From positions 1,736,001 through 1,800,000 of the forward strand of contig NZ_CP139972.1 in assembly GCF_034424315.1 (NCBI RefSeq): a stretch of 64,000 nt of DNA, given 5' to 3'. The translations under genes and the position numbers were made by a program. Shown here piece after piece: positions 1 to 64,000 of this stretch (positions are counted from its first letter, which is position 1; the number at the start of each line of letters is the position of its first letter). The DNA is from Chitinophaga sancti (lineage in GTDB: Bacteria > Bacteroidota > Bacteroidia > Chitinophagales > Chitinophagaceae). A model generated the notes under the pieces. The model saw only the letters and a list, made by a program, of their open reading frames with translations, was not told the DNA's origin and searched no databases.

Positions 1-1
1 T

Positions 2-2221
2 TCGGGCGAGACTTTAATCGGTGCCTCTATACACGTTCTTCAACAATCCAACTACAGCAGCACCAGCAACAACTACGGATTCTATGCAATCGTGGTACCT
101 GAAGGCACCTATACCCTCGTCGTCAGTTATACAGGATATAAAGCGGATACAATATCTATTCCCCTGGCGAAAGACCTTGTACGCAATGTTTCGTTGAGCC
201 CTTCGAGCGGACTACTTTCAGAAGTCGTGATCACTTCCCAGGCCTCAAAAGACAGGCTGAGCAGCGCCCAAATGGGTACACAAAAACTTAGTACTGCCGA
301 AATTGCAAATGTGCCGGTATTCCTCGGGGAAAAGGACATCATCAAAACCATACAACTACTACCCGGTATTAAAACAACCGGCGAAGGCAGCGGCGGCTTC
401 TACGTGCGCGGTGGTAACATCGACGAGAACCTGTTACTGCTGGATGAAGTGCCGGTGTATAATGCCACACACCTCTTAGGTTTCTTCTCTACCTTCAATT
501 CAGATGCGATCAAAGATCTTACGCTTTATAAAGGTGCCATGCCAGCTCAATACGGTGGCCGCCTTTCCTCTGTAGTAGATATCCGGACCAAAGACGGTAA
601 CAACCAGGCATTCCACGGTAGCGGCGGACTTGGCATTATTTCATCTCACCTGAACCTGGAAGGACCGCTTGTAAAAGATAAGGGTTCATTTATGATCAGT
701 GCCCGTCGTAGTTATGCAGATGTGTTTTTGAAACTGTCTTCAAACGAAGATGTCAAAAACTCTAATCTTTACTTCTACGATGTAAATGCCAAGCTGAGTT
801 ATAACCTGGATGATCATAACCGGGTATTCATTTCCTTTTATAACGGGAAAGACAACCTGAAAATATCAGACGACTTCGCACTGTACTATGGTAATACAAC
901 AGGTACATTCAGGTTAAATCATAATTTCAACAGTCACTTGTTTTCCAATACCACAGTCTCCTATAGTAATTATCATCACAACGTAGAGATCTCGGACAAA
1001 TCAAGCAATACTAAGATTGAATCCACCATCAGGGATTTCGGATTGAAAGAAGATTTTCAATACTTCATGTCAAACGATGACAGGATTAACTTTGGGATCA
1101 CAACCACACACCATACACTTAATCCTGGCCTTATTGATGCCAGTCAGAATTCTACCTACAATTCCCAGATCCTGGATAAGAAGTATGCGCTGGAAAGCGC
1201 AGCTTACATCAATCATGAATTAGGATGGGGCAAGCTGAAAATTAATTATGGATTGCGCTTGTCTGTCTTCAATATATTTGGTCCCGGAAAGTATTATACA
1301 TACAATGCAGAGGGAGATCCTGCTGATTCCACTAAATATGATGCAGCAGACCTGGTAAAGACTTACATCAATCTTGAACCCCGCGCAGCTGCAAGTTACC
1401 AGCTGGATAGTATCAGCTCATTGAAATTTGCTTATTCGCGCAATACGCAGAACCTGCACCTGATCACTAACTCTGCCTCCACGCAACCCACAGATCTCTG
1501 GATCCTGAGCAGTCCGAATGTACAACCGGAAATAGCAGACCAGGTGTCATTGGGTTACTACCGGGATCTTAGTAAAGGTCGTTATGAATTCTCATCGGAG
1601 ATTTACTATAAACAATTACAAAACCAGATTGACTATAAAGATGGTGCTGCCCTCTCAGTCAATAACTACGTAGAGTCGCAGCTGCTATATGGGAAAGGCA
1701 GGGCGTATGGGGTAGAACTTTTTCTAAAGAAAAAAGCCGGCAGACTGACAGGTTGGATCAGTTATACATTATCCCGCACGGAGCGGCAGATAGAGAAGAT
1801 CAATGAAGGGAGCTGGTATGCCGCACACCAGGATCAGACGCACAACCTGGCTATTGTAACCATCTACCAGTTGAGTAAGAAAGTAACCCTTTCTGCGAAC
1901 TGGGTGTACAATACCGGTAATGCAGTCACCTACCCAAGTGGAAAATACGAAATCAATGAACAGACGGTGTTCCTGTATACAGAGAGAAACGGCTACCGGA
2001 TGCCCGCTTATCATCGCCTGGATATTGGGCTGACCATAGCTGGAAAGAAAAGAAGGCGCTGGAGTAGTGACTGGAACTTTGCAGTATACAACGCCTATGG
2101 GAAACAAAATCCCTACTTCATAGAGTTTAAAAATGACCCGGCAAATCCAAACCGGACAATCGCGCAGCAAACAGCGCTTTTCCGTTGGGTACCTTCTATC
2201 ACCTATAATTTCGCATTCTAG
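2..2221 (+). CDS. TonB-dependent receptor, 3' part (cut by window start)
   Basis: Outer-membrane transporter that takes up a ligand using TonB energy. The frame is open from base 2, so the true start lies outside the window. The first ~55 residues are the end of a carboxypeptidase-regulatory-like domain (GTYTLVVSYTGYKADT). A plug domain follows (VVITSQ, then LLPGIKTTGEGSGGFYVRGG, and LLLDEVPVYNATHLLG), then a long beta-barrel ending in WVPSITYNFAF, whose terminal aromatic residue is the usual barrel-assembly signal. A DUF4249 lipoprotein starts 1 nt after the stop. This receptor/DUF4249 pairing is common in Bacteroidota and suggests that the two form one uptake unit. The substrate cannot be read from the sequence. 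Confidence 0.93.
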   Translation, partial: SGETLIGASIHVLQQSNYSSTSNNYGFYAIVVPEGTYTLVVSYTGYKADTISIPLAKDLVRNVSLSPSSGLLSEVVITSQASKDRLSSAQMGTQKLSTAEIANVPVFLGEKDIIKTIQLLPGIKTTGEGSGGFYVRGGNIDENLLLLDEVPVYNATHLLGFFSTFNSDAIKDLTLYKGAMPAQYGGRLSSVVDIRTKDGNNQAFHGSGGLGIISSHLNLEGPLVKDKGSFMISARRSYADVFLKLSSNEDVKNSNLYFYDVNAKLSYNLDDHNRVFISFYNGKDNLKISDDFALYYGNTTGTFRLNHNFNSHLFSNTTVSYSNYHHNVEISDKSSNTKIESTIRDFGLKEDFQYFMSNDDRINFGITTTHHTLNPGLIDASQNSTYNSQILDKKYALESAAYINHELGWGKLKINYGLRLSVFNIFGPGKYYTYNAEGDPADSTKYDAADLVKTYINLEPRAAASYQLDSISSLKFAYSRNTQNLHLITNSASTQPTDLWILSSPNVQPEIADQVSLGYYRDLSKGRYEFSSEIYYKQLQNQIDYKDGAALSVNNYVESQLLYGKGRAYGVELFLKKKAGRLTGWISYTLSRTERQIEKINEGSWYAAHQDQTHNLAIVTIYQLSKKVTLSANWVYNTGNAVTYPSGKYEINEQTVFLYTERNGYRMPAYHRLDIGLTIAGKKRRRWSSDWNFAVYNAYGKQNPYFIEFKNDPANPNRTIAQQTALFRWVPSITYNFAF

Positions 2222-2222
2222 T

Positions 2223-3002
2223 ATGAAGACGATATTCACCGCTATATTCATCATCCTGTTATTGTCTGCCTGTACAAAGACGCTTGATATAAAGTTGCGG
2301 TCAACTGAGCCGAAAATAGTCATCCAGGGGAATGTTACCAATTCAGGAGGGCCTTATTATATAAGGATCAATAAAACCGTTGATTTTGATGCGAATAATG
2401 AATACCCTCCTGTGGTCAATGCCACAGTTAGTGTATTGGATAGTAATACCAGAAGAGTGGATTACTATAAATATACCGGTGTAAATGGCTATTATATTTC
2501 CAACAATCTCTTTGGGCAGGTGGGGCATACTTACAAGCTAACAGTAACGGTTGATGGGGAAACCTATACAGCATCTTCCACGATGCCCAATTTTGTAGGC
2601 ATCAACCAGCTGGATTTTGTACAGACAAAGATTCTTAATAAAACCAGGATCCTGCCCCAGGTAACATTTACGGACCCGGCCTATGAGAAAAACTACTATG
2701 TTTTTTCACTGGCGGTAAACAATGTAACTTATAAAGCCTTTTATGCGGTGGATGACAGGCTGACTGATGGAAATGAGATGGTGCAGCAATTGTATATGGA
2801 TAGTTCGTATATCCAGAAAAGGGATTTTGTGACGGTAATATTGTCAAGTGTAGACAAGAACGTCTATAATTATTTCAATGTACTCCAGGCAAATAGCGGC
2901 GCCTCTCCGACTACGCCTTCGAATCCGCCATCAAATATATCGAATGGCGCATATGGATATTTTGGTGCAGAGGCGGTTAGCATGGTATCTCAATCTTTTT
3001 AA
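2223..3002 (+). CDS. DUF4249 family lipoprotein
   Basis: 259-residue predicted lipoprotein. The N-terminus is a short basic/hydrophobic signal ending in the lipobox LLLSAC, so the mature protein starts at that Cys. The rest fits DUF4249: a beta-rich fold beginning KIVIQGNVTNSGGPYYIRIN and a transthyretin-like stretch (NATVSVLDSNTRRV, YKLTVTVDGETYTA). I chose the ATG at 2223 rather than earlier in-frame starts because only it gives a signal peptide and because it follows the receptor stop by one base. Its likely role is surface partner or lid of the upstream TonB receptor; that is inferred from gene pairing. Confidence 0.85.
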   Translation: MKTIFTAIFIILLLSACTKTLDIKLRSTEPKIVIQGNVTNSGGPYYIRINKTVDFDANNEYPPVVNATVSVLDSNTRRVDYYKYTGVNGYYISNNLFGQVGHTYKLTVTVDGETYTASSTMPNFVGINQLDFVQTKILNKTRILPQVTFTDPAYEKNYYVFSLAVNNVTYKAFYAVDDRLTDGNEMVQQLYMDSSYIQKRDFVTVILSSVDKNVYNYFNVLQANSGASPTTPSNPPSNISNGAYGYFGAEAVSMVSQSF

Positions 3003-3014
3003 ATAACTCATTAT

Positions 3015-4106
3015 ATGAAATTCCATTCCCTGGTATTCTTAAGTTCCCTGCTGTTTTCGCTAAGTGCAAAATCACAGATCGTTTCTATCCCTTACCAGGA
3101 TAACATGAAAGTACCTGTGATAACATTAGGAATAAATGGTGGTACTTATCGGTTCATTTTTGACATGGGGGCAGAGGTAAGTATCATCAATTCAAAATAC
3201 ATTACACTACCGCAAACGGGGAAAATAAAAGTGGATGATGCAAACAATGCATCTAAAACGCTTTACAAGAGTAAAGTAGAATCGCTGGTATTGGGTGCTA
3301 ATAAGGAAATTGCTTTTAGTAATGTAAATGTGTACAGTACAGAGATGAACGAGCAGGTATTCACCTGTAATGAAATAGCGGGCATATTGGGGATGGATCT
3401 CTTAGGAAGTTATGTAATAGAATTGGATCCTGCGAATAAAATAATATCATTTTATAAAGACAGTCCTATAGATAAAAAGGAGATGTTGCCTTTTGGAAAA
3501 AAAGGTAACAGGCCATCGGTAGATGTAATGATAAATAACCAAGTGATAAATTTATTATTAGATTCTGGCTCTGCAGGGTTTATAAAGCTTTCAGATAAAG
3601 CTGGGTTGAAGTTTGATAGTGATGCTGCTCAAAAAATGACTGGATATAGCGGGCTGGGATTGTATGGGAGAAAGGAAGGAGTGATTAGCAGTGAGGTGAT
3701 AAAGGCAGATGTAAGTGTGGGCGGTACTACTGATCACAACCAGGTGATCTTAATTGAGCCAACAAACAGTAGCAAGCTTGGGTTTGAATACATGAAGCAT
3801 TTTAAGGTGATTGTTTCAGTAAAAGACAGGATGCTTGCCTTGAAAAAGATAGAGGACTTTCAATATACAGATATGTTGCTGAAGTTTGGATTTTTGATAG
3901 GGATTGATAAGGGCGGGTATGTGATAACGAAGAAAAATGTGAGCAGGATGGATGTGGAGATAGGTGATAAGGTGATTTCGGTAAATGAGCAGGCATTAGG
4001 AGATCTTTGTGATATTAATAAGGTAAAGGAACTCATTGAGAAAACGGAGGTAGCACCCGGCTTATTGATAGAAAGAGGTAGACAGCGGTTAAGGATCAGC
4101 CAATAA
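3015..4106 (+). CDS. Exported retropepsin-like aspartic protease with C-terminal PDZ domain
   Basis: 363 residues with a signal peptide (LVFLSSLLFSLSAKSQ). There are two clan-AA half-sites. The first is FIFDMGAEVSIIN near residue 50 and the second is LLLDSGSAGFIKLS near residue 180. The spacing fits a single-chain duplicated aspartic protease of the gag-pepsin type found in Bacteroidota. The first triad reads D-M-G instead of the usual D-T/S-G, which could weaken activity. The last ~80 residues (GGYVITKKNVSRMDVEIGDKV) resemble a PDZ domain. It starts 12 nt after the DUF4249 gene, so it is probably co-transcribed. The substrate is unknown. Confidence 0.85.
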   Translation: MKFHSLVFLSSLLFSLSAKSQIVSIPYQDNMKVPVITLGINGGTYRFIFDMGAEVSIINSKYITLPQTGKIKVDDANNASKTLYKSKVESLVLGANKEIAFSNVNVYSTEMNEQVFTCNEIAGILGMDLLGSYVIELDPANKIISFYKDSPIDKKEMLPFGKKGNRPSVDVMINNQVINLLLDSGSAGFIKLSDKAGLKFDSDAAQKMTGYSGLGLYGRKEGVISSEVIKADVSVGGTTDHNQVILIEPTNSSKLGFEYMKHFKVIVSVKDRMLALKKIEDFQYTDMLLKFGFLIGIDKGGYVITKKNVSRMDVEIGDKVISVNEQALGDLCDINKVKELIEKTEVAPGLLIERGRQRLRISQ

Positions 4107-4114
4107 ATTACAGG

Positions 4115-4181
4115 TAGGCTGGAGATTGACTTTTAGTGCACCCATACATATATTAGGCCCTATGTATGCGGCGCCAGCCTA
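4115..4181. terminator. Large stem-loop between convergent genes
   Basis: Outer arms TAGGCTGG (4115-4122) and CCAGCCTA (4174-4181), with inner arms CATACATA (4143-4150) and TATGTATG (4161-4168). It sits just after the protease stop and before the 3' end of the opposing Nudix gene. There is no clear U-tract, so termination is an inference from position. Confidence 0.45.
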
Positions 4182-4208
4182 TTCAATCCTGAATCCAAAC
4201 ACTGCACC

Positions 4209-4610
4209 TTAAATCAATCCAGTTTCCTTCAATCGTTCAAACGCGATTAACACCCCCGGCACCTGGTGCTCCTCCTTCCCATACATCTCTGAATCAAAAT
4301 ACTTCAGCGCCCCTATCTCCGCCGAAGGCACAATTTCCTGCTTCAGTTCATGCAAAAAACAATCCTGTTCCATCATCAGATCTACTTCCCCAAATGCCGG
4401 CGCTGTAATATGATAATACCACTTTAGCTCTTCCTCCGGAATCGAAATATTCAACTCCTCCTCCACTTCCCTTCTTACCGCCTGCAAAGCAGTTTCCCCG
4501 GCATCAATCTTGCCGCCAGGTAAATACCAGGCCCCCTTATTTTTGCTAAACCCCAATAGTAATTTCCTGTCTTTTACGACGACTAAGCCGGCTGTATGTA
4601 TACGTTTCAT
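4209..4610 (-). CDS. Nudix hydrolase
   Basis: 133 residues. It carries the complete Nudix box GX5EX7REXXEEXX as GGKIDAGETALQAVRREVEE, which binds the metal that cleaves nucleoside-diphosphate-linked substrates. The N-terminal AGLVVVKDRKLLLGFSKN is the usual first Nudix strand pair, as in MutT-like proteins. The exact substrate is not readable. I chose ATG 4610 over an in-frame GTG at 4631 because the promoter element TATTTTTG ends only 4 nt upstream of that ATG. The transcript would therefore begin at about the start codon and could not include the GTG. Confidence 0.9.
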   Translation of the reverse strand: MKRIHTAGLVVVKDRKLLLGFSKNKGAWYLPGGKIDAGETALQAVRREVEEELNISIPEEELKWYYHITAPAFGEVDLMMEQDCFLHELKQEIVPSAEIGALKYFDSEMYGKEEHQVPGVLIAFERLKETGLI

Positions 4611-4614
4611 CCCA

Positions 4615-4622
4615 CAAAAATA
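4615..4622 (-). promoter_or_regulatory. Bacteroidota -7 element for the Nudix gene (leaderless)
   Basis: TATTTTTG on the minus strand, matching TAnnTTTG, separated from the ATG by TGGG. Initiation about 5 nt downstream of the element would fall on the start codon. Confidence 0.55.
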
Positions 4623-4803
4623 GCCATTCACCTCTTAGAATCAAATCACACGTTCATCAATACGAATACCTATTCCTGCATCCCTAAAAGCTTTTTCCTG
4701 GGATTGGCTCAACCTGTTCCGCATTGAATAGAAGATCGAAGCTTTAAATTATCTCAGTACTTTGTATTTTTTCCGATATTTGAATCTACACCAAATCACC
4801 AGT

Positions 4804-6003
4804 ATGTTATATATCGCACTGATTCGGGAAGAAAAACAGCCCCACGACTATCGCGTAGCCTTTACCCCATCACAATGTCAATGGATTGCACGTCACTACC
4901 CCCAGGTTACCATCATCGTTCAGCCCTCACCATGGCGCTGCTTCAAAGATGAAGAATACGAACGAGCCGGCATCACCCTGTCAGAAGACCTGTCTCACTG
5001 CCAGATCCTGTTCGGTATTAAAGAAGTACCTGCCGAAAAACTATTGCCAGGCAAAACATATTTATTCTTTTCTCATACACGAAAGAAGCAGCCGCAGAAC
5101 CAGCAAATGCTTAAAGCCATCCTGGAAAAGAAAATCAACCTCATCGATTACGAATGTCTCGTCCATCCGGATGGACAACGGATCCTGGGATTCGGTTTCT
5201 TTGCCGGCGTAGTGGGTGCACACAATGGCCTGCTGGCCTATGGCCGTAAAACAGGCAGTTTCTCACTCACACCCGTGTATGCCTGCCATGATTTCAAAGA
5301 ACTGATCAATCATTACTTCGGCGCAAAACTGCCCCCGCTAAAGATCGTGATCACCGGCTCCGGCAGAGTGGCCGCAGGTACACTGGAAGTAATGGGCTTG
5401 CTAGGCATTAAATACCTCCCTCCCGAGGAATATTTAATAAATACCTATACCTACCCCGTATACACCCAGTTAAAGGCCGGTGAACTCTACCTGAGAAAGA
5501 AAGATAAGACCTACAGCCGGGAAGACTTCCATAATCATCCGGATCAATATGATTGCAGGTTCCTGCCTTACGTGACGGCCTCTGATATATTGATGAACGG
5601 GGTTTACTGGGATGAACGCATCCCCCCGCTCTTCACCTGGGCCGACCTCGCAAAGGACAATTTCAGGATTAAAGTGATTGCTGATATTACTGATGATAAA
5701 CACGGTTCCGTGCCTTGCAATATTGGTGATTCCACCATCGAAGACCCTGTTTATGGCGTGGACAGGCATACAAAAGAGCTGATTGCTCCTTACCAGAAAG
5801 ATAGTGTAGATATGATGTGCGTGAGCAACCTGCCGAATGAACTGCCGCGGGATGCATCGCAGTACTTCGGAGATCAGCTGATGAAGTATGTATTTGATGA
5901 TTTGTTAAAATCAGAGAGTACGGTCATTCATAATGCGACGATTGCCTCTAACGGGGCGCTTACAGAGCGGTTCAGTTACCTGGAAGAATACGTATCAGCA
6001 TAA
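4804..6003 (+). CDS. LYS1-like saccharopine dehydrogenase / alanine dehydrogenase-PNT family
   Basis: 399 residues. The N-terminal half is an alanine dehydrogenase/transhydrogenase-type domain (IALIREEKQPHDYRVAFTP). The Lys and His of GIKEVP and FFSHTRKKQ sit where LYS1-type saccharopine dehydrogenases carry their catalytic Lys and His. A nucleotide-binding segment follows (KIVITGSGRVAAGTLEVMG). The family performs NAD-linked oxidative deamination of amino acids. Saccharopine to lysine is the closest guess, but the substrate is inferred. ATG 4804 is preferred over an upstream start at 4762, because family members start right before this first strand. It is monocistronic and ends at a long inverted repeat. 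Confidence 0.75.
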   Translation: MLYIALIREEKQPHDYRVAFTPSQCQWIARHYPQVTIIVQPSPWRCFKDEEYERAGITLSEDLSHCQILFGIKEVPAEKLLPGKTYLFFSHTRKKQPQNQQMLKAILEKKINLIDYECLVHPDGQRILGFGFFAGVVGAHNGLLAYGRKTGSFSLTPVYACHDFKELINHYFGAKLPPLKIVITGSGRVAAGTLEVMGLLGIKYLPPEEYLINTYTYPVYTQLKAGELYLRKKDKTYSREDFHNHPDQYDCRFLPYVTASDILMNGVYWDERIPPLFTWADLAKDNFRIKVIADITDDKHGSVPCNIGDSTIEDPVYGVDRHTKELIAPYQKDSVDMMCVSNLPNELPRDASQYFGDQLMKYVFDDLLKSESTVIHNATIASNGALTERFSYLEEYVSA

Positions 6004-6121
6004 AAAAAGAAGTTGTATCGAAAGTAATTTGAAGGCATTGAGAATTTTCTTAACAAAGAAACGCTCCGCCAGGTACCCGGATTAAATCCGGGAAATTTTA
6101 CTTTTGATACAACTTCTTTTT
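6004..6121. terminator. 118-bp inverted repeat with nested hairpin between convergent genes
   Basis: Arms 6004-6027 and 6098-6121 are complementary over 24 nt with one G/T wobble. They start AAAAAGAAG and end CTTCTTTTT, so both strands end in a T-run as a bidirectional terminator would. The loop holds a second perfect stem (CCCGGATT / AATCCGGG, 6076-6092). It begins right after the LYS1-like stop. The right arm contains the old stop codon of the mscS 3' duplication. Confidence 0.6.
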
Positions 6122-6130
6122 ACTGGATAT

Positions 6131-6263
6131 TTGCGTTAAAGACCGTCTGCGTCGGGTAAGCAAACCGGATATTCCCCTGCGCAAACTCCTTAAACATTCG
6201 CATTGAAAACCGTCTGCGTAGGATAAGCAAACTGGATATTCCGCTGCGCAAACTCCTTAAAGA
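6131..6263. repeat. 66/67-bp tandem duplication at the 3' end of mscS
   Basis: Copy 1 (6131-6196) and copy 2 (6197-6263) share most bases, e.g. ACCGTCTGCG, GTAAGCAAAC/ATAAGCAAAC and CTGCGCAAACTCCTTAAA. A one-base length difference shifts the frame between copies. Both encode versions of FKEFAQ-N-I-FAYPTQTVFNAN on the minus strand. Confidence 0.85.
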
Positions 6264-7236
6264 TCGCCAGGTTAATCGCCTGCTGTATATCCATATACTT
6301 ATTATAATCACTCGTCAGCACATTATACACCACCTCAAACTTCAGACTATAAGGTCCATAGCTGGCAAAATGCGCCCTGTCAAACGCAAGTCCTTCCTGC
6401 GCTGTGATAATGGTTTTTAACAAATCAGGAATCGCTTCTAATACTGCTGCCGGCGTTTCATATACCACATCCAACATGAACGCTATCCTGCGCTTCTCCA
6501 TCCGCTTGAAATTATGAATACGGGAATCCGTCAGCGCCTTATTGGAAAAGATCATTTCCTCACCATTCGTACTACGGATGCGGGTTGTCTTTACCCCAAT
6601 CTCCATCACCGTACCACTCTTATCCCCTACCAAAATCGCATCTCCGATTTCAAAAGGCCGGTCAAAAAAGATCACGAAATAACAAAACAGATCACTCAAA
6701 ATATTCTGTGAAGCCAACGCGATGGCCACACCACCAATACCCAAACTCGTGATAATCGTCGTCACATTGTAACCGAAATTATCCAGGAGAAAAACAATCG
6801 CAATACACCACAGTACCAGGTTGATGATCATCAACACTCCTTTCACTTCGCTCCTCTTAGGGTCTGCATAATGCTTTTTCTTCAGGTAAGAAATCAGTGA
6901 ATACTCGATCAGCATCGTCAATACCCGCAATACAAAAAAAGTATTGATCAGTACTATCACACCACGCAGGGCACTGGCCAACTTCTCAGGCAAGCTGAGG
7001 TAATGAATACCTCCATAAATTACCGAGATATACAATGCCGGCATCACTGCTCGGTCTATTACGCTGATGATAAAATCATCTACTGTGTTGACAGTGCTTT
7101 CTGCCCACTTTCTTAACCTGTGTAGTACGATACTTTTGACAATGCGCAGGACAATCAATCCAATGATAATAACTCCCAGCGCGATGACATAGGAATACAA
7201 CGTATTCCCCCAAAAGACCTGATTTAAACCTTCCAT
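6190..7236 (-). CDS. Small-conductance mechanosensitive channel (MscS family)
   Basis: 348 residues. It opens under membrane tension to release solutes on hypo-osmotic shock. There are four or so N-terminal membrane segments (YVIALGVIIIGLIVLRIV onwards). The pore-lining helix and first beta-domain strand read GGVAIALASQNILSDLFCYF then FDRPFEIGDAI, the best-conserved MscS region. A cytoplasmic alpha/beta domain follows. I use ATG 7236; the frame extends upstream only to a TTG. The gene follows trmN6 by 34 nt and is likely co-transcribed. The 3' end lies in a tandem duplication: the protein now ends FNANV, whereas a second out-of-frame copy ends FNANIQ. Confidence 0.93.
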   Translation of the reverse strand: MEGLNQVFWGNTLYSYVIALGVIIIGLIVLRIVKSIVLHRLRKWAESTVNTVDDFIISVIDRAVMPALYISVIYGGIHYLSLPEKLASALRGVIVLINTFFVLRVLTMLIEYSLISYLKKKHYADPKRSEVKGVLMIINLVLWCIAIVFLLDNFGYNVTTIITSLGIGGVAIALASQNILSDLFCYFVIFFDRPFEIGDAILVGDKSGTVMEIGVKTTRIRSTNGEEMIFSNKALTDSRIHNFKRMEKRRIAFMLDVVYETPAAVLEAIPDLLKTIITAQEGLAFDRAHFASYGPYSLKFEVVYNVLTSDYNKYMDIQQAINLAIFKEFAQRNIQFAYPTQTVFNANV

Positions 7237-7270
7237 GTTGTGATTGAAACTAAATATTGGCAATTAAATT

Positions 7271-8038
7271 TTACAAATACAAATAATAAGGGTGTAATAA
7301 AGCGATAAACTCCGGTGTATATTCATTCGCCCCATTCCTGATGGACATCGTTTCTTCGTAACGGGCAATTTCCATCTCCTCCTCACCCTCTTTCCGATCA
7401 ATTGCTAAAGCCGTTTCAAAAACCACTCCCCGCCCAAAGATCGCTATCGTCCGGAAATGTTCATGATTTACACTATGTCTTATATGTACTACCTGGCGCG
7501 CGAAAAAACCTTTCTTTAAAGCTAATTTTTCAAACGCTGCAAAAGGTGTATATGGCAATAGTACAGAGAAAACGCCATTATCAGAAAGATGCTCGTCTAT
7601 CACATCCAATAGCGCAGGGTAACTCAGTGTGGTAGCATGCATTGCCTGGTTTCTTAACGGATCAGGACTTTTTAAATCCCCTTCGTAAAAAGGAGGATTG
7701 GTGATGATCAGGTCAAACTGGCGCTCTAATTTTAAGGTACGGGCATCACCCACCACTACCTTCATCCTGGAAGCCCAGGGCGCAGCCGCAAAATTGCGTG
7801 TAGCCTGTGCCGCAGCTGCGGTATCTAATTCCAGCGCGGTGATAGATGCATCGGTAAATCGCTGCGCCAACATCAGGCTCAGTAATCCTGTACCCGTACC
7901 AATGTCTAAGATCCGCTTCGCCGATGTGATCTTCGAAGCCGTATACGCTCCCTGCAAACACGCATCGGTACACACTTTCATGGCACAGTCTTCCTGGTGA
8001 ACCGTAAATTGCCTGAAACTAAAAAATTGATTTGCCAT
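7271..8038 (-). CDS. trmN6: tRNA1(Val) (adenine-37 N6)-methyltransferase
   Basis: 255 residues. A Rossmann-fold SAM-dependent methyltransferase (formerly YfiC) that methylates A37 of tRNA-Val. The SAM-binding motif I is ILDIGTGTGLLSLMLAQ near residue 43. The N6-adenine catalytic motif is TNPPFYEG, followed by LRNQAMHATTLSY, which is diagnostic of this subfamily. The N-terminal FRFRQFTVHQ-type segment (here FSFRQFTVHQEDCAMKV) also matches. It lies 54 nt downstream of tsaD and upstream of mscS, all on the same strand. tsaD and trmN6 both act on the tRNA anticodon loop near position 37. Confidence 0.92.
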   Translation of the reverse strand: MANQFFSFRQFTVHQEDCAMKVCTDACLQGAYTASKITSAKRILDIGTGTGLLSLMLAQRFTDASITALELDTAAAAQATRNFAAAPWASRMKVVVGDARTLKLERQFDLIITNPPFYEGDLKSPDPLRNQAMHATTLSYPALLDVIDEHLSDNGVFSVLLPYTPFAAFEKLALKKGFFARQVVHIRHSVNHEHFRTIAIFGRGVVFETALAIDRKEGEEEMEIARYEETMSIRNGANEYTPEFIALLHPYYLYL

Positions 8039-8092
8039 GTGATGTTTAAAAAACGACTTCTTTTGAAGAGCAAAGAATTATGCAATGCGGCT

Positions 8093-9097
8093 TTAAAAAG
8101 CGGCTCTTGCTCCAGGCACCGCATCCAGTCCTACAAAATCCTGCGCCTGGTATTTATAATATGCTGTGATGGCAATCATAGCTGCATTGTCCGTACAATA
8201 TTCAAACTTCGGGATGTAGGTCTTCCAGCCGTACTTTTCACCATATTGCTGTAAAGCCGTTCTCAGTCCGGAGTTGGCACTCACCCCACCCGCAATACCA
8301 ATTTCTTTAATTCCCGTTTCCTTCGATGCCTTCTTCAGCTTATTCATAAGAATACTGACTATCCTGTGCTGGATAGACGCACAAATGTCCGCCATATTAT
8401 TTTGCACAAAATCCGGATCGGTTTTTTGTTTCTCCTGGAGGAAATAAAGGATGGAAGTCTTCAAGCCGCTAAAACTGAAATTCAGTTCCGGGATCTGTGG
8501 CTCCGGAAATTTGAACTTTTCCGGGTCTCCCTGTTTCGCATATTTATCAATCAAAGGTCCACCCGGATAAGGCAGGCCCAGTAATTTCGCACTTTTATCA
8601 AAAGCCTCGCCGGCAGCATCATCCAGGGTTTCACCAATCACCTTCATCTGCAATGGACTATCTACCCGCACGATCTGGGTATGACCACCAGATACCGTGA
8701 GACATAAGAACGGAAATGAAGGAATGGGATCTTCGATGAAATTGGCCAGTACGTGCGCCTGCATATGGTGAACAGCAATGAGTGGCTTGTTCAGTGCCAG
8801 TGCCAGTGACTTCGCAAAACAACTACCTACCAGCAGGGCACCGATCAGGCCGGGGGCCTGGGTAAATGCAATGGCATCCAGCTCCTCTTTCTTTATCCCT
8901 GCCTGTTTGAGGGCATAGTCCACCACCGGAACAATGTTTTCCTGGTGAGCACGGGAAGCCAGTTCAGGCACGACCCCACCATATTGCTCATGAATAGTTT
9001 GGTTAGCTATATAATTGGAAAGGATCTTTCCATCTACCAGCACAGATGCGCTGGTTTCATCACAAGACGACTCTATCGCGAGTATTTTTACTGACAT
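8093..9097 (-). CDS. tsaD: tRNA N6-adenosine threonylcarbamoyltransferase
   Basis: 334 residues, the usual TsaD length. With TsaB and TsaE it transfers the threonylcarbamoyl group to A37 of ANN-decoding tRNAs. Visible motifs are the ASKHA ATP-binding start ILAIESSCDETSASV, the metal-binding HHMQAH, GGHTQIV and the ATP-contact GIAGGVSANSGLR. The start is ATG 9097: the longer frame to 9187 runs through an upstream terminator, and the -7 element ends 5 nt before this ATG. No tsaB or tsaE is present in the window. Confidence 0.97.
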   Translation of the reverse strand: MSVKILAIESSCDETSASVLVDGKILSNYIANQTIHEQYGGVVPELASRAHQENIVPVVDYALKQAGIKKEELDAIAFTQAPGLIGALLVGSCFAKSLALALNKPLIAVHHMQAHVLANFIEDPIPSFPFLCLTVSGGHTQIVRVDSPLQMKVIGETLDDAAGEAFDKSAKLLGLPYPGGPLIDKYAKQGDPEKFKFPEPQIPELNFSFSGLKTSILYFLQEKQKTDPDFVQNNMADICASIQHRIVSILMNKLKKASKETGIKEIGIAGGVSANSGLRTALQQYGEKYGWKTYIPKFEYCTDNAAMIAITAYYKYQAQDFVGLDAVPGARAAF

Positions 9098-9102
9098 GGG
9101 TG

Positions 9103-9110
9103 CAAATTTA
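9103..9110 (-). promoter_or_regulatory. -7 element of tsaD (leaderless)
   Basis: TAAATTTG on the minus strand, followed by CACCC and the tsaD ATG. No clear TTG -33 box is present. Confidence 0.55.
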
Positions 9111-9143
9111 AATGAAAATCTGCTTATGCTTAAGGGAAAAGAA

Positions 9144-9174
9144 AAACCGCTTCTGCCTGCGACAGAAGCGGTTT
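9144..9174 (-). terminator. Intrinsic terminator of the MacB-type permease gene
   Basis: Stem AAACCGCTTCTG / CAGAAGCGGTTT with a 7-nt loop. On the minus strand it runs into TTTTTCTTTTCC. It separates the permease from the tsaD promoter. Confidence 0.8.
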
Positions 9175-9194
9175 CAATATTTTTCATTTTATCA

Positions 9195-10442
9195 TCAGGT
9201 ACTCCTGATTGCCACCACCGGGTCCAGCTTCGATGCTGAATATGCCGGTATAAACCCGGCTATAATCCCTACCACCGTACTCACACTCAATCCTACCATA
9301 ATATTCTTAAACGTCAGCGCCACCGGGAATACCCCCGTGCTATTGATCAATATTGTGATGATATACACCAATAGCAGGCCCAATCCACCTCCCACCAGGC
9401 ACAACATGATGGCCTCCAGCAGGAATTCCATCAATATGACCTTCTTCCGTGCACCAATCGCCTTTTTCAGGCCAATAATATTCGTTCTTTCCTTCACCGT
9501 CACAAACATAATATTGGCAATCCCAAATCCACCCACTATCAGGGCAAACATAGCAATCACCACCCCACCCAGGTTCACCTTCGCAAATACGGACTCCAGG
9601 TTCTGGGATATCGACGTGATCTCATTCAGTGAAAAATCATCATCTTCCGTAGGCCGCAATCTGCGGATAGCCCGCATTACCCCCGTCAGCTCATCCATCA
9701 TTTCCTTCACAGAAACGTTCGACTTTGCCTTCACAATGATAAAAGGATCCCCATATTTCCGCTCATCGACCACCGTTCTACCAAAGGCATAAGGCACCAT
9801 GACCGTATTATCATAGTTAATGGCATCCATCCCGGCACCTTTTTTCTTCAGCACGCCAACCACCTTTACAGGTCTGCCAGCTATGCGGATCACCTTGCCC
9901 AATGCCGCCTCCGGACTACCAAACATTCCATCCCAGATATTTCCTCCCAGAATGGCTACATTGGCCCCGTCATTCTCCTTGCCGGCAAAAAAACGCCCGC
10001 CAATGATCTTCAGCGACTGAATTTTAATGTAATCTTCCGTCACGGGCAGGAATTCTACCCCTTCCATAGACTCCCCTTTATAATCAAGTCTTTTATTGCC
10101 GGAAGAAAACGCAAACGCCGAATATTCGACCGTATGGGTTCTTTCCATTATATAACGCAATTCCTTGTATTCCGGCTGCGGACGGTTCACAAATTTCCAC
10201 CACGGCATATCCGGACCTCCACCCCATGGCCATTTCTGGATGAATATCACATCAGAGCCCAGGGCTTCCATCCCTTTGCGGATATTATTTTCCAGGCTAT
10301 TGGTAGCAGTAAAAACGGTGATGATACAGAATATACCTATAGTGATACCTAAGAGGGATAAAAATGTACGGAGCTTGTTCATTCTAAGCTCCTGGGCTGC
10401 CATTTTCAGGCTACTCCATAATATTTTAATCGTGGCAATCAT
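9195..10442 (-). CDS. MacB-like ABC transporter permease (FtsX fold)
   Basis: 415 residues. The N-terminal segment KLRTFLSLLGITIGIFCIIT is the first membrane helix. It is followed by a large periplasmic MacB_PCD domain (EALGSDVIFIQKWPW to EMMDELTGVM). Three C-terminal helices carry the FtsX signature, including IGLKKAIGARKKVILMEF. Such permeases work with a MacB-type ATPase in mechanotransmission or export of lipoproteins, peptides or drugs. No ATPase or MacA-like adaptor is adjacent, so the partner is encoded elsewhere. ATG 10442 is chosen because it starts just before helix 1 and lies 21 nt downstream of a -7 element. It is divergent from prfC. Confidence 0.9.
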   Translation of the reverse strand: MIATIKILWSSLKMAAQELRMNKLRTFLSLLGITIGIFCIITVFTATNSLENNIRKGMEALGSDVIFIQKWPWGGGPDMPWWKFVNRPQPEYKELRYIMERTHTVEYSAFAFSSGNKRLDYKGESMEGVEFLPVTEDYIKIQSLKIIGGRFFAGKENDGANVAILGGNIWDGMFGSPEAALGKVIRIAGRPVKVVGVLKKKGAGMDAINYDNTVMVPYAFGRTVVDERKYGDPFIIVKAKSNVSVKEMMDELTGVMRAIRRLRPTEDDDFSLNEITSISQNLESVFAKVNLGGVVIAMFALIVGGFGIANIMFVTVKERTNIIGLKKAIGARKKVILMEFLLEAIMLCLVGGGLGLLLVYIITILINSTGVFPVALTFKNIMVGLSVSTVVGIIAGFIPAYSASKLDPVVAIRST

Positions 10443-10463
10443 AGCGTTGTGGCAATCATTGAT

Positions 10464-10471
10464 CAAATGTA
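10464..10471 (-). promoter_or_regulatory. -7 element of the MacB-like permease gene
   Basis: TACATTTG on the minus strand, 21 nt before ATG 10442, in the 107-bp divergent region shared with prfC. Confidence 0.5.
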
Positions 10472-10517
10472 AAGTAATGATAAATTGTGAGATTACATCC
10501 ATTTCACAATTCATTCG

Positions 10518-10525
10518 TACCTTTG
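10518..10525 (+). promoter_or_regulatory. -7 element of prfC
   Basis: TACCTTTG, 24 nt before the prfC ATG. It rules out the longer upstream frame as the start. Confidence 0.55.
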
Positions 10526-10549
10526 CACACATTTTTGGTACAAACGCAT

Positions 10550-12133
10550 ATGAAGTACGCAAGCGAAATCAATAAACGAAAGACATTTGCTATTATAGCC
10601 CACCCGGATGCCGGTAAGACCACCCTGACTGAAAAGTTCCTGCTTTTCGGGGGTGCTATCCAGACTGCGGGTGCCGTAAAGTCTAACAAGATCAAGAAGC
10701 ATACGACCTCCGACTTTATGGAAATCGAACGGCAGCGTGGTATCTCCGTCGCTACCTCCGTGATGACTTTCGAGTATCGGGATATGCTGGTGAACCTGCT
10801 CGATACCCCGGGTCACAAGGACTTCGCGGAAGATACCTACCGTACCCTTACGGCAGTAGACAGCGTTGTGCTGGTAATCGACTGCGTAAAGGGGGTGGAA
10901 GAGCAGACCGAAAGGCTGATGGAAGTATGTCGCATGCGCGATACCCCGGTGATCATCTTTGTCAATAAGATGGACCGTGATGGTAAAAATCCATTTGACC
11001 TGCTCGATGAACTGGAAGAGAAACTGAATATCAGGGTACGTCCCTTGAGCTGGCCGATCAATGGCGGTACGGATTTCAAGGGGGTGTATAACCTGTATAA
11101 CAAGAGCTTTGTATCCTTTGCGCCTAACAAGAAGGCAACGGATGATGATATTGTGCCGCTGGCGGACCTGAGCAGTGATTTTGTCGATAAGAACTTCAAT
11201 GCTACAGATGCTGCACAGCTGCGGAATGATGTGGAACTGATTGAGGGTGTGTATGATACCTTTGAGAATACAGAGTATTTGCAGGGCAAAATGGCACCGG
11301 TGTTCTTTGGTAGTGCGGTGAACAACTTCGGGGTAAAGGATATGCTGGATACCTTCGTGGAGATTGCGCCTACGCCAAAAGATCGTGAGGCAAGTACACG
11401 CATGGTACCGGTGGCGGATGATAAATTCAGTGGATTTATCTTTAAAATTCACGCGAACCTCGATCCAAGGCACCGTGATCGTATCGCGTTTTTACGAGTG
11501 TGTTCCGGTAAATTTGAGCGGAATAAATTTTATCACCATGTGAGATTGGATAAGGATGTACGTTTTAACAACCCTTATACCTTCCTGGCCCGTGAGAAAA
11601 ATATAGTGGATGATGCGTTTCCGGGTGATGTGGTAGGTTTGTTTGATACGGGGAATTTTAAGATTGGAGATACGATTACAGAGGGTGAGAACTTCTATTT
11701 TACAGGGATTCCAAGCTTCTCTCCTGAATTGTTTAAGGAGGTGGTGAATAAGGATCCGATGAAGACGAAGCAGCTGGAAAAAGGCCTGAGGCAGTTGACA
11801 GATGAGGGTGTGGCGCAGTTGTTTACGCAGCATAACGGGAACAGGAAGATTATTGGTTGTGTGGGAGATCTGCAGTTTGAAGTGATCCAGTATAGGTTGT
11901 TGCACGAGTATGGGGCGTCTTGTATGTTTAATACTTTGCCGTTTTATAAGGCGTGCTGGATTACGGGTGAGAAGACGAAGGTAGAAGAGTTTATCCGTTT
12001 TAAAGGGGCTAATGTAGTAGAGGATAAGGATGGGCACCTGGTGTACCTGGCGCAATCTGAGTGGTATTTAAATACGGAGAGAACGAATAATCCGGCGATA
12101 GAGTTCCATTTTACTTCTGAAATACATAAATAG
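10550..12133 (+). CDS. prfC: Peptide chain release factor 3
   Basis: 527 residues, the usual RF3 length. A translational GTPase that recycles RF1 and RF2 from the ribosome after termination. G1 is [13 protein letters not shown], the switch I region is [17 protein letters not shown]3 is [18 protein letters not shown] and G4 is FVNKMDRDG. The C-terminal part includes the RF3-specific [21 protein letters not shown] 10550 gives the standard [20 protein letters not shown] start. A strong terminator follows the stop. Confidence 0.97.
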
Positions 12134-12134
12134 C

Positions 12135-12174
12135 AAAAATATGGGTGAGGGCAAAACCCTCACCCATATTTTTT
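12135..12174 (+). terminator. prfC terminator
   Basis: Stem ATGGGTGAGGG (12141-12151) / CCCTCACCCAT (12157-12167), extended by an A-run upstream and a T-run downstream. It could work in both directions. Confidence 0.85.
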
Positions 12175-12178
12175 GAGT

Positions 12179-12221
12179 GCGGGATTAATTCCTGGATGCT
12201 TCACCCAGGAATTAATCCCGC
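12179..12221. terminator. Second hairpin in the prfC / DUF6265 convergent gap
   Basis: 17-bp perfect stem: arms 12179-12195 (starting GCGGGATTAATTCC) and 12205-12221, 9-nt loop. There is no U-tract on either side. It sits 17 nt past the 3' end of the opposing gene. Confidence 0.55.
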
Positions 12222-12238
12222 AAATTAAGTGCAAATAA

Positions 12239-12727
12239 CTATTTCCTTTTATACTCCAATATAATCTCACTAAACGTCTTCTCCTTCACCCCTTTAAAAT
12301 GCACATCCAGCTCATCCTCTTTCTTCCACTTATATACAATCTTCTGGGGGTAATCACAGGCCGGGTTCTCCGCCACAAAGCCATTGCTTTGTAACACCGT
12401 CACCTTAAACGGCACTGGTTTGCCGCTCTTCGGATCTGCCACCGCAGCAATTGTAAACACCAGCTCATTCCCACTCCTCACCAACTGCATATTATCCATC
12501 TCCACGCTATCTCTACCGGTTATACGATGTGTCTTCCCTTCCCAGGTATGATCATCTTTCTTCACCCACAACTCTGTAAAAGTACTGTGCTTCGTCGGCA
12601 TCCGCCAATACCCGAGAATATGATCCACATACTTAAAGTCGGCCGGCTTTACCTGTGCAAAGCTGTTCGTGCAAAGGATGCAGAACAGCAGCAGGCAACT
12701 ACTGTGGTACCACAGCTTCTTCCCCAT
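12239..12727 (-). CDS. Exported DUF6265-like protein
   Basis: 162 residues. The signal peptide is LWYHSSCLLLFCILCTNSFAQ. The mature part has the pattern of DUF6265 (lipocalin-like beta sheet): an early GYWRMPTKHSTFTELWVKKD with HTWEGKTHRITGRDSV, then DNMQLVRSGNELVFTIAA. Its function is not known. The start overlaps the last 29 nt of ubiD, which is needed to keep the signal peptide. Translation is therefore probably coupled to ubiD, although no functional link is evident. Confidence 0.7.
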   Translation of the reverse strand: MGKKLWYHSSCLLLFCILCTNSFAQVKPADFKYVDHILGYWRMPTKHSTFTELWVKKDDHTWEGKTHRITGRDSVEMDNMQLVRSGNELVFTIAAVADPKSGKPVPFKVTVLQSNGFVAENPACDYPQKIVYKWKKEDELDVHFKGVKEKTFSEIILEYKRK

Positions 12728-14624
12728 ACATTTGTGGTTTATATTTCAACGAAGGCGATGGCAGGAAAGGACCAATATTCAATGAAGCCCATTTCTCATC
12801 CACTCTGCGGATTGTTTCATCATCAGCAACTACGATATTTGGCCAGTCACGCTCAAAACCATCCAGCAGCCTTGTTTTGAGGGTACCATCCATGCCTACC
12901 CCAGCCCATTCCTTTCCAGGCTGGCCTGCAACAGGATTACGTACTACAAAACTATCCCTTCTTGGATCCAGGTTATTACAGAAGCGCCACAGGGTAGTTG
13001 CCAGATCACTTACGTCTACAGTATGTTCTACAAAAATGATCATCTTGATGCCCAGCATTTCAGGCAGTGCATACAGTTGTTCATTCAGTTCTTTAACGTG
13101 TAGCGGACGTGCTTTTTGTACGGCCACAAACAGGCAAGGAATATCCATTGCCAGCAGGCTATCATTGATCCCTTTAATTTCGGGGAAACGTTTTTGCAGT
13201 TCTGCTTTATTGATAGCAGCGGGTTTGATGTCTCTTACATGACTATCCAGTAATTCTTCATCATACTTGGTCGTTGCGTCGATACACATCTTGCCACCAA
13301 AGCCCATTTTAGAGCAGGAGTGATCCAGTACATCCATCGGACCCTGGCTGAAATAGATGTCTGTAGCAGGATTCAGGTGCTTAAACATATACTGCGCCAG
13401 TGATTTATAATCACTGATAGTGGTATGCTGATCCGCTACCACCAGGATCTTATTGAACATCATCTGACCCGCGCCCCACATGGCGTTCATCACTTTCTGC
13501 GCCTGGCCCGGATATTCTTTCTTAATCTTGGAAATCACCAGGTTATGGAACACCCCTTCTACCGGCATTTCCATATCGATCATTTCAGGCACCATCGCCA
13601 TTTTGATCGGTGCCAGGAAGATACGTTCTGTAGCTTTACCCAGGTAAGCATCTTCCTGCGGAGGAATACCTACGATGGTAGCAGGATATACGGCATCTTT
13701 ACGATGGGTGATTGCAGTAACATGGAAACGGGGATACCAGTCTGCAAGGGAATAGTAACCGGTGTGGTCACCAAATGGCCCTTCCCAGATCAGGTCTTCT
13801 TCCGGATCTACATAACCTTCAATTACGAAGTCAGCATCAGCAGGTACTTCGATGTCTGGCTGGGAGATACATTTAACCAGTTCCACTTTCTGCTTGCGCA
13901 GAAAACCTGCCAGCATATATTCATCCACGTTTTCAGGCAGAGGAGCGGTAGCGGAATAAGTATATACAGGGTCACCACCGAGAACAACGGCTACCGGCAT
14001 GCGTTTTTTCAGCGCCTTGTATTCGTTGTAGTGTTTAGCGGAGACTTTGTGTTTATGCCAGTGCATACCGGTCATCTGGCCATCGAACACCTGCATACGG
14101 TACATGCCAACGTTGCGGATGCCGGTGTGCGGGTCTTTGGTGTGAATGACAGGGAGGGTGATGAACGGACCACCGTCTTTAGGCCAGCATTGGATCACCG
14201 GGATTTTGGAGAGGTCCGGGTGAGCCATCACCACTTCCTGGCAGGCGCCTTTGCCGCTGACTACTTTTGGCATCCAGCTGGCGAATTGACCAAGTTTAGG
14301 GAGCATGGCGAGTTTATCGAGAATGCCTTCTTTCGGTTTGGAAAGCATTTTGAAGAGGTCTTCGATTTGGTGGGCGATGTCGTCGAGTTCGTTGACACCC
14401 AGCGCCAGGCACATCCTTTTGAGGCTGCCCATGGAGTTCATGAGAACAGGGAAGTCGGTACCGGTGTTTTCAAAGAGGAGGGCTTTGCCGCCATCCGGAG
14501 ATTTGCTGATTCGGTCGGTGATTTCGGAGATTTCCAGGATTGGATCTACGAAGGTTTTGATGCGGACCAGTTCTCCGGCCTTTTCCAGTGTATCTATGAA
14601 GTGCTTTAAATTCTTATATGCCAT
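12699..14624 (-). CDS. UbiD family decarboxylase
   Basis: 641 residues, matching the long Bacteroidota form of UbiD (the E. coli protein is ~490). UbiD enzymes use prenylated FMN to decarboxylate aromatic or unsaturated acids. The long Bacteroidota members are usually annotated as menaquinone-biosynthesis decarboxylases. Recognisable parts are MAYKNLKHFIDTLEKAGELVRI, the segment GGPFITLPVIHTKDPHTGIR and the metal/prFMN region IWEGPFGDHTGYYSLADWYP. ATG 14624 is chosen because upstream frame runs through a perfect hairpin. No UbiX-type prenyltransferase lies in the window. Confidence 0.9.
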   Translation of the reverse strand: MAYKNLKHFIDTLEKAGELVRIKTFVDPILEISEITDRISKSPDGGKALLFENTGTDFPVLMNSMGSLKRMCLALGVNELDDIAHQIEDLFKMLSKPKEGILDKLAMLPKLGQFASWMPKVVSGKGACQEVVMAHPDLSKIPVIQCWPKDGGPFITLPVIHTKDPHTGIRNVGMYRMQVFDGQMTGMHWHKHKVSAKHYNEYKALKKRMPVAVVLGGDPVYTYSATAPLPENVDEYMLAGFLRKQKVELVKCISQPDIEVPADADFVIEGYVDPEEDLIWEGPFGDHTGYYSLADWYPRFHVTAITHRKDAVYPATIVGIPPQEDAYLGKATERIFLAPIKMAMVPEMIDMEMPVEGVFHNLVISKIKKEYPGQAQKVMNAMWGAGQMMFNKILVVADQHTTISDYKSLAQYMFKHLNPATDIYFSQGPMDVLDHSCSKMGFGGKMCIDATTKYDEELLDSHVRDIKPAAINKAELQKRFPEIKGINDSLLAMDIPCLFVAVQKARPLHVKELNEQLYALPEMLGIKMIIFVEHTVDVSDLATTLWRFCNNLDPRRDSFVVRNPVAGQPGKEWAGVGMDGTLKTRLLDGFERDWPNIVVADDETIRRVDEKWASLNIGPFLPSPSLKYKPQMYGEEAVVPQ

Positions 14625-14657
14625 ACGGATCTTCGAAAATTTGTACGAAGATAACAC

Positions 14658-14698
14658 CAAAATAAATGGTTTTACCCCTGGTAAAACCATTTATTTTG
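14658..14698. repeat. Perfect inverted repeat upstream of ubiD
   Basis: 19-nt arms starting CAAAATAAATGG and ending CCATTTATTTTG around a 3-nt loop (CCT), 34 nt before the ubiD ATG. It could be a 5' UTR hairpin, an operator or an old terminator. Confidence 0.6.
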
Positions 14699-14859
14699 AT
14701 AGCGATGACGCAGTGGGGAGCCCCGGCAAAACGCTCCCCCAAAAAACCAAACACTCCACCCCAGCCTAACCATTTAATTCCAATAACGACAACACAATCG
14801 GGCCCAAGCAAAACACTCCCCAAAAACCCAACACTTCCCCAGCCTAACCATCTATTCCA
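14698..14859. repeat. Two imperfect ~80-bp direct repeats, C-rich
   Basis: Copies at about 14698-14781 and 14782-14859 share the blocks AAAACRCTCCCC, CCAAACACTCC/CCCAACACTTCC and CAGCCTAACCAT. I see no gene in this 14625-15003 gap. Confidence 0.6.
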
Positions 14860-14902
14860 ATCCCACCATCCCACAAAGACTTCACCCCGAAATCATATCA
14901 AC

Positions 14903-14939
14903 AAAAAAAGACGCTCCAACCTAAGGTCAAAGCGTCTTT
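14903..14939 (-). terminator. Terminator of the 15004-15327 gene
   Basis: Arms AAAGACGCT (14907-14915) and AGCGTCTTT (14931-14939). Read on the minus strand, the stem is followed by a run of seven T. Confidence 0.75.
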
Positions 14940-15003
14940 CGGGGGCAGCTGGCCTGTGGCCACCTAAAACTCAATTCAATCTCCCCATTTAATAATATAC
15001 TGG

Positions 15004-15327
15004 TTATAAGCTAATATTTGCATTAATCACCACTCTAGGTCTCTTCACATATACAACTTCCTGTGCAGGCGGTGGCGCTGGTGCATAAACAACTACTGGT
15101 GCAGGTGCAGGCGCACAAACTGCTACCGGTGCCGGTACTGGTACCATTACTCTTGCACCTGGGCGGCAATCATAATAAGCACCGCGATAACTTTTGTTGC
15201 AATCCTCCCAACGGCCAGCATGAACGCGATACCCTCTTTCATATCCATTTCCACGATGTCCATTCTGTGCCTCTGCACCTACTACGGCTCCTCCTATCAG
15301 CATCATCATTAATACTATCTGTTTCAT
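15004..15327 (-). CDS. Small exported Pro/Ala/Val-rich protein
   Basis: 107 residues; not a family I can name. The signal peptide is IVLMMMLIGGAVVGAEAQ. The mature part starts with an Arg/Gly/Tyr-rich stretch (HRGNGYERGYRVHAGRW) with two Cys (EDCNKSYRGAYYDCRPG). A proline repeat follows (VPVPAPVAVCAPAPAPVV) and the protein ends VVINANISL. It lies 61 nt downstream of a second small exported protein on the same strand that also ends in a short beta-strand-like tail. The two may be related surface proteins. Function unknown. Confidence 0.65.
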   Translation of the reverse strand: MKQIVLMMMLIGGAVVGAEAQNGHRGNGYERGYRVHAGRWEDCNKSYRGAYYDCRPGARVMVPVPAPVAVCAPAPAPVVVYAPAPPPAQEVVYVKRPRVVINANISL

Positions 15328-15388
15328 ACTGTATGATTTAGTTTTTGGTAAAATTGATTGGAATTAAATTATAGGAATTAATATATAC

Positions 15389-15670
15389 TTAAACGTTAAA
15401 AGTCACATCTAAAGTGTGTGCCGGGGCTACATAACTATACACATGGTGGTGATAACGATGTGGCCTTGGGCGCGGTCTGTGCGGCCGGTGATGCCAGTGG
15501 TGATGATGTATCACCCTGTGATGCGGATGCGGCGGCAAAGGAGGACGCGGTGGCAAAGGAGGATGCGGCGGTAAGTGCAGATGATGCGGATGCGGTGGCC
15601 TTGGTGGCTGTGCATTCGATACAACGAACCCTCCTAATATAAATAAGATGATGAATAATATCTTTTTCAT
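15389..15670 (-). CDS. Small exported His/Pro/Arg-rich protein
   Basis: 93 residues. The signal peptide is ILFIILFILGGFVVSNAQ. Nearly all of the mature protein is His, Pro and Arg (PHPHHLHLPPHPPLPPRPP, then HHRVIHHHHWHHRPHRP), ending APAHTLDVTFNV. Histidine clusters like this can bind Zn, Ni or Cu, but nothing else supports a metal role and no metal transporter is adjacent. The Pro-rich part suggests an extended chain. It may be co-transcribed with the 15004-15327 gene. Low complexity makes homology assignment unreliable. Confidence 0.6.
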   Translation of the reverse strand: MKKILFIILFILGGFVVSNAQPPRPPHPHHLHLPPHPPLPPRPPLPPHPHHRVIHHHHWHHRPHRPRPRPHRYHHHVYSYVAPAHTLDVTFNV

Positions 15671-15783
15671 GATCCTACGGATTTAGTAAAAAAATTAGAG
15701 TCAGGCGATTCGGATCTTCATGAGGAGAGTGGTAACAAATTATATAAACAGGGAGGAAAAGCATACAACCATCACAGTGCTTC

Positions 15784-16025
15784 TTATTCTTTACTCTCTT
15801 CGCGATTTCTGAATTCGACTATCTCAATGATCAGTTGCATATCGCTTTCTCTTTTTCCTGTTTGATTATGAAATTTCAAGAAGTATGCCAAAAACCAAAT
15901 TCCCTGAAGATCGTTGACCAGCACCAACTTACACTTACTAAATCTTTAAGGAGCTTCAATTTTTGTGTTTCGTTTAGCGACGACATGGTCCAGTTCGTCC
16001 ACTAATTTGTTGTACAGGTTTAGTT
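15784..16025 (-). pseudogene. Possible gene relic with an internal stop
   Basis: On the minus strand one frame reads NLYNKLVDELDHVVAKRN, then a TAA stop, then FSKCKLVLVNDLQGIWFLAY and on to FRNREESKE and a second stop. The composition looks protein-like and the frame does not change across the stop, but I do not recognise a family. It could also be chance. Otherwise I see no gene in 15671-16020. Confidence 0.22.
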
Positions 16026-16316
16026 GTTAGTGTCTTTGAATAACATTTGGTGTATTTGAATAAAAGTTTTGTGTCCTGGGTAAATCGCTGGTGTCAGTAA
16101 AATTCTGGTCTCATTTGAAAATCTCTATTCTCTATTGAATAGCGCTGGCCTCACTGGAAGATCTCTGGCCTCAATTTAAAGTCTCTGCTATATTCGAGAA
16201 TCTCTATTCGCTATCGAATGGCGCTATACTCACTGAAACATTTCTGGCCTCTATCGAATGTCTCTGCTATATTCGAAAATCTCTATTCTCTATCGAATGG
16301 TTTTGGTCTCACCCGA
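16020..16316. repeat. Degenerate ~20-bp minisatellite with 79-bp higher-order repeat
   Basis: About 14 units of 19-21 bp, most ending in a TNGA or TCGA-like tetrad, with a consensus near AATCTCTGGTCTCTATCGA. Units 16119-16197 and 16198-16276 form two 79-bp blocks of four units in the same order. A third block starts at 16277. The unit length is not a multiple of three and frames are interrupted, so it is not coding. Confidence 0.85.
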
Positions 16317-16378
16317 ATGAGTTTAAAATACAATATTTTTCAATTTCCACTGCAAAATTTTTCTTCCAGCCCTGCCCA

Positions 16379-17227
16379 CTAAAACTTCGGACAGTTGGAC
16401 ACCTTCTGTTTACCCCAATGATTATAAGGCCCTTTGCCGCCACCAAAGCGGTATGCCAGCGTAAACCCGGTAAATACATACCAGTCATCATACTTCTGCG
16501 AGCCTCTCGGAAACCCTTCCACAGGATAAGTTCCAGGTCCTCTATACGCATACTTAACCGTCTTCGCACCATAGGTAGCCAGCAAAGTATTGTAATCTGC
16601 ATACCCCTTGCTCACATCATCCAGGTAGTCCGTAAACGTCTTGCGCAGGCCCACTTCAAAACCTGCTACCAGGTTGTCACGCACCAAAAACTTCACACCT
16701 GCGCCAAAAGGAATTGATACACTCGTCAGGTTATATTGCTTACGGTCAGGATACTGCTTAAGCCCCTGCCCTTCTGTGTTCAGCCCTCTCAGCCTGATCA
16801 CATCCCCATTCTCATCCCGGGTAGTCGGATAAAAATTAAATACCCCTACACCGCCAAACACATAGGGAGTCCATCCCTTATCATCAATATCAAATAAATT
16901 CAATTCTAACCTAATATGACCTTCCAGGATAGGCGAGCGGAAACTCAGGTTCCTGTTTCTTAAATCTACATTTTTGTTGGTGCTGTCCGCTCCTGCAATG
17001 CGTGCATAAGTAAAGCCTGCACCCAGCGTAACATGTGGAGAGAGATCCCTTTTTACAAACAAGCCAATATGATAGCGTGTATAACGCATATCCACCTTTG
17101 ATTGTGATAAATCCCCGCTGTAATTACTAATCCCTAATGCACCCCCCACCTGCCAGTACTGTCCAAAAACGGCAAAGGGGAGACAAACAAATAAAGTAAC
17201 AAGTACCTTCCTGGAAATAACGCTCAT
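16379..17227 (-). CDS. DUF6089 family outer-membrane beta-barrel protein
   Basis: 282 residues. Signal peptide VLVTLFVCLPFAVFGQ, then alternating amphipathic strands typical of a small barrel: YWQVGGALGISNYSGDL, YHIGLFVKRDLSPHVTLGAG, WTPYVFGGVGVFNF, SIPFGAGVKFLVRDNLVAG and YVFTGFTLAYRFG. This pattern, including NYSGDLSQ near the N-terminus, matches DUF6089. Function unknown. ATG 17227 puts the signal peptide at the N-terminus; an upstream ATG at 17263 would add 12 residues. Its 3' end lies 62 bp from the minisatellite array. Confidence 0.8.
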   Translation of the reverse strand: MSVISRKVLVTLFVCLPFAVFGQYWQVGGALGISNYSGDLSQSKVDMRYTRYHIGLFVKRDLSPHVTLGAGFTYARIAGADSTNKNVDLRNRNLSFRSPILEGHIRLELNLFDIDDKGWTPYVFGGVGVFNFYPTTRDENGDVIRLRGLNTEGQGLKQYPDRKQYNLTSVSIPFGAGVKFLVRDNLVAGFEVGLRKTFTDYLDDVSKGYADYNTLLATYGAKTVKYAYRGPGTYPVEGFPRGSQKYDDWYVFTGFTLAYRFGGGKGPYNHWGKQKVSNCPKF

Positions 17228-17816
17228 AAAATGGTTTCTCAATGCAATTAGATTTGGCATCAACTTTCGTGATTGATTAGTGACCTTTTTTCATCGCATT
17301 TCGATAGGTATCTGCTAGGGGGAATATCAGGACATTGTTTTATAACGAAGGAGACTGGCATAAAATTGTAAAGCAGGCATTCTCATTCAAAACAACCGCT
17401 GCAAAATAGTACATTTTTGCAGGCTGAACAAAACAGGAAGAAAACATGTCGAATTTAATGAAGACGGCCACAGGGCCCCTCCCACATCCCTCCTTCACTT
17501 GCCCTGGCCAGTTACAGGTGATTTTTAGAAAAAAATATAAAATGAATATATTATACTACTCACTTCCTTACCGTTCCCACCACATACGTTCACTTATAAA
17601 TGCCCTAAAACACTCACATATTATCTTTAAATGCTGAGTGTTAGCGGGTTTACATGTATACATTTGTTGAAACGTTTTTTTTATTATCTGCAGCGAATGC
17701 CTTACTTTCGAATAACATCATTTTATCATAAAATACTATCAGCGTTTTGGATGAAATGATCCGTTAGGATGCACCTCATTTAGCCCTTACCGATCGCTCT
17801 TTTAACAAACTTCGCT
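17228..17816. other. Intergenic region between divergent DUF6089 and AraC genes
   Basis: 589 bp, AT-rich. It holds an inverted repeat CTGCAAAA / TTTTGCAG (17399-17422) and a -7-like TACATTTG (17659-17666) that could serve the AraC-type gene with a ~145-nt leader. A 63-codon frame at 17446-17637 has no protein-like character and I do not call it. Confidence 0.45.
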
Positions 17817-18746
17817 ATGAAACAAAGACCTCCCGCTCTTGAGCAAATGGAGCTGTTAGCACTCAAAGCACTATGTTTTGCAGATGATCACGTCTCGGAA
17901 TCATTTGAGATGAAACACGTTTCCGATTGGCTCGGAATTTCCTACTCTTATTTCTATCACAGTTTTACACATGTAATCGGGGAACCTTACTGGCAATATG
18001 TAAAACGACATCGCCTCGAACTCTCTGCAGGCCTGCTCAGGCACAGCGGATACAACATCAGCGAAATTGCCGAACGCTCCGGGTATGCAACCGTAGCAGC
18101 TTTTACAAAGGCCTTCACCCAGTATTTCGATCAAAGCCCGCGCGGCTTCAGAAAAATCCCCACTTTACCGAATGAACAACGCACCCTTCAATTGGTAGAT
18201 TCCATTATCAAGGCATTTGATAAGAAGGGTGACACACTCACAGCTTACTTCAATTTTGAGCGAACTGAATTGACGTACCTGCCTGAGAGTATGTTGTATT
18301 ATACCATCCTGTCGAGAGGACAGGATCCCGTGGTACAGATGATTATGAAGATGACAAGGGAGGAAATACGCTTGCGGAAGATCCTGCAAATCCAGGATTT
18401 GCCACAGGCAAAGGTAATTACGAGTACCCTGGATGCAGTGCCGGTCACTTCGTACGAGCAAATGAGTATGTTCGCCGGTATCTTTTTGCCCTGTAAGGAC
18501 GTGACGATGGGATTGATGACGATGGCGCGGACTGAGAACCTGATGGAAAAGCGCATACCGGCAGGGCATTATATTAAATTGCCGGTGCCGATGGATTTCG
18601 CCATGGCAGGGATTCCGATGTATGAGTTCATCGACAGGTATGTGAAGGAAGGAGTGTTTAAGATGAGCGGGAATCATTTCTTTATTTCGATGGTGGGGCC
18701 GAATGAGAGTGAGATTTATATTCCTTATCTGAAGCAATTACTATAA
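17817..18746 (+). CDS. AraC-family regulator with C-terminal effector-binding domain
   Basis: 309 residues. The AraC double helix-turn-helix is at the N-terminus, residues ~15-120 (VSDWLGISYSYFYHSF, then GYNISEIAERSGYATVAAFTKAF and YFDQSPRGFRK). A C-terminal GyrI/SOUL-like ligand-binding domain follows, with ITSTLDAVPVTSYEQMSMFAG and PAGHYIKLPVPMDFAMAGI. This is the Rob/BmrR-style layout, in which small hydrophobic compounds trigger activation. The target genes are unknown. It is followed by its own terminator, so it does not form an operon with the AI-2E permease. Confidence 0.88.
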   Translation: MKQRPPALEQMELLALKALCFADDHVSESFEMKHVSDWLGISYSYFYHSFTHVIGEPYWQYVKRHRLELSAGLLRHSGYNISEIAERSGYATVAAFTKAFTQYFDQSPRGFRKIPTLPNEQRTLQLVDSIIKAFDKKGDTLTAYFNFERTELTYLPESMLYYTILSRGQDPVVQMIMKMTREEIRLRKILQIQDLPQAKVITSTLDAVPVTSYEQMSMFAGIFLPCKDVTMGLMTMARTENLMEKRIPAGHYIKLPVPMDFAMAGIPMYEFIDRYVKEGVFKMSGNHFFISMVGPNESEIYIPYLKQLL

Positions 18747-18785
18747 AAAAATCACTTTAAACAACAACAACAAAACAATAATAAT

Positions 18786-18820
18786 AAAGGTTTTGCCGGC
18801 CAGGCAAGACCTTTTTATTT
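18786..18820 (+). terminator. Terminator of the AraC-type gene
   Basis: AAAGGTTTTGCC / GGCAAGACCTTT stem with one G/T pair, then a T-run. Confidence 0.85.
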
Positions 18821-18882
18821 GTGGATTGGCCAATTTATTGCTCTTTTTTCCCTTCCTTTATAAAACAATATAAAGCCATCCC

Positions 18883-20001
18883 ATGAATGAAGTAAAGCTA
18901 CCCTTTAATGCAAGACTTGCTTTCACCCTATTGTCGCTTATCCTGCTGATGTACATTGCCCGGCTGGGACATGAGCTGCTGGTACCGCTGGCCTTTGCTT
19001 TTCTGATAGCTATCATGCTGCTTCCTATCGCCAGCTTTCTTGAAAAATGCCGCTTCTCCAGGGCCCTTGCCGCACTTACCTGCATCTTATTAGTCGTGAT
19101 CCTGCTCATTGGTGTGAGTATGCTGCTCACTACGCAAATGGGCACTTTTGTAGCCGATTTTCCACACCTGCAACAACAATTGCTACATACGATTACAGAT
19201 CTGCAAGCCTGGGTCAATATGAAATTTCACATTAACTCCGCCCGCCAGATGGATTATTTAGAACAACTGGCCATGGGCACTTTAGGCTCTGCTACTGCTT
19301 TTGTAAGTACAGCACTCCTTTCATTGTCTTCCCTGCTGATCTTTATTATCTTTGTATTATTATATACCTTCTTTCTCCTCCTCTATCGTTCATTGCTCGT
19401 TACATTCCTCATTACCGTGTTCGATTCAAAATACCGCGAGACCTTGCTCAGCGTGATTGTAGAAACACGGCTGATCATTAAGGGATATGTGATGGGCCTG
19501 ATGCTCGAAATGGTGGTAGTGGCTCTTGTGAACTGTACCCTTTTCTGGATCCTGGGTATCAAATATGCGACACTGTTAGGTATCATGGCTGCGATCTTTA
19601 ATATTATTCCTTACCTGGGAATTTACGTGGCCACGGTTATCTCTATGTTGCTTACACTGACGAATAGTTCATTGGCGACCACGATACAGGTAGGCGTCGG
19701 ATTGCTGGTGGTGCACTTCCTGGATAGCAATGTGCTGCTGCCGCGAATTGTGGGTAGTAAGGTGAAGATCAATGCGCTGGTAACCATCCTGGCAGTGGTG
19801 GCGGGTAATTTACTCTGGGGTGTACCGGGCATGTTCCTGGCCATTCCGTTTATTGCGATCCTGAAGATTATTTTTGAGAATATTGAACAAATGAAGCCCT
19901 GGGCCATTTTATTGGGGGATGCAGCACTGAAAAAAGTAAAGGTGCGGCATACAAGTGAGGAGGAAACTAAAGCAGCGACAGAGGTGGCACCCGAAAAGTA
20001 A
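18883..20001 (+). CDS. AI-2E family transporter (UPF0118, PerM/TqsA-like)
   Basis: 372 residues with about eight membrane helices: two near the N-terminus (FTLLSLILLMYIARLGHELL, ALAALTCILLVVILLIGVSM), a cytoplasmic/periplasmic segment, then a block of helices. The best-conserved stretch is LGIMAAIFNIIPYLGIYVATV with LVVHFLDSNVLLPRIVGSKV and LLWGVPGMFLAIPF. Family members export AI-2 or act as Na+/H+ antiporters; which applies here cannot be told. It has a charged C-terminal tail. A GNAT gene starts 3 nt after the stop, so the two are co-transcribed. Confidence 0.92.
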   Translation: MNEVKLPFNARLAFTLLSLILLMYIARLGHELLVPLAFAFLIAIMLLPIASFLEKCRFSRALAALTCILLVVILLIGVSMLLTTQMGTFVADFPHLQQQLLHTITDLQAWVNMKFHINSARQMDYLEQLAMGTLGSATAFVSTALLSLSSLLIFIIFVLLYTFFLLLYRSLLVTFLITVFDSKYRETLLSVIVETRLIIKGYVMGLMLEMVVVALVNCTLFWILGIKYATLLGIMAAIFNIIPYLGIYVATVISMLLTLTNSSLATTIQVGVGLLVVHFLDSNVLLPRIVGSKVKINALVTILAVVAGNLLWGVPGMFLAIPFIAILKIIFENIEQMKPWAILLGDAALKKVKVRHTSEEETKAATEVAPEK

Positions 20002-20004
20002 AGC

Positions 20005-20580
20005 ATGAATCATCAACATAAAGAGATGGAAGTTCCTGTACTGGAAGCAGACCACTTACAACTGCGGCCAATCAGCGAAAAAGACATCGCCGCATTGTTC
20101 AATCTATTTTCTTCGGAAAAAGTGATCCGTTTTATGGATATAGAACGCTTCATCAACGTTTCCGAAGCCGCCCAGTTAGTTGCCTTTTTCAGGGAAAAAC
20201 TGCTGAGTGGAGAAGGTATGCGCTGGGGCATTTACCAGGAAGACAGCGATACCCTGATCGGTACCTGCGGCCTACATCATATTAACAGAACGCATTACAA
20301 AGCAGAAATGGGCTATGACCTCCTTCCCGCCTTCTGGGGCAAAGGGATCATGACCACCTCCCTGAACCGCTTATTACAATATGCCTTTGAAGAATTGTCG
20401 CTGAACCGGATCGAAGCGGTCGTAGACCCGGCTAATAAACTATCCCTCCTCCTGCTGGAAAGATTAGGGTTCCGGCAGGAAGGCCTCCTCCGGCAAGCTT
20501 TTTTTCAAAAAGGCCACTTTGTAGATACCTATATGTTCAGCTTACTCTCCAGTGATTATAACTACGAATTGCATTATTAA
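20005..20580 (+). CDS. GNAT acetyltransferase, RimJ/RimL type
   Basis: 191 residues. Opens with the RimJ/RimL-like LEADHLQLRPISEKDIAALF. The acetyl-CoA binding region is YDLLPAFWGKGIMTTSLNRL (motif A, with the Q/RxxGxG/A loop as FWGKGI), followed by NRIEAVVDPANKLSLLLLERLGF. These enzymes acetylate protein N-termini or small molecules; the substrate here is unknown. It starts 3 nt after the AI-2E permease and ends at a strong terminator. Confidence 0.9.
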   Translation: MNHQHKEMEVPVLEADHLQLRPISEKDIAALFNLFSSEKVIRFMDIERFINVSEAAQLVAFFREKLLSGEGMRWGIYQEDSDTLIGTCGLHHINRTHYKAEMGYDLLPAFWGKGIMTTSLNRLLQYAFEELSLNRIEAVVDPANKLSLLLLERLGFRQEGLLRQAFFQKGHFVDTYMFSLLSSDYNYELHY

Positions 20581-20596
20581 TTAATCAATCGCAATA

Positions 20597-20633
20597 AAAG
20601 GCCCGCTATAGCTAACTGCTATGGCGGGCCTTT
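20597..20633 (+). terminator. Terminator of the AI-2E / GNAT operon
   Basis: 16-bp stem starting AAAGGCCCGC and ending GCGGGCCTTT with loop TAACT, then TTTG. Confidence 0.85.
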
Positions 20634-20681
20634 GTCATAATACTACGCTAAAAATACGGATAACCCGCCATTGAGTCACTA

Positions 20682-20768
20682 ATAACCCGCAGATATCCCG
20701 CCTCTTTAAAGAGGCGGGATATCTGCGGGTTATAGGCGGGTTATCTGCGGGTTATCTGCGGGATATCT
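20682..20768. repeat. 52-bp perfect palindrome merging into five tandem 11-bp units
   Basis: 20682-20733 is a perfect, loop-free palindrome with 26-nt arms, centre CTTTAAAG. From 20714 the right arm continues as GCGGGATATCT, GCGGGTTATAG, GCGGGTTATCT, GCGGGTTATCT and GCGGGATATCT (20714-20768). Inverted copies of the unit (ATAACCCGC, AGATATCCCGC) make up the left arm, and one more, TAACCCGCC, is at 20661-20669. Apart from this the 20581-20910 gap holds only the upstream terminator and the downstream promoter. Confidence 0.9.
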
Positions 20769-20897
20769 CCCTTTTTTTCATAGGTTGGGTCTGACCCTGA
20801 TTGAGGGTTACATTTCGATAACTAAGCCTGTTCTAAGACAAAAAACTGGATTCTTCAACAGCTCATCCCAAAAATCACCCGCTTTCAAAAAACTTTA

Positions 20898-20905
20898 TAT
20901 TTTTG
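20898..20905 (+). promoter_or_regulatory. -7 element of the second GNAT gene (leaderless)
   Basis: TATTTTTG followed by CCCCC and the ATG at 20911. Confidence 0.55.
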
Positions 20906-20910
20906 CCCCC

Positions 20911-21402
20911 ATGCAATTCAGAAACGCCACCACCCTCGACATGCCCGCTATTGTAGCCATCTACAACAGCACCATTGCCGGCAGAATGGTCACTGCCGAC
21001 ACAGAACCTGTATCAGTAGAAAGCCGCATGCCCTGGTTTCACGTACACAACCCGGAAAAACGCCCTTTATGGGTAGTAGAAGAAAATGGGATCATGATAG
21101 GCTGGGTAAGCTTCCAGTCCTTTTATGGCCGCCCGGCCTACGACGGCACCGCCGAAATAAGTATCTATTTAGATGAAAATCAACGAGGTAAGGGTTATGG
21201 GAGGACAATTCTTGAATATGCGATGGCACAATGTCCATCGATTGGCATAAAGACATTACTGGGATTTATTTTCTCCCACAATGAACCGAGTATTAAATTA
21301 TTTGAAAAACTGGGTTTCACTTCCTGGGCACATATGCCCAATATTGCCGTTTTGGATGGCATCGAAAGAAGCCTGGATATTCTTGGTAAAAGGATCTATT
21401 AG
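20911..21402 (+). CDS. GNAT acetyltransferase, phosphinothricin acetyltransferase-like
   Basis: 163 residues, the usual size of the PAT/Pat-like GNAT family. Hallmarks are RNATTLDMPAIVAIYNSTI at the N-terminus, GWVSFQSFYGRPAYDGTAEISIYL, the acetyl-CoA loop QRGKGYG, and HNEPSIKLFEKLGF. These enzymes acetylate amino-acid-like substrates such as methionine sulfoximine or phosphinothricin. The start at 20911 is supported by the promoter element 5 nt upstream; the longer frame to 20785 crosses the promoter. Its stop overlaps the stop of the opposing sufR-like gene by 4 nt, tail to tail. Confidence 0.9.
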   Translation: MQFRNATTLDMPAIVAIYNSTIAGRMVTADTEPVSVESRMPWFHVHNPEKRPLWVVEENGIMIGWVSFQSFYGRPAYDGTAEISIYLDENQRGKGYGRTILEYAMAQCPSIGIKTLLGFIFSHNEPSIKLFEKLGFTSWAHMPNIAVLDGIERSLDILGKRIY

Positions 21403-22049
21403 GATACCAGCACCACAATCTTATACACACATCTGCGAGCGCCGCTGATAATATGGTCAGCGCGCTCCACCTCCACACCATCCCCCATCAGGTGCTTAAA
21501 AGTCTTCAATTCCGAATTACAAATATTCGCACAATTCAGCGCTGCATTACATATAGGACAATGATTCTCAATAAAATAGAATCCACCCTCCCCATCTTCC
21601 TGCCATTCCGCCAGGTAGCCTTCCCGGGTCCTTAAAGCCGCAAAGGCCTCCAGTTTCTCCGCCACATCCCGGATACCAGACAGCGCATTATAATACTTCT
21701 CATGCCGCTGCTGTTCCCTGGCCGCCACTACCTTATCCAGCGCCTCTTCACCCAGCTCCACGCGGATCGTTTCTAATAATTGTAAGGTAAACTCCGCATG
21801 GGTATCCGGAAAATGTGCATGCCCCACCGGGGTCAGATCCCAGATCTGCACAGGACGACCGACCCCCTTAGATGTCGTCGCCGACATCACCAGTCCTTCT
21901 TCTGCCAGTTTCAGCAGTTGCAGCCGGGCGCCCTCTCCTGTAATGTTCAAAGCAGCGGCCAGCATAGCGGCCGACTGAGGCCCCTTCGTTTTCAGTAACT
22001 GCAAAAATCTATCTGCCGTTGCCTTCGTGATGGGTTTATAATTTTCCAA
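21399..22049 (-). CDS. SufR-like Fe-S responsive transcriptional regulator
   Basis: About 216 residues. N-terminal winged helix (ATADRFLQLLKTKGPQSAAM, ALNITGEGARLQLLKLAEEG) with the wing TSKGVGRPVQIWDLTPVGH. The C-terminal part carries a Cys cluster, HCPICNAALNCANIC, and a later RRCVYKI, like the Fe-S ligand region of SufR-type repressors. It is divergent from the suf operon, which supports that identity. The start is uncertain. No ATG is available; TTG at 22049 gives the expected N-terminus, and the open frame reaches GTG 22169, overlapping the operator and suf promoter. Confidence 0.8.
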   Translation of the reverse strand: MENYKPITKATADRFLQLLKTKGPQSAAMLAAALNITGEGARLQLLKLAEEGLVMSATTSKGVGRPVQIWDLTPVGHAHFPDTHAEFTLQLLETIRVELGEEALDKVVAAREQQRHEKYYNALSGIRDVAEKLEAFAALRTREGYLAEWQEDGEGGFYFIENHCPICNAALNCANICNSELKTFKHLMGDGVEVERADHIISGARRCVYKIVVLVS

Positions 22050-22060
22050 GTATTTACTTG
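22047..22060. promoter_or_regulatory. Inverted repeat, candidate SufR operator
   Basis: CAAGTATTTACTTG: arms CAAGTA / TACTTG around TT. Its right end TTG (22058-22060) doubles as the -33 box of the suf promoter, and its left end overlaps the proposed regulator start codon. Binding here would block both genes. Confidence 0.5.
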
Positions 22061-22086
22061 TTTTATTCTCAAATGTCGTAATTTTG
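22058..22086 (+). promoter_or_regulatory. suf operon promoter
   Basis: TTG (22058-22060), 18-nt spacer, TAATTTTG (22079-22086), which fits the Bacteroidota -33/-7 pattern. The leader to the first ATG is about 80 nt. Confidence 0.6.
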
Positions 22087-22171
22087 TAGGAGTTAAAAAA
22101 ATTTGTTGCGACAATCAACGAGCTCCACGGTCCAAATAGCCGGAAGCTAAACGATAAATACAAGGACACAG

Positions 22172-22729
22172 ATGAACGTTTTGATCTTCAATGGAACGAT
22201 GGATTCAAGTCCATACACCACGGCAAACCGACTTTCTGCCTATTTTGAAGAACAGTTCCGCCAGAAAGGCTACACTACAGAAGTATTCAGTCCAAAAGGC
22301 GGTCATATTCCGTTCTTTGAATATCCAAAAGGCGATATGCCCGCATCCGTAAAAGCTATGTGCGATGCCTTTTGTAAAGCGGATGTACTCGTCTGGCTCA
22401 CTCCCCTTTACCACGGGAGTATGACCGGGGTCATGAAAAATGCACTGGACTGGTTAGAGATGACGAGCAAACTCAGTAATCCATATTTAACCGGAAAGGT
22501 CGTAGCTTTGGTGAGTTGGGGAGATGGTCACCAGGCAATGCAGGGCATCAATGCCATGGATTCCGTAGCTAAAGCATTGAGAGCGTGGGTACTACCCTAC
22601 TCCGTTCCTATCATGAAGGAACACCTGTATACGGCAGATGGAAAGGATTTTACCGAGCCATATAAGAATAAGTTCGATCGCCTCATCTCCCTCCTGGGAG
22701 AATCAAAGGTTTTGAAACACATACAGTAA
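22172..22729 (+). CDS. NADPH-dependent FMN reductase-like flavoprotein
   Basis: 185 residues. Flavodoxin-like fold of the NADPH-dependent FMN reductase family: an N-terminal VLIFNGTMDSSPYTTANRL phosphate-binding loop region, then CKADVLVWLTPLYHGSMTGVMKNALDWL, the FMN-contacting motif of the family. It is the first gene of the suf operon, 30 nt before sufA. This fits a role in supplying reducing power for cluster assembly or iron reduction, though that role is inferred. It is not part of the canonical suf set. Confidence 0.85.
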   Translation: MNVLIFNGTMDSSPYTTANRLSAYFEEQFRQKGYTTEVFSPKGGHIPFFEYPKGDMPASVKAMCDAFCKADVLVWLTPLYHGSMTGVMKNALDWLEMTSKLSNPYLTGKVVALVSWGDGHQAMQGINAMDSVAKALRAWVLPYSVPIMKEHLYTADGKDFTEPYKNKFDRLISLLGESKVLKHIQ

Positions 22730-22759
22730 TAGGTTAATATCATAAAAAAGGAAGCAATT

Positions 22760-23089
22760 ATGATCACAGTATCAGATAAAGCTAGCGTATATATTAAGGA
22801 TCTGATGGTCAAAGAAAACCATGCACCCAATACCTTTGTTCGCGTAGGCGTGAAAGGTGGTGGTTGCTCAGGTCTGGAATATGTACTGAAATTTGAAGAA
22901 TCAGAAAAACAGGAAGGGGATCAAATCTTTGAAGATAAAGGTGTTAAGATAGTAGTACAGATGAAAAGCCTCTTGTATCTTTACGGCACAGAACTGGACT
23001 ACAGCGACGGTCTGAACGGTAAAGGGCTATTCTTTAACAACCCGAATGCGACCCGTACCTGTAGTTGTGGCGAGAGCTTCGCTGTATAA
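22760..23089 (+). CDS. sufA: A-type Fe-S carrier, SufA/IscA/HesB family
   Basis: 109 residues. Carries Fe-S clusters from the scaffold to target proteins. The three ligand cysteines are visible: GGGCSGLEY and the C-terminal pair TCSCGESF. Typical length and fold (ITVSDKASVYIKDLM, RVGVKGGGCSGL, GLFFNNPNAT). It lies between the FMN reductase gene and sufB. Confidence 0.93.
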   Translation: MITVSDKASVYIKDLMVKENHAPNTFVRVGVKGGGCSGLEYVLKFEESEKQEGDQIFEDKGVKIVVQMKSLLYLYGTELDYSDGLNGKGLFFNNPNATRTCSCGESFAV

Positions 23090-23134
23090 TAATAAAATAA
23101 AAACAGCAGGCAGCTTACTTAATTAATCCGGAAA

Positions 23135-24577
23135 ATGAGAAATAGCAACGAAATAATTGACGACATAGCCAACAAGGAATACGAGTTTGGCTTTACCACC
23201 GACATCGAGATGGAAATGGCTCCCGTTGGCCTCAACGAGGATACCATCCGCTACATCTCTGCTAAAAAGGAAGAACCAGAATGGCTCCTGCAATGGCGCC
23301 TGAAGGCATTCGCTGCCTTCCAGAAAATGCAGTGGCCCAGCTGGCAGCATTTCAAAATGCCGGAACTGGATCTGCAAAAGATCTCTTACTACGCCGCTCC
23401 AAAAAGAAAATCATTAAAAAGCCTGGATGAAGTAGATCCTGAAATCCTGGCTACCATGGAGAAACTCGGTATTCCACTGAATGAGCAGAAAGCGCTCTCC
23501 GGTGTAGCTGTAGACGTGGTGTTCGACAGTGTATCCGTTGCTACTACTTTCCGTGAAAAATTAGCTGAACTGGGTGTCATCTTCTGCTCCTTCGGGGAAG
23601 CAGTACGCGAACACCCGGAACTGGTGAAAGAATACCTGGGGACCGTAGTACCTCACTCTGACAACATTTTTGCCGCGCTGAATGCAGCCGTATTCTCCGA
23701 TGGCTCTTTTGTATATATTCCAAAAGGCGTACGCTGCCCCATGGAACTGAGCACCTACTTCCGTATCAATGCGGAAAATACCGGCCAGTTTGAGCGTACC
23801 CTCATCATCTGCGACGACAATGCCTACGTAAGTTACCTCGAAGGCTGCACGGCACCACGCCGCGATGAGAACCAGCTGCACGCTGCAGTAGTGGAACTCA
23901 TTGCACTGAACCATGCAGAAATCAAATACTCCACCGTTCAAAACTGGTACCCCGGTGATAAAGACGGTAAGGGTGGTATTTACAACTTCGTAACCAAACG
24001 TGGTATCTGTAAAGGAAATAGGAGCAAGATCTCCTGGACACAGGTAGAAACCGGCTCCGCTATCACCTGGAAATATCCAAGTGTAATCCTGCAGGGCGAT
24101 GATGCTGAAGGCGAATTCTACTCCGTAGCAGTAACCCGCAACAAGCAGATTGCTGATACCGGTACCAAAATATATCACCTGGGTCGCAATACCCGCAGCC
24201 GTATCATTTCAAAAGGTATTTCTGCAGGCACCAGTGATAATACCTATCGTGGTCTCGTACAGGTAGGTCCGCGTGCTGCCAATGCACGTAACTTTACCCA
24301 GTGTGATTCCCTGCTCATAGGCGATCGCTGTGGCGCTCACACCTTCCCATACATCGAATCAAAGAATAGCACCGCTACCGTAGAACACGAAGCGACTACC
24401 TCCAAGATCGGGGAAGACCAGATCTTCTACCTCAACCAACGTGGTATCAATACAGAACAGGCAGTAGCCCTCATCGTAAACGGCTATGCCAAGGAAGTAC
24501 TGAACCAGCTCCCGATGGAGTTCGCGGTAGAAGCACAAAAACTGCTGTCCATCACGCTTGAAGGTAGTGTAGGATAA
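23135..24577 (+). CDS. sufB: Fe-S cluster assembly scaffold subunit SufB
   Basis: 480 residues, normal for SufB. Forms the SufBC2D complex on which new clusters are built. Recognisable parts are [17 protein letters not shown], the segment [41 protein letters not shown] and the C-terminal [20 protein letters not shown]. The Cys in [15 protein letters not shown] sequence ([14 protein letters not shown]) and nearby Glu are those implicated in cluster formation in the family. 57 nt precede sufC. Confidence 0.97.
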
Positions 24578-24634
24578 TAGCAGCGGAACGATATATTTAT
24601 TTACAAAGCAAACAACAGAGAAACAAAACATATC

Positions 24635-25399
24635 ATGCTGACGATTAAAAATCTGCACGCAGAAGTAGACGGTAAGAAAATATTAAAGGGCCTGAACCTG
24701 GAAATCAAAGCAGGTGAGATGCATGCTATTATGGGCCCTAACGGTGCCGGCAAAAGCTCACTGGCTTCTGTGCTCGCGGGTCGTGAGAACTATACAGTGA
24801 CTGAAGGTGAAGTGATCTTCGACGGCAAAAACCTGCTGGAAATGTCTCCTGAAGACCGCGCCCGCGAAGGCGTCTTCCTGGCATTCCAGTACCCTGTAGA
24901 AATTCCGGGTGTATCTAACCTGAATTTCCTCAAGACTGCCCTGAACGAGATCAGAGCCTACCACAGCCTGCCTGCAATGGAAGCAAAGGAATTCCTGAAA
25001 CTGACCAAAGAGAAACAGCAGATGATGGACTTTAATGCGAACCTGATGAACCGCTCTCTGAATGAAGGTTTTTCCGGTGGTGAAAAGAAACGTAACGAAG
25101 TTTTCCAGATGGCTATGCTGGATCCTAAATTCGCTATTCTTGATGAAACTGACTCCGGCCTGGACATCGATGCACTGCGTATCGTAGCAAGTGGTGTAAA
25201 CAAACTGCGCGCTGCTGACAAAGCATTCATGGTGATCACCCACTACCAGCGCCTGCTCGATTATATCGTGCCTGATTTCGTACACGTACTGGCAGATGGC
25301 GTGATCGTGAAAACCGGAAATAAAGACCTGGCGCTGGAACTGGAAGAAAAAGGCTACGACTGGCTGAAAGAAGATGTACATCAGAAAGAATCCGTATAA
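24635..25399 (+). CDS. sufC: Fe-S assembly ATPase SufC
   Basis: 254 residues. ABC-type ATPase of the SufBCD complex. Walker A is GPNGAGKSS, signature EGFSGGEKKRNE, Walker B FAILDETDSGLDIDALR, all of the SufC-specific form (KRNE after the signature, DSGLDID after Walker B). No membrane partner is needed. Sits between sufB and sufD. Confidence 0.97.
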   Translation: MLTIKNLHAEVDGKKILKGLNLEIKAGEMHAIMGPNGAGKSSLASVLAGRENYTVTEGEVIFDGKNLLEMSPEDRAREGVFLAFQYPVEIPGVSNLNFLKTALNEIRAYHSLPAMEAKEFLKLTKEKQQMMDFNANLMNRSLNEGFSGGEKKRNEVFQMAMLDPKFAILDETDSGLDIDALRIVASGVNKLRAADKAFMVITHYQRLLDYIVPDFVHVLADGVIVKTGNKDLALELEEKGYDWLKEDVHQKESV

Positions 25400-25465
25400 G
25401 GATCCCTCTTTTGACAACGTACAAATTATTTTAACTCAGGCAAATCGGTCTATAGATTTCAACAC

Positions 25466-26791
25466 ATGACTAGCGATATCAATAAATCATTTTACGACTT
25501 TATATCTAACGGGATGCCCGGTCCTGAGCAGCAGGCAGACGTGAACAACGCCATCCTGCCTGCACGCAAAGCCGCTTTCAGCCGCTTTCGCTCGCTTGGC
25601 CTACCTACCCTCAAAACTGAAGAATGGCGCTATACTAACATACAGCGCTATCTGAAAGATGCATTCACCCTGGCAGAAGAAGAACAATCTTCCGTAACTG
25701 CCGAACAATTGAGCAGTGCAAGCATTCCTAAACTGGACAGCTATACCGCTGTACTGGTAAACGGCCGCCTGCAAACTGAATTGTCTCAGCTGCCTGCTGA
25801 TGGAAAGATCACCATCTCCAAAATCAGCGATGCCGCAGGTAATGCCGCTTTACAAAACTGGTTCGACAAGCATCCGCATCTGCAAAAACAACCCTTTGCA
25901 GCGCTCAATGCAGCCTTCTTTGCCGATGGCCTGTTCGTGGAAGCCGGCGTAAACGCCAGTCTCGATAAACCACTGCACATCGTTCATGTATATACTGCTG
26001 CTGTAAACGCTTTCATTCAGCCACACCACCTGGTGGTATTGCATAAAAGCGCTACCCTCGAACTCATCGAGACTTCCGTAAACCTGCACGAAGATGCCAT
26101 CGCATTCGTGAACAGCGTTACTGAAGTAATACTGGAAGAGAACGCGGAACTCTGGCATTACAATGTACAGAGCACTGTTAAAAACAGCCGCCACATCTAC
26201 CATACCTCTGCCCTGCAGAAAGCTGACAGTCGCTACCATCACTTTAACTTTACACTGCCTGCTGCTGAACTGACACGTAACAACCTGAGCGTGGCACTGA
26301 CCGGCAGCAATACAGAGACCAACCTGCATGGCCTCTTCCTTGCTACCGAAACACAGCATGTAGATAACCATACTTTCGTGGACCACCAGGTACCCCATTG
26401 TAACAGTAATGAACTGTACAAAGGTGTACTGCTGGATAATGCCAAAGGTGTATTCACCGGCAAGATCATGGTTCACCAGGATGCACAGAAAACAAATGCT
26501 TTCCAGCAGAACAATAACCTGCTGATGAGCGAAAAGGCAAATATCAACTCACAACCACAGCTGGAGATCTATGCTGATGACGTGAAATGCAGCCATGGTT
26601 TTACCGTAGGCCGTTTCAGCGAAGAAGCATTGTTCTACCTCCGCTCCCGTGGTATTGGTGAAGAAGCTGCCAAGACACTCATGGTAAATGCATTTGCATT
26701 TGATATTACCGATCAGGTGCACATTCCTGCTTTACAGGCGTTCCTTTCAGATAAGATTCGCAGGTACGTAACCGGCGCTATCAATAACTAA
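25466..26791 (+). CDS. sufD: Fe-S cluster assembly protein SufD
   Basis: 441 residues. SufB paralogue completing the SufBC2D scaffold. N-terminal LGLPTLKTEEWRYTNIQRYL is typical of SufD. The beta-helix core includes HLVVLHKSATLELIET and TNLHGLFLATETQHVDNHTFVDH. The C-terminal part has KCSHGFTVGRFSEEALFYLR, where the conserved His of SufD lies, and SRGIGEEAAKTLMVNAFAF. A strong terminator-like hairpin follows before sufS. Confidence 0.95.
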   Translation: MTSDINKSFYDFISNGMPGPEQQADVNNAILPARKAAFSRFRSLGLPTLKTEEWRYTNIQRYLKDAFTLAEEEQSSVTAEQLSSASIPKLDSYTAVLVNGRLQTELSQLPADGKITISKISDAAGNAALQNWFDKHPHLQKQPFAALNAAFFADGLFVEAGVNASLDKPLHIVHVYTAAVNAFIQPHHLVVLHKSATLELIETSVNLHEDAIAFVNSVTEVILEENAELWHYNVQSTVKNSRHIYHTSALQKADSRYHHFNFTLPAAELTRNNLSVALTGSNTETNLHGLFLATETQHVDNHTFVDHQVPHCNSNELYKGVLLDNAKGVFTGKIMVHQDAQKTNAFQQNNNLLMSEKANINSQPQLEIYADDVKCSHGFTVGRFSEEALFYLRSRGIGEEAAKTLMVNAFAFDITDQVHIPALQAFLSDKIRRYVTGAINN

Positions 26792-26817
26792 TTCCGTAAG
26801 AAATTACGATCTTTGCA

Positions 26818-26858
26818 GGAGGTCATGTCATCATAGTATGACATGACCTCCGTTTTTT
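26818..26858 (+). terminator. Terminator-like hairpin between sufD and sufS
   Basis: Perfect 14-bp stem GGAGGTCATGTCAT / ATGACATGACCTCC, 6-nt loop, then GTTTTTT. It ends 14 nt before the sufS ATG. It should lower or regulate read-through to sufS-sufE-sufT. It also contains an ATG (26843) that is in frame with sufS but unlikely to be the start. Confidence 0.75.
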
Positions 26859-26872
26859 CAAAATTGAATAAT

Positions 26873-28120
26873 ATGGCACACGTTCCAGACCTCGCTGCAC
26901 CGGCATTAGATATAGATAAGATCAGACAGGATTTCCCGCTGTTGCAGGAAAAGGTGTATGGCAAACCAATCGTATATCTTGATAATTCAGCTACGACTCA
27001 AAAGCCACAGGTAGTGCTGGATACGCTGGAGCGATATTATAAACACTACAACAGCAATGTACACCGTGGGGTGCATCACCTGAGCCAGGTAGCTTCTGAA
27101 GAATACGAGGCAGCCCGTGATATCGTTGCAGGTTTTATCAATGCCCGTGAGCGGGAAGAAGTGATCTTCACAAAAGGTACCACTGATAGCATTAACCTCG
27201 TTGCAAATGTATTTGGCAGAGGTGTGATCAAAGCAGGCGATGAAGTGATCGTATCTGCAATGGAACACCATTCTAATATTGTTCCCTGGCAGATCATGTG
27301 TGAAGATAGAGGCGCAGTGCTGAAAGTGATCCCGATGGATGAGCATGGAGATCTGATCATGGAGGAGTATACAAAACTGCTTTCTGATAAAGTGAAGATT
27401 GTAAGTGTAGCCTATATATCCAATTCCCTGGGCACTGTGAACCCGGTACGTGAAATTATTGCACAGGCACATGCACACAATATACCAGTCTTGCTGGATG
27501 CTGCACAGGCTATTCAACATATGCCACTGGATGTACAGGAACTGGATGCAGATTTCATTGCCTTTTCCGGGCATAAGGTTTATGGACCAACTGGTATCGG
27601 TATCCTGTATGGTAAAAGAGAATGGCTGGATAAACTGCCTCCTTACCAGGGTGGCGGCGATATGATTAAGACGGTTACATTTGCAAAGACTACTTATAAT
27701 GTACTGCCCTTTAAATATGAAGCAGGTACTCCGGATATCAGTGGCGCTATTGCATTAGGAGCAGCGGTAAAATATATCCAGGAAACTGGCCTGGAAAATA
27801 TTCATGCATATGAAGAGCAACTGATGAATTATGCAGTTGAGCAATTGTCGAAGATAGCAGGATTACGTTTTATTGGTAATCCCAAACACAGATCCGGCGC
27901 GATTTCGTTTTTAGTAGCTAACATTCATCCATATGACCTGGGTGAATTGCTGGATAAACAGGGTGTGGCTATCAGAACAGGGCACCATTGCGCAGAACCG
28001 GTGATGGATTTCTTTTGCATCCCGGGTACCGTGAGAGCCAGCTTTGCCATGTATACAACGAAGGAAGATATTGACAGGCTGGTAGTAGCGATCAACAAAG
28101 CAGTCAGCATGTTACAATAA
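26873..28120 (+). CDS. sufS: Cysteine desulfurase SufS (group II)
   Basis: 415 residues. PLP enzyme that takes sulfur from L-cysteine and passes it to SufE. Visible are YLDNSATTQKPQVVLDTLE, NVHRGVHHLS, the PLP lysine in AFSGHKVYGPTGIG and the catalytic Cys loop RTGHHCAEPVMDFF. The short Cys loop is the SufS type. ATG 26873 (MAHVPD) is chosen because the earlier in-frame ATG 26843 lies inside the terminator hairpin. Confidence 0.96.
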   Translation: MAHVPDLAAPALDIDKIRQDFPLLQEKVYGKPIVYLDNSATTQKPQVVLDTLERYYKHYNSNVHRGVHHLSQVASEEYEAARDIVAGFINAREREEVIFTKGTTDSINLVANVFGRGVIKAGDEVIVSAMEHHSNIVPWQIMCEDRGAVLKVIPMDEHGDLIMEEYTKLLSDKVKIVSVAYISNSLGTVNPVREIIAQAHAHNIPVLLDAAQAIQHMPLDVQELDADFIAFSGHKVYGPTGIGILYGKREWLDKLPPYQGGGDMIKTVTFAKTTYNVLPFKYEAGTPDISGAIALGAAVKYIQETGLENIHAYEEQLMNYAVEQLSKIAGLRFIGNPKHRSGAISFLVANIHPYDLGELLDKQGVAIRTGHHCAEPVMDFFCIPGTVRASFAMYTTKEDIDRLVVAINKAVSMLQ

Positions 28121-28210
28121 TGATTCTCCATTGGCCTGCATTTACAAAGAAGAAAAGCATTTCCCTTTTAAAATCTCTGGCCATTAGTCGAATTTCAATA
28201 AACAGGAAGT

Positions 28211-28636
28211 ATGACGATCAACGAAAAACAGGACGAACTGATTTCCGATTTCTCCTTTATGGATGAATGGATGGATAAATATGAATACATTATCCAGTTA
28301 GGCAAGGATCTGCCGCTGATAGACCCGAAATATAAAACAGACGATAACCTCATTAAAGGTTGTCAGTCACAGGTATGGCTACACACTGAACTGGTAGATG
28401 GTAAACTGATCTTTACTGCAGATAGTGATGCAGTGATTACAAAAGGATTGGTGAGCCTGCTGGTTGGAGTACTGTCCGGCCATACACCCAAAGAAATCGC
28501 AGCATCTGAAATTTATTTTATAGACGAGATTGGCTTGAAAAGCCACTTGTCTCCTACGCGCTCCAATGGCTTGCTGAGCATGCTCAAGCAAATGAAAATA
28601 TACGGATTAGCATATCAGGTAAAATCGCAACAATGA
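28211..28636 (+). CDS. sufE: Sulfur acceptor protein SufE
   Basis: 141 residues. Accepts persulfide sulfur from SufS and passes it to SufB. The acceptor Cys is in NLIKGCQSQVWL. Other family features are WMDKYEYIIQLGKDLP at the N-terminus and LTPSRSNGL-like SPTRSNGLLSMLKQMK at the C-terminus. The stop overlaps the next start by 4 nt (ATGA), so the two are translationally coupled. Confidence 0.95.
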   Translation: MTINEKQDELISDFSFMDEWMDKYEYIIQLGKDLPLIDPKYKTDDNLIKGCQSQVWLHTELVDGKLIFTADSDAVITKGLVSLLVGVLSGHTPKEIAASEIYFIDEIGLKSHLSPTRSNGLLSMLKQMKIYGLAYQVKSQQ

Positions 28637-28935
28637 ACTTAAAAGATCAGATAGAAGAAGTATTGAAAACAGTGTATGATCCTGAGATTCCAGTGAATAT
28701 CTGGGAACTGGGATTAATTTATGAAGTAAAGGTAAATGATAATAACAGGGTAGCTATTACTATGACGCTGACAGCACCAGCGTGCCCGGTGGCAGGTGAT
28801 ATTGTACGTGAGGTGGATGAGAAAGTAAAGGCAATTGAAGGGGTGAGTGATTGTGATGTGACCCTGACTTTTGAACCGGCATGGAACAAGGATATGATGA
28901 GTGAAGAGGCGCGGCTGGAACTTGGGTTTATGTAA
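28633..28935 (+). CDS. sufT: SUF-associated MIP18/DUF59 protein (SufT-like)
   Basis: 100 residues. DUF59 fold with the motif VYDPEIPVNIWELGLIYEV and TLTAPACPVAGDIV, whose Cys is conserved in the family. Members act in Fe-S cluster maturation or delivery. It overlaps sufE by 4 nt and ends the suf operon at a terminator. The symbol sufT is by family and context. Confidence 0.9.
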   Translation: MNLKDQIEEVLKTVYDPEIPVNIWELGLIYEVKVNDNNRVAITMTLTAPACPVAGDIVREVDEKVKAIEGVSDCDVTLTFEPAWNKDMMSEEARLELGFM

Positions 28936-28941
28936 AATTAC

Positions 28942-28980
28942 TGCGGCCAGGGCATAAGCCCTGGCCGCACGCTTTTATTT
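28942..28980 (+). terminator. suf operon terminator
   Basis: 12-bp stem TGCGGCCAGGGC / GCCCTGGCCGCA with loop ATAA, then CGCTTTTATTT. The end overlaps the 3' end of the opposing lipoprotein gene. Confidence 0.85.
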
Positions 28981-29607
28981 ATTCTCTCTTAATATATATC
29001 TCTGGTTGTCTTTTTTCAGCACATACTTTATCGTTTTCATATTTTTTTCTGCCAGGTACTTTCTCATTACATAAGGTTGCTGCACATAAAAAGTATCGTT
29101 CCCTCTATACCCCGGGATACTATCTTTATCTACATCCCCCGAAAAGATCCTCACTGGTTTGTGATCTATAAATGTTACCCCATACACACTGCCTACTGCA
29201 TCCGTTCCATCTGATTTCGTAAAACAAAACACTTCCGGATTTCCATCATTATCCAAATCACTGACCGTAGTACTCGTCACCTTCCCCTTCACATCATGCA
29301 ATACTGTACTATCCGTCATGGGCTTCGTTGTATCCCCTCTCAGGTCCTGCGAAGCAATCATAATGGTCCTTTCTGTTCCGTCTCCATTTACCCTCACTGC
29401 AAACCTATAATTCCCTTTTGTCATGATCCCCGATCCACGCAGCCCCTCTCCCATTTTAAACTGCTGCGCCTGGGTGGCAATCTCTTCACTGGAAGGCCCT
29501 GAGGGATTATTTTGCTTGTCCTCTTCCATCTGTCCAGGATTCTTTACCGGGTTATTACAAGCCATGGCAGCTATCATTACTGTTCCGAAAAGTTGTAGAG
29601 CTTTCAT
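28975..29607 (-). CDS. Predicted lipoprotein of unknown function
   Basis: 210 residues; no family recognised. N-terminal signal LFGTVMIAAMACNN with lipobox-like AAMAC. A Lys/Glu/Gln-rich linker follows. A beta-rich core includes GNYRFAVRVNGDGTERTIMI and a calcium-loop-like SDLDNDGNPEVF, which resembles the DxDxDG loop of FG-GAP/VCBS-type repeats. ATG 29607 is chosen because it gives the signal peptide; the longer frame starts at 29655 with residues that would precede it. Convergent with the suf operon. Confidence 0.75.
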   Translation of the reverse strand: MKALQLFGTVMIAAMACNNPVKNPGQMEEDKQNNPSGPSSEEIATQAQQFKMGEGLRGSGIMTKGNYRFAVRVNGDGTERTIMIASQDLRGDTTKPMTDSTVLHDVKGKVTSTTVSDLDNDGNPEVFCFTKSDGTDAVGSVYGVTFIDHKPVRIFSGDVDKDSIPGYRGNDTFYVQQPYVMRKYLAEKNMKTIKYVLKKDNQRYILRENK

Positions 29608-29669
29608 TCTTAGTTCTTTTATTATTATATGCAACAAGGAATATGCCATCACCATTCATCCATTAGCTG

Positions 29670-29700
29670 TTTGATATGTAAGCGTAAATTTTTATATTTG
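29670..29700 (+). promoter_or_regulatory. Consensus Bacteroidota promoter
   Basis: TTTG (29670-29673), 19-nt spacer, TATATTTG (29693-29700): an exact match to TTTG-N19-TAnnTTTG. It drives the gene at 29730. Confidence 0.75.
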
Positions 29701-29729
29701 CTGCAATCAACTGACGAGTGCGAACTAAT

Positions 29730-30221
29730 ATGCTTCACTTAAAAACCGATCATACATTTCGGAACAGGTTTTTATTTGTATTCCTGTTTTTGACCATATT
29801 ATGTGGTCTGACAGCGAGTGCGAATAATCAGCCTAATGATGCATCCTTTCGCACTCAGACAGTCAATCGTAATCACCACGCGTCATTCCGTCCACAGGCT
29901 GCTAACCGGCCTCATATTAACCTGCATAAGCCTGGTAATTTCTTCATTCATCTTCCGCATTTCTTCATGGAAGATATCCTTGAAGATTTAACGGAAGACC
30001 AGGTCAGCTTTTTATTTCGCGCCACCGAACCCCGCCACAAGCGCAGATTCTATATTTCTGTAGCGTCGCAACAATATTCATTTACAACACGCCTACAACA
30101 GTTACAACTTCTTCTGGATCAATATGTACCAGGAGACGAAGACAAAACCGGCATCTATCAGTGGCAGGATGCCTTTCTCCCCGCCTATTATAAGTTTCTC
30201 TTCAGGTATACCCTCTTTTGA
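29730..30221 (+). CDS. Small exported protein, function unknown
   Basis: 163 residues. Hydrophobic signal RFLFVFLFLTILCGLTASA. The next part holds two similar segments (NDASFRTQTVNRNHH and HASFRPQAANRPHI), a short internal duplication. The C-terminal half is soluble and mixed (FFMEDILEDLTEDQVSFLFR). I see no known domain. ATG 29730 is used; a GTG at 29718 is in frame. A perfect promoter upstream and a hairpin downstream make it an independent transcription unit. Confidence 0.7.
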   Translation: MLHLKTDHTFRNRFLFVFLFLTILCGLTASANNQPNDASFRTQTVNRNHHASFRPQAANRPHINLHKPGNFFIHLPHFFMEDILEDLTEDQVSFLFRATEPRHKRRFYISVASQQYSFTTRLQQLQLLLDQYVPGDEDKTGIYQWQDAFLPAYYKFLFRYTLF

Positions 30222-30252
30222 GCCATTCCTCATTTATAGATGATGAAACGGG

Positions 30253-30274
30253 AATGCCGCTACCGGCATTTTAA
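30253..30274 (+). terminator. Hairpin after the small exported protein gene
   Basis: AATGCCG / CGGCATT stem, 4-nt loop, then TTAAAA. Confidence 0.5.
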
Positions 30275-30483
30275 AAGTGGAAATTATTCATTCCTGCCTT
30301 ATTACCATTTATTACATCCCTTCATAGACGATGAAAGGATGTATAAGGCTACTTTTAACATCCCCATTTCTATCACCCTTGACATAGCATTGCTTTACTA
30401 ATGTATACATAGGCCCCGTTATGAATGATACGTCATCAGGGGCAGGCTTTTGTATACGCGAAAAAAAAAGATTGATACCTATC

Positions 30484-31590
30484 ATGCGCACAACTACTGT
30501 GATATTGATGAGCATCGCCCTGGGGGGATGCATTACCAAAGGAGAAAAAACGAATTCAACAGATAACCTGAATACTTATCCTGTAGTGCAGCTGGCACTT
30601 ACAGACACCATATTACACAAGAACTACGTAGCTGACATCGAGGCTGTACGGAATGTAGAGATCCGTGCCCGGGTCAACGGTTTCCTCAATAAAATCTACG
30701 TAGACGAGGGGCAACAGGTACAACAGGGACAATTGCTCTTTAGTCTCAATGACGAAGAGTTCAGAGCTGAACTGGCCCGTGCAAATGCAGCACTCAGCAG
30801 CGCGATTGCCGATGCAAAGACCGCCCAGCTGGAACAACAGCGGGTACAATTGCTGGTGGATAAAAAAATAATTGCCAAAACAGAACTGGAAGTAGCTGCT
30901 GCAAAAGTGGCCGCTGCAAATGCCAAAATAGATGAGGCCCGCAGCGCAGCCAGCAATGCCGCTACCCGGCTGTCTTATACTTCTATCCGTGCACCCTTCA
31001 CCGGTTATATCGACAGGATCCCTTCAAAGACCGGAAGCCTCATCGCGGAAGGTTCTTTGCTGACCTCTGTTTCAGACATCCAGGATATCTATGCCTACTT
31101 CAATGTTTCTGAAACTGAATACCTGCAGCATAGCCGTAATAAAGCGGAAAATCAAAATGCGGAAGTGAAACTCGTACTGGCTGATGGTACCCTCTACCCA
31201 CATACCGGTAAGATCGAAACCATCGAAAGTGAATTTGAAGAAAGTACGGGGTCCATTGCTTTCAGGGCGAAGTTTCCAAATCCGAAAGCTTTGCTGAAAC
31301 ATGGCGCCAGTGGCAAAATACAACTCGCTGCTGACCTGGATAGCACCATGCTGCTTCCACAGAAAGCTGTATTCGAAATGCAGGATAAAAACTATGTGTT
31401 CCTGCTGGATGCAAACAATCATGTAAAGATGAAAAGCTTTAGCCCGGGTCCAAGACTGAACAACTGTTATATCGTACAGGCAGGTCTGAAGCCAGGAGAC
31501 CGCGTGGTATACGAAGGTGTACGCAATCTCAGGGAGGGTATGCAGATCAATCCGGCGCCGGTATCGCTGGATAGTATCAGGGCGCTGTAA
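30484..31590 (+). CDS. RND efflux periplasmic adaptor (membrane-fusion protein)
   Basis: 368 residues. Lipoprotein signal VILMSIALGGC. Biotinyl/lipoyl-like halves flank a long alpha-hairpin: EIRARVNGFLNKIYVDEGQQ before, and the coiled region from ELARANAALSSAIADAKTAQ to ARSAASNAATRL. Then LSYTSIRAPFTGYIDR, the beta-barrel and the membrane-proximal domain. This is the AcrA/MexA family. It bridges the RND pump and outer-membrane channel, both encoded in the single next gene. ATG 30484 is chosen for the signal peptide. Confidence 0.93.
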   Translation: MRTTTVILMSIALGGCITKGEKTNSTDNLNTYPVVQLALTDTILHKNYVADIEAVRNVEIRARVNGFLNKIYVDEGQQVQQGQLLFSLNDEEFRAELARANAALSSAIADAKTAQLEQQRVQLLVDKKIIAKTELEVAAAKVAAANAKIDEARSAASNAATRLSYTSIRAPFTGYIDRIPSKTGSLIAEGSLLTSVSDIQDIYAYFNVSETEYLQHSRNKAENQNAEVKLVLADGTLYPHTGKIETIESEFEESTGSIAFRAKFPNPKALLKHGASGKIQLAADLDSTMLLPQKAVFEMQDKNYVFLLDANNHVKMKSFSPGPRLNNCYIVQAGLKPGDRVVYEGVRNLREGMQINPAPVSLDSIRAL

Positions 31591-31759
31591 TTATTGGCGT
31601 TTTGTTAGATGCATTAAAAGAACAGGTACTTTTTAAAATCAATGAAAAGCGCCTTTCGGGTTTATGATGCATTGAATAAAGCAGCAGGCAGTCCAGGTAT
31701 CCGAAGCAAATTTCCTAACCACTATTGGTTAGATCCATTTTCATTCTTTACATCATTTT

Positions 31760-34700
31760 ATGTTTGATACTTTTATCAAGCGGCCCGTGTTGTCGCTCGT
31801 CATTTCATTACTCATAGTCCTCCTGGGCTTACTGGCCCTCTTTTCTCTGCCAGTGACCCAGTTCCCGGATATCGTTCCACCATCCGTGACCGTTACAGCC
31901 AAGTACACCGGTGCGAATGCGGAAGTATGTGCCAAAGCCGTGGCGACCCCGCTGGAGCGTGCCATTAACGGTGTGCCGGGTATGACCTACATGTCATCTG
32001 TATCCAGTAATACAGGTGTCACCCTTATCTCTGTTTCCTTTGCGGTAGGTACCGATCCTGACCAGGCCGCGGTAAACGTGCAGAACCGGGTGGCCACCAT
32101 CCTGGATGAATTGCCTGAAGAGGTGATCAAAGCCGGTGTGAGCACGGAAAAAGAAGTGAACAGTATGCTGCTCTACCTCAACATCATGAGTGAAGACAGC
32201 ACCCTCAATGAAAAATTCATTTATAATTTTGCAGACATCAACGTACTACAGGAACTGAAAAGAATTGACGGCGTGGGCTTTGCAGAGATCATGGGTGCCA
32301 AGGAATACGCCATGCGCGTATGGCTGAAACCTGACCGGATGCTGGCTTACAGCGTTTCGGCCGAGGACGTGGTGGAAGCGATCCGCAGGCAAAACATTGA
32401 AGCTGCCCCTGGTAAAACCGGTGAAGCTGCTGATAATGATCCCCAGGTATTACAATATGTATTGCGCTATACCGGCAAATTTTTTGAAGCTGAACAATAC
32501 CAAAATCTTATTGTAAGGGCGAATACAGATGGTTCTGTATTATTGCTGAAAGACATTGCCGACGTGGAATTCGGCGCACTGAGCTATGGCATGGTGTCTA
32601 AAACGGATGGCAAGCCTTCGGCCTCCATCATGCTGAAACAACGCCCCGGCTCCAATGCGCAGGATGTAATCGCCAATGTTAAAAAACGCATGGAGGAAAT
32701 GAAAGCGACGTCTTTCCCCCCGGGCATGACTTATAATTTTAACTACGACGTATCCCGCTTCCTGGACGCCTCTATTCACGAGGTATTGCGTACGCTGGTA
32801 GAAGCGTTTATACTCGTGTTCATCGTGGTATTCCTCTTTATCCAGGACTTCCGGTCTACGCTCATACCTGCGCTGGCAGTGCCTGTAGCCCTGATCGGCA
32901 CACTGGCTTTTATGCAGATGATGGGCTTCTCTATCAACCTGCTCACACTCTTTGCCCTGGTACTTGCCATTGGCATCGTCGTCGATAACGCCATTGTGGT
33001 CGTGGAAGCCGTCCATGTAAAAATGCACGAGCACCACATGGCTCCCTTACAGGCTACGCTGGCGGCTATGCGCGAAATCAGCGGGGCACTGGTGGCGATT
33101 ACATTGGTAATGAGTGCCGTGTTTGTACCGGTGGCATTCCTCTCCGGGCCTGTGGGCGTGTTCTACCGGCAGTTCTCGCTGACGCTGGCCATTGCCATCG
33201 TGATCTCCGGCATCAATGCTGTGACCCTCACGCCAGCCCTCTGTGCCATCATGCTGAAGAATCATCATACAGCAGGTAAGAAACGTACATGGCTACAAAA
33301 GTTCTTCGACAAGTTTAATTATAGATATAATCAAACGGAAAAGAAATACCAGCACCTGGTTGGATATATTGCAGGCAGGCGCATGATCACAATTGGGATG
33401 CTGGTGCTCTTTTTTATTGCCACATGGGGTGTGAGTGCCATCCTGCCCGGTGGCTTCATCCCTTCTGAAGACCAGGGCATGATCTATGTGAACGTGACAA
33501 CACCTGCAGGTGCCACCGTATCCAGAACGGAAGCGGTGCTGGATGATGTACAGAAAATAGCGGCGAACCTGAAGGAAACCGAATCTGTATCTACATTGGC
33601 GGGATATAGCCTGGTGAGTGAGGTAGCCGGCGCTTCGTATGGTATGGGGATGGTGAACCTGAAACCATGGGAAGAAAGAAAGCGTTCTGTGAAAGAGATC
33701 ATTGCACAACTGGAAAAGGATACACGAAATATCGGGGATGCAAGTATCGAGTTCTTCCCCCCTCCTACAGTTCCGGGTTTTGGTAACTCCAGTGGTTTTG
33801 AATTGCGTGTGTTGGATAAGAGTGGTACCGGCGATTTAAAGCAGACGGCGGATGTAACGAAGGCATTTATCAATGCATTGAAAGAAAGAAAAGAAATAGG
33901 GAGTGCATTTACCAGTTTTGACCCAGACTTTCCGCAGTATATGATCCATGTGGATCAGGCCATGGCAGCGAAGAAGGGCGTAAGTATTGATAATGCGATG
34001 AGCACTTTGCAAACCTTGCTGGGTAGCTATTATGCATCGAACTTCATTCGCTTTGGGCAGATGTACAAAGTGATGGTGCAGGCCTCACCACGTTACAGAA
34101 CCAAGCCGGAAGACATCCTGCATTTGTATGTGAAGAATGATAAAGGAGAGATGGTCGCGTATTCCAATTTCATCAAACTGGAAAGGGTATTTGGGCCGGA
34201 ACAGCTGACACGTTATAACATGTATACCGCGGCAATGATCAATGGTGATGCGGCACCGGGCTATAGTAGCGGAGATGCGATCAAAGCGATTGAGGAAGTA
34301 GCAAAGCAGCAATTGCCAAGAGGATTTAGTTATGAATGGAGTGGTATGACGAGAGAACAGATCCTGTCGGGTAACCAGGCGGTGTACATTTTTGCCATCG
34401 TATTGCTCTTTGTGTACTTATTGCTGGCAGCACAATATGAAAGTTTCCTATTGCCATTGCCGGTGATCTTATCCTTGCCGGCGGGGATTTTCGGGGCCTT
34501 CTTTACATTGAAGCTCGCGGGCCTGGAGAATAATATTTATGCGCAGGTGGCATTGGTGATGCTGGTTGGCTTGCTGGGTAAGAATGCGATCCTGATCGTA
34601 GAATTTGCGATCCTGAAACATAAGCAGGGAGCTACCGTGTTGGAAAGTGCCATGCAGGGTGCGGTATCCCGTTTACGCCCTATTCTTATGACATCATTTG

Positions 34701-36325
34701 CCTTCATTGCGGGTCTGATTCCCTTGTGTATCGCGAGTGGTGCGGGCGCCATGGGTAACAGGTCTATTGGTACTGCGGCAGCAGGTGGAATGTTGATAGG
34801 AACGGTGTTCGGGGTATTGGTGATCCCTGGATTGTATGTGTTGTTTGCCAGTATCGCGGAGAAGAGAAGGAAACCACATGAGGTGAAAGCGCATCATGTA
34901 GTCACGGTGCTGGTACTGGGATTGTTTATGAGTAGCTGTTATACGCCGAAAGCAGTGGAGTACCCGGATGCACCTGTGGTACCGGCGACATTTGATAGTG
35001 CGGCACATTCCGGGGTGAAAGATACAAGCGCCAGCACCCCGCTTAGTTACCGGCAGTTCTTTGCAGATCCTTATCTGCAGCAGCTATTGGATACTGCTTT
35101 GCATAATAATACGGATATCCGGCTGGCATTGCAAAGAGTAGAAATGACAAAGGCACAACTGATGGTAGCCGGCAAGGCCTGGTTACCTGCTGTGAATGCC
35201 GCTGTGGATGCGGGCGTAGAAAGGTATGGTGACTATACGATGAATGGCGTGGGTAACTATGATACCAACCTTTCTCCGAATATTGATAATAAGCAACGCA
35301 TTCCGGATCCGGTACCGAATTATTTTATTGGCTTGAAGAGTGCCTGGGAAATTGATCTGTGGGGGAAATTGAAGAATGGAAAGAGGGCGGCACAACAGCG
35401 AATGCTGGCCAGTGAGCAGGGTCGCAGACTGGTAAGCACGCAATTAATTGCAAATGTAGCAGGCCTGTATTACCAGTTACTTGCACTGGATAATGAAAGG
35501 TCTGTACTGGAAAGGAATATTGTTTTGCAGGAGACCGCATTAGCTACCGTGCGCATTCAGCAGGAAGCAGGAAGAGCTACATTGCTGGCAGTGCAACAGT
35601 TCCATGCGCAGTTACTGAATACACAGAGTTTAATGATGAGCATTCAACAGCAGGCCACCCGGTTGGAGAACCAGCTGAATGCCTTGCTGGGTAGATTTCC
35701 GCAGGCCATACCAAGGGATACATCTTTGCTGACAGCGGCATTGCCACCTGTTGCCAATGTGGGTATGCCGGCGACCTTGTTATCCCATCGCCCGGATATC
35801 CAGCAGGCAGCCCTGGAACTGGGTGCAGCGAAAGCGGATGTAGCAGCGGCAAAGGCCGCGTTCCTGCCCTCACTGAATATTAATCCTTATGTAGGTTTCA
35901 ATAGTTTTAAGGGGAATTTATTATTTAATACCGGCTCCGTGGCTTATGGCTTATTAGGCGGTATAACGGCACCGATCTTAAATAAGAAGCAGCTGGCAGC
36001 ACAATACCAGGTAAATTCTGCTTCGGCATTAAGTGCATTTTATAATTACAGGCAGCGGGTGATAGATGCTTACCAGGAAGTGATGACGGCATTGGCCCGG
36101 TTACATAATGGACAGGAGGCGTTCAGGCTGAAAGAGGCGGAAGTGATGATGCTGAAAGCCGGCGTATCGACAGCGAATGATCTGTATATAACTGGTTATG
36201 CGAATTACCTGGAAGTGATAATGGCGCAGCGGAGTGTGTTGGAAGCAGAGCTGGCGCTGGCGGATAGCAGAAGGGAATTGTTCTTAGGGTCGATAGAATT
36301 GTATCGCGCATTAGGAGGGATGTAG
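31760..36325 (+). CDS. RND efflux pump (HAE1) fused to NodT-type outer-membrane factor
   Basis: One uninterrupted 1521-codon frame. Residues 1 to ~1040 are a complete HAE1/AcrB-type pump: FIKRPVLSLVISLLIVLLGL, the proton-relay helix IGIVVDNAIVVVEAV (second Asp of the usual pair is Asn), and the relay Lys in GLLGKNAILIVEFA. Then a basic stretch EKRRKPHEVKAHH, a hydrophobic run VVTVLVLGLFMSS and Cys 1060. That is a standard lipoprotein signal inside the protein. Residues 1060-1521 are a NodT/TolC-like outer-membrane factor (YRQFFADPYLQQLLDTAL, SAWEIDLWGKLKNGKRAAQ, RPDIQQAALELGAAKADVAA). The adaptor gene lies 169 bp upstream. Confidence 0.93.
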   Translation: MFDTFIKRPVLSLVISLLIVLLGLLALFSLPVTQFPDIVPPSVTVTAKYTGANAEVCAKAVATPLERAINGVPGMTYMSSVSSNTGVTLISVSFAVGTDPDQAAVNVQNRVATILDELPEEVIKAGVSTEKEVNSMLLYLNIMSEDSTLNEKFIYNFADINVLQELKRIDGVGFAEIMGAKEYAMRVWLKPDRMLAYSVSAEDVVEAIRRQNIEAAPGKTGEAADNDPQVLQYVLRYTGKFFEAEQYQNLIVRANTDGSVLLLKDIADVEFGALSYGMVSKTDGKPSASIMLKQRPGSNAQDVIANVKKRMEEMKATSFPPGMTYNFNYDVSRFLDASIHEVLRTLVEAFILVFIVVFLFIQDFRSTLIPALAVPVALIGTLAFMQMMGFSINLLTLFALVLAIGIVVDNAIVVVEAVHVKMHEHHMAPLQATLAAMREISGALVAITLVMSAVFVPVAFLSGPVGVFYRQFSLTLAIAIVISGINAVTLTPALCAIMLKNHHTAGKKRTWLQKFFDKFNYRYNQTEKKYQHLVGYIAGRRMITIGMLVLFFIATWGVSAILPGGFIPSEDQGMIYVNVTTPAGATVSRTEAVLDDVQKIAANLKETESVSTLAGYSLVSEVAGASYGMGMVNLKPWEERKRSVKEIIAQLEKDTRNIGDASIEFFPPPTVPGFGNSSGFELRVLDKSGTGDLKQTADVTKAFINALKERKEIGSAFTSFDPDFPQYMIHVDQAMAAKKGVSIDNAMSTLQTLLGSYYASNFIRFGQMYKVMVQASPRYRTKPEDILHLYVKNDKGEMVAYSNFIKLERVFGPEQLTRYNMYTAAMINGDAAPGYSSGDAIKAIEEVAKQQLPRGFSYEWSGMTREQILSGNQAVYIFAIVLLFVYLLLAAQYESFLLPLPVILSLPAGIFGAFFTLKLAGLENNIYAQVALVMLVGLLGKNAILIVEFAILKHKQGATVLESAMQGAVSRLRPILMTSFAFIAGLIPLCIASGAGAMGNRSIGTAAAGGMLIGTVFGVLVIPGLYVLFASIAEKRRKPHEVKAHHVVTVLVLGLFMSSCYTPKAVEYPDAPVVPATFDSAAHSGVKDTSASTPLSYRQFFADPYLQQLLDTALHNNTDIRLALQRVEMTKAQLMVAGKAWLPAVNAAVDAGVERYGDYTMNGVGNYDTNLSPNIDNKQRIPDPVPNYFIGLKSAWEIDLWGKLKNGKRAAQQRMLASEQGRRLVSTQLIANVAGLYYQLLALDNERSVLERNIVLQETALATVRIQQEAGRATLLAVQQFHAQLLNTQSLMMSIQQQATRLENQLNALLGRFPQAIPRDTSLLTAALPPVANVGMPATLLSHRPDIQQAALELGAAKADVAAAKAAFLPSLNINPYVGFNSFKGNLLFNTGSVAYGLLGGITAPILNKKQLAAQYQVNSASALSAFYNYRQRVIDAYQEVMTALARLHNGQEAFRLKEAEVMMLKAGVSTANDLYITGYANYLEVIMAQRSVLEAELALADSRRELFLGSIELYRALGGM

Positions 36326-36366
36326 GAGTAATAGCAATAGACAAGGTTAGAGTTTTGATGAATTGG

Positions 36367-36400
36367 GCCCCCCATTTGCACTGGCAGGTGGGGGTTTTCC
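36367..36400 (+). terminator. Terminator of the RND efflux locus
   Basis: CCCCCATTTGC / GCAGGTGGGGG stem with two wobble pairs, loop ACTG, then TTTTCC. Confidence 0.75.
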
Positions 36401-36536
36401 TTTAAAAATGCATTCTTTTGAATTTTGTTAAATGATAAGTCTGGCCATTTTTGACATGCGTGCATTTTACAATACATTTATACCGGCGCGGCTCGATTTT
36501 TGAGGTTAGACCCGTGGCCAGTAATTATAGGAAAGA

Positions 36537-38108
36537 ATGATATTAATCGTCGATGATAAGCCGGAAAATATTCTATCCCTTAGGAAGACACTAGAGCTGC
36601 ATGATTTTGAGGTAGATACCGCGTTATCAGGAGAGGAAGCGCTCAAAAAGATCCTTAAGAACAACTACGCACTCATCATTTTGGATGTACAGATGCCTAG
36701 TATGGATGGCTTTGAGGTAGCTGAAACCATTTCCGGATATAGTAAAGCAAGGGACGTGCCTATCCTGTTCCTGTCTGCTGTAAATAAGGATAAAAAATTC
36801 ATTGCCAGGGGGTACGCATCTGGTGGTTTGGACTACATTACCAAACCAGTGGACCCTGACATCTTACTCCTTAAGGTAAAGACTTTCATAAAATTATATG
36901 AACAGAACCGCCAGTTGCAGGCGATGCATGAGAACCTCCGGCAGGAAGTAGAAGTGCGTAAGCAGGCACAGGCTGCCCTGAATGCGAAAGTGCAGGAGCA
37001 GCATTCCATACTGGAATCGCTGCCCCAGGTAGCTTTTACGGCCCGGGGCGATGGTGCTGTGGAATATGCGAACCGTCACTGGTTCTATTATTCCCCATCG
37101 CTGGATAGTTTTCCGGCTACCTTTAACCAGGATCATGAGGAGCAGCGGGTATGGGAAAATGCGATCCTGGCGGGGCAACCCATTGAGAAAGAAGTATACC
37201 TGCATAACCGGCTCACGCACCATTACAGGTGTCATTTACTGCGGGCCATTCCTATTGAAGAGGATGGACAAATTGTGAAATGGGTGGGCACCTTTACAGA
37301 TATTGCACATCAGCAGCAGGCGAATGAGATCCTGGAGCAGCGGGTAGAGGAACGTACGCATGAACTGCAGGAGATGAACCAGGCACTGGAAGCGAGTAAC
37401 TACGAGTTACAGCAGTTTGCCAGCGTAGCATCGCATGACCTGAAAGAACCTTTGCGGAAGATCCAGTTGTTCGGCACCATTTTGCGGGATCGTCATTTGG
37501 GTACGAACCCGGATGCGATGCAGTATATGGAGCGGATAGTGAGTTCTTCTGAGCGTATGAGCCGTTTGATCAGTGATCTGCTGAAGTATTCCCGCTTATC
37601 AGCGGATAATACATTTGAGCCGGTGAACCTGAATGGTTTGATCAGCGAGATACTGGCAGACCTGGAATTGTCTGTACGGGATGCGGAAGCGGAAATAGTG
37701 GTGGCAGAATTGCCGGTGGTAGAAGCAATACCGGGGCAGATCAGGCAGGCTTTGCAGAATATCATCAGCAATGCATTAAAATTCAGGAGACCCGGGGTAA
37801 GGGCCCTGATCACGATAAAGGCGGAGATTGTAGAAGAAAGAGAGCTGGAAAGTGAAGCGCTGGCAGCGGGGAATTATTGCAGGATCATTGTGAGCGATAA
37901 TGGGATAGGGTTTGATGAAAAGTACCTACCGAAGATATTTACGCTGTTTCAGCGATTGCATAGTACGGATGCGTATGAGGGAACGGGGATTGGGCTGAGT
38001 ATTGCGAAGAAGGTGATTGAGAAGCACCAGGGAATTATCAGTGCGCAGAGCCGGGAAGATGAGGGTACGAGGTTTATAATGGTGTTGCCGTTGAAGCAGT
38101 CGAACTAA
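36537..38108 (+). CDS. REC-PAS-histidine kinase hybrid
   Basis: 523 residues. N-terminal receiver domain (MILIVDDKPENILSLRKTLE, phospho-acceptor Asp50 in ALIILDVQMPSMDG, TKP loop DYITKPVDPDIL). A coiled linker follows, then a PAS-like domain (~150-260, SILESLPQVAFTARGDGAVE). The dimerisation domain has the phospho-accepting His300 in ASVASHDLKEPLRKI, and the HATPase has NIISNALKFR, DNGIGFDEKY and GTGIGLSIAKKVIEKH. There are no membrane segments, so it is cytoplasmic. Convergent with cheR-cheB; such REC-first kinases often share signalling with stand-alone CheB/CheR proteins, but the link is inferred. Confidence 0.93.
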   Translation: MILIVDDKPENILSLRKTLELHDFEVDTALSGEEALKKILKNNYALIILDVQMPSMDGFEVAETISGYSKARDVPILFLSAVNKDKKFIARGYASGGLDYITKPVDPDILLLKVKTFIKLYEQNRQLQAMHENLRQEVEVRKQAQAALNAKVQEQHSILESLPQVAFTARGDGAVEYANRHWFYYSPSLDSFPATFNQDHEEQRVWENAILAGQPIEKEVYLHNRLTHHYRCHLLRAIPIEEDGQIVKWVGTFTDIAHQQQANEILEQRVEERTHELQEMNQALEASNYELQQFASVASHDLKEPLRKIQLFGTILRDRHLGTNPDAMQYMERIVSSSERMSRLISDLLKYSRLSADNTFEPVNLNGLISEILADLELSVRDAEAEIVVAELPVVEAIPGQIRQALQNIISNALKFRRPGVRALITIKAEIVEERELESEALAAGNYCRIIVSDNGIGFDEKYLPKIFTLFQRLHSTDAYEGTGIGLSIAKKVIEKHQGIISAQSREDEGTRFIMVLPLKQSN

Positions 38109-38142
38109 AAAAAGCCTGCGGCTCACGCCGCAGGCTTTTTTA
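38107..38142. terminator. Bidirectional terminator between the kinase and cheB
   Basis: 14-bp stem AAAAAGCCTGCGGC / GCCGCAGGCTTTTT with an A-run before and a T-run after. It works for both converging genes. Confidence 0.85.
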
Positions 38143-38706
38143 TAATGACATCACCCAGTCAGCCATTTCTTTTTGTTTCAACACCCGGTCCACTTTCATC
38201 ACCGTCATCGCATGCTTTGGCATGAAAGCTACTTCCGCCTCTCCCGGGTCCTGCACCGCCGTCACGGCGCCCATTTCCTGTGCCACCTGCAAACCTTCTG
38301 CCCCATCCGTATTCGCGCCGGACAATAACAAGCATGCGAGTTTACTACCAAATACTTCGGCCGCCGCCATGAAAGTTACATCTATACTCGGCCTGCTATA
38401 ATTAACTTTTTCAGAGTAATCAAGGGTCAGTGAGCCATCCGGCTCAATCAGCAAATGATAATCTGCAGGGGCCACGTACACCATTCCCGGGCCTAACACA
38501 TCCTTCTCCTCGGCTTCCTTCACCGGCAATACACTCCTTGTAGCCAGCAGATCTGACAACATAGAATCATTATCACTCCTGCGGTGTAATACAATAATAA
38601 TTGCCAGCTGGCAGGCCCGATCGAGCAAGGGCAATAATTGCAATAATACATCCAGACTACCTGCGGAACCTCCAATCACTAATGTTCGGGGAAGCGAAAC
38701 TGTCAT
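38140..38706 (-). CDS. cheB: Stand-alone CheB-type methylesterase
   Basis: 188 residues. Only the catalytic CheB domain is present, without a receiver domain. The Ser-His-Asp triad is visible: Ser in VIGGSAGSLDVLL, His in IIIVLHRRSDN, Asp in LSGANTDGAEGL. Also PADYHLLIEPDG, typical of the family. CheB removes methyl groups from glutamates. The start overlaps the stop of cheR by 4 nt (ATGA), so they form a coupled methylase/esterase pair. No chemoreceptor or CheA lies in the window. Confidence 0.92.
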   Translation of the reverse strand: MTVSLPRTLVIGGSAGSLDVLLQLLPLLDRACQLAIIIVLHRRSDNDSMLSDLLATRSVLPVKEAEEKDVLGPGMVYVAPADYHLLIEPDGSLTLDYSEKVNYSRPSIDVTFMAAAEVFGSKLACLLLSGANTDGAEGLQVAQEMGAVTAVQDPGEAEVAFMPKHAMTVMKVDRVLKQKEMADWVMSL

Positions 38707-39536
38707 GTAGCTATTTTTCTCCAGATTTTTTCTTTCTGTGCAAGTGGTTTAAACAAAGGAGCAACCGTTGTAAACCGCAATGTCTCTTTCGCACCCAAAG
38801 CCATAAAGCCCAGTTGTTCCAGGCTTTCACTGAACAGGTGCAGTACCTTATCCTGCAATTCCTTGTTAAAATAAATCAACACATTGCGGCAGACGATCAG
38901 TTGAAATTCATTAAAGGAACGATCTGTTACTAAATTGTGGGCAGCAAAGATGATCTTCTCACTCAGGCTCTCTGAAAATTTAGCGTATTCATAGTTCGCC
39001 GCATAATACTGTGAGAAATCATGCTGTCCGCCTGACTGCAAATAATTTTGTGAATACTGCTGCATATACGCTAATGGAAAGATGCCTTTGCGGGCTTTTT
39101 CCAGCACACTTTCATTGATATCTGTGGCATAGATAACTGACTTATGGAGCAGGTTCATTTCCTTTAGCAGGATGGCCATTGAATATACTTCTTCACCGGT
39201 AGAACAGCCGGCATGCCAGATCCTGATAAAAGGATAGGTAGCCAGCACCGGCAATACCTGTTTGCGCAAAGCCAGGAAAAATGCAGGGTCACGAAACATC
39301 TCTGTTACATTGACCGTGATCTGCTCCATCAGGTAAGTCAGGTAAGTACTGTCTTTGATCACCCGGTAGCGAAATTCAGCAAAGCTGGGGAACCGGTCAT
39401 TGATATAAACCCGCTGCAACCTCCGCTTCACAGAAGCGAAAGAATAATCTGTAAAGTCGTACCCATATTGCTCTAACAAATCGTTCAACAATATATTTAC
39501 TTCCTCATCCTTCAAATGCTGTACGTGCTCCTTCAT
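38703..39536 (-). CDS. cheR: CheR-type protein-glutamate methyltransferase
   Basis: 277 residues, standard CheR size. The N-terminal helical domain (YGYDFTDYSFASVKRRLQR) is followed by the SAM-binding domain: FIRIWHAGCSTGEEVYSMAI, VIYATDINESVLEKARKG, and FQLIVCRNVLIYFNKELQ, the family signature. Start ATG 39536 (MKEHVQHLKDEE) is preferred to the longer frame. It methylates glutamate side chains; the target here is unknown. Translationally coupled to cheB. Confidence 0.94.
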   Translation of the reverse strand: MKEHVQHLKDEEVNILLNDLLEQYGYDFTDYSFASVKRRLQRVYINDRFPSFAEFRYRVIKDSTYLTYLMEQITVNVTEMFRDPAFFLALRKQVLPVLATYPFIRIWHAGCSTGEEVYSMAILLKEMNLLHKSVIYATDINESVLEKARKGIFPLAYMQQYSQNYLQSGGQHDFSQYYAANYEYAKFSESLSEKIIFAAHNLVTDRSFNEFQLIVCRNVLIYFNKELQDKVLHLFSESLEQLGFMALGAKETLRFTTVAPLFKPLAQKEKIWRKIAT

Positions 39537-39769
39537 GATCGATTCATTTCTTTTATTCCCGGGCGTAATTTCGTAAAGTTTTCCGGCATTTGTGTAGCGT
39601 CTGCCAGGCACCGCTTTCACAATGTGAGAAAGATCTTCACCACATTACACCACAATCTATAACATATTTACCCAGCAACATATATAAAAAACTTACCAAA
39701 ATCCAACTTAAGGAGTATTTCGTAAGTATTTGCGAGAAAGTATTTTCATACATCCTAACTATTGCCAAC

Positions 39770-40576
39770 ATGAGTTTATCCTTAAACAGGGTAGCGCTGA
39801 GCGCTACCGTACTGTCAGCAGCATTGGCCATCACTGCATTCAGGCCGGCTATTTCAGACAACGATGGAGGGCTTCTGCATTCCATTTCATCGCCGACTGA
39901 CAGAACTGTCATCAGCTACAATCAAGACAAAAGTATTGCCAAACTGGTCACTACCCATGCTATGGGTGACGATCAATATACGGATGTGCGCATTCCTGTA
40001 TACCAGGGTGGCAAACTGGTAAAAACAATGAGTACTGCCGATGAAAAAGAACAGGCTCCTACCCTTTTCTCATCTTTTGACTACGACAGCAAGGGCCGTA
40101 TTAACAGGATTTCTTATTATGAAGAGCACCTGGTGTCTGGTTACGATTCACTGGTGTATGATAACAAAGGCCAGCTGGCTGCCCGGTATTTCTTTGTGAT
40201 CCCGGCGGGTAAGCAAACTTTTGAAAATCACTATTGCCAGTTGTATAGCTGGGATCAGAAGGGGAATGTTATTCAGCAGCAAAATATGGGGCGTGTACCC
40301 GGCAATGCAGTTTTTGTGTTGAGTGCTACTGTCGATTACAAGTATGATGACAAGTTGAATTCTCAGCTTAGTGTACCAGGGTTTGGATATATCACGGATC
40401 TGAATGCAGTGAACCTATCTAAGAACAATATCGTAACTGAGGTAATTACGCCTGCAAATGGGGCGAATGCGACTGCTAAGACTTATGTATATAATTATAA
40501 CAGCAGGCAGTATCCTGAGAAGGTGACAGCGAAGAATAATAATGAGGAAGTGATTACGGAATTGACCTGGGAGTAG
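39770..40576 (+). CDS. Exported protein, function unknown
   Basis: 268 residues. Signal-like N-terminus LNRVALSATVLSAALAITAF. The rest is rich in beta-strand with YD-like motifs reminiscent of RHS/YD repeats (FDYDSKGRINRISYYEEH, SLVYDNKGQLAARYF, YSWDQKGNVIQQQNMG, YVYNYNSRQYPEKV). Each has the form aromatic-D-x-x-G/R. Such repeats occur in DUF4595-like and RHS-like Bacteroidota surface proteins; I do not assign a family. ATG 39770 is chosen for the signal peptide. Confidence 0.75.
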   Translation: MSLSLNRVALSATVLSAALAITAFRPAISDNDGGLLHSISSPTDRTVISYNQDKSIAKLVTTHAMGDDQYTDVRIPVYQGGKLVKTMSTADEKEQAPTLFSSFDYDSKGRINRISYYEEHLVSGYDSLVYDNKGQLAARYFFVIPAGKQTFENHYCQLYSWDQKGNVIQQQNMGRVPGNAVFVLSATVDYKYDDKLNSQLSVPGFGYITDLNAVNLSKNNIVTEVITPANGANATAKTYVYNYNSRQYPEKVTAKNNNEEVITELTWE

Positions 40577-40606
40577 TTATCCAAGCCAATGTTTTCTATT
40601 ATAACG

Positions 40607-40638
40607 AAAGGGTGTCTCAAATTAATGAGACACCCTTT
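40607..40638. terminator. Terminator between converging genes
   Basis: 13-bp stem AAAGGGTGTCTCA / TGAGACACCCTTT, followed by ACTTTTC. It serves the exported protein gene and, in reverse, the antiporter gene. Confidence 0.8.
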
Positions 40639-40652
40639 ACTTTTCATCCATC

Positions 40653-42893
40653 CTACAAAAGATTTGGTTTACTATTTATTTCTTTGAGCCATGCGTGAAG
40701 TCTTCCACCGCTTCCTGCTATCCACACAATATCTCCTGCCTGCAACACGGTCAGGGAAGCCGGGTTTAATAGTCGTTGTCCTTTCCGCTCTATCCCCAGC
40801 ACGATGCCACTGGTTCTTTCCCTGATCCCTGCTTCGCGGATCGTCTTGCCTTCAAGGGGAGATTGCGCTGTCACCAGGAATTGTTTCAGGGCAATCGGAT
40901 CCCCGTCATTCACCGGCACAGCAATGGCTGCATGAGCAGGTTCCAGGTAATGGTTGAACTTCTGCAATTGTTCGTCGGTGCCGATGGCAGTAACCACATC
41001 GCCAGGAAAAAGGCGGGCATATTTATCGGGTGCATACATCTTGATACCGCTCCTGTTTATCAGGGCGATATTGATCCCATAGTTTTCCCTGAGTTGTAGA
41101 TCCTCCAGGGTGGAACCGGCCACGGGTGAAAGTGGTTTGATCTCTGACACGGCCAGATGCGCATCCCAGGGGGCTAAAACCGACTTACTGATATTCCCTA
41201 CTTTGGTTTCCCGGGCATTGAAATTGGAAAAGAAGCGTTCTTCGATGGTGGTATAAAAATCACCGATCTTATGACGGAACACGAAGATCAATACAATCAT
41301 GATGGCTGTTACCGCCAATGCTACGGAGTAGGAATAGAAACGATCGATGAAGAAGCCCAGGAGGAATATGGCGATCACGATCCGTGCTAAACGGAGCAGC
41401 ATCAGTGGCCCCCGGTACTTTTTCTGTTCCCAGATGCGATTGGATGCTGCACTGGCAATATTCCTGAAACCCAGTGCCCACAAGAAAGGCATGAGTAGCA
41501 GGAAAGTGAGGACTGCACTCATGGCACGGCCCCAGTTATATACCCCTGACATGGGCAGCAGGTAATACGATGACAATAATATGATAGCCAGGATGACGAC
41601 CGTATATATAATAACGTTTGTGAAGTAACTCCTCAGCAATATTTTCCAGTCGCTTACAACCGAGATGGTTTGTGCCGCGGCACTATACCGGTTAATGGCC
41701 GTCTTCCAGCGATGTGGCATCAGCTCAGCAAGTTTCTCGTAAACAGGACCGGATAATTTGATCATATAAGGCGTGGTGAAAGTGGTCACTGCTGATACTG
41801 CCACTGCCACCGGGTAGAGGAATTCACTTGTTACATTCAGGGTGAGGCCGAGTTGCGCAATGATAAAAGAGAACTCCCCGATCTGGGCAAGGCTCATCCC
41901 TGCCTGTACGGATGTTTTTAAGGGCTGACCTGAGAGCAGGGCGCCGATACCGGTGCTCAGTGTTTTGCCAATCAGGGTAACTACGGTGATGATGAGTACC
42001 GGCACTGCATATTTTACCAGCATGGCGGGGTTGATCAACATCCCTACGGAGATAAGGAAAACGGCCCCGAATAGTTCCTTGACGGGTTTTACCAGGTGTT
42101 CTATTTTCTCTGCCTGGGTGGTTTCTGCCAGGATGGATCCCATGATAAAAGCGCCTAAAGCCGGAGAAAAACCGACCTGAGTAGCGAGTACAACCATGAG
42201 CAGGCAAAGGCCCACGGAGGTCACCAAAAGGGTTTCTTCGTTCATGATCTTCTTCGTCATGCGGAGCAGGGTTGGGATAAAGAAGATACCGGTTACAAAC
42301 CAGGCGATGAGGAAGAATACGAGTTTGACTACGGAGATGAGCATGGCCCCTCCTTCGAACTGGCGGCTGACGGCCAGGGTGGATAATAACACCAGGAGGA
42401 CGATGGCTACCAGGTCTTCAACAACGAGGATCCCGAAAACGAGGCCGGCGAATTTAAGTCCTTTTACCCCCAGTTCTTCGAAGGCGCGGATGATGATCGT
42501 GGTGGAGGATATAGAGATGATACCACCCAGGAAAATACTATCCATAGGTGACCATCCCATGATCTGGCCCAGGAGGTAACCGAGGGCGAGCATGAAGACA
42601 ACTTCGACGAGGGCGCTGATGCTTGCGGCGCCACCTACTTTGATCAGTTTCTTGAAACTGAATTCGAGGCCAAGGCTGAAGAGTAGAAATATGACACCTA
42701 TTTCAGACCATACATGGATATTCTTTTCATCGGTTACGGTTGGAACAAGCGAGACGTGTTGGCCTACCAGCAGGCCTGCTACGATGTACCCTAATACCAA
42801 CGGCTGGCGCAGGCGCTTGAATATAAGGGTGGTAACAGCTGCGGCGATCAGTATTAATGCCAGGTCTTTAATTAACGGTGCTAAATGAATCAT
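40653..42893 (-). CDS. Kef-like monovalent cation:proton antiporter (CPA2) with TrkA-C domains
   Basis: 746 residues. N-terminal 12-13 helix antiporter domain (LGYIVAGLLVGQHVSLVPTV, ISISSTTIIIRAFEELGVKG, FSPALGAFIMGSILAET). Then a second membrane block of about four helices (NVIIYTVVILAIILLSSYYL onwards). The cytoplasmic C-terminus carries two regulatory TrkA-C-type domains (AGSTLEDLQLRENYGINIAL and SPLEGKTIREAGIRERTSGI). ATG 42893 is chosen because helix 1 begins there. It probably exchanges K+ or Na+ for H+; the ion cannot be told. The preceding hairpin separates it from the gene at 42976. Confidence 0.92.
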   Translation of the reverse strand: MIHLAPLIKDLALILIAAAVTTLIFKRLRQPLVLGYIVAGLLVGQHVSLVPTVTDEKNIHVWSEIGVIFLLFSLGLEFSFKKLIKVGGAASISALVEVVFMLALGYLLGQIMGWSPMDSIFLGGIISISSTTIIIRAFEELGVKGLKFAGLVFGILVVEDLVAIVLLVLLSTLAVSRQFEGGAMLISVVKLVFFLIAWFVTGIFFIPTLLRMTKKIMNEETLLVTSVGLCLLMVVLATQVGFSPALGAFIMGSILAETTQAEKIEHLVKPVKELFGAVFLISVGMLINPAMLVKYAVPVLIITVVTLIGKTLSTGIGALLSGQPLKTSVQAGMSLAQIGEFSFIIAQLGLTLNVTSEFLYPVAVAVSAVTTFTTPYMIKLSGPVYEKLAELMPHRWKTAINRYSAAAQTISVVSDWKILLRSYFTNVIIYTVVILAIILLSSYYLLPMSGVYNWGRAMSAVLTFLLLMPFLWALGFRNIASAASNRIWEQKKYRGPLMLLRLARIVIAIFLLGFFIDRFYSYSVALAVTAIMIVLIFVFRHKIGDFYTTIEERFFSNFNARETKVGNISKSVLAPWDAHLAVSEIKPLSPVAGSTLEDLQLRENYGINIALINRSGIKMYAPDKYARLFPGDVVTAIGTDEQLQKFNHYLEPAHAAIAVPVNDGDPIALKQFLVTAQSPLEGKTIREAGIRERTSGIVLGIERKGQRLLNPASLTVLQAGDIVWIAGSGGRLHAWLKEINSKPNLL

Positions 42894-42930
42894 CAGGTCG
42901 GTCGGATTAATAATAAGTAATGGCAATTCT

Positions 42931-42951
42931 GTTCCAGCCGTAGGCTGGAAC
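42931..42951 (-). terminator. Hairpin after the 42976-43341 gene
   Basis: Perfect 9-bp stem GTTCCAGCC / GGCTGGAAC with a 3-nt loop, between this gene and the antiporter ATG. No U-tract. Confidence 0.45.
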
Positions 42952-42975
42952 AATACAATTAAAATATTAACCCAC

Positions 42976-43341
42976 TTACCAGAAAATATGTTTAGGGAAG
43001 ATGAGGGTTCGGACAATGGCATGGATATCTACCAGGAGTCTTCCTGTAGACAATACGGCGGCATACAATGGCTGCCGCGGGAGAAAATATCCGCTGAAAT
43101 GACCTGAAACAGGCCTATAAACGCACTTGTTAGGGGAACTAAAACAGTTGTTGAAATCAACAATGGTTTCCGGCAGGTATCCGGTTCCGTTATGCCATCC
43201 AGGTTTGGAATGACTTTCTACTTTCAGTATAGTGGTTACAGGTTTCCTTTTCGCAACAGCCTCATATTGTTTTTTGCACGCATGCGCACCCGCCTGGCAA
43301 AAAGAGAACAATATGATGATATATAGCAGAAGGTGGCGCAT
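42976..43341 (-). CDS. Small exported protein, unknown (doubtful)
   Basis: 121 residues. N-terminus LLLYIIILFSFCQAGAHAC looks like a signal peptide. The mature sequence has four Cys and no recognised domain (YLPETIVDFNNCFSSPNKCV). It follows marR by 26 nt on the same strand, which supports a real gene, but no homology or composition evidence settles it. Confidence 0.45.
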   Translation of the reverse strand: MRHLLLYIIILFSFCQAGAHACKKQYEAVAKRKPVTTILKVESHSKPGWHNGTGYLPETIVDFNNCFSSPNKCVYRPVSGHFSGYFLPRQPLYAAVLSTGRLLVDIHAIVRTLIFPKHIFW

Positions 43342-43367
43342 TAGGGCGAAGATACGTTTTTCTGCCC

Positions 43368-43820
43368 CTATCTCCTCACCTTATCCAGCAAATCACTCAG
43401 CTGTGCGGCTTCTTCAGCGCTTAATCTTTCAGCAATGTCATTATAGAAATTATCCATGGGCACATCTACTTCATCCAGTAGTTTCAGGCCTTTGGCAGTG
43501 ATGTTAATATCCATTTTACGCCTGTTGTGCGGGCACAATCGGCGTTGTACATACTCCAGTTTTTCAAGTTTGTCGAGTAAGCGGGTAACGTCACTTGCTT
43601 TGTCGAGCATGACATCTTTGATGCTGCCGGCGGAAACGGGTTCCGGATGACGGCCGCGGATAATGCGTAAAGCATTGTAGTGCTGAGGCAGTAGCCCATA
43701 GGATTTCAGGTTGGCACCGAGGGAGTCTCTCAACCAGTTACCCGTATACAGGAGGTTCACCACCATTTTGTGATGATCGTCCTTAAACTTGCGCTGATTA
43801 ATGGCTTGTTCAATTCTCAT
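43368..43820 (-). CDS. MarR-family transcriptional regulator
   Basis: 150 residues. Winged-helix MarR fold: NALRIIRGRHPEPVSAGSIK, recognition region DVMLDKASDVTRLLDKLEKL, wing VQRRLCPHNRRKMDINITAK and the C-terminal dimer helix. Members repress efflux or oxidative-stress genes and release DNA on binding phenolic or oxidised ligands. It is divergent from the YeeE/YedE genes, sharing a 117-bp region that has a -7 element on each strand. It is therefore a candidate regulator of that pair. Confidence 0.93.
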   Translation of the reverse strand: MRIEQAINQRKFKDDHHKMVVNLLYTGNWLRDSLGANLKSYGLLPQHYNALRIIRGRHPEPVSAGSIKDVMLDKASDVTRLLDKLEKLEYVQRRLCPHNRRKMDINITAKGLKLLDEVDVPMDNFYNDIAERLSAEEAAQLSDLLDKVRR

Positions 43821-43824
43821 GGCT

Positions 43825-43832
43825 CAAAGATA
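43825..43832 (-). promoter_or_regulatory. -7 element of marR (leaderless)
   Basis: TATCTTTG on the minus strand, followed by AGCC and the marR ATG. Confidence 0.55.
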
Positions 43833-43903
43833 TGAAATATGGGTGTTGCAACATATTAGGACTATATCATTCTATAAACATTATGTGGATATTTATAGGT
43901 GAG

Positions 43904-43911
43904 TATATTTG
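43904..43911 (+). promoter_or_regulatory. -7 element of the YeeE/YedE pair
   Basis: TATATTTG, 26 nt before the ATG at 43938. Confidence 0.5.
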
Positions 43912-43937
43912 TATATACATCCTCCAACCATAAAATT

Positions 43938-44507
43938 ATGCTTTTAAAACTGATCTCTGCACCATGGCCATGGTATGTAGCGGGGCCGATTATCGGGCTT
44001 ACGGTACCATTACTGTTATTATTAGGGAATCGTCCTTTTGGTATTTCATCTTCACTCCGGCATATTTGTGCGGCATGTTTTCCGGGCAAAGTTCCTTTTT
44101 TCGCCTATGAATGGAAGAAGGAAATCTGGAATTTGTTCTTTGCGGCGGGGATTGTGATCGGCGGATTTATTGCGGCGCATTTGCTGGCGGATCCTGCGCC
44201 TGTTCGGATCAGTCCAAAACTGGAAACTGCTTTAGGTGAATTTGGCATCAGCGACCACAATAACCTGTTACCCAGCCAGTTATTCAATTGGCCAGCCCTG
44301 CTGACAATCAGGGGTTTTATCCTCATAGTTGTGGGTGGATTCCTGGTTGGATTTGGTACCAGGTATGCCGGGGGCTGTACATCGGGGCATTCAATTTTCG
44401 GATTATCGACCTTGCAATGGCCTTCGCTGGTAGCTACCTGTTGTTTTATGGCGGGTGGATTTATTATGTCAAACCTGGTCTTACCTTTTATCCTTTCCTT
44501 ATCATGA
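43938..44507 (+). CDS. YeeE/YedE family sulfur-compound transporter, first half
   Basis: 189 residues. Membrane protein with about five helices (WYVAGPIIGLTVPLLLLLGN, IWNLFFAAGIVIGGFIAAHL). The family-defining FGTRYAGGCTSGHSIFGLS carries the Cys that relays thiosulfate in TsuA-like proteins. Many Bacteroidota encode the channel as two half-size proteins (YeeE plus DUF6691), as here. The stop overlaps the next start by 4 nt. Confidence 0.9.
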   Translation: MLLKLISAPWPWYVAGPIIGLTVPLLLLLGNRPFGISSSLRHICAACFPGKVPFFAYEWKKEIWNLFFAAGIVIGGFIAAHLLADPAPVRISPKLETALGEFGISDHNNLLPSQLFNWPALLTIRGFILIVVGGFLVGFGTRYAGGCTSGHSIFGLSTLQWPSLVATCCFMAGGFIMSNLVLPFILSLS

Positions 44508-44914
44508 AGAACATAAAATATACCCTTGCGGGGATCCTTTTCGGCATTGTGCTTGTAAAATCCCAGGTCTTATCCTGGTTCAGAATACAGGAGATGTTTC
44601 ATTTACAGTCATTTCATATGTACGGGGTGATTGGGTCGGCAGTAGTTACAGGGTTTATTGCTGTAACTGTTATTAAGAATTTGAAAATCAGGACATTCGG
44701 AGGTGAGGAGATTGTGATTCCCAGGAAGCCTTTTACGAAGGGGAATATTTACGGAGGGCTTTTATTTGGGTTTGGCTGGGCGTTGACGGGGGCATGTCCT
44801 GGGCCTTTATTTGCGCAGGTGGGAGCGGGTTTTACGGTAATGGCGGTAGCCTTGCTAAGTGCGATATCAGGTACCTGGGTATATGGGGTGGTGAAGGATA
44901 AGTTGCCTCATTAG
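44504..44914 (+). CDS. YeeE/YedE family sulfur-compound transporter, second half (DUF6691)
   Basis: 136 residues. About four helices (YTLAGILFGIVLVKSQVLSW, MYGVIGSAVVTGFIAVTVIK) and the repeat motif LLFGFGWALTGACPGPLFAQ, with the Cys matching that of the first half. The start at 44504 overlaps the previous stop by 4 nt (ATGA), so the two are translated together. Likely imports or exports thiosulfate-like sulfur species; inferred from family. Confidence 0.9.
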   Translation: MKNIKYTLAGILFGIVLVKSQVLSWFRIQEMFHLQSFHMYGVIGSAVVTGFIAVTVIKNLKIRTFGGEEIVIPRKPFTKGNIYGGLLFGFGWALTGACPGPLFAQVGAGFTVMAVALLSAISGTWVYGVVKDKLPH

Positions 44915-45187
44915 CGTGCATTTTCATTGATCTATGAATACAATTTTGCTTTAAAGGGGCGGCTTAGGTCAGCAGCGCCTGAATGGCAGCCCCATTCACC
45001 CGTTAATGTCGAGTTAAGATTTAAAAATCAAGTGAGTACTAGTTACCTAGATCGAGGGGAATTTTTGTTAATTTTTAGTTAACGGCTATTAATTTATGAC
45101 GTTTACCAGATAAAATATAGCCTTTACCAAAATTGATTAGGTAGCACCATGCTGTCGTATATCTTTGGTTTAGGTTTTTCATAGGAT

Positions 45188-45316
45188 ATGGTTAAAAAAT
45201 TAAGGGCGGTATTCTTACCGCCCTTCTCTATTAGGTTTACCCGCTTTATTTACGTCTTTTTTACACTTATCTTACACATTTTATTTAAATTCCATCACTA
45301 TTGCTCCAATAAATAA
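45188..45316 (+). CDS. Possible 42-residue membrane peptide (speculative)
   Basis: ATG at 45188. The peptide starts MVKKLRAVFLPP and continues into FIYVFFTLILHILFKF, a possible single membrane helix flanked by basic residues. A -7 element (45160-45167) lies 20 nt upstream. Against it: the hairpin 45202-45225 lies inside the frame, and the length is within chance. Confidence 0.22.
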   Translation: MVKKLRAVFLPPFSIRFTRFIYVFFTLILHILFKFHHYCSNK

Positions 45317-45318
45317 CT

Positions 45319-45326
45319 TATTTTTG
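45319..45326 (+). promoter_or_regulatory. -7 element of the SDR gene
   Basis: TATTTTTG about 58 nt before the ATG at 45385. Confidence 0.45.
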
Positions 45327-45384
45327 TATTTTGTTCTCAGCTGTTCCTGTATTCCTTAAGCACAACGGCTAACCAGTTTTTATT

Positions 45385-46158
45385 ATGAATTATGCACTAA
45401 TTACAGGCGCAAGCAAGGGAATTGGACGTTCCTTAGCCACGGTATTGGCTAAAAAAAAATATAACCTCATTCTTGTAGCAAGGTCCACGAGTGAATTACA
45501 AGTGGTCTCGTCGGAATTGATAACTAAATATGGCGTACAGGTCGAATATATCGCGTTGGATCTATCTACGCCAACGGCAGCCGGAGAGTTATTTGAATGG
45601 GTACAGCAAAAAAGTTACAACATTTCCATCCTGGTCAACAATGCAGGTTATGCAGTGTGGGGTGAATTTGATGCAACTTCGCTGGATGATCAGAACAGGA
45701 TGCTCCAGGTAAACATGCAAACTCCTGTAGCTCTGTGTCATCATTTTCTGCCCATGCTGCGACAACAGCCTGCGGCTTATATTATGAATGTAGCCAGCAC
45801 TGCTGCTTACCAGGCAGTACCGACACTTAGTACTTATGCTGCAAGCAAAGCTTTCATGTTATTGTTTACCCGGGGTCTCAGGGCAGACCTGAAAGGCAGC
45901 AATGTATCAGTCACCTGTTTATCACCCGGACCAGTGAATACGAACTTCATTGACAGGGCTGGCATGCAGGCAATCAAAGCGACTGCAGAGAAATATGGAA
46001 TGATGCCGGATGATGTAGCGCGAATAGCCGTAAAAGGTATGTTTGCGAAGAAATCTGAGTTGGTTCCTGGCGTCTTAAATGCAGCCACAGCATTTTTCAC
46101 CCGATTGGTTCCCAAAGCGATGGTTGAAAAAATTGCTGGTAATCTATATAAAAAATAA
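45385..46158 (+). CDS. Short-chain dehydrogenase/reductase
   Basis: 257 residues. Classical SDR: cofactor motif ALITGASKGIGRSLATVLA, acidic region after NLILVARST, VNNAGYAVWG, catalytic Ser in MNVASTAAYQ and YxxxK as LSTYAASKAFM. The Arg/Ser after the second strand (VARSTS) favours NADP(H). Substrate unknown. It is monocistronic. Confidence 0.93.
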   Translation: MNYALITGASKGIGRSLATVLAKKKYNLILVARSTSELQVVSSELITKYGVQVEYIALDLSTPTAAGELFEWVQQKSYNISILVNNAGYAVWGEFDATSLDDQNRMLQVNMQTPVALCHHFLPMLRQQPAAYIMNVASTAAYQAVPTLSTYAASKAFMLLFTRGLRADLKGSNVSVTCLSPGPVNTNFIDRAGMQAIKATAEKYGMMPDDVARIAVKGMFAKKSELVPGVLNAATAFFTRLVPKAMVEKIAGNLYKK

Positions 46159-46561
46159 GTAAATTCATCCCCTAATTCGCGTACAATTTTGGTCGTGTTG
46201 TTGTTTGAATAATATTTTAATTCTGAAAGAATAAATTCGTTACCTGTAGTTCTCTGAGTAAAGCTCATTGGTCGTGCAATTCCAAAATAGATATCAAACT
46301 ACAACACTACTGCAACTTTAATTATTTGGGGATCAGATAAAATACCATTATCTTTACCCTACAAATTTAGTAGACTAAAAGATGCCTTACAGATTATTAT
46401 CAACGCAAATACTACAACTGACCTGCTTGTCGCAAAGTAAATGGTGTCCGTATTGTTGAAAACACAAGACCTATTTACCCTGTACTGTCGGGGAATTACA
46501 AAATTTAATTATTTTCAATAATTCGTGATCAATCACCAAACATCTATAAATTTACCACATC
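46159..46561. other. Intergenic region, nothing recognised
   Basis: 403 bp, AT-rich, between the SDR and PhyH genes. I see only a weak -7-like TAAATTTA 10 nt before the PhyH ATG, and no RNA gene or repeat. Confidence 0.4.
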
Positions 46562-47368
46562 ATGTCTACGGCTTATACTACGTTTACACTAGGTGATACG
46601 CTAACCGAAGAACAAAGATCATTTTTTGACGAGCATGGATATATTCACTTTTCCAGGTTCTTTACTCCGGAACAAGTCCAGGAGATCATCAAAGCATCTG
46701 AAGAAGTACAACAGAAATGGATCGCTGAAAAAAGAGAGAAAGTAAATGGAGTTCCTATCAAGTATGGTAAAGACTTGAATGGAGACCCTATTGTGCAACG
46801 CTTTGCCTTCATCAACCAGCACGCACCAGTATTGTCCGAGGTATTAAAAGACAAGCGCTTTGAGGCGCTGTTAAGCCTGATTGGTCCTGGTGCCCGCCTG
46901 GGTATCAATGAGAAAGACGGGATGGTGTTTAACCATTACGTAAATGGTCCGGAAAGCAAGTTCACCAAAATGGGCTGGCATACAGACGGTTTGCGTGATA
47001 TCTTCATGGGCGGTAAACTGAACCCAATGCTCAACGTAGGCCTGCACCTGAGCACGCTGAAAGTTGAGAACGGTGGTCTGAGGATTATTCCCGGAACACA
47101 CAAACAGAGCAGACTAAGCATGCTGTTCAAGAAGAAATACTTCATTGACCATGCACCTGACAAAAATGAGATCGCTATCACACCTACAGCCGGTGACGTT
47201 ACTGTACATGATGGTCGTCTCTGGCACCGTGTGGCGCTGAGCTCTGTAATTGGTGAAGATAGCCGCAGAAGAGTGATCTATGTGCCTATCATTGCTGGGA
47301 AATATGCTCCCAAGAATGAAAAGAGTCCTACCCAGTTCTATCAGCGTTTTGCTGGTATTGTGAAATAA
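46562..47368 (+). CDS. Phytanoyl-CoA dioxygenase (PhyH) family protein
   Basis: 268 residues. Fe(II)/2-oxoglutarate oxygenase fold. The metal triad is visible: H-x-D in MGWHTDGLRD and the distal His in HDGRLWHRVAL. The segment GGLRIIPGTHKQSR is the family's substrate/2OG region. N-terminal LTEEQRSFFDEHGYIHFSRF is the standard PhyH start. The substrate is not predictable. A terminator follows. Confidence 0.93.
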   Translation: MSTAYTTFTLGDTLTEEQRSFFDEHGYIHFSRFFTPEQVQEIIKASEEVQQKWIAEKREKVNGVPIKYGKDLNGDPIVQRFAFINQHAPVLSEVLKDKRFEALLSLIGPGARLGINEKDGMVFNHYVNGPESKFTKMGWHTDGLRDIFMGGKLNPMLNVGLHLSTLKVENGGLRIIPGTHKQSRLSMLFKKKYFIDHAPDKNEIAITPTAGDVTVHDGRLWHRVALSSVIGEDSRRRVIYVPIIAGKYAPKNEKSPTQFYQRFAGIVK

Positions 47369-47455
47369 GGGCCAGGATATAAATAGGGATATGCGAACAT
47401 TTTCTTCAAAGTTTGGAGCAGGGAATGTATTATCTTATTTTAATGAATATTTTTT

Positions 47456-47490
47456 AAAGCCTTCTGATTTATTTCAGGAGGCTTTTTTTA
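47456..47490 (+). terminator. PhyH gene terminator
   Basis: 12-bp stem AAAGCCTTCTGA / TCAGGAGGCTTT with one G/T pair, then seven T. Confidence 0.85.
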
Positions 47491-47493
47491 TGA

Positions 47494-47697
47494 AAAGGGG
47501 GTTCATTTCATGGTACATACGGGCCTGGCGCACAATTGCAGGAAAGCGTCTTTGAAGGTGATTCCTGCATACCGGTAGCAAAGCTGGTAGATTCTATTCT
47601 CTCTGATTATCCTGGTGTACCTTTTGCGGCATACGACGGCAGCGGAGAAGGCGCTGGTCCTGTAAATAGGATATTTATGGAAAGGTTCGTATGTTAG
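47494..47697 (+). pseudogene. 5'-truncated gene fragment
   Basis: An open frame of 67 codons with no start codon near its 5' end. It reads FHGTYGPGAQLQESVFEGDS, then KLVDSILSDYPGVPF, AAYDGSGEGAGPVNRIFMERF and stops. The composition is clearly protein-like. It begins right after the PhyH terminator, so the upstream part appears lost. I do not recognise the family. The remaining bases of 47369-47772 hold nothing else. Confidence 0.5.
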
Positions 47698-47772
47698 CGG
47701 GGAGTAAGGGTTTTATTCCTTGCCCTTACCGCCCATGTACAAGGTGCATCGTAAAACAAGTAATCAATATAA

Positions 47773-48339
47773 ATGGCATTACCTTATTCAGCATACAAGA
47801 AGAAAGTACAAGCTAGGCTGGCAAAATTAACACCCGGGCAATTGCTCTTTGTTGGTGCATGGACAGCGGATTATCTGGATAGACAATATGGCCCGATCCT
47901 GGACGGGGACGGTTTTGCGAGGGAGCATGAAGAGTTGCAGAATGCGATTGCATTTTTGTGGCATGGAGTGGATGACCCGGCTATACTGACGGAAGGGGAA
48001 CTGAAGAAGCAGTTGAGGCACGTGCGGAACATTGATATTGATAACCTGGATCTTGCCAGGCCGAAGGATTGCGGGATTTTGAAATTGATGGAGGCAGTGG
48101 AGAGTACGCTGAGTTATGTAAAGGAGAGGAAATTGGAGGGAATATTGATGACGGCCTGGTTTCCGCTGGAGGTGCTGAATGCAAAGAAGGATGAGCCTTA
48201 TGTAATGAAAGAAACCCCACCGAAATACAGGTTGGATGATCCGTTTTTTAGTGAGGAATTAGGCGCACAGTTAAAGTTGTTTGCTTACCTGGAAGGTGGT
48301 AAGACTGTCAGCAGTGCGGATAAGACGATCTTTAGGTAG
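47773..48339 (+). CDS. DUF416-like protein, copy 1
   Basis: 188 residues, soluble and helical. N-terminal LAKLTPGQLLFVGAWTADYL matches the pattern seen in DUF416/YjaG (a short leader, then Leu/Trp-rich helices). It is clearly paralogous to the gene 66 nt downstream: LFVGAWTADYLDRQY against LFFGAWNATYLYNKY, AIAFLWHGVDD against ALAYLWDAVDK, and a shared ending KTVSSADKTIFR / EVVSSKDKHLFR. The function of DUF416 is unknown. The family assignment is moderate. Confidence 0.7.
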   Translation: MALPYSAYKKKVQARLAKLTPGQLLFVGAWTADYLDRQYGPILDGDGFAREHEELQNAIAFLWHGVDDPAILTEGELKKQLRHVRNIDIDNLDLARPKDCGILKLMEAVESTLSYVKERKLEGILMTAWFPLEVLNAKKDEPYVMKETPPKYRLDDPFFSEELGAQLKLFAYLEGGKTVSSADKTIFR

Positions 48340-48405
48340 AAAGCATTTTGATGGTTTTTGAGTTATTTAATTTGAGGTATTGCAGACCCATAATTCTATT
48401 TTCTG

Positions 48406-48984
48406 ATGATGGAACAATTGACATTTTCTTCTTTTGATAAAAAGCTGGACGAGACCTTTGCAAACCTGTCTTTTGAACAATCTTTGTTCTTTGGTGCCTG
48501 GAATGCAACGTATTTGTATAACAAATATGCGAAGCACCTGCTGGAGCTGGAAGATGAGGAAGGCTATGAAATTCTTACGGAAGCGCTGGCCTACCTCTGG
48601 GATGCAGTAGATAAAACTACCAGTATAGATGAAGAGGAAGTAGATGAGCAGATTGAGCGGCTGCATGAAATAGACATCGCTGAGCTGGACCATGATGAGG
48701 CGAATGGTGCAGGTGTGGTAAAATTAATAGAATGCCTGGAAAGTTCGCTGGTGTATATAGAAGAGCAGAATTATGAGTTTATAAAAGCATGTGCTTACAT
48801 CCCGATTGATGTAGCAGATGTGATTATGACGAATGAATTGGGATTGGATACAAATGATCCGAATAAGCATATTCAACATCCTTTGATGAAGGCGGAGCTT
48901 GAGCCGGAGCTCAACATGATGGACTATTTAAAAAGCCATGAAGTGGTGAGCAGTAAGGATAAACATCTCTTTAGGGAGCATTAA
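48406..48984 (+). CDS. DUF416-like protein, copy 2
   Basis: 192 residues, rich in Glu and Asp. A tandem paralogue of the preceding gene with the same block order (SLFFGAWNATYLYNKY, ALAYLWDAVDK, KLIECLESSLVYIEEQ, EVVSSKDKHLFR) at clearly lower overall identity. It is shifted towards acidic residues (HLLELEDEEGYEIL, DEEEVDEQIERL). An ATG three bases later (48409) is an equal start. Tandem diverged acidic paralogues are also common among immunity proteins, but no toxin is visible nearby. Confidence 0.7.
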   Translation: MMEQLTFSSFDKKLDETFANLSFEQSLFFGAWNATYLYNKYAKHLLELEDEEGYEILTEALAYLWDAVDKTTSIDEEEVDEQIERLHEIDIAELDHDEANGAGVVKLIECLESSLVYIEEQNYEFIKACAYIPIDVADVIMTNELGLDTNDPNKHIQHPLMKAELEPELNMMDYLKSHEVVSSKDKHLFREH

Positions 48985-49018
48985 GTTAGTTCAGGAAGAC
49001 CTGATTTCCTGATCTGGG

Positions 49019-49048
49019 AAAGGGGCCTTTACGGCCTCTTCTTACTCT
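49019..49048 (+). terminator. Terminator of the DUF416-like pair
   Basis: AGGGGCC / GGCCTCT stem with a wobble pair, then CTTCTTACTCTTTTC. A second small stem TCAGGAA / TTCCTGA lies at 48993-49014. Confidence 0.6.
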
Positions 49049-49113
49049 TTTCGTTATGCGTATTTTAAGCATAGTTTTTTTGAGAACCAGCTTTTTCTAA
49101 GCCTAAGCTAATT

Positions 49114-49518
49114 TTAAGAGTAGGCTTTTTTACCTTTCGCTTTCTCCTGGTCTTTTTCTTCGTATCGTTTCCTGTTGTTGAGAATTGTTTCCAGGTGTTC
49201 CTGGCCCCAGTGCAGCAGGTTATTAATCGGTGGAATCAGGCTTTTACCGAGTGCTGTCAGTTCATACTCTACTCTTGGCGGAATTTCAGGGAAAAACTCC
49301 CTGGAGATCAGGCCATCGGCTTCCAGGGAACGAAGGGTGACGGTGAGCATCTTCTGAGAAATATCCCCGATATTGTTTGCAATCTCGCTAAACCGCATTC
49401 TTCCTTTATGGGAAAGCAATTCCACCACCAGGATGGACCATTTGTCGCCAAAGCGATCCAGTACGTGTCGGATCGGACAAAAGGCGGGCTGAAATTTTTC
49501 TGAATTATTTTCACTCAT
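49114..49518 (-). CDS. HxlR-family winged-helix regulator
   Basis: 134 residues. HxlR layout: Cys-containing N-terminus FCPIRHVLDRFGDKWSILVV, then the recognition helix region MRFSEIANNIGDISQKML, TVTLRSLEADGLISREFF and the wing PPRVEYELTALGKSL. Members sense electrophiles or oxidants through that Cys. The Lys-rich tail (AKGKKAYS) is unusual. ATG 49518 (MSENNSEK) is chosen; ATG 49548 lies inside an inverted repeat. It is divergent from yceI. Confidence 0.9.
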   Translation of the reverse strand: MSENNSEKFQPAFCPIRHVLDRFGDKWSILVVELLSHKGRMRFSEIANNIGDISQKMLTVTLRSLEADGLISREFFPEIPPRVEYELTALGKSLIPPINNLLHWGQEHLETILNNRKRYEEKDQEKAKGKKAYS

Positions 49519-49541
49519 AAACAGCTGATTTTCAATATTAG

Positions 49542-49634
49542 TTACCATCTGGTAAGTTGGTAGCTGGCAGGTGCCTTCTTTGTTAGAAGTTACACACCAT
49601 TTACCTTTGGCTCTCCAAAAGAGAGTGACTCTCT
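49542..49634. promoter_or_regulatory. Two inverted repeats upstream of the HxlR gene
   Basis: TTACCATCTGGTAA (49542-49555) and AGAGAGTGACTCTCT (49620-49634), the first between the start codon and the -7 element, the second next to the -7 element. Both are candidate operators for autoregulation and for the divergent yceI gene. Confidence 0.45.
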
Positions 49635-49642
49635 CTTCTACA

Positions 49643-49650
49643 CAAAAATA
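49643..49650 (-). promoter_or_regulatory. -7 element of the HxlR gene
   Basis: TATTTTTG on the minus strand, giving a leader of about 120 nt that contains the two inverted repeats. The opposing yceI gene has only a near-match, TATCTTCG. Confidence 0.45.
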
Positions 49651-49847
49651 GAACAAATAATCTAATAAATGGTAATCAGGATTTGTATGACCTGAACAAA
49701 ACAGGCCACCACAAAGGATTTATATTAAAATATATGTTGAAACACATTTTGTTTAAAAAAGTATATATCTTCGGCACCGGATTACAAGAACAGACAGAAC
49801 AATAAAAACTTTTAAAAATTAAAGCAATCTTAAAAACACCAGCTAAC

Positions 49848-50423
49848 ATGAAAAAAATCTCCATCGTTGCATCAGCACTGTTATTATCTGCAACTGCATC
49901 TTTCGCACAAAACACATGGTCTGTAGACAAAGCGCACAGCAGACTGGGTTATGGTGTTACTCACCTTGGTATTTCCGAAAGCGAAGGTAATTTCAAATCT
50001 TACGAAGCTAAGATCACTGCATCTAAAGCAGATTTTTCTGACGCGGTAATCGAAGTAACAGCAGATGTTAACAGCATCAACACTGACAACGAAATGCGCG
50101 ACAAACACGTAAAAAGCCCTGATTTCTTCGATGCGGAGAAATTTGGTACCCTGACTTTCAAGAGTACTTCTATCAAGAAAGCAAGCGGTAAGACTTTTAA
50201 AGTAACCGGCGACCTGACCCTGCATGGTGTAACTAAACCAGTAACCGTGGACCTGACCATCAACGGTACTACTACTAACCCAATGAGCAAGAAAGAAGAA
50301 GTTGGTATTAAAGTAACTGGTACTTTCAAACGTACTGACTTCGGTATCGGTGCTTCTATGCCAGCTGCTATGCTGAGCGACGAAGTGGTACTGAAAGCTA
50401 ATGGCGAATTCGTAAAACAATAG
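49848..50423 (+). CDS. YceI family exported protein, copy 1
   Basis: 191 residues. Signal peptide IVASALLLSATASFA, then the lipocalin-like YceI fold: TWSVDKAHSRLGYGVTHLG, DNEMRDKHVKSPDFFDAEKF, GDLTLHGVTKPVTVDL and TFKRTDFGIG. YceI proteins bind isoprenoid-type lipids in the periplasm. A second YceI gene follows at 50526, and an HxlR regulator is divergent, a frequent arrangement with stress-induced YceI. Confidence 0.93.
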   Translation: MKKISIVASALLLSATASFAQNTWSVDKAHSRLGYGVTHLGISESEGNFKSYEAKITASKADFSDAVIEVTADVNSINTDNEMRDKHVKSPDFFDAEKFGTLTFKSTSIKKASGKTFKVTGDLTLHGVTKPVTVDLTINGTTTNPMSKKEEVGIKVTGTFKRTDFGIGASMPAAMLSDEVVLKANGEFVKQ

Positions 50424-50525
50424 TTGATTTTTAAAAAGCGTTCGGCTCATTTGAAATTTTAACTTTTAAAAAAGGCAGGGCCTCTGGTCAGCCGTAGAAT
50501 GAGTCATAACGTTTAAACAACGGCA

Positions 50526-51059
50526 ATGAAAAGATTAATTATATTTTCAGGAACACTGCTGCTCGCGGCAGCAGTGTTTGCCTTTAACACCGTATCTCCC
50601 CTGTGGAAGATCGGCGACAAATACAACATCTCCTTCTCATCTAACGACGTAGGTGGGATCTTCAAAGTATTTAAAGGCACGATCAATTTTGACGAAGCAA
50701 ATCCTGCAGCATCTAATTTTGATGTAACGGTTGATGTAGCTTCTATCCAAACAGGTAACGCATTGCAGAATAAGCATGCGAAAAGTGACGAGTGGTTTGA
50801 TGCTGCCAAATATCCTGTGATCCATTACACGTCTAAGAAAATCGTGAAAGCTGGTGCGGGTTACCAGGTGACCGGTGATCTGGAAATTCATGGTGTGAAG
50901 AAGGAATTTACCATTCCTTTCAGCTTTGCAAAGAAAGGCGCTGGTGCTACTTTTGCTGGTACTTTCAATGTAAACAGGAATGATTTCCATATTGGCAAGC
51001 CGGGTGGTGATGTTGCTGATGTTATTAAAGTAGAAATCGCAGTACCGGTTACGAAGTAA
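50526..51059 (+). CDS. YceI family exported protein, copy 2
   Basis: 177 residues. Signal peptide IIFSGTLLLAAAVFAF. Same fold as its neighbour but diverged: KYNISFSSNDVGGIFKVFKG, NALQNKHAKSDEWFDAAKYP, GDLEIHGVKKEFTIPF and TFNVNRNDFHIG. It lacks the conserved His pair of copy 1 near the N-terminus, so the two may bind different lipids. A small membrane protein gene starts 18 nt after its stop. Confidence 0.92.
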   Translation: MKRLIIFSGTLLLAAAVFAFNTVSPLWKIGDKYNISFSSNDVGGIFKVFKGTINFDEANPAASNFDVTVDVASIQTGNALQNKHAKSDEWFDAAKYPVIHYTSKKIVKAGAGYQVTGDLEIHGVKKEFTIPFSFAKKGAGATFAGTFNVNRNDFHIGKPGGDVADVIKVEIAVPVTK

Positions 51060-51077
51060 TTTTTTTAAATTGGACTT

Positions 51078-51470
51078 ATGCTGAAGAAATTATTAATATT
51101 AGCAGTAGTTTCGGGTATACTGGCAGCAGTAGCGTGTTTGGCGTACCAGAAGGTATATGCCGAATCACTGGATGACGGGTTTACCAATATCATTTCACGG
51201 CAAAAGATTTTTGCCGCTTGTTTGGGCGCGAACATCGTAGCAGCAATCGGGTATTTCTTACTGAGTAAGGTGCTGAAGGGATACACAGAAGCGATCTTTA
51301 ATATCCTGTTTGCAGTGATCACCATTGCGACTATCGTATATCCGATTGGCTATAACCTGCCGCTGGATATAGAGATGCCGCAGCTGTTTCCGGGCCTGGC
51401 GATTCCAATGCACTTCTTCCCCGTCCTGGGTTGGATGACATTGAAGCCATTATTTGCTAAGAATATTTAA
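51078..51470 (+). CDS. Four-helix membrane protein, unknown
   Basis: 130 residues with about four membrane helices: LLILAVVSGILAAVACLAYQ, IFAACLGANIVAAIGYFLLS, AIFNILFAVITIATIVYPIG and LAIPMHFFPVLGWMTLKPLF. No family recognised. The gap of 18 nt to the second YceI gene suggests an operon. The stop lies inside a strong hairpin. Confidence 0.8.
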   Translation: MLKKLLILAVVSGILAAVACLAYQKVYAESLDDGFTNIISRQKIFAACLGANIVAAIGYFLLSKVLKGYTEAIFNILFAVITIATIVYPIGYNLPLDIEMPQLFPGLAIPMHFFPVLGWMTLKPLFAKNI

Positions 51471-51510
51471 TGATATGCCGCCCACAATAACATGTGGGCG
51501 GCATATCATT
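51469..51510. terminator. Long hairpin after the membrane protein gene
   Basis: 18-bp perfect stem starting AATGATATGCCGCCC and ending GGGCGGCATATCATT, 6-nt loop. It is followed by TACAC, so without a U-tract. It also ends at the relic at 51510. Confidence 0.65.
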
Positions 51511-51723
51511 TACACAAAGGCACTAAAGCCGGTGATGGCCCTGCCTACGATCGGTGAGTTGATCTCTTTTGTTCCTTCGTTTGAATAACCACTTATCTCC
51601 TACTTTCTTTGCCGTGGTGGTCAATCCAATGGCAGCGCCGGAGCCAATTTCGGGTTCGGTAAGGCCAAAGCCACCGATGATCTTCCATTGCTCCATTCCG
51701 GGTAACCATTCCTGTTTTTGTGC
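51510..51723 (-). pseudogene. Acyl-CoA dehydrogenase relic
   Basis: On the minus strand one frame gives QKQEWLPGMEQWKIIGGFGL and TEPEIGSGAAIGLTTTAKK, ending VGDKWLFK. This is the family's flavin and substrate contact region (FGLTEPxxGS, TTAKKxGDxW). Another frame then gives NSPIVGRAITGFSAFV and a stop. The two parts are joined out of frame with material missing between, and nothing like the ~380-residue enzyme surrounds them. It is a decayed fragment. The rest of 51471-51798 holds no other gene. Confidence 0.8.
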
Positions 51724-51798
51724 TTAGGAAACCAGGGGATGAATAGCCCCCATCCTAAAAAGAATTTAAAGTTGTAACCCTCTTTGCTAATAATTCTG

Positions 51799-52059
51799 CT
51801 AAACAATTGAAAACAACAACTTTGCAGGCAGTTCTGCTGCCAGCTGGATGTACTTAATTTGCTCCCCTACCAATTCTTCAATTTTCTTTTTTCCAAACAT
51901 GTTGTAAGGAAAACGTAACGTGATCTTAAATTTAATAGCAGGTTCGTCATTCTGTAACCTGTACCCGAAACGGATGTCTTTAATTTTTTCTTTACCGACT
52001 ACATTGGTAAGAAATGCTACAATTTCCGCCGGATGTTCTAAAGTTGCGCACTGTTGCAT
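51799..52059 (-). CDS. Small conserved-looking protein, unknown
   Basis: 86 residues. Soluble, alternating charged and hydrophobic: HPAEIVAFLTNVVGKEKIKD, FGYRLQNDEPAIKFKITLRF and KKIEELVGEQIKYIQLAAEL. The regular helix/strand pattern looks like a real protein. No domain is recognised, and no promoter of the standard type is seen. Confidence 0.55.
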   Translation of the reverse strand: MQQCATLEHPAEIVAFLTNVVGKEKIKDIRFGYRLQNDEPAIKFKITLRFPYNMFGKKKIEELVGEQIKYIQLAAELPAKLLFSIV

Positions 52060-52187
52060 GTCTGGTTAAGTTTTGGGGGCGCTTCGTGACGCCTTGTTCT
52101 GCAATAAATACTTAAGTCTGGACTTCAAAGGATGGGAATAGGACTGGATCTAACGGAAACAATGAACCTGGTTAATTACAAAACCGG

Positions 52188-52195
52188 TACATTTG
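52188..52195 (+). promoter_or_regulatory. -7 element upstream of the histidine kinase gene
   Basis: TACATTTG, about 97 nt before the ATG at 52293. No clear TTG -33 box. Confidence 0.35.
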
Positions 52196-52292
52196 TGTAC
52201 TATGCACTACTACAACTACCAGGAATAAAAGACGCGTTTTAATTAATTTTAGTATTAAACCTTATCCAGGAATTTACCTCGTCAAGTTTTAG

Positions 52293-53627
52293 ATGAAAAT
52301 ATATTTATTCACTGCAATTGAGCAGGTATTTAAAAAGGACTTTTATCACCAGATCCGGGCACAAAACATGCGGGTAACCGGCATAACTGCCGCAATTATA
52401 ACATGTACTACCCTAATAACCCATCTTATTACGCTGTATTTACCAGTGGCTAAAAGGCTGCCTGCGGGGCAATGGGAGGACCTCCTTGTAATTCAGCGGT
52501 TACTTGTTATCAGTTCTGCGCTTATAGCGGTGGCGATCTACCTGGTCAGGAGCACGCTACCGTTAACTAAGCAAAACAGATACCATTTTCTCGTCATCCT
52601 TTATGCTTTGTGCTTCATTGGTGCATGTATGGCCCTTACATTTCTGGCCCAGCATAATCCTAAAAACACGATGACCATGATGCTGATTGGCTTGCTGGTC
52701 ATAGCAATGGTTATGGTGTTTTCTTTTGTCCAGCTACTGAGCATTTGCCTGGTGACGGGTATTACTTTTTCGATCTTCCTGCACCTGTTCCAGGTAGATC
52801 CCATACAACTTGCTGGTAATTTAAATATTTTTTGGTTAATGTTGTGTGCCTTCTTTGTGATTTCCAGGCTTTTATATTCCTACCATGCAAATTATTTCAT
52901 TAAGATAAAGACTATTGAGCAAAAAAACGAGGAAATTGCGGCGGCCAACAAACTAAAAACGGAGATCCTGGGGATTGTAGCGCATGACCTACGGAGTCCT
53001 ATTTCGGGGATCCGCTCGGTACTGCACCTGATGCAGGAATATCCGTTTACCCCTGAACAGGAAAATAAATACCTGCAATGGATCGGTGAAGCCTGTAGCA
53101 GCGCGGACCAGATCATAGAAGAGCTGCTGACGGCAGCGCGGCAGTCAGAAGAAGACAAACTGCAAACAAATTATATTTCCCTGAATGACTGGCTGGAAAA
53201 TGTTCGCGATAACTGGCAGCAACAGGTTAAGCACCAACAGCGCTTATTGCTGGAGTTGCCTAAGGGGGAGATAAAGGCACATGTTCATACCGGTAAACTG
53301 CAGCGCGTGGTAGATAATCTGCTGCACAATGCTTTGAAGTTTACACCTGACGGCGGGGATATTACCCTTGGAATGAGGCCGCATCGTGGAGGTGTGCGGA
53401 TCACAGTGGCAGATACAGGTATAGGTATACCGCAGGAGATGCTACCGAATATATTTGACCGTTTTACTTCAGCCCGGCGGAAGGGCCTTCATCATGAACC
53501 TTCCACCGGTCTGGGGCTGCACATTTGCAAGCAACTGGTGCAGCAGCACGGTGGCAATATCTACGTATCATCACAAGAGAATAAAGGTACTGTGTTTAAT
53601 ATTGACCTGCCTTATACAGTGTTGTAA
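52293..53627 (+). CDS. Membrane sensor histidine kinase
   Basis: 444 residues. Six or so N-terminal membrane helices (VTGITAAIITCTTLITHLIT, LVILYALCFIGACMALTFLA, MMLIGLLVIAMVMVFSFVQL, NIFWLMLCAFFVISRLLY). The linker is coiled. The HisKA phospho-His is His231 in ILGIVAHDLRSPISGIRSVL, and the HATPase has VVDNLLHNALKFTPDG, VADTGIGIPQEMLPNIFDRF and GLGLHICKQLVQQHGG. The input domain has no named family; no response regulator is adjacent. Confidence 0.92.
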   Translation: MKIYLFTAIEQVFKKDFYHQIRAQNMRVTGITAAIITCTTLITHLITLYLPVAKRLPAGQWEDLLVIQRLLVISSALIAVAIYLVRSTLPLTKQNRYHFLVILYALCFIGACMALTFLAQHNPKNTMTMMLIGLLVIAMVMVFSFVQLLSICLVTGITFSIFLHLFQVDPIQLAGNLNIFWLMLCAFFVISRLLYSYHANYFIKIKTIEQKNEEIAAANKLKTEILGIVAHDLRSPISGIRSVLHLMQEYPFTPEQENKYLQWIGEACSSADQIIEELLTAARQSEEDKLQTNYISLNDWLENVRDNWQQQVKHQQRLLLELPKGEIKAHVHTGKLQRVVDNLLHNALKFTPDGGDITLGMRPHRGGVRITVADTGIGIPQEMLPNIFDRFTSARRKGLHHEPSTGLGLHICKQLVQQHGGNIYVSSQENKGTVFNIDLPYTVL

Positions 53628-53802
53628 GCTGAGTGGAGATCCTAACGAATACCGGGATTTAGTTTATAAGCTACTACACGGATTTGTTATTCAACTGTCT
53701 CTGTTATCAATCATCAAATAAGGAGATCTTATTCAAACAAACCTGACATTCTGCATGGATAAGGTAATTTCGTTCGCCCCTGCCCTACATGTTGTACTAA
53801 GC

Positions 53803-54066
53803 TCAAGGATAAGATGTGGCAGCGTTTCCACGATCTTCCACATGAACTACCTCTAAAATACGGGTAGCAATTGCGTTTACCAATTGTGGATCTGCGGCAT
53901 AGTCCGGATTTGGTTGTAAATCGCCGTTTACCTGCAGTAAATAATCGATGGAATGCTCTTCATCCAGTACGGCCTTATAGTGCTCGATACCTCTTGTTTC
54001 ATGCGGCTGTACAACTACGATGTAGTTGCTGCCCTTCAGGTCAAAGTCTAATGTGAAATCTTTCAT
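53803..54066 (-). CDS. Small soluble protein, unknown
   Basis: 87 residues. FTLDFDLKGSNYIVVVQPHE and YKAVLDEEHSIDYLLQVNGD look like a compact alpha/beta fold. There is no signal peptide and no recognised family. Flanked by gaps on both sides, so it is transcribed alone. Confidence 0.6.
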   Translation of the reverse strand: MKDFTLDFDLKGSNYIVVVQPHETRGIEHYKAVLDEEHSIDYLLQVNGDLQPNPDYAADPQLVNAIATRILEVVHVEDRGNAATSYP

Positions 54067-54206
54067 ATGGCATCACTTTTAAATGCAATACGCAAAATTG
54101 TCCATACAGCGTAGTAGGTTGTAGATGTAGATTGCCTGCTGATCTTTTTGCGTTACATAAATATAACAAAATTAAGGCCATGCAGGTGCAATAAATCTAT
54201 CAACAA

Positions 54207-54752
54207 TTAGTCTTCTTTTCCACCTTTTTCACCCGTGAACCAATGTTCTTTCTGTTTGAAGAGAACATTGAAGGTGGTCAATGAACCATATATGCGGGTG
54301 ATATATTGTTGCATATTCACTTTGTCCTCGTCGGAGAGCTGCTTGTGACTGTTCACCTGTTGTTCCATGGCACGAAGGCGATCTCTTACCATCACGATTT
54401 TATGAAAGAAAACTTCTATGGGTACTTCTTTTGGTTTCAGCGAAGCATCTTTAGGTTGCAGTAGCATAGTACCTCCCTCCCACTTGTCGCCCAACGGGAT
54501 GATCTCGCTGGGTTCTCCCCAGAGACGCAGGATTTTTAATAATGAAGTTTCGACAGCGGAGGTAGTTTCCACTTCTATGCTTTGGTTTTCGATGTGCAGG
54601 ATTTCGAAGAGTGGATCAGTTTTGTCTACTTCAATGACACCCTGGTCCATAAAAGTGACTACATACTGGGCGTATTTTACACCTATAATAACACCGGGAC
54701 CATATTTGGCGTGTTGTACCCGAGAACCTTTGCCGGCGGTTAATTCTTCCAT
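54207..54752 (-). CDS. Soluble protein with N-terminal Tudor/CarD-like domain
   Basis: 181 residues. The first ~60 residues (GSRVQHAKYGPGVIIGVKYA, YVVTFMDQGVIEVDK) fit the small SH3-like barrel found in CarD and at the C-terminus of UvrD/PcrA (pattern G-x-V-x-H-x-x-F/Y-G-x-G). The rest is helical and charged (FHKIVMVRDRLRAMEQQV). Such barrels bind RNA polymerase, so a role in transcription or repair is possible but unproven. It lies 39 nt downstream of the alcohol dehydrogenase and may be co-transcribed. Confidence 0.7.
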   Translation of the reverse strand: MEELTAGKGSRVQHAKYGPGVIIGVKYAQYVVTFMDQGVIEVDKTDPLFEILHIENQSIEVETTSAVETSLLKILRLWGEPSEIIPLGDKWEGGTMLLQPKDASLKPKEVPIEVFFHKIVMVRDRLRAMEQQVNSHKQLSDEDKVNMQQYITRIYGSLTTFNVLFKQKEHWFTGEKGGKED

Positions 54753-54791
54753 GCTGTGCGATTTTTGTACAAGATATTGAAAAAGTGTTAG

Positions 54792-55811
54792 TTAGCCCAA
54801 TTCTACCATAGCCTTTATCACCCCGTTCCTGGGGTCCAGCCAGCTATTGAACTCCTTTTTCACCGCTTCAAACTTTACCCTGTGGGTAATATACGTTACC
54901 GGGTCTACTTCTCCGTTCTTCATATTCTTTATCACATGTTCAAAGTCTTCCCTGGTGGCATTGCGGCTGCTCATCAGGGTCGCTTCTCTTTTATGAAATT
55001 CCGGATGACTAACACTGATCTCTCCTTTTTGTAAACCCACCAATACGTACCTGGCACCATGCGCCATATATTGAAAACCGTTATTGATTGCTTTCTGACT
55101 ACCAGTCGCGTCAATCACAACGGTAGGCATATCACCGTTAGTGATTTCCTGCAAAACAGACATCACATCTGCCGTAGTTGGATTAATTGTATGGCTGACC
55201 TTTAATTTATCCTTGCAAAATTGCAGGCGACCTTCATTGATGTCCATGGCGATGACTTTGCCACCGGCTATACGGGCAAACTCCATGATACCAAGGCCAA
55301 TAGGACCCGCGCCGATCACTAATACAAATTCGCCGGGGCTAACAGCAGCACGACGTACACCATGTGCACCAATGGCGAGTGGTTCTACCAGGGCCAGGGC
55401 TTCCATGCTGAGGCCTTCGCCGTGGATCAGGGAAGAAGAGGGAACGGAAAGGTATTCTGCCATTCCCCCGTCGATGTGTACGCCACAAACCTGGATGCGG
55501 GTGCAGCAGTTTGGCTTGCCGCTGCGACAGGCAATGCAGGTACCACAATTAAAATAAGGGATGAAAGTGACGGACTCGCCGATAGTGAAACCGGGGGCAT
55601 TGTCAGCAGCTACCAGTTCACCGGCCAGCTCATGGCCAAGGATGCGGGGGTACACGAAATAAGGTTGTGTACCTTCAAAAGCGTGGAGGTCTGTACCACA
55701 AATGCCGATACGTTTGATCTTTAGGATAGAATGATTGGCAGTTAATACTGGCATTTCTTTCTGGCCGTAGTCAAACTGACCGGGTGTGGTGCAGGTAAGC
55801 GTTTTTATCAT
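54792..55811 (-). CDS. Zinc-dependent alcohol dehydrogenase family enzyme
   Basis: 339 residues. Medium-chain dehydrogenase: catalytic zinc ligands in GICGTDLHAF and ILGHELAGE, structural zinc loop CGTCIACRSGKPNCC, and the NAD(P) motif LVIGAGPIGLGIMEFARIAG with an acidic AMDINEGRL, which favours NAD. Closest in pattern to sorbitol/threonine/L-gulonate dehydrogenases; the substrate is uncertain. It follows the mla terminator on the same strand. Confidence 0.92.
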   Translation of the reverse strand: MIKTLTCTTPGQFDYGQKEMPVLTANHSILKIKRIGICGTDLHAFEGTQPYFVYPRILGHELAGELVAADNAPGFTIGESVTFIPYFNCGTCIACRSGKPNCCTRIQVCGVHIDGGMAEYLSVPSSSLIHGEGLSMEALALVEPLAIGAHGVRRAAVSPGEFVLVIGAGPIGLGIMEFARIAGGKVIAMDINEGRLQFCKDKLKVSHTINPTTADVMSVLQEITNGDMPTVVIDATGSQKAINNGFQYMAHGARYVLVGLQKGEISVSHPEFHKREATLMSSRNATREDFEHVIKNMKNGEVDPVTYITHRVKFEAVKKEFNSWLDPRNGVIKAMVELG

Positions 55812-55825
55812 AAGATGTAAAATAA

Positions 55826-55866
55826 AAAAAATCCTGTTCTTACTTTCGGTAAAAACAGGATTTTTT
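55826..55866 (-). terminator. mlaEFD operon terminator
   Basis: Stem AAAAAATCCTGTT / AACAGGATTTTTT between mlaD and the alcohol dehydrogenase gene. T-runs exist on both strands. Confidence 0.8.
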
Positions 55867-55916
55867 ACGAGGGGAGTTTTTGGCCTGGGGCCGGCTAATT
55901 GATTATTCCGGGTATA

Positions 55917-56717
55917 TTAATTGTCTTTGGGAATATTAATCGAGGAACTGTCCTTATCGTTTTTCTTTGTTTTCTTTTTCTCTTGTTTCTCCTCCTGTTT
56001 TTCTTTTTTCTCCTGTGCTTCCTTAGCTGCTTTTTCTTTCTTCCTGAAATAGCCTCTCAACAGAAAATTATGTTTCAGCGCTTCCATATTCTCACTAAAG
56101 CCTTCTGATCCTTTGTGCACTGCCTTCATTGTCTTCTTGGCCTCGTTCACGGTACCCTCCAGGTCGTTTGCCATACTATCACTGTACAATAATCTGCCGA
56201 TGCTACCCTTTCCCTGGTTTACCTGGGTGGCGATCCCCGCCAGCTGTTCCGTAATTACTTCTGCATTGGATGCCACACCAGAAAGCCTGTCCAGTACCTT
56301 ATCAAACTGCATAGGGTCCACGGCATTAATGGTTTCACCATCTTTCACCGGCACGTTTGAATTCGTACCTGAACTGATCGCCACCAGCTTATCGCCCATC
56401 AATCCATCAGAACTGATACTTGCAACCGCTCCTTTTTTAATATAAGGCTGTACTTTTTTCTGTACGATCAAAGTTACGCGGGCTGTAGAATCTGAGAGGA
56501 TATCAATATTGTCTACAGTGCCCACATCGATACCAACAAAGCGGATATTATTACCTACCTGTAAGCCCCCTACGTTTTTGAATGTGCTATAGAGTGTGAA
56601 CGTACTCCGGAACATATTCTTATTCCTCCCGATAAGGAAGATCCCTATCAGCAACAAGAGGACGGTGACCGATGTAAAGATACCAACCTTCACTTTCTGA
56701 GATGTCTTGTCGTGCAT
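55917..56717 (-). CDS. mlaD: MCE/MlaD lipid-binding subunit
   Basis: 266 residues. One N-terminal membrane helix (VGIFTSVTVLLLLIGIFLIG), then the MCE domain (FTLYSTFKNVGGLQVGNNIR, VRFVGIDVGTVDNI-like FVGIDVGTVDNIDI, GLMGDKLVAISSGTNSNVPV). The C-terminus is a long helical, highly charged Lys/Glu tail (EKAAKEAQEKKEKQEEKQEK). MlaD hexamers bind phospholipids in the periplasm. It is last of mlaE-mlaF-mlaD on the minus strand, 6 nt after mlaF. Confidence 0.93.
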   Translation of the reverse strand: MHDKTSQKVKVGIFTSVTVLLLLIGIFLIGRNKNMFRSTFTLYSTFKNVGGLQVGNNIRFVGIDVGTVDNIDILSDSTARVTLIVQKKVQPYIKKGAVASISSDGLMGDKLVAISSGTNSNVPVKDGETINAVDPMQFDKVLDRLSGVASNAEVITEQLAGIATQVNQGKGSIGRLLYSDSMANDLEGTVNEAKKTMKAVHKGSEGFSENMEALKHNFLLRGYFRKKEKAAKEAQEKKEKQEEKQEKKKTKKNDKDSSSINIPKDN

Positions 56718-56723
56718 ATCGTA

Positions 56724-57560
56724 TTATTTGAAAAAGTTATTAATGAGTTCATCCGGTGACTTTGCCAGCTCGTCATATGTACCGGTGGCTATATATTCTC
56801 CGTCATTCATCACTACGATCCTGTCGGCAGTAATTCTTGCACAGGGCATATCGTGGGTGATAATGATGGCAGAGGTTTCGTATTTTTCCTGCAGGGTTAC
56901 GATCAGTTCACTGATCTCCCTGGCGGTGATAGGATCCAGGCCGGTAGTTGGCTCATCGTACAGCATGATCTGTGGACGAAGGATCAGTGTTCTTGCCAGA
57001 CCTACACGTTTGCGCATCCCTCCTGAAAGGTCCGAAGGATACTTATCGATAGCATCTTTGAGTCCTACGCTATCCAGTGCATCTTCTACCCTTTTGGTCA
57101 GCTCTGCTTTATCTTTTATCTGCAATACCCGGGTGAGTGGAAATTCCAGGTTCTCTCTTACTGTCATTGAATCGTATAAGGCCCCACTCTGAAAGAGAAA
57201 ACCGATCTTTGTTCTGATCTCTTTTAATTCATCTTCATTCAGCGAAGAGATCTCTTTTCCCAGCACTTCCAGTTTACCTTCATCAGGTTCGAGCAAGCCG
57301 GCAATACATTGTATAGTGACTGATTTACCCTGTCCTGAACGCCCCAGAACGACGATATTTTCGCCTTTATGCAGTTCCAGGTTGATGTCTTTCAGCACCT
57401 GATTGTCACCGAAAGATTTCTTTAGGTGTTCAATGCGGATTACGACACCATCTTCCGGTACCTGTTCGGTATCCTGTAATTTCGTTTCCGCTGTATCTTT
57501 CGGTTGCTCTGTTTCTTTTTCCGGAGCATCCTCGAATTTTTTTATAGTTGCCTGCTCCAT
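56724..57560 (-). CDS. mlaF: MlaF-type ABC ATPase
   Basis: 278 residues. Walker A GRSGQGKSVTIQ, signature LSGGMRKRVGLARTL and Walker B IMLYDEPTTGLDPITAREI, which is the MlaF form. The first ~35 residues (KKFEDAPEKETEQPKDTAET) are an extra acidic N-terminal extension not present in E. coli MlaF; its role is unknown. It energises retrograde phospholipid transport with MlaE. Confidence 0.94.
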   Translation of the reverse strand: MEQATIKKFEDAPEKETEQPKDTAETKLQDTEQVPEDGVVIRIEHLKKSFGDNQVLKDINLELHKGENIVVLGRSGQGKSVTIQCIAGLLEPDEGKLEVLGKEISSLNEDELKEIRTKIGFLFQSGALYDSMTVRENLEFPLTRVLQIKDKAELTKRVEDALDSVGLKDAIDKYPSDLSGGMRKRVGLARTLILRPQIMLYDEPTTGLDPITAREISELIVTLQEKYETSAIIITHDMPCARITADRIVVMNDGEYIATGTYDELAKSPDELINNFFK

Positions 57561-57562
57561 AA

Positions 57563-58348
57563 TTAATAATATAACAGGTTAGTAATTTGTACCGCCACTG
57601 CATCCAGCAATATGATCCAGAGAGAGGCCGTTACTACCGCTGAATTGGCTGCCAGGCCTACGCTTTCAGTACCACGGGCTGCGTGATACCCTTTGTAACA
57701 TCCTATAAAACCAATGGCAAATCCGAAGAAGAATGTTTTGACCACGGCCGGAATCATATCACTGAATTCCAGTGCGGCAAAGGCTTTGCGGAAGAAGAGG
57801 GTGGCGCTCACATGGCCCTGTGTATTTACACCTAGCCAGCCTCCTGCAAAAGCCAGGGCATCGGCCATTACGGTCAGCAAAGGCACCATGAGGGTACAAG
57901 CCAGAATACGGGTCACTACCAGGTATTGAATGGGGTTTGCACTGGATACCTCCATGGCATCGATCTGCTCAGTTACCTTCATACTTCCCAGTTCCGCTCC
58001 TATGCTGGAAGCAATCTTACCTGTACAGATCAGGGCTATGATCATAGGCCCGATTTCACGTACAATGGAGATAGCCACCATGCCGGGTACAAAACTCTCC
58101 GCTCCAAACTGTTTCATGGTAGGCTGGGTCTGCAGGGTGAGCACGAATCCGATAATAAAACCGGAAATAGCGACCAGGGAAATGGACCGGACACCTATTA
58201 CATAACATTGATGGAGAAATTCATTCCATTCGAAGCCATTTCGGAAAATATTCCGGCCAAACTGGGTGGCAAAGGAAACCTGTTCCCCCACCGCGGCCAT
58301 GTATCTATTTAAGGATGAAGTAATTGCACTAGCCATAATCGTTCGCAT
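57563..58348 (-). CDS. mlaE: MlaE-type ABC permease
   Basis: 261 residues. MlaE/YrbE fold: amphipathic N-terminus, VISGFIIGFVLTLQTQPT-type helix (AISGFIIGFVLTLQTQ), VREIGPMIIALICTGKIASS, IGAELGSMKVTEQIDAMEV and FGFAIGFIGCYKGYHAARG, the conserved family motifs. Start at ATG 58348; ATG 58336 is equally possible. First gene of the operon, 2 nt before mlaF. Confidence 0.93.
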   Translation of the reverse strand: MRTIMASAITSSLNRYMAAVGEQVSFATQFGRNIFRNGFEWNEFLHQCYVIGVRSISLVAISGFIIGFVLTLQTQPTMKQFGAESFVPGMVAISIVREIGPMIIALICTGKIASSIGAELGSMKVTEQIDAMEVSSANPIQYLVVTRILACTLMVPLLTVMADALAFAGGWLGVNTQGHVSATLFFRKAFAALEFSDMIPAVVKTFFFGFAIGFIGCYKGYHAARGTESVGLAANSAVVTASLWIILLDAVAVQITNLLYY

Positions 58349-58521
58349 TGGTGATCGTTTTTCATTCTGATGATGCAGCTTGTACAAATAGATGTAATTT
58401 CATGCCACCCTTTTTTACCTGTTTTTAGTCATAAAATAGCTGGTAAATGGGTATTATTTTACCCAATTGTAGTATTCCGGTGGGAAGGAAACTGCAAAGC
58501 AGGGTGATCACTTATTTTTTT

Positions 58522-58529
58522 TATTTTTG
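58522..58529 (+). promoter_or_regulatory. -7 element of the TPM-domain gene
   Basis: TATTTTTG followed by 8 nt and the ATG at 58538; the transcript would be leaderless or nearly so. Confidence 0.45.
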
Positions 58530-58537
58530 AACCCATC

Positions 58538-60130
58538 ATGAAAAACAGAAATTGTCAGCTGTTCGTTTTACTGCTCTTGCTACTGGTACAGTGTACTTCT
58601 AAAAAGCACAATTACGCAGAAGAGATCCCTGATCCCATGAAAAAGGGCGGGTATGTGAGCAATCCGGATCATATTATATCAGAAGATGCGACTGCGCAGC
58701 TGAATGACCTTCTTGGTAAACTGGACCAGGCAGGCAAAGCTCAGATTGCGGTGGTATTACTGAATAGCATTGGTAGTCAGGTTATTGAAGACGTATCGCA
58801 CAATATCTTTAAGACCTGGAAACCGGGGAAAAAGGAAGGCAATAACGGTTTGGTGGTGCTCCTGGTGAAGGATCAGCACAAGATCCGCTTTGAAACGGGA
58901 TATGGATTGGAAGGTGATCTGCCCGATGTTATTTGTTTCCGTATACAGCAGGCCGTGATGCTTCCATATTTTAAGAAAGATAATTACGATGCTGGTTTGA
59001 TAAAGGGCCTGGAAGCAGTGGCACAGATCTTAACGAATCCGGAAGGTGCTGTGAATGTGGCAGATAATGGTGATGTAACAGTGGATACAAGCGTTCAGGC
59101 AGGTGCTACGGCTCCTGCAGGTGATTCCACTTCCGAAATAGCGGAAGCCGGGCAGCCTTTGATGGGAAATGCTTCGCAGGATGTAGCAGCTGATAGTGCC
59201 GGGGCAACAGCCGAAGAACCGGTACCTGCGTATATGCAGCCGGAGGAAGAAGGTATTTCACGCCCTGGACTGGGTACATTCATATTCTATATACTCTATA
59301 TCGTATTTAGTGCGATTACTTTTGGTGTGCTGAAAGGCAATAAACATAAAGGAGACCTGTACAGAACCACCTGGCTGGCAAGATGCTTTATTTTCTTTGT
59401 ACCAGGCATTATTGTGAGCATACTTAGTTATGGACTGAACATACCTTATAGCATCTGGTTCGCAATTGGACTTTGCTATGGTACATGGCTAATATACCTT
59501 TCTTACAGGTATATGCTGGTCAACGCAAGGGAAAAGAAACTTGAAAATGCCGACAGGCATGAACGTTATGAATCGCTGAATATTGCGCATAAGAACCTGC
59601 TCTATACGGCTTTTGTATTCCCTGTTCCTTTCCTTGTCTACTATCGCTGGCACGAGGCACGCATGAAGAAACTGCGGTATCAGCCTTATGACTGCGATAC
59701 CTGTTCACAGCCCATGACATTACTGAGCAGGAATAAGAAGAAGCCTTTCCTGAATAAGGTCCAGGCTGCGGAAGAGAAAGTGGGATCGGTGATTTACGAT
59801 GTATGGCATTGTAAAAACTGTAATACACAAAAGACAATCGGGTATGATAGTATTTATACAAAAGTAACTACCTGCCCGAAGTGCAATAACAAAACCTTTG
59901 AAGCAACACATACACAAACTGTAAAACGGGCCACTGAAAGTTCAGCAGGTGAAGGGATCCAATTCTACGAATGCAGGTATTGCAATTATGTTAAAAAAGA
60001 ACCTTTTGTCATACCCAGGATCAGTTCTTCTTCCTCCTCCTCATCTTCCTCCGGTAGCTCCTCCTCTTCCTCTGGTGGCAGCTGGGGTGGCGGTTCTTCG
60101 GGCGGAGGTGGGTCTACCAGCAGCTGGTAA
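58538..60130 (+). CDS. TPM-domain lipoprotein with membrane block and zinc-ribbon-like region
   Basis: 530 residues. Lipobox LLLLLLVQC (Cys19). TPM domain ~37-168 (DLLGKLDQAGKAQIAVVLLN, FKTWKPGKKEGNNGLVVLLV, IRFETGYGLEGDLPD), related to phosphatases and the YgcG family. An Ala/Glu/Pro-rich linker follows, then about four membrane helices (~250-390). After those come four CxxC pairs (CDTC, CKNC, CPKC, CRYC), as in paired zinc ribbons. The tail is Ser/Gly-rich and ends in Trp (SGGGGSTSSW), as in YgcG-type proteins. Function of the whole is unknown. Confidence 0.85.
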   Translation: MKNRNCQLFVLLLLLLVQCTSKKHNYAEEIPDPMKKGGYVSNPDHIISEDATAQLNDLLGKLDQAGKAQIAVVLLNSIGSQVIEDVSHNIFKTWKPGKKEGNNGLVVLLVKDQHKIRFETGYGLEGDLPDVICFRIQQAVMLPYFKKDNYDAGLIKGLEAVAQILTNPEGAVNVADNGDVTVDTSVQAGATAPAGDSTSEIAEAGQPLMGNASQDVAADSAGATAEEPVPAYMQPEEEGISRPGLGTFIFYILYIVFSAITFGVLKGNKHKGDLYRTTWLARCFIFFVPGIIVSILSYGLNIPYSIWFAIGLCYGTWLIYLSYRYMLVNAREKKLENADRHERYESLNIAHKNLLYTAFVFPVPFLVYYRWHEARMKKLRYQPYDCDTCSQPMTLLSRNKKKPFLNKVQAAEEKVGSVIYDVWHCKNCNTQKTIGYDSIYTKVTTCPKCNNKTFEATHTQTVKRATESSAGEGIQFYECRYCNYVKKEPFVIPRISSSSSSSSSSGSSSSSSGGSWGGGSSGGGGSTSSW

Positions 60131-60179
60131 AATGACGGGAAATTGATTTTCGTCAGTGATATATATCAGGATAAATAAA

Positions 60180-60187
60180 TACTTTTG
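60180..60187 (+). promoter_or_regulatory. -7 element of the desaturase gene (leaderless)
   Basis: TACTTTTG followed by TGCT and the ATG at 60192. The ATG at 60192 is therefore preferred over an upstream in-frame start at 60156. Confidence 0.55.
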
Positions 60188-60191
60188 TGCT

Positions 60192-61121
60192 ATGAATTCT
60201 GATAAACAACTGAGGAAAGGCCCAAGCTGGTGGCATCAATTTGACTTTTTAGGCATGCACTTATTGCCTTTTCTGGCATTTTTCACGCATGTGACTGCAT
60301 TCGATTGGATCTTGTGTGCATTTTTGTACGTAACCAGGATGTTTTTTGTCACAGGCGGATATCATCGTTATTTTTCACATCGTACTTTTAAAACTTCCCG
60401 CTGGTTTCAGTTTGTACTGGCAGGTGGTGCGCAGAGTACTTTTCAAAAAGGAGTGTTATGGTGGGGTGCGAATCACAGAATTCACCACAAGCACAGCGAT
60501 ACACCAGACGATCCGCACTCAGCTAATATATACGGTTTCTGGTATGCACACATGGGCTGGATCATGGGCCCTGAGTACAAGCCAACCCGTTTCGACCTGA
60601 TCAAGGATTTCAAACAACCAGAACTTTTCTGGTTAAATAAATACCACTGGGTACCGGGTTTAGTACTGATGACGGTAAGTTATTTCCTGGGTAATAAAAT
60701 AAATGGAGCTGGCTGGTTCGACTGGCAGGCAGGTCTTTCTACCCTATGGATTGGTTTCTTCCTGAGTACCATCCTTGTATACCACGCTACTTTTACCATC
60801 AACTCCCTGATGCATAAAGTTGGTAAGCCAAGATATGAGACCGGCGATTACTCCAAGAACAGTGTAATCCTGGCCATTCTAACACTGGGTGAAGGCTGGC
60901 ACAACAACCACCATTATTACCAGAGTGCTACCAGACAAGGTTTCTACTGGTGGGAAATTGACATTACCTATTACATTATCAGGACTTTAGGTGCGTTTGG
61001 TATTGTTTGGGATATCAGAGGCGTTCCTGAGAAAGTAAAGAATTCAAACTTTTTGAAAGAAAGCGGTAAACAACTGGAACCAAGTTTCCCTGCTAATGAA
61101 ACTGTAGAATTAAATAAATAA
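60192..61121 (+). CDS. Acyl-CoA desaturase (delta-9 type)
   Basis: 309 residues. Membrane di-iron desaturase with the three His boxes GGYHRYFSHRTFKTSR, HRIHHKHSDTPDDPH and GEGWHNNHHYYQSATRQGFYWWEID. Long hydrophobic helices lie between. It introduces a double bond in acyl chains, adjusting membrane fluidity. An electron donor (ferredoxin or cytochrome b5-type) is not encoded nearby. Confidence 0.94.
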   Translation: MNSDKQLRKGPSWWHQFDFLGMHLLPFLAFFTHVTAFDWILCAFLYVTRMFFVTGGYHRYFSHRTFKTSRWFQFVLAGGAQSTFQKGVLWWGANHRIHHKHSDTPDDPHSANIYGFWYAHMGWIMGPEYKPTRFDLIKDFKQPELFWLNKYHWVPGLVLMTVSYFLGNKINGAGWFDWQAGLSTLWIGFFLSTILVYHATFTINSLMHKVGKPRYETGDYSKNSVILAILTLGEGWHNNHHYYQSATRQGFYWWEIDITYYIIRTLGAFGIVWDIRGVPEKVKNSNFLKESGKQLEPSFPANETVELNK

Positions 61122-61138
61122 AGTCATTTTATAATAGA

Positions 61139-61171
61139 GAACTCCCGTCTTAACCAGGCGGGAGTTTTTTT
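61139..61171 (+). terminator. Desaturase gene terminator
   Basis: AACTCCCG / CGGGAGTT stem then a run of T. Confidence 0.8.
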
Positions 61172-61187
61172 ATGCCCATTTAAAAGA

Positions 61188-61241
61188 AAACATCAGATGT
61201 TTAAAGTAAACATCATACCTTTGCTAAACATCAGATGTTTA
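61188..61241 (+). promoter_or_regulatory. FadR-type gene promoter with two palindromic operators
   Basis: Palindrome AAACATCAGATGTTT at 61188-61202 and the same core, TAAACATCAGATGTTTA, at 61225-61241. Between them is a half-site TAAACATCA (61207-61215) touching the -7 element TACCTTTG (61216-61223). The second palindrome covers the predicted start of transcription. The ATG is at 61248. Confidence 0.8.
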
Positions 61242-61247
61242 ATAAAG

Positions 61248-61901
61248 ATGGCAAACGCAATTAAACTGGCAGATAAGGTCATTTACCAATTACAGCAGGA
61301 CATCTCGCTGGGGAAGTATAAGGCTGGCGAACTCATACCACCTGAACCAGTATTGATGGAGCTATTTAATGTAGGTCGCTCTACTATCAGGGAGGCGATA
61401 AAGACGCTTTCCAATGCAGGGATCTTAAGGGTGCAGCAAGGCGCGGGTACTTTTGTATGCAGTATTGAAAACAACGAACCCCTTGAAAAGCGGCTTCGCC
61501 GTGCTGCAAGGATGGAGGTAAACCAGGTGAGGTCGCTGCTGGAAATAGAGATTGCCAGGCTGGCGGCTCAATTCAGGGATGAACAGGACCTGGAACAAAT
61601 TGGGTCTGCGCTGGCAGACAGGTTGCAGGCTATCCAATCCGAAAACTACGAGGCTGCTGCCGATGCGGATATCAGGTTTCACAAATCTATCGCCCTGGCC
61701 TCTCATAACAGTGTGCTGGCAGATTTATATCAGACCTTTACTGCTGTGATCCGTGATTCCTTTTCTCAGCGGGAAAAACCGCATGTACAGCAGTTTCAAC
61801 AGACGCACCATTTGCATGCTGATCTGCTAACTGCTATCAGGAAACAGGACGCTCCTGCAGCTACACGGGTTGTTACGCAAATTTTGGAGACGAACTTTTA
61901 G
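61248..61901 (+). CDS. FadR-type GntR-family regulator
   Basis: 217 residues. N-terminal GntR winged helix (KVIYQLQQDISLGKYKAGEL, PPEPVLMELFNVGRSTIREA and AIKTLSNAGILRVQQGAGTF). C-terminal FCD-type helical domain, with metal-binding-like residues in ADIRFHKSIALASHN and a later His in QTHHLHADLLTAI. This is the usual GntR/FadR layout, which binds an organic acid or metal-linked ligand. Start ATG 61248 is supported by the -7 element. It is followed after 52 nt by a TSUP exporter and DUF1634. Confidence 0.93.
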   Translation: MANAIKLADKVIYQLQQDISLGKYKAGELIPPEPVLMELFNVGRSTIREAIKTLSNAGILRVQQGAGTFVCSIENNEPLEKRLRRAARMEVNQVRSLLEIEIARLAAQFRDEQDLEQIGSALADRLQAIQSENYEAAADADIRFHKSIALASHNSVLADLYQTFTAVIRDSFSQREKPHVQQFQQTHHLHADLLTAIRKQDAPAATRVVTQILETNF

Positions 61902-61953
61902 GAGTCATTCTATTTGTCGTATTGTCCTCGAAAAACTTCTAAACTTTATTGTC

Positions 61954-62790
61954 ATGTCTATACTATTATTTTCACTGATCCTGCTTGCCGGTGCATTCAT
62001 GGCTGGTCTGCTGGGTTCCCTTACGGGTTTGGGGGGAGGCGTGGTCCTCATTCCATTACTGACCCTTGTATTTCATGTAGACATCCGCTATGCGGTGGGT
62101 GCATCACTGGTGGCCTCTATTGCAAATTCCTCCGGGGCTGCAGCTGCCTATATTAAAGAAGGTATTACCAATGTACGTATTGGTATGTTTCTGGAAATAG
62201 CCACGACTACCGGGGCGATTGTCGGTGCTTTGCTGGCGATCTATACACCGACATCGCTGGTGGCGATTCTCTTTGGTGTCGTGCTCCTTTTTAGCGCAGC
62301 GATGACGATCCGTAAGAAGAATGAACACGGAGATAATACCAGCAACAGCAAAATGGCCCAAATTCTTAAACTGAACAATTCCTACCCCGTCAATGGTGAA
62401 ATGGTGCCTTATAAGGTGCGTGGTGTAGGTGGTGGCTATGCCCTCATGACCCTTGCGGGCATCGTATCCGGCCTGCTGGGTATCGGTTCCGGTGCACTAA
62501 AAGTATTGGCGATGGACAACGTGATGCGTATTCCATTTAAGGTATCTACCACTACGAGCAATTTTATGATTGGGGTAACGGCCGCTGCGAGTGCAGTTGT
62601 GTATTTACAACGAGGTTATATAGATCCGGGTATTGCCATGCCGGTAGTACTGGGTGTACTGGCAGGTGCCTTTGCTGGTTCCAAACTACTGATGAAAATG
62701 GATGTAAAGAAACTGAGGTTGCTGTTTAGTATAGTGATCAGTGCACTGGCCATACAAATGATCTATAATGGTTTAACAGGTAAATTGTAA
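61954..62790 (+). CDS. TSUP family sulfite exporter TauE/SafE-like protein
   Basis: 278 residues with eight or so helices in two repeats: MAGLLGSLTGLGGGVVLIPL and VSGLLGIGSGALKVLAMDNV are the repeated GxxxGxGGG-like motifs of TauE. It moves sulfite, sulfonates or other small anions out of the cell. Start ATG 61954 is used; the upstream frame overlaps the regulator. DUF1634 starts 5 nt after its stop, a common pairing. Its control by the regulator upstream is inferred. Confidence 0.92.
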   Translation: MSILLFSLILLAGAFMAGLLGSLTGLGGGVVLIPLLTLVFHVDIRYAVGASLVASIANSSGAAAAYIKEGITNVRIGMFLEIATTTGAIVGALLAIYTPTSLVAILFGVVLLFSAAMTIRKKNEHGDNTSNSKMAQILKLNNSYPVNGEMVPYKVRGVGGGYALMTLAGIVSGLLGIGSGALKVLAMDNVMRIPFKVSTTTSNFMIGVTAAASAVVYLQRGYIDPGIAMPVVLGVLAGAFAGSKLLMKMDVKKLRLLFSIVISALAIQMIYNGLTGKL

Positions 62791-62795
62791 GCAGG

Positions 62796-63194
62796 ATGAA
62801 ACAGTTATTTTCTAAAGGATTCTGGCAGGAAAGAGATGTGGAGATGTTTATCGGCCAACAGCTTCGTTGGGGTGTGATCACTGCAAGTGTTATTGCTTTT
62901 GTGGGTGGTATTATCTATTTAGCGAATCATGGTGGTGATGTACCGGCGTATCATGTATTCAATGGTGCGCCTGAATATGTAAGGCATTTACCTGGCATCT
63001 TTCATGGTGCAGCGCGATTTGATGGCATGGCGATTATACAGTTGGGAGTAGTGGTATTACTGGCTACGCCGATTACGCGTATTGCATTTTCGGTTGTTGC
63101 TTTTGCGATGGAAAAAGACAGGTTGTATGTGGTAATTACCTTGCTGGTATTGAGTATAATTATCTTCAGTATATTCAGCGGACTGGGAGGTTGA
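62796..63194 (+). CDS. DUF1634 family membrane protein
   Basis: 132 residues, three membrane helices (GVITASVIAFVGGIIYLANH, FDGMAIIQLGVVVLLATP-type, YVVITLLVLSIIIFSIFSGL). DUF1634 is nearly always next to TauE/SafE-type exporters and is thought to work with them; function otherwise unknown. The stop overlaps a small hairpin CTGGGAGG / CCTCCCAG (63183-63203). Confidence 0.9.
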   Translation: MKQLFSKGFWQERDVEMFIGQQLRWGVITASVIAFVGGIIYLANHGGDVPAYHVFNGAPEYVRHLPGIFHGAARFDGMAIIQLGVVVLLATPITRIAFSVVAFAMEKDRLYVVITLLVLSIIIFSIFSGLGG

Positions 63195-63215
63195 TCCTCC
63201 CAGCCCTGCTGCTTA

Positions 63216-64000
63216 TTAACTATTCCTTTCGTGGTGCAGCAGCATGTTCATGGCATGACTGAAAGACCCCGCCCGCACAATTTCTCCTGCATTGATAAAG
63301 AAGATCTCATCTGCATTTTCAATCGTATTCAAACGGTGTGCGATGATGACGCGTGTAGTATGAGACGGTAATTTATGTAAGATCTCTTCCAGTAATTGTT
63401 CTGTTACGGTATCGATATTGGCAGTTGCCTCGTCCAGCACTAATAATTCAGGTTCTCTCAATACTGCTCTCATAAAAGCGATCAGCTGTTTCTGTCCAAG
63501 GCTTAAGCTATCACCGCTACTCAGCACAGGTGTTTCCAGACCTCCGTCAAAACGGGTAAGTAAGGTATCTAATCCGGTAGTACGGATCACTTCCTGCAAT
63601 TGGTCTACTGAATAGTGCTGGTACTTTTTATTCCCATAGATGATATTCTCGTAGATATTGCCACTGAACAAAAAGGGCTCCTGCAGAATGAATCCTATTT
63701 TCTGTGTACGTTCTTCATCTGTAAAACTGCGGATATCCCTGCCGTCCAGTAAGACCTCTCCTCCTGTCGGATCATATAACCTGGCGATGAGTGAGGCGGT
63801 GGTGGTTTTCCCTCCGCCTGTAGGCCCTACCAGTGCGTAGGTCTTCCCTTTCTCCATTTCGAAACTGATGTGGTGCAGGATGTCTTTTCCGTCGGGATAG
63901 TGGAAGTTTACATCATTGAATGCGAGTAATGGTGCCTGCGTTTCTTTTGTTGCTGCAGGTATTACATGCAGGTCTGATTCCATATTAAGGATGTGTGAGA
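63216..64000 (-). CDS. ABC exporter ATPase domain, 3' part (cut by window end)
   Basis: Open to the last base, so the N-terminal part, probably a membrane domain, lies outside. An ATG at 63983 is unlikely to be the true start because the frame continues upstream (ILNMESDLHV resembles the linker between membrane domain and ATPase in MsbA-like exporters). Walker A GPTGGGKTTTASLIARL, signature SLSLGQKQLIAFMRAV, Walker B ELLVLDEATANIDT and H-loop VIIAHRLNT are complete. Substrate unknown. Confidence 0.9.
   Translation of the reverse strand, partial: SHILNMESDLHVIPAATKETQAPLLAFNDVNFHYPDGKDILHHISFEMEKGKTYALVGPTGGGKTTTASLIARLYDPTGGEVLLDGRDIRSFTDEERTQKIGFILQEPFLFSGNIYENIIYGNKKYQHYSVDQLQEVIRTTGLDTLLTRFDGGLETPVLSSGDSLSLGQKQLIAFMRAVLREPELLVLDEATANIDTVTEQLLEEILHKLPSHTTRVIIAHRLNTIENADEIFFINAGEIVRAGSFSHAMNMLLHHERNS

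Follow-up and report, generated by a model that had tools for sequence, protein, structure and literature searches.

A 64,000-nucleotide stretch of the Chitinophaga sancti genome (hereafter the window) carries a single open reading frame encoding an RND efflux pump followed by a NodT-type outer-membrane channel. From the sequence, we consider it highly probable that pump and channel are made as one polyprotein that is then split, in this case by signal peptidase II acting at an internal lipobox. This scenario, already proposed in a preliminary description of the window, is the best supported of those considered, given a lipobox cysteine kept across all listed fusions despite a variable linker, a repeated origin of the fusion and the presence of Lgt and Lsp genes. 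The features of the locus are the following:

30421..31590, + strand: gene of an RND periplasmic adaptor (TIGR01730, NCBIfam), the third pump component, upstream
31760..36325, + strand: open reading frame of the putative RND pump and outer-membrane factor polyprotein (stop codon 36323-36325)
31760..34846, + strand: HAE1-type RND permease, residues 1-1029 (ACR_tran; Pfam, NCBIfam, PDB relatives)
34847..34897, + strand: basic linker, residues 1030-1046, predicted cytoplasmic (sequence, 120 fusions listed)
34883..34885, + strand: in-frame GTG (Val1042), candidate internal start (codon scan)
34898..34930, + strand: hydrophobic run, residues 1047-1057, predicted internal signal sequence (sequence)
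34937..34939, + strand: Cys1060 of the lipobox MSSC, predicted Lgt/Lsp site (conservation among the listed fusions)
34937..36322, + strand: predicted mature NodT-type outer-membrane factor, residues 1060-1521 (TIGR01845, PDB relatives)
36369..36394, + strand: terminator-like hairpin then a T-rich stretch, downstream of the frame (consensus match only)

The frame starts with ATG and runs for 1521 residues without internal stop. Pfam assigned residues 1-1029 to ACR_tran (1040 bits) and recognised OEP in two stretches, of which residues 1106-1311 scored best. Among NCBIfam models, TIGR00915 (HAE1-type permease) covered residues 1-1045 and scored 1084 bits (cut-off 940), the HAE1 placement being that of this curated model only, and TIGR01845 (outer_NodT) covered residues 1052-1520, from position 2 to 459 of its 460, with 247 bits against a cut-off of 210. 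The PDB relatives of the pump part include CmeB, MexB and AcrB, and those of the channel part (SilC, OprM and CusC) extend across almost its full length. Both proteins are thus complete within the fused frame according to family models and structural relatives, and Pfam and NCBIfam agree with the order initially described, namely a full HAE1 pump, basic residues, a hydrophobic run, Cys1060 and a NodT channel within 1521 codons. The proton relay of AcrB, consisting of D407 and D408 (helix 4) and K940 (helix 10), is partly retained: Lys941 is present and the helix-4 pair reads Asp-Asn (D409 N410) instead of Asp-Asp, which disfavours a relay identical to that of AcrB. Of the 112 fusions scored, 106 carry this Asp-Asn pair, and among the relatives it is found in 52 of 54 that are fused and 74 of 81 that are split; it is a trait of the family and not of the fusion.

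A sequencing error, an assembly artefact or a decaying gene pair could also generate such a frame, a hypothesis that we find hardly credible here. Its sole support was one frameshifted relative (L204), excluded from the counts, against 1916 fusion-length matches across many genomes and records (120 listed), 54 fused rows on the pump tree and the completeness of both parts. No in-frame stop codon occurs near 34870, and the region equivalent to 34860-34940 is likewise open in L021, L022 and L038, which are the nearest relatives. A sequencing error was ruled out by these and other fused relatives from independent genomes, and by the cysteine, which none of the 120 listed fusions lacks; the authenticity of the frame, on which the preliminary description depended, is thereby confirmed. 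A mobile origin was also considered and dropped, the megablast of the frame having returned no plasmid match.

The segment joining the two proteins (residues 1030-1060, ASIAEKRRKPHEVKAHHVVTVLVLGLFMSSC) ends with MSSC at 1057-1060, i.e. the N-terminal lipobox of NodT/OprM factors, found here in an internal position. Among the 120 fusions listed of the 1916 matches (own protein included), the cysteine is present in 120 and preceded by Gly, Ser or Ala in 118, while the linker varies from 22 to 61 residues up to this cysteine and contains 3 to 10 Lys/Arg. Within residues 1030-1074, it is the only column conserved at 95% or more in these listed fusions. All 52 unique fused loci with available DNA carry a lipobox-type cysteine, with Asp directly after it in 0 of 52. 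As a sequence pattern, the joint displays the positive n-region, the hydrophobic h-region and the [LVI][AST..][GAS]C box expected by signal peptidase II, the signal lying after 1029 pump residues and not at the N-terminus of the precursor. Neither a hydrophobic run nor a cysteine was detected in the pump tails of split relatives (0 of 80 scored, among 81 split loci with L163 unscored, L204 and L193 being left out), so this segment arrives with the channel. The hydrophobic run is slightly more hydrophobic in fused than in split loci (2.95 versus 2.46), a difference that carries no inference since the loci are not independent. In the C. sancti genome, searches above cut-off returned one match for Lsp and two for Lgt.

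AcrB-type pumps end in the cytoplasm. According to the proposed mechanism, one precursor would be translated from the gene and its 12-helix pump part would insert in the inner membrane with a cytoplasmic C-terminal end, the basic linker remaining on the same side. The hydrophobic run would then act as an internal lipoprotein signal sequence sending the channel part to the periplasm. Cys1060 would be lipidated by Lgt, and a cut by signal peptidase II (Lsp) in front of this residue would free the pump from the NodT-type channel, which, anchored by its lipid, would move to the outer membrane. Topology, cleavage and a 1:1 synthesis of pump and channel are what we infer from this arrangement. Known tripartite pumps associate a pump trimer, a channel trimer and six adaptors; the two components joined here are thus those required in equal number, the adaptor remaining on a separate gene.

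Alternatively, the protein could remain uncut, with pump and channel covalently joined and spanning the envelope, as the open frame itself would allow. In the excerpt of PMC4754349, the inter-membrane distance is 21 nm and the channel extends 10 nm into the periplasm; the 47 residues separating the cysteine from the first channel helix, ~ 16 nm when fully stretched, could just span the distance, and the length of the chain is therefore not in itself sufficient to dismiss an uncut protein at this locus. However, this would leave without purpose a lipobox cysteine present in 120 of 120 listed fusions with variable linkers, and it fits poorly with the close split versions found within the same genus and with CusA-type fusions, in which the channel follows the cut site after only ~ 5 residues. 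We therefore regard an uncut protein as very improbable.

The preliminary description had also raised the possibility of a separate start of the channel at GTG 34883. Under this hypothesis, separate translation of the channel would begin at this GTG or at a different codon in frame, the fused chain being a by-product or a minor form. The GTG lies at -18 from the cysteine and, followed by one Lys, would give an acceptable lipoprotein signal. L021, L022 and L038 have it as well, and a plausible in-frame ATG, GTG or TTG exists in 24 of 52 fused loci (55 loci minus three duplicates). Conversely, the remaining 28 have none and 43 of 52 lack an ATG; among the split channels scored, by contrast, 79 of 80 start with ATG (L166, L188 and L204 unscored). 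Retention of the GTG says little, because GTG represents 42-54% of Val codons in the C. sancti gene and these three relatives. Two other fusions of the same genome (L222 and L225) have no in-frame ATG, GTG or TTG in the segment that follows the last pump helix and precedes the hydrophobic run, and a third (L221) has an in-frame TTG in its joint region. The separate start thus fails as a general alternative, while the codon is indeed present here and in the three nearest relatives; we judge it improbable as the main source of the channel.

The polyprotein is one of many such fusions and not a one-off. As called for in the preliminary description, fused and split homologues were counted: 60 Chitinophaga genomes yielded 51 relatives, 19 of them fused and the other 32 split, and 29 of 80 named loci were fused. 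At the family level (matches in 83 of 195 genomes), two of the listed rows have a fused open frame (C. sancti itself and genome G041), and at the class level (118 of 395 genomes) seven of the listed rows do. Most relatives are unfused, indicating that fusion is not required for function. Pump trees of 135 and 35 rows, which leave out L204 (frameshifted) and L193 (809-aa pump frame), each display five changes between fused and split states; starred branches force five of them with fasttree and four in the smaller tree, obtained with IQ-TREE. Grouping all fusions in one clade was rejected (p-AU 0.0019), and the fusions arose more than once. An origin in one ancient fusion, followed by numerous losses, was discarded on the rejection of the all-fusion clade, bearing in mind that the trees cannot separate gain from loss.

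Three further RND-channel fusions were identified in the same genome, all with TolC-type channels, including two CusA-type (L221 and L222) and one of a third class (L225). Their joints carry a signal-peptidase-I-like A|Q site and no lipobox. In the 120 homologs listed of 7566 fusion-length matches to the CusA-type, the joint shows Ala in 114 and Gln in 117; in 113, the stretch from Gln to the first channel helix motif is only 5 residues long. Such a gap is far too short, compared with the 21 and 10 nm given in the excerpt of PMC4754349, for an uncut CusA-type chain to reach the outer membrane. A Gln following the signal peptidase I site corresponds to the Q-rule of Bacteroidetes, as described in the excerpt of PMC5837995. 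In annotations, these CusA/CzcA-type fusions bear only the label ‘CusA/CzcA family heavy metal efflux RND transporter’. At the sequence level, the type of predicted cutting signal matches the channel class. It is likely that RND pumps and channels have been repeatedly joined in Bacteroidota into precursors split upon export, by Lsp for NodT-type channels with a lipobox and by signal peptidase I, following the Q-rule, for TolC-type channels.

Textbook signal peptides are N-terminal. Cleavage of these joints would mean that both Lgt/Lsp and signal peptidase I accept signals located behind a 12-helix protein, that internal signals behind complete proteins of this kind are routine substrates for both peptidases, and that the supply of pump and channel is fixed at 1:1 by translation. 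Unannotated outer-membrane channels may also hide in thousands of proteins labelled ‘efflux RND transporter permease subunit’ or ‘CusA/CzcA family’ (1916 and 7566 fusion-length matches in the NodT-type and CusA-type searches, 120 listed and examined in each), which would affect channel counts and the reading of proteomics data.

No published account of an RND-channel polyprotein was found in the open-access collection searched, although one may exist in print elsewhere. Like the tripartite HAE1-type RND pumps MexAB-OprM, AcrAB-TolC and CmeABC, the locus combines a pump, a NodT/OprM-type lipoprotein channel and an adaptor, but pump and channel are separate genes in these systems and one frame with an internal lipobox here. 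The CusA/CzcA-type fusions of Bacteroidota, such as L221 and L222, also consist of one frame with a signal-peptide-like joint, differing by their TolC-type channel, the lack of a lipobox and a signal peptidase I joint consistent with the Q-rule (PMC5837995, excerpt). Split orthologs within the genus (e.g. L039-L051) share the same pump (~ 81-84% identical), channel family and gene order, but their frames are separate; in many, the stop codon of the pump and the start of the channel share a few bases (ATGAATAA), so that the two are probably translationally coupled instead of joined. Finally, FbcH, the cytochrome b/c1 precursor of Bradyrhizobium, associates a multi-helix membrane protein with a secreted partner and is cut at an internal signal sequence. 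Polyproteins of this type combine two proteins in one frame, an internal signal sequence and no separate start; the single frame and the predicted internal signal are found here, and 28 of 52 fused loci have no plausible start codon, but this locus contains a GTG. FbcH differs in belonging to a respiratory complex, without lipobox or outer-membrane protein, and in being processed by signal peptidase I.

The open frame at 31760-36325 (forward strand) runs for 1521 codons without a stop and holds a complete pump followed by a complete NodT-type channel, a lipoprotein outer-membrane factor, as the preliminary description had read it; both parts score above model cut-offs. Its parts and neighbours are:

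30421-31590, upstream of the fusion: adaptor gene (TIGR01730)
31760-36325, forward strand: fused pump and channel gene
residues 1-1029: complete RND permease (ACR_tran; TIGR00915 above cut-off)
residues 1030-1046: basic linker
residues 1047-1057: hydrophobic run
after the hydrophobic run, at the joint: MSSC with Cys1060
residues 1052-1520: complete NodT-type channel (TIGR01845 above cut-off)
downstream of the fusion: terminator-like hairpin

Pump, channel and adaptor belong to known families; by sequence, PDB entries resembling the pump part include CmeB, MexB and AcrB, while those resembling the channel include SilC, OprM and CusC. The opposite strand (28975-29655) encodes a small predicted lipoprotein (MIAAMAC start), for which the analysis made showed no relation to the pump.

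A protein search limited to the joint and channel, retaining only fusion-length candidates, gave 1916 matches. Among the best 120 of these, in an alignment including the window protein, the Cys was conserved in 120/120 and was the sole column at least 95% conserved between residues 1030 and 1074. The following residue was not Asp in any of 52 unique fused loci, which thus lack the Asp after Cys that classically keeps E. coli lipoproteins in the inner membrane. In another Chitinophaga genome (G008), a different HAE1 paralog (L217) likewise shares its frame with a channel and has a lipobox (SSC) at the joint.

Instead of a single product, the channel could possibly be made separately from an in-frame GTG at 34883, although GTG accounts for half of the Val codons in the gene. 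Scanning the 52 unique fused loci with DNA for in-frame ATG, GTG or TTG located 14-40 codons before the Cys and followed by at least one Lys/Arg, we found no such start in 28 and no such ATG in 43, while 22 had no start codon at all in the scanned region; by contrast, 79 of 80 split channels scored begin with ATG and one with GTG. An internal start is thus not a conserved feature, and at the window locus itself the GTG could serve as one.

The same genome, a single contig of 8.42 Mb, contains 29 ACR_tran rows, 21 nearly full-length, and four of the latter lie in open frames also holding the channel family: the window gene, the CusA/CzcA-type pumps L221 and L222, and L225, an RND of a third, more distant kind. 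Another RND pump is spread over two open frames (650 aa and 433 aa) adjoining a channel gene (G000:C1:4718846-4722679) and is perhaps broken. In L222 and L225 the stretch from the last pump helix to the hydrophobic run lacks any in-frame start codon, and in L221 it holds one TTG. The channels of L221, L222 and L225 are TolC-type, and their joints (AKA|QD, LHA|QD and LHA|QS) have no lipobox and are signal-peptidase-I-like at A|Q. Across the best 120 of 7566 CusA-type matches, Ala is kept in 114 and Gln in 117; a published Bacteroidetes rule places Gln behind the signal peptidase I site (PMC5837995). In 113/120 listed homologs only 5 residues lie between this Gln and the motif marking the first channel helix, so an uncut CusA-type chain would be unable to place its channel in the outer membrane. 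Separate fusions thus bear two different cutting signals, each that of its channel class when standing alone, which is the strongest argument that the predicted function of the joints is cutting, not tethering.

A pump at least 74% identical is present in 51 of 60 Chitinophaga genomes, 19 fused and 32 split, the latter including one (L070) placed outside the genus group on the pump tree. Named relatives point to Chitinophaga as the genus: the pump of L141, from Chitinophaga tropicalis, is identical to that of L023 in G041, a genome of the window's own genus. In named genomes, 29/80 loci are fused (Chitinophaga, other Chitinophagaceae, Olivibacter, Parapedobacter and Sphingobacterium), the remainder, e.g. 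Mucilaginibacter, Dyadobacter and Hymenobacter, being split. Even sampling gave matches in 83/195 genomes for the family, with 2 fused rows among the matches listed, and in 118/395 for the class, with 7; this scarcity argues against a broad reading of the fusion. The channel frame differs from that of the pump in 32/32 genus split loci, many with overlapping pump stop and channel start (ATGAATAA), and is the same in 35/49 named split loci; judged from this arrangement, split relatives are already near fusion. Split relatives from Methylomonas and Methylobacter (L190, L199; Pseudomonadota) fall among Bacteroidota pumps, perhaps through gene transfer.

In pump trees leaving out joint and channel, the fused/split state changes at least five times among 135 pumps and also five times in a 35-row tree under a better model, where starred branches force four; constraining all fusions into one group was rejected on the latter (p-AU 0.0019). 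At 32978-32989 (residues 407-410, helix 4), the pump reads V-V-D-N, where AcrB-type pumps carry D-D (D407/D408). Asn occupies the second position in 106/112 scored fusions, and in 52/54 fused and 74/81 split relatives; of seven paralogs checked in the window's own genome, six carry Asp and L002 shares the Asn. This subfamily may have a proton relay unlike that of the AcrB type.

Genes for Lgt and Lsp were found in the genome, alongside the single open frame, its complete parts and the conserved joint, all read at the sequence level. We infer that the pump part would insert into the membrane with the basic linker remaining cytoplasmic, that the hydrophobic run would initiate channel export, that Lgt would lipidate Cys1060 and Lsp cut the predicted lipobox joint, and that the released channel would move to the outer membrane, leaving pump and channel in equal supply provided every chain is cut.

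Databases list the two-domain architecture, yet name it permease only, and no description of an RND-channel polyprotein was found in the open-access literature searched. The nearest precedent is the cytochrome b/c1 precursor, which is cut by a signal peptidase.
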